Shown: piece by piece, positions 1 to 20,351 of the stretch
Position numbering within the stretch: position 1 is the stretch's first letter
Layout of the letters: the number at the start of each line of letters is the position of its first letter
Origin: a virus
DNA length: 20,351 bases
Virus record (IMG/VR): IMGVR_UViG_3300032309_000360
Span: 1-20,351 of that record
Reading direction: 5' to 3' (one strand)
The notes under the pieces: generated by a model
The model's database searches: none
Seen by the model: only the letters and a program-made list of their open reading frames with translations
Told to the model about the DNA's origin: nothing
Made by a program: the position numbers and the translations under genes

Positions 1-153
1 AAAAACGGACAGGCGCTCTGTGTTCCAGCTATCAATCATCTGGTTCATGGCGCGCAGTGCGTCCTGCGACGTATCAGCCGAGGGAGTTTCGCCTTCTGCC
101 AGAACGCCTAGAAGCCTAAGCGAACCGTTGATTATGTCCCCAGCCGTTTCCAT
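1..153 (-). CDS. P22 gp4-like tail accessory / head-closure protein (partial)
   Basis: Only the first 51 codons lie in the window; the gene continues past the left edge. The visible protein starts METAGDIINGSLRLLGVLAE and goes on with ETPSADTSQDAL, then MNQMIDSWNTERLS. From memory this pattern (helix, short GE-P-x-A-D loop, then a helix ending in W-x-x-E-R-L) is the N-terminus of P22 gp4-like tail accessory factors, which bind below the portal after packaging and close the head. The ATG is preceded by GGAAG about eight bases upstream and lies just after the TAA of the 59-aa gene. Its place after coat and small head genes fits a P22-like order. Residue-level comparison beyond the N-terminus is impossible here. 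Confidence 0.75.
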   Translation of the reverse strand, partial: METAGDIINGSLRLLGVLAEGETPSADTSQDALRAMNQMIDSWNTERLSVF

Positions 154-156
154 CGT

Positions 157-336
157 TTAGTCTTCCTGCGTTGTGCGGCGGCGGCCAGTGCGCGCCGGCA
201 TTTCGTTAGCTATATCAGCTACAGGCGCGTCAGGATAGTATCTTTCCCACCCAAAGTCTTCGTCGGCGCGGGCTTCCTCTTCGGATATAGCAACCTTTGC
301 GCCGTGGATGTCGTGAACAAGATAGATAACGGCCAT
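157..336 (-). CDS. Small phage protein of unknown function (59 aa)
   Basis: The ORF starts MAVIYLVHDIHGAKVAISEE and ends GRRRTTQED, stop TAA. The start has an AAGGG ribosome-binding site five bases upstream, directly after the T-run of a terminator hairpin. The N-terminal half looks like a short beta strand plus a strongly acidic helix (EEEARADEDFGWERYYPD); the C-terminus is basic. It lies between the small head genes and the gp4-like gene, three bases from the latter, so it is probably co-translated. I recall similar short head-region proteins in other phages but cannot name a family or function. Confidence 0.7.
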   Translation of the reverse strand: MAVIYLVHDIHGAKVAISEEEARADEDFGWERYYPDAPVADIANEMPARTGRRRTTQED

Positions 337-346
337 AAAAACCCTT

Positions 347-373
347 AAAAATGGACGGCCCGAAAGCCGTCCA
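347..373 (-). terminator. Rho-independent terminator after the 137-aa virion gene
   Basis: An 8-bp perfect stem (352-359 with 366-373, arm TGGACGGC) with a 6-base loop is followed, in the leftward direction, by five T (347-351 on the plus strand are A). It lies right after the stop of the gene at 380-793. The AAGGG ribosome-binding site of the next gene begins directly after the T-run. Confidence 0.7.
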
Positions 374-379
374 GATTAG

Positions 380-793
380 TTATACGCAGTGGATGATTGC
401 AAAGTTAATCACTACAGCTTCTGACAGCGAGCCGCCAGAAATGTTGCGTAGGCTGATGCTGACAGAGCCAGCACTCAAATTGTTTGCAAACACGTTGTAC
501 GATCCGGGGGTTGCTTGACCGCCAGAGATAGTCAGAATAACAGTGTCATTTGCAGAAATGAAGCTGTTGTTCAGCGTGAACGTAGCGTTAGTAGCAGTGT
601 TCAAAGACGCGTTGTTCATGGTGATGCGACCAGCAGGCTTGTTCAGCGTTACAGCAGTTGACTTGTCTGTCGCCTGCGTAACCGTGCCTTGTGCTGCGGC
701 GGTGTAGCCGATTTGCTCGTCGGTCAAGAGATATTGTGCGCCAATAATGTCTTGATCGAGGTATGCAACACCAATAGGTTTATTGTTAGGCAT
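380..793 (-). CDS. Probable virion (head decoration-like) protein, 137 aa
   Basis: The protein starts MPNNKPIGVAYLDQDIIGAQ. A short N-terminal part is followed by a Thr/Asn/Ser-rich beta region from about residue 35 to the end (TVTQATDKSTAVTLNKPAG, then SLSEAVVINFAII at the C-terminus). I recall this second part as a beta-domain found in phage structural proteins, with typical closing pattern GSLSEAVVLNFAVI. It has no cysteine except near the end, no signal peptide and no membrane segment. The start is supported by AGGAG seven bases upstream. A terminator hairpin stands on each side of it, as for its neighbour. The position next to the coat gene suggests a decoration or head-fibre role; this is inference. 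Confidence 0.65.
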   Translation of the reverse strand: MPNNKPIGVAYLDQDIIGAQYLLTDEQIGYTAAAQGTVTQATDKSTAVTLNKPAGRITMNNASLNTATNATFTLNNSFISANDTVILTISGGQATPGSYNVFANNLSAGSVSISLRNISGGSLSEAVVINFAIIHCV

Positions 794-806
794 TGATTTT
801 CTCCTG

Positions 807-834
807 AAAAGGATGCCCCGACCGAAGCCGGGGC
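807..834 (-). terminator. Hairpin terminator/attenuator with UUCG loop between two virion genes
   Basis: The arms 815-822 and 827-834 pair over 8 bp with one G-U. Read leftward, the loop is UUCG closed by C-G, an exceptionally stable tetraloop. The T-run after it is short (TTTT, 807-810 as A on the plus strand), so termination may be partial. The AGGAG of the next gene follows at once. Confidence 0.5.
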
Positions 835-841
835 AAACCTA

Positions 842-1237
842 TTAGCCAGCGATGCGGTACAGGTTGTACGTTGTTGCGCTGGTTTTAACAGCACGGAACA
901 GTACGCTCTTGGATGCAACGCCTGCGCCGGAACCAACCAACGTCCAGCCAGTGCCTACTACGATAGTAGGAACGCCGGTGCTGGTAGCAACCAAAGTAAA
1001 CTCAAACGATGAGTTGGTCTTTGCGCTGCTGATGTCGGTGTTGACAACCGAAACAGCAGGGAGCGTAAGATCGGCTGTAGAAGCCGAAGTGTACACAACA
1101 ATGCCGCCAGCCAAATCGGCTGTGGTCAGTGTAGCTGCTGCGGTATATGCAGTAGGGATAGCCGAAGTACCAAGAGTAACTTCGCCAAGATTTCCGTCGC
1201 CGACTTGATAACCGCCAGCACCATTAGGAAGAGCCAT
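842..1237 (-). CDS. Probable virion (capsid-associated) protein, 131 aa
   Basis: The protein starts MALPNGAGGYQVGDGNLGEV and ends FRAVKTSATTYNLYRIAG. It is rich in Ala, Thr, Val and Ser in alternating beta-like stretches, with a typical small phage beta-sandwich look, and has no cysteine. The G-Y-Q-V-G-D-G-N-L-x-E start and the closing T-x-x-L-Y-R-I are features I have seen in conserved proteins encoded just after P22-type coat genes. A strong AAAGGA lies eight bases before the ATG. It is the first gene after the coat gene, behind a terminator. A decoration or head-stabilising role is likely from position, but no named family is assigned. Confidence 0.65.
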   Translation of the reverse strand: MALPNGAGGYQVGDGNLGEVTLGTSAIPTAYTAAATLTTADLAGGIVVYTSASTADLTLPAVSVVNTDISSAKTNSSFEFTLVATSTGVPTIVVGTGWTLVGSGAGVASKSVLFRAVKTSATTYNLYRIAG

Positions 1238-1251
1238 AATAAAAATCCTTT

Positions 1252-1282
1252 AAAAAAGTTGGCCCCCGGCGAACCGAGGGCC
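1252..1282 (-). terminator. Rho-independent terminator after the coat gene
   Basis: The arms 1261-1269 and 1274-1282 pair over 9 bp with one G-U. Read leftward, the loop is UUCG. Three bases later come six T (1252-1257 as A on the plus strand). It starts nine bases after the coat stop codon, and the AAAGGA of the next gene directly follows the T-run, so readthrough sets expression of everything downstream. Confidence 0.75.
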
Positions 1283-1291
1283 AGTGTTAAA

Positions 1292-2473
1292 TTAACCCCA
1301 CATCCGGACGGCCATTTGCGGACGGATCGTGCTGTAGCCATACAGAACGTCAATACGGCAAGGCAGACGGTCGTTGTTGATGTCGTACTGACGAACAACG
1401 CGCAAGCTGATGCCGTTATGCACCTGACGCGAAGCCATATCTACGCCTTGTGGGAGCAGAAGGTCGGCGGTTGCGAAGGTGATAGCGTCCTTGTGGTATA
1501 CAAGGTTCTGAGCGTACTGTGTGGACGCTGCGCCGACGAACACGATTGCCTTGCTGTTAGCAGGCAGTGTGTTGACCGTAGCAAGTGCGTGGTTAGCCGA
1601 GTACATTGCAGCAACAGTGATGTTGCCTGCGCCAGAAGCGTTGAGCGTGACATCAGCCAAAGCAACGAACTGGAACAACGAACCTGTGCTTTCGCGGGTC
1701 TGTGGGTTGACTGCAAAGCAGTCAGCAACCGTGAACACGTCACCAGCTTTGACAACAGCAGCGTTACCAGCGCCAGTGATGGCGATGGTTGTTGCACCTT
1801 CAGCGGTAACAGCCGCCGAAGTTGTGCCGCCAGTTGCAGTACGCGAACCAGTGGTGAACTGCTTGATGGACTGCGACATATTGATTTCGTCGAAACCAAG
1901 TACGCCTGTACCCATCATGCCGTTCTTGAACTGCTTGCTGATCGTGTCGGTTGGGTTGAATAGACCCTTCAAGCCTTCGACCAAGCCAGCGTTAGCTGCT
2001 GGGTTGACGGTGGCGTAACGTGGCGACATCACCGCAGCGTTTTCGTTCAGCTTCTGCTGTGCAGCAAGAAGAACTGCCGAAGTGCCGGGAGTTGTGCCGG
2101 GCGTGCCGACCGAGTTACCGATGGTTTGGAACGCGTTTGCAACGTCAGCGTCGATGCTGGAAGCAAGCTGCGAGATACGTGGCTTGAGAACGCGCTCTGC
2201 GAAATCGTCAAGCTGCATGGTCAATTCAGCAGTCGTGAAGTTGACGCCGATGTGCTTCTGGTTGGCAACGGTCAGTGTTGTGAACTGCTCGTTGTCATCC
2301 TGTACCTGAAGGGCTGCGCCGTCAGTTACAAGCGCACGGTCTGGAAGACGGATACGCAGGGTTGAGCCAATTTTAGCACCTTCGACAGCGAAGCTGTCGT
2401 CGTACTGGCGGTTTACGTTACGTGTGAGCACAAGGTTGTTCTCCAGAATTTCCAGAGCCTTCCGCGTGATCAT
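1292..2473 (-). CDS. Major capsid (coat) protein, P22 type; natural start blocked by an amber codon
   Basis: The open frame encodes 393 aa starting MITRKALEILENNLVLTRNV, followed by NRQYDDSFAVEGAKIGSTLR and, near the end, GISLRVVRQYDINNDRLPCR then IDVLYG and IRPQMAVRM. This is the pattern of P22-type coat proteins (HK97 fold, usually about 400-430 aa). In these proteins, from memory, MITR is preceded by a short M-x-N-x-L-L-T-x-D lead. Here that lead exists in frame upstream: ATG TCT AAC at 2492-2500, then TAG at 2489-2491, then codons for ILTID. The upstream ATG has a GGGA about eight bases before it, whereas the ATG at 2471-2473 has no Shine-Dalgarno. The rest of the frame is intact. The protein is therefore probably made by reinitiation, suppression or a slightly different true sequence. 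Confidence 0.85.
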   Translation of the reverse strand: MITRKALEILENNLVLTRNVNRQYDDSFAVEGAKIGSTLRIRLPDRALVTDGAALQVQDDNEQFTTLTVANQKHIGVNFTTAELTMQLDDFAERVLKPRISQLASSIDADVANAFQTIGNSVGTPGTTPGTSAVLLAAQQKLNENAAVMSPRYATVNPAANAGLVEGLKGLFNPTDTISKQFKNGMMGTGVLGFDEINMSQSIKQFTTGSRTATGGTTSAAVTAEGATTIAITGAGNAAVVKAGDVFTVADCFAVNPQTRESTGSLFQFVALADVTLNASGAGNITVAAMYSANHALATVNTLPANSKAIVFVGAASTQYAQNLVYHKDAITFATADLLLPQGVDMASRQVHNGISLRVVRQYDINNDRLPCRIDVLYGYSTIRPQMAVRMWG

Positions 2474-2500
2474 GTCAATTGTTAAAATCTAGTTAGACAT
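2474..2500 (-). other. Original coat start region: ATG-TCT-AAC-TAG plus ILTID codons
   Basis: These nine codons are in frame with the coat gene and read M-S-N-stop-I-L-T-I-D. They match the expected first residues of P22-type coat proteins. A GGGA Shine-Dalgarno lies about eight bases upstream of the ATG. The TAG at 2489-2491 is 15 bases from the next in-frame ATG. Either this is a nonsense change in the coat gene, or a 3-codon leader cistron that delivers ribosomes to the internal ATG. Confidence 0.8.
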
Positions 2501-2515
2501 GGTAATAATCCCAAA

Positions 2516-3301
2516 TTATCTGTTGCGTTGTGCCTCGTACTTCTTGATCTGCCGCATACGTTCCGCTTCGATCCATTCCGACGTACTCATCGACTTAGTC
2601 GAGCGAGGGTCGGTGGTGTCAAACTGGTTTAACCCAGTAGAACGTGCTGTGACAGGCGCAATCGGAGCCGGGGCGTTTGAAGTTCTTTTGACCGGCGGAT
2701 TTGAGGACAATGAAGCCTCAAGTTTCCCAATCTCTTTTGCCTGCAAAATTGGCGCTAGGCGGGCGATGCGATCAGCTTCTTTCGGATTTGAGCCGAGATA
2801 ATATAGAACGTCTGGGCCTGCGTCTGACGCTTGGATGCTTTGCGCCATGAAATCCGTAATCGGGAGGTTGGGGTTGTATGCGACTTGTTCAAAGTCATCA
2901 TACTTGTCCCGTGCAGCCTCTTCACGGTCATGGTAGGCATCCTGCAATTCAGCTTGCTGCCGTGCGGTTTCCCGCCTCGCCAACAATTCTTCGGCTTTAC
3001 GTTCGGCCAAAACCTCTGCGTAATCCTCATAAGTCTCAAACTGTTCAGGGGTTATGTCATGCACCGCTTGTTGGCGGGCCTGCATTTCCTCTGCTTTTTG
3101 AGCCTGTTCGCGCTCCCATTTGCGCTGTTCTCTTGCGAGGCGCTTGCCAACAATTGCGTCAAGTTCTTCTTGTGTGAAGGACTTATTTGCTTCCTGTTCG
3201 GCAGGCGTTTCCGGCGTCGTGTTTTCTACAGGCTCGATTGCTGCCGTGGCTTCGAGTTCTGGCGCGGAGGCATCCGCTACGTTGGGGACTGTTTCGTCCA
3301 T
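2516..3301 (-). CDS. Capsid scaffolding protein, 261 aa
   Basis: The protein starts MDETVPNVADASAPELEATA, an acidic, disordered N-terminus. A long charged helical/coiled-coil part runs from about residue 40 to 145 (FTQEELDAIVGKRLAREQRK), then a hydrophobic patch (LPITDFMAQSIQ), a Pro/Ala/Ser linker, and a basic C-terminal helix (SEWIEAERMRQIKKYEAQRN). This is the usual layout of phage scaffolds; in P22 the C-terminal basic helix-turn-helix binds coat. Position directly before coat supports the call. Scaffolds fill the procapsid interior and leave before or during packaging. AGGAG six bases upstream supports the start, but this site lies in a hairpin. The stop is 16 bases before the original coat ATG. 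Confidence 0.85.
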   Translation of the reverse strand: MDETVPNVADASAPELEATAAIEPVENTTPETPAEQEANKSFTQEELDAIVGKRLAREQRKWEREQAQKAEEMQARQQAVHDITPEQFETYEDYAEVLAERKAEELLARRETARQQAELQDAYHDREEAARDKYDDFEQVAYNPNLPITDFMAQSIQASDAGPDVLYYLGSNPKEADRIARLAPILQAKEIGKLEASLSSNPPVKRTSNAPAPIAPVTARSTGLNQFDTTDPRSTKSMSTSEWIEAERMRQIKKYEAQRNR

Positions 3302-3305
3302 GTGT

Positions 3306-3320
3306 AACTCCTATGGAGTT
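3306..3320 (-). promoter_or_regulatory. Hairpin covering the scaffold ribosome-binding site
   Basis: AACTCC and GGAGTT pair around a 3-base loop just before the scaffold ATG. The AGGAG Shine-Dalgarno is inside the 3' arm, so folding would hide it. In P22 the scaffolding protein represses its own synthesis after transcription; a similar control here is an inference from this structure. Confidence 0.5.
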
Positions 3321-3352
3321 CCTGATGTGCCGCACCAGTACGGTTAATGGTC

Positions 3353-3381
3353 AAACTACAGTAAATTATGTGGCTTGACAA
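3353..3381 (-). promoter_or_regulatory. Possible sigma70 promoter before scaffold/coat
   Basis: TTGTCA (3376-3381, 5 of 6 matches) and TAGTTT (3353-3358, only 3 of 6) stand 17 bp apart in the roughly 100-base gap before scaffold. The -10 is poor, so this is a weak candidate for a separate promoter of the scaffold-coat genes. Confidence 0.25.
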
Positions 3382-3399
3382 TATGCTTATGGCTCTTTG

Positions 3400-3723
3400 C
3401 TATTTAGAAGCGCGTAACTGAGCAAGCTGTTCGGCTGCCGTTTCAAGTTCGCGCGTCTTAGCTGCTTGCTCTTCGTCCGTCATTGGGCGAACACTGTGAA
3501 CGTCTTTTACAACGCCATCGACCCATTGATAGGTGACGCCTTCGTATACCTCGTAAATGCCGATTGCGGGTTGATCCACGCGGACAAATTTAGCAAAAGT
3601 GTCTGGTAGGTTTGCCGTGTCCGCGTCGGGGAACGCTGCGCGAAAGTTGTCCGCGAAAATCGGATGCTCATGCGGCTGACCGTTACGGATTTGAATGTAA
3701 AGTTCAAGGTCGGTACGTTCCAT
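3400..3723 (-). CDS. Conserved phage protein of unknown function, 107 aa (fibre region)
   Basis: The protein starts MERTDLELYIQIRNGQPHEH. It has a compact first part with FADNFRAAFPD and LPDTFAKFVRV, an aromatic middle (YEVYEGVTYQWVDGVVKDVH) and a C-terminal helix (MTDEEQAAKTRELETAAEQL). The form N-terminal strand region, then V-K-D-V-H, then M-T-x-E-E-x-x-A-K helix, is common in small proteins encoded beside phage fibres. I suspect a fibre-assembly or fibre-associated role, not proven. GGGGAA lies seven bases before the ATG and the upstream adhesin stop directly abuts it, so the two are coupled. The stop is TAG. Confidence 0.65.
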   Translation of the reverse strand: MERTDLELYIQIRNGQPHEHPIFADNFRAAFPDADTANLPDTFAKFVRVDQPAIGIYEVYEGVTYQWVDGVVKDVHSVRPMTDEEQAAKTRELETAAEQLAQLRASK

Positions 3724-4890
3724 TTATAGGTTCCCCGTATTAGTAGATGGGAAAGAGCGCGAAGTTCCGGGCCAAATAATGCGGACTGCGCCGCCGCCGC
3801 CAGTGCCGTTACACGCGCCACCGCCGCCGTAAAGGCCGCCGTTGCCGCCGGGTTGGCTGTAGCCTGCCGCGCCCTGCGCGCCGCTTGCGCCCGAAGACCC
3901 CCCAGTGCCTCCGCTGCGCCCCGTGCCTCCAGTGCCGCTAGTCCCCGAACCAAGAATACCGACACCGCCGCCGCCGCCGCCGCCGCCTTCTGATGAGCTA
4001 TATGTTGCCCCGCCGCCGCCGCCGCCGCCGCCGCTGCCGCTGCTGCCGGTCCCATGATCGGAAGTACCAGAACTACCTCCGTCACCGCCGGCACCTGTGT
4101 AGCCACCCGCGCCGCCGCCGCCGTTAGAGGGAGTTGGTGCGGCTACGTAGCGTTGTCCGTTGCCGCCGTTGCCGCCAGTACCCACGCCGCCGCTGCCGCC
4201 CGCGCCGCCGCCATTAAACGCTGCACGTCCAGCGCCCCCGCCATTGGCAACAACGGTACTACTATTAAAGGTAGACGCGCCGCCGTCTGTCCCCGCACTA
4301 CTGCCGCCGTTGCCGCCAGCCCCTACAACCACGGCGTAGGTGTTACCGGGGATAACTGTTATATTATTAACATACCGAAGCGCACCGCCGCCGGCGCTAC
4401 TGCCATAACTATTTTGGCCATCACCACCGCCGCCTGCGCCGACCGCAACTACCGAAACAGAAGTAACCCCGGCAGGGGCCACCCAGCTATATGTACCAGC
4501 GGTGGTGTACGCGTCTTGTCCAACTACCGCAGGTGTTACGCTGTTACTCGGTGCGCTTGCTGGACCCGTACCAGTTGCGTTAGTTGCAGTTACCGTGAAA
4601 GTATAAGCAGTGCCTGTAGTCAGCCCAGTTACCGTTATCGGCGAAGATGAACCAGTGGCTGTAATGCCCCCCGGACTTGAAGTGACTGTGTAACCTGTAA
4701 TAATTGGCGGCACACCGGGATCGACAGGTGCGGTAAACGCTACTGAAGCTGTGGTCGCCGTAGAAGATGTAGCCGTAACACTTGTGGGTGCGCCGGGTAG
4801 AACGCCGGCGGGTCCGCCGCGCGTAGACAGCGAAGTAGAGGCCTTTAAGCCTATACCTAAACCATTACGAACGGGGATGCCAAAACTCAT
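3724..4890 (-). CDS. Adhesin-like fibre protein: fibronectin type III plus glycine-rich domain, 388 aa
   Basis: Residues about 32-120 form a fibronectin type III-like domain, starting PGAPTSVTATSSTATTASVA, with ITGYTVTSSPGG, the LTTGTAYTFTVTATNATG strand pair, and closing SAPSNSVTP. Residues 128-156 are a short beta lead-in (YTTAGTYSWVAPAGVTSVSV). Residues about 150-370 are mostly Gly with Ser, Thr and Ala, encoded by long GGC runs; the end reads AVRIIWPGTSRSFPSTNTG, a closing motif I recall from other phage Gly-rich proteins. Gly-rich domains of this type form polyglycine-II bundles in T-even gp38 adhesins, so receptor binding is a reasonable inference. The start overlaps the upstream stop (ATGA); no good Shine-Dalgarno is seen. 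Confidence 0.75.
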   Translation of the reverse strand: MSFGIPVRNGLGIGLKASTSLSTRGGPAGVLPGAPTSVTATSSTATTASVAFTAPVDPGVPPIITGYTVTSSPGGITATGSSSPITVTGLTTGTAYTFTVTATNATGTGPASAPSNSVTPAVVGQDAYTTAGTYSWVAPAGVTSVSVVAVGAGGGGDGQNSYGSSAGGGALRYVNNITVIPGNTYAVVVGAGGNGGSSAGTDGGASTFNSSTVVANGGGAGRAAFNGGGAGGSGGVGTGGNGGNGQRYVAAPTPSNGGGGAGGYTGAGGDGGSSGTSDHGTGSSGSGGGGGGGGATYSSSEGGGGGGGGVGILGSGTSGTGGTGRSGGTGGSSGASGAQGAAGYSQPGGNGGLYGGGGACNGTGGGGAVRIIWPGTSRSFPSTNTGNL

Positions 4891-5204
4891 CGGATGTTAA
4901 TCGGCTTTGCGTACAGTGTACCGCTTGCGCTGATCTGGATAGCACTGACGCGCCATGTGCCGCCCGTACCGCCGGCGTCGCCGGGCTGTGGTACGTAAAT
5001 TGGTACAGGTGTGTTAGCCGGCAGCGGTGTATCAGCCGTTGTAGCTGTGACGCCATTGCCGATGCGGACATACGCATCAGATGTACACCAAACCAGCACG
5101 CCTTGCGGGCCAGCGTTCCAGCCAGTTACCGAACCGGCAGTGCCAGTGTAAGCTACGCTTTGAGTAGCAAAACCGGCGTCATTAAGAGGGCGTAAAAGTT
5201 CCAT
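4887..5204 (-). CDS. Small beta-rich virion-type protein of unknown function, 105 aa
   Basis: The protein starts MELLRPLNDAGFATQSVAYT. It contains a Gly/Thr/Val-rich beta pattern (GVLVWCTSDAYVRIGNGVTA), a loop with LPANTPVPIYVPQPGD, and a C-terminal strand pair (WRVSAIQISASGTLYAKPIN). The shape resembles a small jelly-roll or beta-sandwich; similar proteins occur beside phage head and tail genes, but I know no function. AAGGA eight bases upstream supports the start. It shares ATGA with the FN3/Gly-rich adhesin gene that follows, so the two are translationally coupled. Confidence 0.65.
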   Translation of the reverse strand: MELLRPLNDAGFATQSVAYTGTAGSVTGWNAGPQGVLVWCTSDAYVRIGNGVTATTADTPLPANTPVPIYVPQPGDAGGTGGTWRVSAIQISASGTLYAKPINIR

Positions 5205-5215
5205 ATGTCGCGTCC

Positions 5216-5578
5216 TTATGCGAGAAATTTAAGTTTGTACAAGGTTGAGTAATACAACCCAAAAATCTCGTCGATAATGTTTTGGAGTGGGGTACACTCC
5301 TTATCAACGACTTTATACCGCATTTCCATCAGTTCGTCTACTTGACCTTCAAGAAACTCGACAATGTTGTTAGTCTTCTTAGCCGACATAAGCGAAATAG
5401 GCCCGATAAGGCCGTATTTGCCTTGATAGGCTTCCGCAAATTTGTCAGCCAGTTCAATCACTTCATCATAGAAAGTGTTCAAAGCAGAGTGCTTGGCAAA
5501 GCTACGCGTGTTCAGGTGCGTCGAATGGGCTACATCGCGCGCAAGAAACAGAGTACCTACAAAATCAGCGCATTTCAT
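5216..5578 (-). CDS. Helical phage protein, possibly DUF5856-like, 120 aa
   Basis: The start at 5576-5578 (MKCADFVGTLFLARDVAHST) is chosen because GGAG lies nine bases upstream and inside the end of the previous gene; an ATG 54 bases earlier would give an extra N-terminus without support. The protein is almost all helical: ARDVAHSTHLNTRSFAKHSA, FYDEVIELADKFAEAYQGKY, FLEGQVDELMEMRYKVVD and IIDEIFGLYYSTLYKLKFLA. The pattern resembles phage proteins I recall as DUF5856, with a four-helix look and an H-x-x-H in helix 1 and D/E residues in helix 2, which made me think of ferritin/Dps-like folds. That resemblance is speculative. Function unknown. Confidence 0.7.
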   Translation of the reverse strand: MKCADFVGTLFLARDVAHSTHLNTRSFAKHSALNTFYDEVIELADKFAEAYQGKYGLIGPISLMSAKKTNNIVEFLEGQVDELMEMRYKVVDKECTPLQNIIDEIFGLYYSTLYKLKFLA

Positions 5579-5582
5579 GTCG

Positions 5583-5834
5583 CTATTCTCCAAGCGCGGT
5601 AATTTGGGCTTGCAGCACCTGAAGCTGTGCAAGGAGTTCTTCTTTGGTGGGTGTCGGTGGAGCAGGCGCCGGTTCAGGCGCGGGGCGCAAGTCTACAAAC
5701 GCGCCGTTAACGTAAGTCCATCCGATACCCGCCTCTTCAGGTAGTTCCACCCAGTTTTGCTCAGAAGCGTATTCAGTCTCGGCTAAAACTGCATTAACAA
5801 CAGTCCCGTTTTCTATGATTGCGTATTTAGCCAT
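5583..5834 (-). CDS. Small fibre-associated protein with C-terminal helix, 83 aa
   Basis: The start at 5832-5834 (MAKYAIIENGTVVNAVLAET) has GAGGA seven bases upstream; an ATG 21 bases earlier lies in the previous gene and is less likely. The N-terminal half is a small beta domain with WVELPEEAGIGWTYVNGAFV, then a Pro/Ala linker (PAPEPAPAPPTPT) and a helix ELLAQLQVLQAQITALGE. This three-part form is common in small proteins next to phage fibres and is often annotated as tail-fibre or assembly related. The stop TAG overlaps the ribosome-binding region of the next gene. Confidence 0.7.
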   Translation of the reverse strand: MAKYAIIENGTVVNAVLAETEYASEQNWVELPEEAGIGWTYVNGAFVDLRPAPEPAPAPPTPTKEELLAQLQVLQAQITALGE

Positions 5835-5844
5835 GTTACGTTCC

Positions 5845-6897
5845 TCAATATTCAATCACAACGACGCCGTTGCCGCCTGACGTGCTGCCGCTGCCACCAG
5901 CCCCAATAGTAACGGTTAAAGTGTTGCCTGGAGTTAGGTTTTTTAGATAAGAAATTGCGGTACCGCCGCCGCCGCCGCCGCCGCCGGGGGCGGTGCTAGT
6001 GCTGCTTGACACGCCTGCGCCGCCGCCGCCATAATTACCACCAGAACCCGCTTGACCGCCTCCACCAAAAAATGAACTTCCGCCCGGCTGCCAACCCATA
6101 AATCCGTTTTGACTTGATGATTGTCCGGGATCACCACTAAAGTTTAAATTGCCCCCAGAAGCACTGCCACCAGCGCCCCCCGTTGACCCGTTATTACTTG
6201 GTCCCCCTGCGCCGCCGTTTCCAGTTATAGTGCTTATAGTTTGCGTACCAGAAGCTAAAGAAGTATCTCCTCCCGCGCTACCAGCACTGCCGGGTTGACC
6301 GCCTCCGCCGCCGCCGCCGCCAATGACCGTCACTTTTATAGTAGCTATGCCCGCGGGAATCGTAAACGTTCCAGAACTTGCAACAACCGTCAGATTTTGA
6401 AATGGTGCCGCTGGTGCGGCTGCACTGGTCCACGTTGTCCCATTGCTGGTAAGTAAATTACCAGATGCCCCCGGCGCAACTGCTTGCAACGCTGAAGTGC
6501 CATTACCTAAAAGAACGTTATTAGCCGTGAGCGTCGCCGCGCCTGTACCGCCGTTTGCAACAGGCAACGTACCCGTTAGGTCGCTTGTTGGAATTGTAGC
6601 TGAACCAGTTAAAGGTGAAGTGCCGCTACCCTTAACGTAACCAGTTAGCGTTGACGCGCCTGTACCGCCGTTAGCGACAGGTACGTTAGTGACAGCCAGC
6701 GTTCCGCCAGACAACGCCAAGGCCGTACCTGCACTAATTTCTTCGGCAGCGCCTGTGCCAGCAGTAGTGCGGCCTAGCAACCTATTGGTGGCAAGCGTCA
6801 GTTGATGCTCTGCGTTCCAATTAGATGGCTGAACAATCGTTGCGTCGGCGCTGTCAATTTTGGCGGACTGAAAAGTATGTTTAAGGCTTACGGGCAT
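5845..6897 (-). CDS. Tail-fibre-like protein with glycine-rich C-terminus, 350 aa
   Basis: The N-terminus (MPVSLKHTFQSAKIDSADAT) with QPSNWNAEHQLT is typical of phage fibre proteins. Residues about 40-70 read LLGRTTAGTGAAEEISAGTA, a common fibre repeat. VANGGTGA occurs at about 74-81 and 113-120, a 39-residue repeat typical of fibre shafts. From about 175, SSGTFTIPAGIATIKVTVIG leads into a Gly-rich domain ending GNTLTVTIGAGGSG and VVVIEY. The Gly-rich end resembles that of the FN3 adhesin at 3724-4890, so the virion may carry two related adhesins. The ATG overlaps the portal stop by one base (TAATG) with AGGA eight bases upstream. Confidence 0.75.
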   Translation of the reverse strand: MPVSLKHTFQSAKIDSADATIVQPSNWNAEHQLTLATNRLLGRTTAGTGAAEEISAGTALALSGGTLAVTNVPVANGGTGASTLTGYVKGSGTSPLTGSATIPTSDLTGTLPVANGGTGAATLTANNVLLGNGTSALQAVAPGASGNLLTSNGTTWTSAAAPAAPFQNLTVVASSGTFTIPAGIATIKVTVIGGGGGGGGQPGSAGSAGGDTSLASGTQTISTITGNGGAGGPSNNGSTGGAGGSASGGNLNFSGDPGQSSSQNGFMGWQPGGSSFFGGGGQAGSGGNYGGGGAGVSSSTSTAPGGGGGGGGTAISYLKNLTPGNTLTVTIGAGGSGSTSGGNGVVVIEY

Positions 6898-9143
6898 TAC
6901 ATCATTCCTTCAGGCGGCATAGGTGGTTGCTCTGGCATCTCAGGCATACCGCCCATTTCTGGCATTGGTTGCTGTGGTGGCATTTCTTCGTTCATCATGG
7001 GCTGTTCACGCATTTCGGGTGATCCGTTAATCAAATCGCCTGTGTCTAGCGCGCCAGCAATTGTACCCATGACAATATCCTGAATTTGCTCTTCTGTCAT
7101 CCCTGCTTGCATCGCACTGATACGTTTTGTTTCCGCATCGTAGGCGTCTACCTGCGCTTTGTATTCCTTGATGTCTACTTCGCGCTTCGCAACGTCTGCC
7201 TGCACACCTTCAATAATATCGACCATGCGGTTCAGTTCTTGCGCCATGACTTCCATTTGCTGCTGTGCAGCAGCCATTTCAGGTGACTCATCGCCTTCAG
7301 CCAACACTTTGGGATCAAGAATCTTTTTGAAACGGTTTGCCATTTCCTGCGCGCCGGGCCAATCCATGTTCTTGATGAACAAATCGCCTGCAACAGCCCA
7401 AAGTTGTGGGTTGGATTGCAGAATCTGGCTCATAGCGTCGAGTGCTTCTTGACGTTTGGTCATGTAGCCGGGGCCAGTGGTGACCATAACGTCGTATGTA
7501 CCAACGCCGGGGTTGTAAATCTTTTCGATCAAACCGCCGGTTTCAAGGTCACGCACTTCGCGTACAGGTTCTTCCTGCGTCGGGTCCATTTTGACCATGC
7601 TGACTTCGCCATCAGCACCGATGATGCGTGCAATGCGCTGTGTATCGTAGATTTTAGGGATAAGATCGACGATTTGACGCGTGATGTGGCGAATAGCCCG
7701 CGCAAGGTTGTCAACATAGTGATACGTGCCGACATCGCCCTGCTTTTCGCGTGCGACGATAGCTTTTGCAGACCGTTCATTGCCTTGCTGGCCCAGTGAG
7801 GCGTCGTACTGGCCTGTAGTGGCCTTAATATCCTCTCCAGCGCCCATTTTAGCCTGTATAAGACCTGTTTGGGGTAGAGGTGGCTGTGCGCGTTGCGGCA
7901 GCGGTAGAGTGCCTCCAGCGCCGTCTGTAACGTCTGGATTGACTTCCAAATACGGCCAGTTGGTCGTGTTGGCAGTCTTCCACTGCTGTTCGTAGCCTTC
8001 AAACTGGCCGCCGTAGCCGATAAACGGCGCTTTAGGCGCCAATGCAAGCATTTCTGCCTCTTGGCTGGTCCAGTAGTTGTACATACGCTGGGCGTCTTTG
8101 GCGTTACGCACAAGCCCAGAGATGTAAATTTGGCCGTCAACTTCCCATTCGTTGCCGATTACGCGCACGACAGGTATCCATTTACCGGGCCATTCGCGTT
8201 CGTCGAGGATGTCAAAGCCATTGGTCTTCATCCACATGACTTTTTTACGGTTTACTTCGCGTGTGCGAAGCGGTTTGCCGTACATTTCTTTAAGCTGCTT
8301 GTCTTCTGGCGAATTAGCCTTTGCAGTCTGGTTATTTGGGTACAGATGCAGCGTTTCGCGCTTGTAATCGTTGTAAAAATACTCCGCAATGCGGATCGTA
8401 TCTTCTTGTAACCACGACGAAATGCCTTGGTCGCCAACGCCTTGGCTATACAGCGTGCTGATTGGCGTCGCGTCAGGGAACAGACGCTCATATTCGGTTT
8501 TTAGAATGTCTTCAGTGATGAAGCACCACTCAGCGTCAGCGCCGCATGGGTCTTGGATCGTTGGGTCCATGTAAACGCTAAATGCGTTACGGACACGGCC
8601 AATCTTAACGTCCTGATCGAACGTATCGTCGTTGCAATACTCAGTCAGCAGGCGGATATAACCTTCGCCATAGGTGACTTGGTTGTCGCAAGCAGTGTCA
8701 TACGCAACGTCGGCGTCCGACATATACTCAATGTGGCGTACCACACCGTTAAAAATCTCTGCTACCTGTACGTCAGCATTGTCATCGGCAGGTATAACCT
8801 TACCATTTGGACGGTTTTGACGCTGTTCGTTCGTCACCTGACGGACGTGTTGAGGCAATTTGTTAATTGTCAAGCATGGACGTGCGTTAATTGCCTGTCC
8901 TTGCACGCTTCCGCGTGTTGACAGCACGTCAGCAGGCCATTGCCACTGGTTGTCAGGGCTGCCGGCCATGAAGCGTAGATCGTCCAACTCGTCTTCACGG
9001 CTGTCCGAATACGCTGATTGCGCCATTGTGAGGCGGCTACGCATGGTAGCCATCTTGTCATGGTCATCGCCAGTAGTTTTAGGCCCGTTAGAGCCTACGT
9101 TGGCAACTTTGCCTGCCGTGTTAATGCCTGTGGGGTCGGCCAT
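6897..9143 (-). CDS. Portal protein, P22 type, 748 aa
   Basis: The protein contains ARPCLTINKLPQHVRQVTNE, then QRQNRPNGKVIPADDNADVQ, DVAYDTACDNQVTYGEGYIR and VYMDPTIQDPCGADAEWCFI, all close to the pattern of P22-type portals (P22 portal 725 aa, so length fits). A central block includes GNEWEVDGQIYISGLVRNAK and QYDASLGQQGNERSAKAIVA, typical of the clip/stem part; the C-terminal part is a long charged helix (barrel-like) from about 620 to 690, then a Met/Pro-rich tail (PPQQPMPEMGGMPEMPEQPP). The portal is the DNA channel of the head and the docking site of terminase and tail. Only a short AGG lies before the ATG; the preceding small gene ends three bases upstream, in the same frame. Confidence 0.92.
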   Translation of the reverse strand: MADPTGINTAGKVANVGSNGPKTTGDDHDKMATMRSRLTMAQSAYSDSREDELDDLRFMAGSPDNQWQWPADVLSTRGSVQGQAINARPCLTINKLPQHVRQVTNEQRQNRPNGKVIPADDNADVQVAEIFNGVVRHIEYMSDADVAYDTACDNQVTYGEGYIRLLTEYCNDDTFDQDVKIGRVRNAFSVYMDPTIQDPCGADAEWCFITEDILKTEYERLFPDATPISTLYSQGVGDQGISSWLQEDTIRIAEYFYNDYKRETLHLYPNNQTAKANSPEDKQLKEMYGKPLRTREVNRKKVMWMKTNGFDILDEREWPGKWIPVVRVIGNEWEVDGQIYISGLVRNAKDAQRMYNYWTSQEAEMLALAPKAPFIGYGGQFEGYEQQWKTANTTNWPYLEVNPDVTDGAGGTLPLPQRAQPPLPQTGLIQAKMGAGEDIKATTGQYDASLGQQGNERSAKAIVAREKQGDVGTYHYVDNLARAIRHITRQIVDLIPKIYDTQRIARIIGADGEVSMVKMDPTQEEPVREVRDLETGGLIEKIYNPGVGTYDVMVTTGPGYMTKRQEALDAMSQILQSNPQLWAVAGDLFIKNMDWPGAQEMANRFKKILDPKVLAEGDESPEMAAAQQQMEVMAQELNRMVDIIEGVQADVAKREVDIKEYKAQVDAYDAETKRISAMQAGMTEEQIQDIVMGTIAGALDTGDLINGSPEMREQPMMNEEMPPQQPMPEMGGMPEMPEQPPMPPEGMM

Positions 9144-9146
9144 AAC

Positions 9147-9287
9147 CTATTTCTTGCCCTTCTTGGCGGCTTCGCGCTTGACGCTGTAGGCAATAGCTAC
9201 AGCCTGCTTGACAGGCTTGCCAGCGTTTACTTCAGCCTTAATGTTCTTGCGAAACGCAGCTTTGCTGGGTGACTTAGTAAGGGGCAT
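9147..9287 (-). CDS. Tiny Lys-rich protein, 46 aa
   Basis: The sequence starts MPLTKSPSKAAFRKNIKAEV and continues NAGKPVKQAVAIAYSVKREA, then AKKGKK. I recall very similar mini-proteins in many phages (F-x-K-N-x-x-x-E-x-x-A-G-K-P-x-K-Q-A-V-A-I-A-Y-S-V), with no known function. GAAG before the ATG (9285-9287) is the likely ribosome-binding site, inside the tail of the previous gene. The stop is TAG (9147-9149), followed by GTT and then the portal ATG in the same frame, so amber readthrough would fuse it to the portal. Confidence 0.75.
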   Translation of the reverse strand: MPLTKSPSKAAFRKNIKAEVNAGKPVKQAVAIAYSVKREAAKKGKK

Positions 9288-9289
9288 GA

Positions 9290-9517
9290 TTACTTCTTTT
9301 TGCCCATCGGTGTTGGCTTCATCCGCACTGTTAGGCTGATGGCTTTCTGCGGTTTAACAGGCGCTGGGCGACCGCCGGCTGCGCTTGTGGTACCTTCGCG
9401 GGCCAGAATCTTCATGGCTGCTGCCTTGCGGGCTGGATCGCGGTTAGCAATAGCTGCTTTTTCGGACTTCATAGTCCCGGCTTTGTACAGGCTTTTACCG
9501 TATTTATCTGCTGGCAT
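9290..9517 (-). CDS. Small basic protein, 75 aa, unknown function
   Basis: The sequence starts MPADKYGKSLYKAGTMKSEK and ends ISLTVRMKPTPMGKKK, with a helical AAIANRDPARKAAAMKILAR in the middle. It is strongly basic and has no membrane segment. AAAGG seven bases upstream supports the ATG, which directly follows the TAA of the 49-aa gene. It belongs to a run of four Lys-rich mini-genes between large terminase and portal. A role in DNA or virion packaging is possible from charge and place but not shown. Confidence 0.65.
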   Translation of the reverse strand: MPADKYGKSLYKAGTMKSEKAAIANRDPARKAAAMKILAREGTTSAAGGRPAPVKPQKAISLTVRMKPTPMGKKK

Positions 9518-9667
9518 TTACTTACCTTTCTTAGCGGTTTTGGCGCTGTCCTTAAACGCCTTGGCAGTTGGTGCGCCTTTAGCGCCCGGTTTACGCATTT
9601 TCTCGCCTGATCCGGCGGCAATGCGGGCTTTTTTAGCATGGATATTTGCGTACAGTCCGGGTTTCAT
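9518..9667 (-). CDS. Tiny basic protein, 49 aa, unknown function
   Basis: The protein starts MKPGLYANIHAKKARIAAGS and continues GEKMRKPGAKGAPTAKAFKD, then SAKTAKKGK. This pattern (M-K-P-G-L-Y-x-N-I-H-A-K, R-K-P-G-x-K-G-A-P-T) is one I recall from many phage genomes. The start at 9665-9667 is chosen because it shares ATGA with the upstream gene and has AGGTGG eight bases upstream; another ATG six bases earlier would sit too near that site. Function unknown. Confidence 0.75.
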   Translation of the reverse strand: MKPGLYANIHAKKARIAAGSGEKMRKPGAKGAPTAKAFKDSAKTAKKGK

Positions 9668-9930
9668 GAGCATTTCCACCTTTTCAAACTAGCTTTGGCG
9701 CGTTCGCCGTTCTTAGCCTTGGCTGCTACCGCACCCATGCGCGCACAAAACGACGCTTTGCGGCCTGCATCCGCTTTTGTCTTCGGGTTGGGTGCAGGTG
9801 CCTTTAACTTGCTGCCTGTCGCAGCATTATACTTGGCTCTGCCAGCGGCTGTCAGTCCCGCGCCCTTTGACACAGGCAATTTCTCGCCCCTGCCAACGGA
9901 TAGCGACACCGATTTTTTCTTGTCCGCCAT
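9664..9930 (-). CDS. Small basic Cys-containing protein, 88 aa
   Basis: The protein starts MADKKKSVSLSVGRGEKLPV and continues SKGAGLTAAGRAKYNAATGS, then KTKADAGRKASFCARMGAVA and ASLKRWKCS. I recall a family with the pattern L-T-x-x-G-R-x-K-Y-N-x-x-T-G-x-x-L-K-x-P, then R-x-S-F-C-A-R-M, then A-L-x-K-W-x-C in phages and bacteria (possibly DUF6321; not certain). Two conserved Cys could bind metal. The start at 9928-9930 overlaps the terL stop (TAATG); an ATG 15 bases earlier is the alternative. It shares ATGA with the next gene. Confidence 0.75.
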   Translation of the reverse strand: MADKKKSVSLSVGRGEKLPVSKGAGLTAAGRAKYNAATGSKLKAPAPNPKTKADAGRKASFCARMGAVAAKAKNGERAKASLKRWKCS

Positions 9931-11465
9931 TAACTGCCCATCCACGATGTAGATATTCCAGAGGAAGAATACGCGCTTACGCGGCGGTTGTCAACGCGCG
10001 ACAGACGCGGATCGGTAGATGCCACAGGAAACGCGAACGTGACCGCTATGGCGTCCGCTGCGTCAGGCGATGCTAGGCCGCGCGCCTTCATATCTTTCTT
10101 GCTTTCGAGGAACAGCGTACCCTTGCTGTCAGGCTTAGTGCGCGGACTGATGAGGTCCGTCTTTAGGAAGCGGTCACTCGGTATGTGGCCTGTTTTCAGC
10201 CAATCCCGCATGGCACCCCACATCTCTGCGCGTTTGTTGCCCCACATGGTCTGGTTCTTAGCCTTATTGCCGAAGTTCACGCCGCGTATCTTGTACCGCT
10301 GTTCCTTCAGTCGGTCTACGACGCCTGCACCTAGCCCGCCTTCGTCGATGCAGACCAGCGCAGGCTTGTACTGCTCTATGGCGTCGATGACGTGTCCAGC
10401 CACTTCCATAGTGTCTGCGCCGCGGTGTCTCCGTAGTTCCAAGATGTCACGCCCTTGGCGCACAGCAATGACGGTAGCGTCAGCCCCGAAGCGTGCAGGG
10501 TCAACACCTATGACGATGGGCGCTGTGGCATCTTTAGCCGGTGTGCGCTTCATGGCATCATCTACCAGATTGCTTCCAATGAACTGATCGTCACCTTCTG
10601 ACGGGAAATTACCGTAAACTTCGACGCTGGCTTGGTAGCTGTCTGGCCCATATTCGTCGATGATGCGCTGATACAGGTTTTTATCTGTACCCTCGACATC
10701 GCGTGCGTCGATGACGCGTGTCTGCCAGAACGCCCGCTTGCTGTGGAAGGTTTCGTAGAAATAGCCAGTGTTCCGCCGCGGGTTGGAAAAGGCCAGATGG
10801 AAACGATGCGGCGTATTTTCTGTGAAGAAACCGTCGCTGACAGACCATATCGAGTCTGGAATACCGCTGGCTTCGTCGAAGATCAGCATCACACCGTCGA
10901 AGTTGTGAACACCAGCGTATGCGTCAGGGTTTTCTTCCGACCACAGCCGGCCCTCGACTGACCAGTAGCGCGTACCTTTCTTCAAGTCCCGCTCGACCAG
11001 TTCTGTCAGCCACTTGGCTGGCATGATGCGTGTGGCTGCTATCTCGAACCAGTGACTGTTAAGGCTCATTGCCAGCCACTTAGTTATTTCTGCCCATGTT
11101 ACGGACCGCAACTGCGCCTCGGAGTTGGCCGACACGATGGTGGTCGAGCCGATCCGTGACGATAGCATCCATATCGTCAGCCATGACACTAGCGCCGACT
11201 TGCCGATACCGCGGCCTGACGCAATCGCCAGCCGCGCAGTGTCGAAGTCAACCTTGCCGTTGTTCGCCTTGATGTGGTCGCGCAGGTCGCCGAGTATCTG
11301 ACGCTGCCATTTGCGCGGTCCGGGGAAATGTTCCAGCGGTGTGCCCTGCTGTCCCCACGGGAATGTATATAATACGAAAGCTAGTGGGTCATCCTTCAGG
11401 CTGGGTGACCACAACCTTGCCATCAACTCCATCTCGTCTTGCGCTGAGTATATCGGCTGCTGCAT
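9930..11465 (-). CDS. terL: Terminase large subunit, 511 aa
   Basis: TerL cuts concatemeric phage DNA and drives it into the head through the portal. The ATPase has Walker A at about residues 82-91 (ASGRGIGKSA) and Walker B with catalytic acid at about 193-200 (MLIFDEAS), followed by the coupling-motif area SNPRRN. The C-terminal RNase H-like nuclease is shown by IGVDPARFGADATV (first Asp near 322), LVCIDEGGLGAGVV (second near 374) and LASPDAADAIAVTFAF (third near 468-471). The length fits P22-like TerL (about 500 aa). Its start lies inside terS, 77 bases before the terS stop, in another frame. A GGAT about ten bases upstream is the only ribosome-binding candidate, so coupling to terS is likely. 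Confidence 0.95.
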   Translation of the reverse strand: MQQPIYSAQDEMELMARLWSPSLKDDPLAFVLYTFPWGQQGTPLEHFPGPRKWQRQILGDLRDHIKANNGKVDFDTARLAIASGRGIGKSALVSWLTIWMLSSRIGSTTIVSANSEAQLRSVTWAEITKWLAMSLNSHWFEIAATRIMPAKWLTELVERDLKKGTRYWSVEGRLWSEENPDAYAGVHNFDGVMLIFDEASGIPDSIWSVSDGFFTENTPHRFHLAFSNPRRNTGYFYETFHSKRAFWQTRVIDARDVEGTDKNLYQRIIDEYGPDSYQASVEVYGNFPSEGDDQFIGSNLVDDAMKRTPAKDATAPIVIGVDPARFGADATVIAVRQGRDILELRRHRGADTMEVAGHVIDAIEQYKPALVCIDEGGLGAGVVDRLKEQRYKIRGVNFGNKAKNQTMWGNKRAEMWGAMRDWLKTGHIPSDRFLKTDLISPRTKPDSKGTLFLESKKDMKARGLASPDAADAIAVTFAFPVASTDPRLSRVDNRRVSAYSSSGISTSWMGS

Positions 11466-11898
11466 GGTGTGTGTTATCCTCTAGCTGCGCTGGGGGCGTC
11501 ACGTCAGTGTACAGCCCTTCGATGACGCGCGACTGTGCTTTTTCCAGCGCGCCTGTGATGCTTATCTGTTGGTCGATGTTTACGTCGATCTGCTGCTTGG
11601 CTACCCAGCCGTGCTGATGCTTAAGTATCTCTAGCGCAGCCTTGCTGTCGCCATCGCGTGCCGCCTCGTACATAGTCTTGGCCGCGGTCATCTCGCCGTC
11701 GGCACGACCTTTGATCTCCGCCATCTCCACCAGCGGGTCCGCATCCGCCAGCACGCGGAACTGCCGCGGGGTTAATCCAGCGGCCATAGCGAGGCTGTCA
11801 CCTTTTAGGCCGTAGCGCGCAGCTTCATAGATTGCCTCTAGCCGCGCCTCGGTGGCCTGCGTCCGCTCTGGTGTGAATGGCAGTGAGTAGAAAGTCAT
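11389..11898 (-). CDS. terS: Terminase small subunit, 169 aa
   Basis: TerS recognises the packaging site and regulates TerL. The protein starts MTFYSLPFTPERTQATEARL, with a DNA-binding-like helical N-terminus (LEAIYEAARYGLKGDSLAMA followed by AGLTPRQFRVLAD, a helix-turn-helix layout in which LTPRQFR would be the recognition helix), a central helix pair (KTMYEAARDGDSKAALEILK then HQHGWVAK), and a short oligomerisation region (QQISITGALEKAQSRVIEGL). Q-x-x-V-x-x-x-x-x-I after H-x-x-G-W is common in TerS. The start at 11896-11898 is preferred because a strong promoter lies just upstream and its transcript would begin at about this ATG. An upstream ATG at 11920-11922 adds 8 residues but lies inside the promoter. 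Neither has a Shine-Dalgarno. Confidence 0.8.
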   Translation of the reverse strand: MTFYSLPFTPERTQATEARLEAIYEAARYGLKGDSLAMAAGLTPRQFRVLADADPLVEMAEIKGRADGEMTAAKTMYEAARDGDSKAALEILKHQHGWVAKQQIDVNIDQQISITGALEKAQSRVIEGLYTDVTPPAQLEDNTHHAAADILSARRDGVDGKVVVTQPEG

Positions 11899-11905
11899 TG
11901 GGCGT

Positions 11906-11934
11906 ACTATAGTGTGTTGCATTCTAATTTGCAA
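11906..11934 (-). promoter_or_regulatory. Leftward late promoter before terS, with AT-rich UP-like element
   Basis: TTGCAA (11929-11934, 4 of 6 matches) and TATAGT (11906-11911, 5 of 6) lie exactly 17 bp apart. T/A tracts directly upstream (about 11935-11950) look like an UP element. The expected start, 6-8 bases after the -10, falls at or next to the terS ATG at 11898, which gives a leaderless or nearly leaderless message. It would drive the whole leftward structural operon. Confidence 0.6.
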
Positions 11935-12178
11935 AAAATAAAAAATTGTTTGCGGACCTACCCGCGACAGTCACGCGGCCCACCGGCCCTACCCCCACCC
12001 CTCCAGCATTATGTTAAATTCAATCTGGCGTTGTGGCTGGCTGGCTCACGCTTGCGTTTGCTGGCTTGCGTTGCGCTACGCGATTAGCGTTCTTGTTCTG
12101 TTCTGGCTGGATTAGAAATGGCCTTTCCCTTTCCACGTTGCGAGCGGTTCGCAAAAACACATCTGCTAGCTGGCTAGC

Positions 12179-12190
12179 TACGCGCGCGTA
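12179..12190. repeat. 12-bp perfect palindrome TACGCGCGCGTA
   Basis: TACGCGCGCGTA reads the same on both strands. It directly follows two GCTAGC hexamers (12165-12170 and 12173-12178) and is flanked by the direct repeat AAAAACACAT (12153-12162 and 12190-12199). It could be a protein-binding site. Confidence 0.6.
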
Positions 12191-12225
12191 AAAACACATA
12201 GGCGGTTTAGGCTATGCGATCGCGT

Positions 12226-12271
12226 GTCATGACTGCGTAGGTCATGACGTCATGACTGCGTAGGTCATGAC
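12226..12271. repeat. Two tandem 23-bp repeats built from a palindromic octamer
   Basis: Units 12226-12248 and 12249-12271 are identical. Each is GTCATGAC, TGCGTAG, GTCATGAC; GTCATGAC is its own reverse complement, so four palindromic half-sites lie at 12226, 12241, 12249 and 12264, with 15, 8 and 15 bp between their starts. The layout suggests two dimer-binding sites side by side. Confidence 0.95.
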
Positions 12272-12303
12272 TGCTTTACGTTCGCGTAAGGTTTGAGGGT
12301 AAG

Positions 12304-12330
12304 TTAGGCTATTTAGGCTATTTAGGCTAT
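12304..12330. repeat. Three tandem copies of TTAGGCTAT (iteron/operator-like)
   Basis: The 9-bp unit occurs at 12304-12312, 12313-12321 and 12322-12330 without gaps. A fourth direct copy is at 12207-12215 and two inverted copies are at 12419-12427 and 12494-12502. Copies on both sides of the AT-rich block suggest binding sites for one regulator or initiator. Confidence 0.9.
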
Positions 12331-12355
12331 CGGGTTTCAGTTGCCCTAAAAGCAT

Positions 12356-12383
12356 TTGTAACACTGTATCATAACCATATAGG
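12356..12383 (+). promoter_or_regulatory. Weak candidate rightward promoter for the early genes
   Basis: TTGTAA (12356-12361) and TATAGG (12378-12383) are 16 bp apart, each with 4 of 6 consensus matches. It points to the early genes but leaves over 200 bases of leader. No better rightward promoter is visible. Confidence 0.25.
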
Positions 12384-12386
12384 TTA

Positions 12387-12415
12387 ATTATATCATTTCA
12401 TCACTAACTTAACAT
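12387..12415 (-). promoter_or_regulatory. Leftward extended -10 promoter inside the repeat region
   Basis: On the minus strand TGATATAAT (12387-12395) is a perfect extended -10 (TGnTATAAT). The -35 at 17 bp (ATGTTA, 12410-12415) matches poorly, which extended -10 promoters tolerate. Transcription would start near 12380 and run through the TTAGGCTAT triplet towards terS, giving about 480 bases of leader. A TTAGGCTAT copy in inverted orientation (12419-12427) lies just upstream and three copies lie just downstream, well placed to repress it. Confidence 0.5.
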
Positions 12416-12468
12416 CCAATAGCCTAAACCGCCAATCCACCCTTCAAAGCCGCGGGAATCTGCCGTTT

Positions 12469-12517
12469 AAAAATAGTCATTTCGCCTAATCCCATAGCCT
12501 AACAAATGACTATTTTT
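12469..12517. repeat. Perfect 14-bp inverted repeat with 21-base loop
   Basis: AAAAATAGTCATTT (12469-12482) and AAATGACTATTTTT (12504-12517) are exact reverse complements. The spacer holds an ATAGCCTAA copy (12494-12502). The stem has A/T at its outer ends and little G+C, so it is more like an operator or origin element than a good terminator, though a weak bidirectional terminator is possible. Confidence 0.9.
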
Positions 12518-12596
12518 CACCCGGTGCATTTTTTTGTTTGCAAGTACCCTCAAACTATGCGACGGAAGGCTTGCAACACATTATGAGGCAAAACAA

Positions 12597-12812
12597 ATGC
12601 AAAACTACTTTGAAACGTTAAACGCCGCTCTTGATAGCGAAAGTTTGATCGATATTTGGCCTATCACTGCAAGCGTACCATATGGCGCGACTATCGGCTT
12701 TGCGATCGCCGGGCGCTGGATATCTATCTATCGCGACGGTGTCACCGGCTTGTACGAGCGCCCGGTGCACTATGCGACGCTAATGCCAGACACCGGCCTA
12801 ATCCACCTTTAA
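12597..12812 (+). CDS. First early gene, 71-aa protein of unknown function
   Basis: The start at 12597 (MQNYFETLNAALDSESLIDI) is chosen because GAGG lies eight bases upstream; the frame is open further upstream only through non-ATG codons in the repeat region. The protein continues WPITASVPYGATIGFAIAGR, then WISIYRDGVTGLYERPVHYA. It looks like a small alpha/beta protein: one helix, then three or four strands with R-Y-E-R-x-V-H-Y-A-like end. Similar small proteins occur in early regions of phages, with no function known to me. It is first in the rightward operon. Confidence 0.65.
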   Translation: MQNYFETLNAALDSESLIDIWPITASVPYGATIGFAIAGRWISIYRDGVTGLYERPVHYATLMPDTGLIHL

Positions 12813-12843
12813 CAACCACCACCGTAAAATAAGGTACAATAAA

Positions 12844-13548
12844 ATGACACTTCACCAGATACAATTTACCCGCACAAGCCGCAATTCAAAAACTGGCCCC
12901 ATGCCAGTCACTACAACGTCAGAGGAGAGTTGCCCGCAAGCTTGCCCGCTTAAGTACAACGGGTGCTTTGCCGATAGCGGACCGCTTGCGTTATTGTGGC
13001 GCAAGGTAACCGAGCGCAAGGCTGGCATTGCTTGGGATAGCGCAATGGCAGAGATTACCAAGTTACCTAAAGGTACGTTGTGGCGCCACAATCAAGCCGG
13101 CGACTTGCCCGGTGTAGGTGACGCGATCGACGCAAACGCGTTGCATCAATTGATAAACGCTAACAGAGGCAAGCGCGGCTTTACCTATACGCACAAGCCG
13201 GTGTCGGTTAACGCGGATCCACAACATGAAGCAAACGCGCATAGCGTCGCCTATGCCAATGCTAAAGGCTTTGCTGTTAACTTATCGGCCGATAACTTAG
13301 CAGAGGCCGATGCATTAGCAGACTTAGAAATAGGGCCAGTTGTTGTTGTGTTGCCTAGCGATCAATTGACGGCAACAGAAACGCCTAGCGGGCGCAAGGT
13401 AGCAATCTGCCCGGCGGTACTGTCCGACAACGTCAATTGCACAACTTGCGGCTTGTGCGCCAAAATTGATAGGCTTTCGATTATTGGTTTTCCCGCTCAT
13501 GGGACAAGCAAGCGCAAGGCAAGCGCCGTAGCAATGGGAGCGAATTGA
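12844..13548 (+). CDS. Cysteine-rich conserved phage protein of unknown function, 234 aa
   Basis: The protein starts MTLHQIQFTRTSRNSKTGPM. Cys at 30, 34 and 41 form C-x3-C-x6-C (SCPQACPLKYNGCFA); Cys at 189, 199, 202 and 205 form a second group with C-x2-C-x2-C (NCTTCGLC). Between them are LWRHNQAGDLPG (80-90), GFTYTHKP (112-119), FAVNLSADNLAEAD (143-156) and GPVVVVLPSD (164-173); after them IIGFPAHGTSKRKASA. I recall this layout from uncharacterised phage proteins (a DUF, perhaps DUF7227; mycobacteriophage gp88-like proteins share the CP-x-x-CP...GC(Y/F)A start). Seven ordered Cys suggest zinc or Fe-S binding, and the alternating strands and helices suggest a barrel-like enzyme. Both are inference. 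It is the largest gene of the early block. Confidence 0.8.
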   Translation: MTLHQIQFTRTSRNSKTGPMPVTTTSEESCPQACPLKYNGCFADSGPLALLWRKVTERKAGIAWDSAMAEITKLPKGTLWRHNQAGDLPGVGDAIDANALHQLINANRGKRGFTYTHKPVSVNADPQHEANAHSVAYANAKGFAVNLSADNLAEADALADLEIGPVVVVLPSDQLTATETPSGRKVAICPAVLSDNVNCTTCGLCAKIDRLSIIGFPAHGTSKRKASAVAMGAN

Positions 13549-13549
13549 T

Positions 13550-13714
13550 ATGGAAAAGAATTGGAAAGCTTGGGCGATCTTAACCGACGGGCAACAGATC
13601 GCTTGGCCTAATTTAAGGCAAGGCCAAGCCAAATGGCGCTTTGATTTTCTCAAACGCGGTATGTTGTACCGCGGCGTCGCGATTAAAAAATGCGGCTATC
13701 TGCAGAACGATTAG
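13550..13714 (+). CDS. Small basic aromatic-rich protein, 54 aa
   Basis: The protein starts MEKNWKAWAILTDGQQIAWP, continues NLRQGQAKWRFDFLKRGMLY and ends RGVAIKKCGYLQND, stop TAG. GGGAG nine bases upstream supports the ATG, two bases after the preceding stop. It is basic and has four Trp, no membrane segment. The look is a small single-domain binding protein, family unknown. Its stop codon lies in the arm of a large hairpin (13711-13765). Confidence 0.65.
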   Translation: MEKNWKAWAILTDGQQIAWPNLRQGQAKWRFDFLKRGMLYRGVAIKKCGYLQND

Positions 13715-13765
13715 CGCCATATTAGCCGCGCGATCGTTAACCGCGCGCGGCGTTTATGGCGCTAA
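13711..13765 (+). other. Large RNA hairpin at the end of the 54-aa gene
   Basis: TTAGCGCCAT (13711-13720) pairs perfectly with ATGGCGCTAA (13756-13765); inside, after a 4-base internal loop, GCCGCGCG (13725-13732) pairs with CGCGCGGC (13744-13751). The terminal loop is 11 bases. The hairpin includes the stop codon and lacks a T-run, so it is more likely an RNA-stabilising or attenuating structure than a terminator. Confidence 0.7.
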
Positions 13766-13798
13766 TGCCAGCAACAGTACAGTAAAGGACAGTATATT

Positions 13799-14038
13799 AT
13801 GAACCGTACACTAGACGTTATTGCCCGCGATATTAGCCGCGATTGGACCAAGCCTTACTTCGGCGCGGTTCCCTATCTTGATGCAATGCATAGCCTGCAG
13901 ACGATCCGGGATAAGTACTATTTTGATAATGCCGAATCCGTCGTGCGCTATTTCCTAGCCAACGCTACGTCGTGGAAGGGTGAAACCGCGCGCGCGATCA
14001 AAGCCGAATTAAAAACGCTATTGAAGGGTGCCCGGTAA
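13799..14038 (+). CDS. Conserved small phage protein, 79 aa, unknown function
   Basis: The protein starts MNRTLDVIARDISRDWTKPY and continues FGAVPYLDAMHSLQTIRDKY, then VVRYFLANATSWKGETARAI. It is helical with a conserved-looking F-G-A-V-P-Y-L-D-A-M and a C-terminal R-x-x-K-A-E-L-K helix. I recall proteins with this pattern in many phages and prophages, all without function. AAAGGA upstream supports the start, and a hairpin lies between it and the previous gene. Confidence 0.75.
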   Translation: MNRTLDVIARDISRDWTKPYFGAVPYLDAMHSLQTIRDKYYFDNAESVVRYFLANATSWKGETARAIKAELKTLLKGAR

Positions 14039-14039
14039 C

Positions 14040-14138
14040 ATGATCGCCTATTTAGCCCATATAGCCGTGATATCGTTCTTTTGGGGTGTTGGCGCCCTAT
14101 CAATTTGGGCGATCATTAAAACGATAAAGGAAGCTTAA
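14040..14138 (+). CDS. Tiny membrane peptide, 32 aa
   Basis: The peptide starts MIAYLAHIAVISFFWGVGAL and ends SIWAIIKTIKEA. Residues 4-26 are one hydrophobic helix; the C-terminus carries two Lys, fitting a membrane anchor with the C-terminus in the cytoplasm. The start lies one base after the previous stop (TAACATG). Only a distant AGGG precedes it, so expression probably depends on coupling. Too short for family assignment. Confidence 0.5.
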   Translation: MIAYLAHIAVISFFWGVGALSIWAIIKTIKEA

Positions 14139-14141
14139 CCA

Positions 14142-14384
14142 ATGACAAACGATCGAAACTATTTACGCATGGTATCGGATAGCGGATTGATCGACGCCGC
14201 GCGCGCCGGTGACAACGATCTGGCCCTAGTACTAGCCGAGCGCCTAAGCGCCCTATTGGACGTTGAAGCGCAATTGGAAATGGTAACTAATGAACGGGAC
14301 GAAATAGACGCCCGGTGCGATATCTGGAAGCAGCAGGCGATTGAAGCAATGGACGAATTAGACGCCCTGCGCGGCGTCAAATGA
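14142..14384 (+). CDS. Small coiled-coil protein, 80 aa
   Basis: The protein starts MTNDRNYLRMVSDSGLIDAA and continues RAGDNDLALVLAERLSALLD; residues about 40-76 form a heptad-like helix (VEAQLEMVTNERDEIDARCD then WKQQAIEAMDELDAL). It is acidic with one Cys. AAAGGA is about ten bases upstream of the ATG. It shares ATGA with the 19-codon membrane peptide that follows. Function unknown. Confidence 0.7.
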   Translation: MTNDRNYLRMVSDSGLIDAARAGDNDLALVLAERLSALLDVEAQLEMVTNERDEIDARCDIWKQQAIEAMDELDALRGVK

Positions 14385-14440
14385 TCGCGGTTCTTTGTGG
14401 AGCCGCCCTATTCCTATTAACACTAATATTGGACGATTGA
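14381..14440 (+). CDS. Possible 19-aa hydrophobic peptide
   Basis: The peptide reads MIAVLCGAALFLLTLILDD. It is one hydrophobic stretch, and its ATG overlaps the previous stop as ATGA, the usual layout of coupled genes in this block. It begins MIA like the 32-aa peptide. It ends two bases before the methyltransferase-like gene and spans the only gap between two genes. It may be a real membrane micropeptide or a ribosome bridge. Confidence 0.35.
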   Translation: MIAVLCGAALFLLTLILDD

Positions 14441-14442
14441 TT

Positions 14443-15048
14443 ATGCGGGTATTAATCGCTTGTGAATATAGCGCGACTGTTCGTGATGCATTTCGCGCCA
14501 AAGGCCATGACGCATGGTCATGCGATCTATTGCCGACAGATGGCGATCCGCAATGGCATATCCAAGGCGACGCCTTAGTTATGGCCCGCGGACATAAATG
14601 GGATTTGTTAATCGCTCACCCGCCATGCACCTATCTAACTAATAGTGGCGTTACCTGGCTACATAAAGACCCGACACGGTGGGCAAAGTTAGACGATGGC
14701 GCGGCGTTCTTTAAGGCACTGTTAGACGCGCCTGTTGAACGCATCGCTATCGAAAATCCGATTATGCATAAATACGCCAAGGAACGAATCGGCGGCATCA
14801 AACAGACGCAAACAATCCAGCCTTACCAATTTGGTCATCTGGAACAGAAAGCGACTTGCCTTTGGCTTAAAGGCTTACCACCCTTACAGCCAACGTCCGA
14901 CTTAAAAGCGCAGACAAAGGTATTGCCAGACAATCAACGCCAACGTCTGCACTATCTGCCACCGTCTGCTGATCGGTGGAAATTACGCAGCACAACTTAC
15001 AAAGGCATTGCTGAGGCAATGGCTAATCAATGGGGGAATTTAATATGA
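14443..15048 (+). CDS. C5-cytosine methyltransferase-like protein, 201 aa
   Basis: The protein starts MRVLIACEYSATVRDAFRAK, a short motif I for cofactor binding (strand, C-E-x-S, then helix), followed by WSCDLLPT with the acidic end of strand 2. LLIAHPPCTYL (residues 55-65) matches motif IV of C5-cytosine methyltransferases with a P-P-C, Cys 62 being the candidate nucleophile. IAIENPIM (101-108) matches motif VI (E-N-V in classical enzymes). No long C-terminal target-recognition domain is present; usual enzymes are over 300 aa. Phages carry many such short proteins; activity is not proven. The start has a GGA nine bases upstream and matches the conserved first strand; an upstream extension is unsupported. 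No partner endonuclease is seen. Confidence 0.7.
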   Translation: MRVLIACEYSATVRDAFRAKGHDAWSCDLLPTDGDPQWHIQGDALVMARGHKWDLLIAHPPCTYLTNSGVTWLHKDPTRWAKLDDGAAFFKALLDAPVERIAIENPIMHKYAKERIGGIKQTQTIQPYQFGHLEQKATCLWLKGLPPLQPTSDLKAQTKVLPDNQRQRLHYLPPSADRWKLRSTTYKGIAEAMANQWGNLI

Positions 15049-15245
15049 CACAATATGAAATAGCAATCGCGGGACTGTTAGCCGCGCAAGCCTTTACGAT
15101 TGCCCTGCTATGGCTCACAAAAAAGGATTGCGACGCATGGCGCAAGGCATGGCTGCGCGACGCTACCGAATTGCTGCAATGGAAACGCTATGGTTTAATG
15201 CGCGATCCTGCGACGGGACGCTATAAGCGCAAGGGTGATATCTAA
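15045..15245 (+). CDS. Small single-span membrane protein, 66 aa
   Basis: The start at 15045 (MTQYEIAIAGLLAAQAFTIA) is supported by GGGGGAA and an ATGA overlap with the methyltransferase-like gene. Residues 5-25 form one hydrophobic helix; the rest is basic and aromatic (KKDCDAWRKAWLRDATELLQ, then WKRYGLMRDPATGRYKRKGD), likely cytoplasmic. Similar small membrane proteins occur in early and lysis regions of phages; this one is not recognised as a holin (one span only, and no endolysin next to it). Confidence 0.65.
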   Translation: MTQYEIAIAGLLAAQAFTIALLWLTKKDCDAWRKAWLRDATELLQWKRYGLMRDPATGRYKRKGDI

Positions 15246-15577
15246 TGGATAGGAACCTGCGCGCTAAGATACGCCACTTAGCCGGATATATCACCGACAA
15301 AACAGCGGTTATGCAATACATCAACCGCGAACGTAACCTAAACCTGACGCTGCGCGACATAGAAGACGCCTGCATGGGGATTAGGGACTATCGCCCCAAC
15401 CTAACGCCTATGGCGCCGTCGCCGCTGATAACGACGCACCAGAAGCCGGGATATGACGCCCTAGCCCTTGCGTTGTTCAAATATCATGCAGCGCGGGCCA
15501 CAGGCGCCGATAAGGAATATTGGCTTAGTCGGACGTTTGACCGCAAGCCCAAGCCTACCACCACAATAGAACTGTGA
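15245..15577 (+). CDS. Protein of unknown function, 110 aa
   Basis: The protein starts MDRNLRAKIRHLAGYITDKT with a start overlapping the previous stop (TAATG). AVMQYINRERNLNLTLRDIE then DACMGIRDYRPN resembles a helix-turn-helix with recognition helix, which might bind DNA. A Pro-rich linker is followed by DALALALFKYHAARATGADK and a basic end (RKPKPTTTIEL). The helix-turn-helix reading is only by eye. No family recognised. Confidence 0.55.
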   Translation: MDRNLRAKIRHLAGYITDKTAVMQYINRERNLNLTLRDIEDACMGIRDYRPNLTPMAPSPLITTHQKPGYDALALALFKYHAARATGADKEYWLSRTFDRKPKPTTTIEL

Positions 15578-15587
15578 GATTATAACC

Positions 15588-15833
15588 ATGTTTGAAATCA
15601 AAGTTATAGACCCGTCTGTCGATGATGATGAAAAGGACATCGACCCCGAACTTGACCTGTTGCGTGTGGCTGCAAGGGCCATACAAAAGCACGAACGCTT
15701 GAAGGCTGAATTGCAGGCCCATGAGCGCCATTTGTCGCTAGTCTGCCAGACCTACGGCAAGCACTATCGCGTATGGGGCTTTAGGCCTGAGCATCTGCGC
15801 CAAGCCTGCATCGCACGGGGGCTGCTGAAATGA
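15588..15833 (+). CDS. Acidic-to-helical small protein, 81 aa
   Basis: The protein starts MFEIKVIDPSVDDDEKDIDP, an acidic N-terminus, then a helix (LLRVAARAIQKHERLKAELQ) and a C-terminal region VCQTYGKHYRVWGFRPEHLR. It has two Cys. The gene shares ATGA with the next gene, so it belongs to the same translation unit. Family unknown. Confidence 0.6.
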   Translation: MFEIKVIDPSVDDDEKDIDPELDLLRVAARAIQKHERLKAELQAHERHLSLVCQTYGKHYRVWGFRPEHLRQACIARGLLK

Positions 15834-16015
15834 GCCGCCCAATGATTTACCCAATGGGGACGCTAGAGGTTGGCGAAGTGGCCACCATGCCAGCCGCCAA
15901 GCGCGGCGATGCCAAGCGCACCAGCCGCAACGTCTCACAATATGGCATCCGCAACGGGAAGGCATTCAAGTGCCGCACTGTTGAGGGCGTCACGTTCATC
16001 ACAAGGTTAAGATAG
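15830..16015 (+). CDS. Small basic protein A of a paralogous pair, 61 aa
   Basis: The protein starts MSRPMIYPMGTLEVGEVATM, with basic AAKRGDAKRTSRNVSQYGIR and a closing KCRTVEGVTFITRLR. It and the next gene product both contain VGEV, then exactly 39 residues, then ITRLR; the middle has an R-rich helix and a terminal beta-hairpin. The shape is like a small winged DNA-binding domain known as conserved phage DUFs that end in K-x-R-x-V-x-G-x-x-x-x-R. The start is inside ATGA. The stop TAG overlaps the GTG of the next gene. Confidence 0.65.
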   Translation: MSRPMIYPMGTLEVGEVATMPAAKRGDAKRTSRNVSQYGIRNGKAFKCRTVEGVTFITRLR

Positions 16016-16215
16016 TGACATTCGGTTCTGACACACGCAAATCTAAGCACGGCATCAACGCAATGGCTGTTGGCGAGGTTCGCGTATTCGACACGCCGAC
16101 TGAACGGGACAAAGACATCCTGCGCCGTGCAGCACACAACCAAAACGAGCGGACAGAGCGCCGCTACATGACGCGATCCAAAGGCGACAAGCTGACAATT
16201 ACCCGCCTGCGATAG
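16015..16215 (+). CDS. Small basic protein B of the paralogous pair, 66 aa
   Basis: The start is GTG overlapping the TAG of the previous gene (TAGTG). The protein starts MTFGSDTRKSKHGINAMAVG and ends with RRYMTRSKGDKLTITRLR. VGEV and ITRLR are 39 residues apart, as in its neighbour, with the R-rich helix in the same place (ILRRAAHNQNERTERRY). It is most simply a tandem duplicate that has diverged. It is the last gene of the rightward block; the terminator hairpin starts nine bases after its stop. Confidence 0.65.
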   Translation: MTFGSDTRKSKHGINAMAVGEVRVFDTPTERDKDILRRAAHNQNERTERRYMTRSKGDKLTITRLR

Positions 16216-16339
16216 CAGATACTAAAAAGCCCCCTGCGGAGTGAGGACGCAGGGGGCTTAAAAGGGTCAGCAAAGCGACGCCAAGGGGTCAGCGGAGCAA
16301 CACCGACCGTATTGGTATATCATCGGTCAACATGGGATG
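16216..16339. other. Convergent intergenic gap with imperfect 22-bp repeat
   Basis: Beyond the terminator, GGGTCAGC occurs at 16264-16271 and 16286-16293 in an imperfect tandem repeat with 22-bp period. GACCG and CGGTC flank a short A/T-rich stretch near 16308-16328. No gene or promoter is seen. Confidence 0.6.
16224..16259 (-). terminator. Rho-independent terminator between convergent operons
   Basis: A perfect 12-bp G+C-rich stem (16227-16238 with 16248-16259; core GCCCCCTGCG) has a 9-base loop. Read leftward it ends in five T, a classical terminator for the replication pair. Read rightward only two T follow, so it would stop early-gene transcripts less well. It sits between the stops of the two operons. 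Confidence 0.9.
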
Positions 16340-18685
16340 TCAATTCTTGCCTAAGTTTGACATTGTGTTTGGCTTAGGCAGTTCGTCCGCCATGCGGCGC
16401 AACTCAGACTTGCTGTGCATCTTAACAATATCAGGCGCGACAAAGATGTGCTTTTTGGTTGGTAGTTCAACTGAACCTACCCGCCCCATGTCAACCCAAC
16501 CAGCTTCCTTCAACGCATGAAGCAGCGCCGCCTGCGGTATCTTCACGCCAGCAGGGACGTTGATCGCCAGCGCATCGCAGATACGATGGAACGGCCCACC
16601 AATGACACCATCGGCAAACACGCCCGACTTCGCACGCATCAGGTCTACCAGATAGCTTTCTGCTACGCTCATGCCATGCTCGACCATGTTTAGCTTCCAT
16701 TCGGTCACTGGTGGTGCAGCAGCAGGGTTGAACGCCGAAACGTCACGCTGATGCAGCCAAGCGGCGCACTTCTCATAGCCGCCACTCTCATACCAGCCCC
16801 ACAGCGCCTTAGCTGCTGGCACTGACATACGCGGCGCACGCGTCCACACGCAGAACCAGCGGCGATCTTGCGTAGGTAGCGTGATAGGCAGCGGATCGTT
16901 AGTGTATGCAATCACCATCAGGCGGTTGACCAACTCATAGGGATGCATCCCCTTGCGGTTGACCGACAGCGTTTCAGGTGGCGCAGCGATGAGCGGCTTT
17001 AGTTTGTTAGCCATAGCGCGACGTTCGCGTGCCTCTGGCTCCTTTAGTTCGTTTAGGATGACAACTTCAGCTTCAAGCGCGTAACCCCACTGGCTGTCCA
17101 AGCCGCCGGCCTCAATGACTGACCGATTGCGCCAATGCTTACCGCCCAACGCCCACAGGAACGGCTGGAACATACTATCCTTACCCGCGCCTTCATCGCC
17201 GCCGATCAGGATGGCATGATTAATCTTGACGTTAGGGTTCTGTATCTTGAACGCCATAGCGTTAAGGATGTGGTCTAGTTCGGCATCGTCCGCGACCAGA
17301 TTGCGGCAATGCTCTAGCCAAGGCTCAACGTCATGGTCGGCGATTACATCGCTGCCCGACACGTCAGGGCGTGCGTTTGTCCAGCGGTTGCCGTAGACCA
17401 GCCCGTCACGCGTCACCAGCACGTCATCGCCAGCGGCGAACGTCACAGCCGACAGCGCAGGCGCACCGCGGTCTTGACGGCGCTCATCAAAATAGATGGA
17501 TGACTGCACGCGCTGCGTCTTCTTGTGGATGGAACGGCAGTCAACGTGACGGAACAACGCGTTAAAGACGTTGCGGGCTATCTCTTGACGTGTGACCATG
17601 TCAAAGTAGCAGTCATCGGACTGGATATAAGCGAAACGCTCGAACCATTCGTTTTGTTCCAGCCGTCCTGCTTCTTTCTTTTCGACCTCACGCACACGCG
17701 CTGCGGCCTCATCGGGGAACGCTTCGGTAGGCACTATCTTGTCCATCATCGACGCCATGCGTTCAGCGATTAGTTCGTCACGCAATCCGGGCGTCACCTT
17801 CGGGCCACCTTCATTGGCTACCCAATCAAGAAACGTGCGGCTGTCTAAGTCTTGGCAATGGCCGTGGTAGCAGCAGAACGAACGATCCAGCGGCTTGTAG
17901 CGCGCCTCAATCATGCCGTCGCTGTGTTCCGCATGGTTAGGACACACAATAGCGCACCAGCCGTCAGCGTTAGGCGCGCTAAGAACAAGGCTGTTTTCGT
18001 TAAGCCATGCAAGGACGTTGTCCTGTCCTGTGTCGCGCAGCAGCACCGCCTTATAGTCGGCTGTGTCGCCTTCTTCCGGCGTGACGCCTAGCGCATTGCA
18101 TATCTCATCCAGTGTGTATTCACGCTCTGGGTGAAACTCGACCAGCCGTGCAGGGAAGTTGCCGCGGCCACGCTTCATGTTGATGCTGCCGGGGATACGA
18201 CAGTTGCGGACAGCGTTAGTCGCGCCCGGATCGGTGTAGCCTGCGTCCGCGATGGCTTTGATGGCAGCGCAGAAGTCGCCCTTGCGTGGCTGTTCGCTGA
18301 ACGCGTAGCCCCACTGGAACGAACCTTCGCTGGTTTCCAACACCCATGTCGGCTCAAGCGGCGGTGTCTTAGACTTCGTGCCAACGTCATCCAGCATCAT
18401 GAACAAAACATATTCGACGTTGCTGCTCTTGGCTGCTGGCTTGCCGTCAACAAAGCGGTCAACGATGAACGCGCCTGTGTTGACATACCAAGACTCGCCT
18501 TCCTTTATGCGCGCCTTGTCAGGTATGAACGCAGGAAAGGTAGCCGATGGCACGCCGTCAGCATGGTAGATGATGTTACCATCAGGGTCATACTTAGGCT
18601 TCTGACGTAGCAATAGCGCCGTCTCGCCGTTCTCTGTGGCTAGACCAGTGACGTATTCGATAAACTTGATGCGATCCTCACTCAT
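16340..18685 (-). CDS. Primase-helicase (primase-polymerase-like N-terminus, zinc region, SF3-type helicase), 781 aa
   Basis: The start at 18683-18685 (MSEDRIKFIEYVTGLATENG) is supported by AAGGAG six bases upstream, which overlaps the polymerase stop; an ATG 21 bases earlier lies in the polymerase gene. Residues about 50-200 resemble phage/plasmid RepB-like primases (YVLFMMLDDVGT 92-103, SEGSFQWGYAF 119-129, RNCRIPGSINMKRG 160-173). Residues 248-277 hold a metal-binding-like CPNH ... CCYHGHC. The helicase has Walker A at 495-504 (GGDEGAGKDS) and Walker B at 541-547 (VVILNEL), then RRWFCVW of the DUF5906/P4-type helicase core. It unwinds and primes DNA for the polymerase encoded just before it. 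The first acidic position of the usual D-x-D is not evident (MMLDD), so primase activity is less sure than helicase. Confidence 0.85.
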   Translation of the reverse strand: MSEDRIKFIEYVTGLATENGETALLLRQKPKYDPDGNIIYHADGVPSATFPAFIPDKARIKEGESWYVNTGAFIVDRFVDGKPAAKSSNVEYVLFMMLDDVGTKSKTPPLEPTWVLETSEGSFQWGYAFSEQPRKGDFCAAIKAIADAGYTDPGATNAVRNCRIPGSINMKRGRGNFPARLVEFHPEREYTLDEICNALGVTPEEGDTADYKAVLLRDTGQDNVLAWLNENSLVLSAPNADGWCAIVCPNHAEHSDGMIEARYKPLDRSFCCYHGHCQDLDSRTFLDWVANEGGPKVTPGLRDELIAERMASMMDKIVPTEAFPDEAAARVREVEKKEAGRLEQNEWFERFAYIQSDDCYFDMVTRQEIARNVFNALFRHVDCRSIHKKTQRVQSSIYFDERRQDRGAPALSAVTFAAGDDVLVTRDGLVYGNRWTNARPDVSGSDVIADHDVEPWLEHCRNLVADDAELDHILNAMAFKIQNPNVKINHAILIGGDEGAGKDSMFQPFLWALGGKHWRNRSVIEAGGLDSQWGYALEAEVVILNELKEPEARERRAMANKLKPLIAAPPETLSVNRKGMHPYELVNRLMVIAYTNDPLPITLPTQDRRWFCVWTRAPRMSVPAAKALWGWYESGGYEKCAAWLHQRDVSAFNPAAAPPVTEWKLNMVEHGMSVAESYLVDLMRAKSGVFADGVIGGPFHRICDALAINVPAGVKIPQAALLHALKEAGWVDMGRVGSVELPTKKHIFVAPDIVKMHSKSELRRMADELPKPNTMSNLGKN

Positions 18686-18695
18686 CGCTTGCTCC

Positions 18696-20351
18696 TTATT
18701 TGCCATAACGTTCCATAATTGCCACTTCAGCGTTCAGGGGTAGCCCTGCTGCCCAAGCTGGCGGCTCACACATAATCTGCACCAGCCGCTCTGCTGCGGC
18801 TTCGGCTTCATCTTCTGGCACTTCCAAGACGATTTCATCGTGGATGTGCAGCACTACGTTGTCCAACCGACGCAAGGCGTGACGCAGCAAGTCGTTGGCG
18901 ACAGCTTGCGTGATGTTTTCACACGCCAGACCGCGCCACAGCCGCGCCCTTGGCCATTCTTTCGCGTCTGCGGCTGGCTTCCAAGAAGCCTTCGCGTAGG
19001 TCAGATTGCCTTCCTCGTCGAAACGAGCGAAAGGATAACATAACACACGGCCAGACGGAAGGGCATACCAAAGATGCAGTCCGTCAAATAAATATGTAAT
19101 GCGGCCAACGCTAAACTCGCGGCCCTTGTTCCGCATGGCGCGCATATAAGTTTCTTCAAGGCCAGCCCAGTAAGGCACAGCCCACTTGTTAGCCCTGCGC
19201 CATGCGTCCACCATGCGCTTCGCGTCGCTCTCTGACATCATCAGGCCGTAGATGCGCCCCATGCTGGCAAACGCACCGACACCGCCGGCGAAGCCACAGG
19301 CCAACTCTTGAACCTTACCAATCTGGCGCTGGTCGTTGTTGACATCGGTATAACCGACATGGAAGGTCGCCATAGCGTTGTGCTTGTAGACATCCTCACC
19401 CTTGGCAAAGATGTCCAGCTTGTTCGCACCAAAGACGCTGTTGGACGCCCACGGCGTCACCCGCGCTTCGATGGCGGCCCAGTCAGCGACGATAAGCTGC
19501 TTGCCTTTGTCAGCCATCAGCGCAGGGCGCAGCATACCTTTCAGCACGTCGGTTACGCGGCGGCCATACTCAGGGACAATCTGGTGACCCCGCACCATAG
19601 CCTGCCGCACTAATGCAGGGTCTGCGGCGCACTTTCTTGGGAAGTTATGGACCTGAAGCCCATATGATGAAGCGCGGCCAGTAGCGCTACCTCCTGCAAA
19701 TACGAACGCTCCTCTAACGCGAAAATCTTCCTCATCAGCGAGCGCCGCTGCGCGTTGGAACTTCGCAACGGACGATGCCCACAGATCGTCCGCGCACTGG
19801 ATGACTTCGGCGACTTCCGCTGGGACTTCATCTGGGTTCTCCTCTGCCAACACAAGTAAGTTGGCGCGCACGTTCTTGTCAATGGACAGTTTCTCGACGC
19901 CGTCCTTCATCACGGTCGCCACGGCTACAGCCTGCGGCCCTACCCTAGCTAACACCCAATCCTTCATCTTCGGGCTGCGGACGGACTTAATCTCGCCGTG
20001 CGTCACCTCTGCGACAATGGACTGTATCTCAGTCAATTCAGTCTCAGCGTAGCGCACCGCTGCCTGCGCCAATGGACGGTCCAGCAGCACGCCGCGGTCG
20101 TTGATGCGCTCGTTGACGTGATAGTCGGCCAACTCATCAGCCGACAGCGGACGCTGCGCCTGCGCGATAGCGCGCATGGCCCGCACGTCCTGTTCGCAAT
20201 AGTCAACCATTTCCTGCATCAGCGCCGCATCCTCACGGAACGTGCCGTCAGCTTGCGGGATGGACAGCAGGCGGATCAGTTGACTGCCGCGATGGTCTTT
20301 CTTCATGGTCGCGCCAGCAAAGCGCCCGACATCCTCTAGGCTACCCGGCGC
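18696..20351 (-). CDS. Family A DNA polymerase with 3'-5' exonuclease region (partial at 5' end)
   Basis: The frame is open to the right edge, so the N-terminal part is missing. The visible start includes exonuclease-like residues (LEDVGRFAGATMKKDHRGSQ upstream of VDYCEQDVRAM, the Y-x-x-x-D Exo III motif). Polymerase motifs follow: motif A LIVADWAAIEAR (metal Asp), motif B DQRQIGKVQELACGFAGGVG (R-x-x-x-K with aromatic/Gly finger helix), motif C VVLHIHDEIVLEV (H-D-E, metal residues). The thumb/finger sequence GSATGRASSYGLQVHNFPRK is typical of phage polymerases of this type. The last residues VAIMERYGK end at TAA eleven bases before the primase-helicase ATG. It copies the phage genome. Confidence 0.93.
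   Translation of the reverse strand, partial: APGSLEDVGRFAGATMKKDHRGSQLIRLLSIPQADGTFREDAALMQEMVDYCEQDVRAMRAIAQAQRPLSADELADYHVNERINDRGVLLDRPLAQAAVRYAETELTEIQSIVAEVTHGEIKSVRSPKMKDWVLARVGPQAVAVATVMKDGVEKLSIDKNVRANLLVLAEENPDEVPAEVAEVIQCADDLWASSVAKFQRAAALADEEDFRVRGAFVFAGGSATGRASSYGLQVHNFPRKCAADPALVRQAMVRGHQIVPEYGRRVTDVLKGMLRPALMADKGKQLIVADWAAIEARVTPWASNSVFGANKLDIFAKGEDVYKHNAMATFHVGYTDVNNDQRQIGKVQELACGFAGGVGAFASMGRIYGLMMSESDAKRMVDAWRRANKWAVPYWAGLEETYMRAMRNKGREFSVGRITYLFDGLHLWYALPSGRVLCYPFARFDEEGNLTYAKASWKPAADAKEWPRARLWRGLACENITQAVANDLLRHALRRLDNVVLHIHDEIVLEVPEDEAEAAAERLVQIMCEPPAWAAGLPLNAEVAIMERYGK

Follow-up and report, generated by a model that had tools for sequence, protein, structure and literature searches.

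A small bacterial virus very probably has its replication origin in the repeats analysed here. The window, that is the whole stretch of DNA under study, is a virus record of 20,351 bases. With high confidence, although without binding or replication data, we read the repeat array as the origin of an environmental podovirus and its iterons of about 9 nt as sites for the virus's own primase-helicase. An iteron-type origin had already been suggested by a sequence-only reading of the window, and comparison with related phages supports this idea: as far as alignments can establish it, the array keeps its position, the iterons covary with the initiator at its wing and not elsewhere, wing residues predict the iteron across clades, and DnaA boxes are enriched in the array regions of relatives. 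By the same comparison, array and initiator wing were shown to evolve as a matched pair, and a readable correspondence between amino acids and DNA points to a partly decoded wing-DNA code. Physical binding, contacts between wing and DNA, melting and a bidirectional start are inferred.

The repeat array in the window and its relatives

The repeats lie beside a gene in the small-terminase position, which served as the positional anchor for the array in relatives. To the right of 12597, small rightward genes are followed by the leftward primase-helicase and family-A DNA polymerase genes (Table 1). One early protein, encoded at 12844-13548, carries DUF7227 (E = 5e-91). A scan of GTDB genomes returned one metagenome-bin contig only, and the host therefore remains unknown.

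Table 1. Coordinates of genes and sequence features in the window.
Feature	Position	Strand or orientation	Remarks
Terminase large subunit	9930-11465	leftward	PHROG match
Gene in small-terminase position, left of array	11389-11934	-	relative annotated as terminase small subunit in OR003940.1
Non-coding stretch	11935-12596		between the small-terminase-position gene and the rightward genes
Iteron array	12197-12502	forward copies left, inverted copies right of A/T block	six TTAGGCTAT plus degenerate copies
TTAGGCTAT copies	12207, 12304, 12313, 12322; 12419, 12494	+; -	
Degenerate iteron-like copies	12197; 12482	+; -	absent from the sequence-only reading
15-nt inverted repeat	12201-12215/12419-12433		
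Two tandem 23-nt units GTCATGACTGCGTAGGTCATGAC	12226-12271	+	absent from the sequence-only reading
11-nt inverted repeat GTTTGAGGGTA	12291-12301; 12545-12555	+; -	right copy just upstream of first rightward gene
A/T-rich block	12351-12415		73% A+T peak at 12360-12419; proposed DNA unwinding element
14-nt inverted repeat AAAAATAGTCATTT/AAATGACTATTTTT	12469-12482/12504-12517		flanks rightmost inverted iteron; found again in L015 and L018
First rightward gene	12597-12812	+	right border of non-coding origin region
Primase-helicase, 788 aa	16340-18706	-	AEP primase (RepB_primase), D5/NrS-1-type helicase (DUF5906), C-terminal winged helix
Predicted winged-helix domain (residues about 701-774)	16385-16606	-	AlphaFold2 models and winged-helix matches
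Wing codons 744-750 (GSVELPT in window)	16457-16477	-	744, 746, 748 and 749 track iteron sequence
Family-A DNA polymerase	18696-20306	leftward	

All repeats described in the sequence-only reading were found letter for letter at the coordinates it gave. The repeats in the window are real and far above chance: one 9-mer occurs six times in 12100-12600, against a maximum of four in 1000 dinucleotide shuffles, and the longest inverted repeat measures 15 nt, while shuffles (n = 300) reached 13 at most. No further copy of TTAGGCTAT was found outside the array in the whole window. Within the window, 9-mers reach their highest multiplicities in repetitive glycine-rich coding regions (3551-4250 and 5751-6450). 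The 15-nt inverted repeat lies where stated but does not constitute an element of its own, because its arms are doublets of a degenerate ATAGGCGGT and TTAGGCTAT in opposite orientation. Each of the tandem 23-nt units holds one copy of GTAGGTCAT (12237, 12260), a word that serves as the iteron in some relatives, together with GTCATGAC palindromes; in the absence of binding data, these units are probably further or ancestral binding sites. The motif ATAGGTTA(A/T) occurs at 0.26 per kb in the array regions of relatives and at 0.004 per kb elsewhere.

A terminase search of IMG/VR retrieved 80 relatives with 76-98% identity in the best segment, and two more scans extended the set to 146 non-redundant loci. 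Most of the relatives from the terminase search, podoviruses from IMG/VR, carry at this position, upstream of the gene for the small terminase, an array of repeats of about 9 nt around an A/T-rich block; such arrays were seen in relatives with terminase identities of 76-97%. The window and its relatives thus show what is required of an iteron origin, namely a short repeat in several copies next to an A/T-rich segment outside coding sequence. The repeat word itself differs, often between phages with terminases that are about 95% identical. Iteron words in relatives are TTAGGCTAT or CTAGGCGAT, CTGGGTCAT, TTGGGTCAT, GGACGTCAT, GTTGTCAA/T, GTAGGTCAT, TGTGGACAA, TGTGAGTCAT and TTCGGCAGT, and the words that switch between close relatives also include GTTGTCAT, TGTTAGTCAT and others. 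Repeats with other words occupy the array position in the database phages MW202483.1 and OR003940.1 as well. At least eight iteron classes were distinguished, 30 of 124 arrays resisted classification, and parsimony on the core tree (94 tips) requires at least 34 class changes. The sequence-only reading had held that free variation of the repeats between related phages would refute an origin. The repeats do vary strongly, yet they do so in step with the protein that reads them and not freely.

Three loci (L137, L139 and L147) combine the helicase wing GRIACVDHPT with arrays in which TAGGC, TGGGC and TGGGTCAT words are mixed; these arrays resemble intermediates between two specificities. Arrays of TTGGGTCAT were also seen in two short contigs, L453 (3997-4221; with a different terminase) and L484 (3593-4011; with a sliding-clamp/RusA-like gene). 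Both lie outside the recognised group and are too short for a helicase to be seen; this type of origin may be present in other phage groups as well. A further candidate, L497, was rejected as an array, being a repetitive coding region. Satellites borrowing the origin were likewise rejected: in an exact-pattern scan with TTAGGCTATTTAGGCTAT, every contig that had three or more copies close together was a member of this phage group, and the other TTAGGCTATTTAGGCTAT contigs showed one tandem pair, in some cases with one additional distant copy, and none of the group's recognised genes.

Covariation of the iterons with the primase-helicase wing

Mutual information between protein columns and iteron class was calculated for nine proteins over the loci containing both array and helicase. 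Columns of the primase-helicase near 744-750 reached 1.13, 0.96, 0.76 and 0.74 bits, out of a class entropy of 1.96. Elsewhere, the best column gave 0.16 bits in either terminase subunit and 0.27 in the polymerase, and no column of five early proteins exceeded 0.33. The early proteins, both terminase subunits and the polymerase were rejected as iteron readers on account of this weak association; the product of the gene in the small-terminase position did not track the iteron class. Because iteron changes track its wing residues, we take the primase-helicase to be the reader, and judging from these alignments it is most likely the initiator. The earlier suggestion that an unknown early protein fills this role was not borne out. 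A cognate, repeat-specific initiator encoded by the same replicon is another mark of an iteron origin, and here it is satisfied on covariation alone.

In the alignment motif GR-(I/L/V)-X1-S-X2-(D/E)-x-x-x-KKH, X1 and X2 vary with the iteron; in the window they are Gly744 and Val746. The pair G + T/S/V occurs with TAGGC(T/G)AT, G + K with GTAGGTCAT, H or A + V/I/T with CTGGGTCAT, A + G/S with TTGGGTCAT, A + A/H with AAATTGTCA, N + K with GACGTCAT or GTTGTCAT, K + R with TGTGGACAA or GTG(A/G)GTCA, and M + R with TGTTAGTCAT. Some pairs take two words: N/K is found with ACGTCA and TTGTCA, and K/R with GTGGACA and GTG(A/G)GTCA. The first iteron base is T in 340 of 343 cases with an A/G or A/S wing and C in all 36 with A/T, A/I or H/V; A/V is mixed, with C in 24 of 29.

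The association was also tested free of class labels, by comparing the k-mer content of the array with each of 539 helicase columns within core-identity strata. The top four columns were 744, 749, 746 and 748 (r = 0.40, 0.29, 0.28 and 0.17), against a background standard deviation of 0.05 and a largest value of 0.05 in 200 permutations. Among disjoint matched pairs with a core identity of 0.85-0.975, residue 744 differed in 27 of 30 pairs with different iterons and in 3 of 38 with the same iteron (p = 2e-12); for residue 746 the counts were 24 of 30 and 3 of 38. Synonymous codon choice at 314 residues that hardly vary showed no association (mean r = 0.00, sd 0.036). The synonymous codon of the invariant Ser745, which lies between the two variable residues, showed none either (r = 0.018), and this argues strongly against linkage.

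When wings were taken from proteins less than 75% identical in the core, their residues predicted the iteron class across clades in 80% of cases; taking the protein nearest in the core gave 35%, and random choice 13%. About 20% of these predictions failed. In contigs fetched by DNA pattern alone, TTGGGTCAT arrays were accompanied by an A + G/S wing (44/44), CTGGGTCAT arrays by A or H + V/T (5/5) and TTAGGCTAT arrays by wing G (6/6). Some of these contigs were already in the set, and many of the wings were new. Equal wing-iteron pairs are also shared by distant lineages, namely L271 and L317 with TTAGGCTAT and L265 and L299 with TTGGGTCAT.

Both AlphaFold2 models of the C-terminal domain predict a strand (701-703), two helices (706-714 and 725-735) and two further strands (738-743 and 752-756), at middling confidence (pLDDT 73 for the C-terminal 150 residues and 71 for the whole protein). 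A Foldseek search with this domain gave no significant PDB match. A second PDB comparison returned mostly winged helices, with weak scores (Z 4-6), and we call the fold a winged helix because of this topology and these weak matches. P4 alpha was not among the matches of the C-terminal domain, which excludes nothing. The candidate recognition helix, AALLHALKEAG, is nearly invariant, and in the models the variable specificity residues sit in the wing loop 744-751. We infer from this arrangement that the shared helix may contact the constant part of the iteron and the wing its variable part. The N-terminal domain matches AEP primases (S-2L PrimPol, Z 15.2; RepB', Z 12.3) and the middle domain the helicases of NrS-1, SaPI5, D5 and AsfvPrimPol (Z about 8-12); a sequence-profile search also matched NrS-1 over the AAA+ helicase (E = 1e-9).

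Probable origin function and competing explanations

Judging by its domains, the protein linked to the repeats is a replicative primase-helicase. The perfect DnaA box TTATCCACA was counted 70 times in the 146 kb of array regions and 6 times in 2005 kb of other sequence, an enrichment of about 160-fold, and boxes were present at 50 of the 146 loci. The reversed control word gave 0 and 17 occurrences, respectively. Arrays with the TGTGGACA iteron were excluded in a further check because that iteron resembles a DnaA box; 32 boxes then remained in 29 of 111 loci, most commonly in the context GTTATCCACAGATTTATT and close variants. The window contains no DnaA box, even allowing one mismatch; such boxes are not needed by all iteron origins.

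In the mechanism that we propose, winged-helix domains would dock on the iterons on either side of the A/T-rich block, and helicase rings would then assemble in opposing orientation. The block would melt, helped in many relatives by host DnaA at a nearby DnaA box, and the primase-helicase itself would unwind and prime the DNA for the phage family-A polymerase. Opposed iteron orientation is clear in the window. Across the set it barely exceeds a random-sign null (0.83 versus 0.78), and bidirectional loading is therefore only a suggestion.

Cumulative GC skew, which the sequence-only reading had named as a check, did not have its extremes at the array in 12 complete or near-complete relatives, and this neither supports nor refutes an origin. 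It does leave room for another role of the same contact, in which the primase-helicase binds the iterons for replication control (copy counting or incompatibility) and initiation takes place elsewhere. Some plasmid and phage systems have origin iterons and separate control iterons (P4 crr, F incC). We nevertheless consider this very unlikely, as the A/T-rich block and the DnaA boxes are located in the array region itself and no second array of the same iteron was found in near-complete relatives with a well-fitting motif. In most near-complete relatives the iterons are nearly confined to the array, with 0-2 stray copies where the motif fits; in G010 the motif used did not fit its array.

The array also separates leftward late from rightward early genes, and it could be a transcriptional control region, with operators for a phage regulator and no replication role. 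The 11-nt inverted repeat belongs to a separate repeat class, enriched toward the early promoter side. GAGGG(T/C)A, which in many relatives lies close to where the early genes begin, reaches 0.99 per kb in array regions and 0.15 elsewhere (6.7-fold). Given this position and this enrichment, some regulation at the array is likely, and the GAGGG(T/C)A repeats are a probable operator for an unknown regulator. As a full account of the array, control of transcription is very unlikely: the iterons track the replicative primase-helicase and none of the early proteins tested, DnaA boxes are strongly enriched, and promoter-like matches are few. In several relatives, GAGGG(T/C)A was seen as direct copies near a TTGACA-like early promoter. 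GTTAACGTAA palindromes (CTTTACGTTAACGTAAAG) were about 250-fold enriched in array regions, for example in the relatives L018 and L032.

To a packaging start (pac or cos) read by the small terminase we give almost no weight. The array does directly adjoin the terminase genes, but both terminase subunits lack the strong association of the helicase wing, and neither an A/T-rich block nor DnaA boxes would be expected at a packaging site. Hitch-hiking, in which array and helicase gene recombine together without direct contact, is as good as ruled out, for although phage genomes recombine and the two lie about 4 kb apart, the intervening genes are weakly associated (at most 0.33 bits), the synonymous codons beside the wing show no association, and distant lineages have reached equal pairs.

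Comparison with known systems and the switching of specificity

An origin read by the C-terminal domain of a primase-helicase has several partial parallels. P4 alpha joins primase, helicase and a C-terminal winged-helix origin-binding domain and acts at short repeated origin sites, according to PMC4234260 (citing Ziegelin and Lanka 1995; Yeo 2002). Its primase is of the Toprim type (PMC4234260), whereas the protein of the window has an AEP fold and does not qualify as Toprim. As in satellite phage P4, a single protein would carry a C-terminal winged helix (by model topology) with the specificity residues inside it. We know of no wing-iteron code or rapid switching in P4. For SaPI Rep and SCCmec Cch2, PMC7581432 (citing Ubeda 2007) states that the C-terminal domain of the helicase recognises iterons and that two hexamers have been proposed. 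The helicase fold of the window protein matches the SaPI5 primase-helicase (Z 9.1), and here too covariation falls in the C-terminus. The SaPI origin lies directly downstream of rep, however, while in the window the array (12197-12502) lies beside the terminase genes, about 3.8 kb from the helicase gene end at 16340, and the element is a phage and not an island.

The primase-polymerase of phage NrS-1 shares AEP, AAA+ helicase and a C-terminal tail (fold Z 11.6), and this tail (619-718) is among the winged-helix matches of the C-terminal domain of the window protein. The tail is termed novel in the NrS-1 paper (PMC7102993), and a term search of that paper returned no origin or iteron. Plasmid pRN1 ORF904 likewise combines an AEP primase, an SF3 helicase and a C-terminal winged helix, but the pRN1 origin is a stem-loop without iterons (PMC4234260); the window has an iteron array and no large stem-loop, only a modest 14-nt inverted repeat. 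Each of P4 alpha, SaPI Rep, pRN1 ORF904 and NrS-1 has part of the architecture, and none combines every feature.

Changes of specificity are described in two other systems. In the Vibrio PLE, the DNA-binding domain of RepA and the origin iterons co-vary and cognate pairs are required; the phage nuclease Odn targets PLE iterons and is thought to drive the change (PMC8263062). There, whole domain-plus-origin modules are swapped and the known types are few, while here a few wing residues vary inside a conserved domain, with at least eight iteron classes. In geminiviruses, iteron positions are conserved, their sequences are diverse and the cognate Rep matters (PMC12548392); these are plant ssDNA viruses with an unrelated rolling-circle initiator. 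In one relative (L007, MW202483.1), an HNH endonuclease gene (27644-28090) reminiscent of the origin-targeting nuclease Odn lies between the terminase genes and the array, and L049 has an apparent coding sequence in the same place.

We tentatively propose, as a possibility that could well prove wrong, that the code is evolvable: a few wing residues of the initiator would set the 9-nt word, arrays would convert via mixed intermediates such as those of L137, L139 and L147, and selection would hold close relatives on mutually incompatible origins. The selection might come from rival phages, from parasites or from nucleases that target origins. Escape from such nucleases, from parasites or from co-infecting relatives could plausibly cause the switching of specificity, as the case of PLE and Odn suggests by analogy.

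The components of this system are known in kind, and the rapid switching of specificity at the level of residues appears to be new. In the literature covered, we found neither a residue-level wing code nor rapid switching of specificity in tailed phages described; this is no proof of novelty, since most subscription journals lay outside the coverage.

Pairs of initiator and origin mostly appear fixed, and it is an open question by what route a replicon can alter its origin specificity and survive. The phages described here offer a natural experiment on this question, repeated many times among close relatives; it has left at least eight solutions that can be read, along with what look like intermediates. 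The residue-to-base code that they suggest is directly testable and may provide orthogonal initiator-origin pairs for synthetic replicons, and origins of environmental phages may become assignable from sequence alone. For the phage group itself, the array and its reader would offer a case, open to measurement, in which conflict may have driven origins to diversify.
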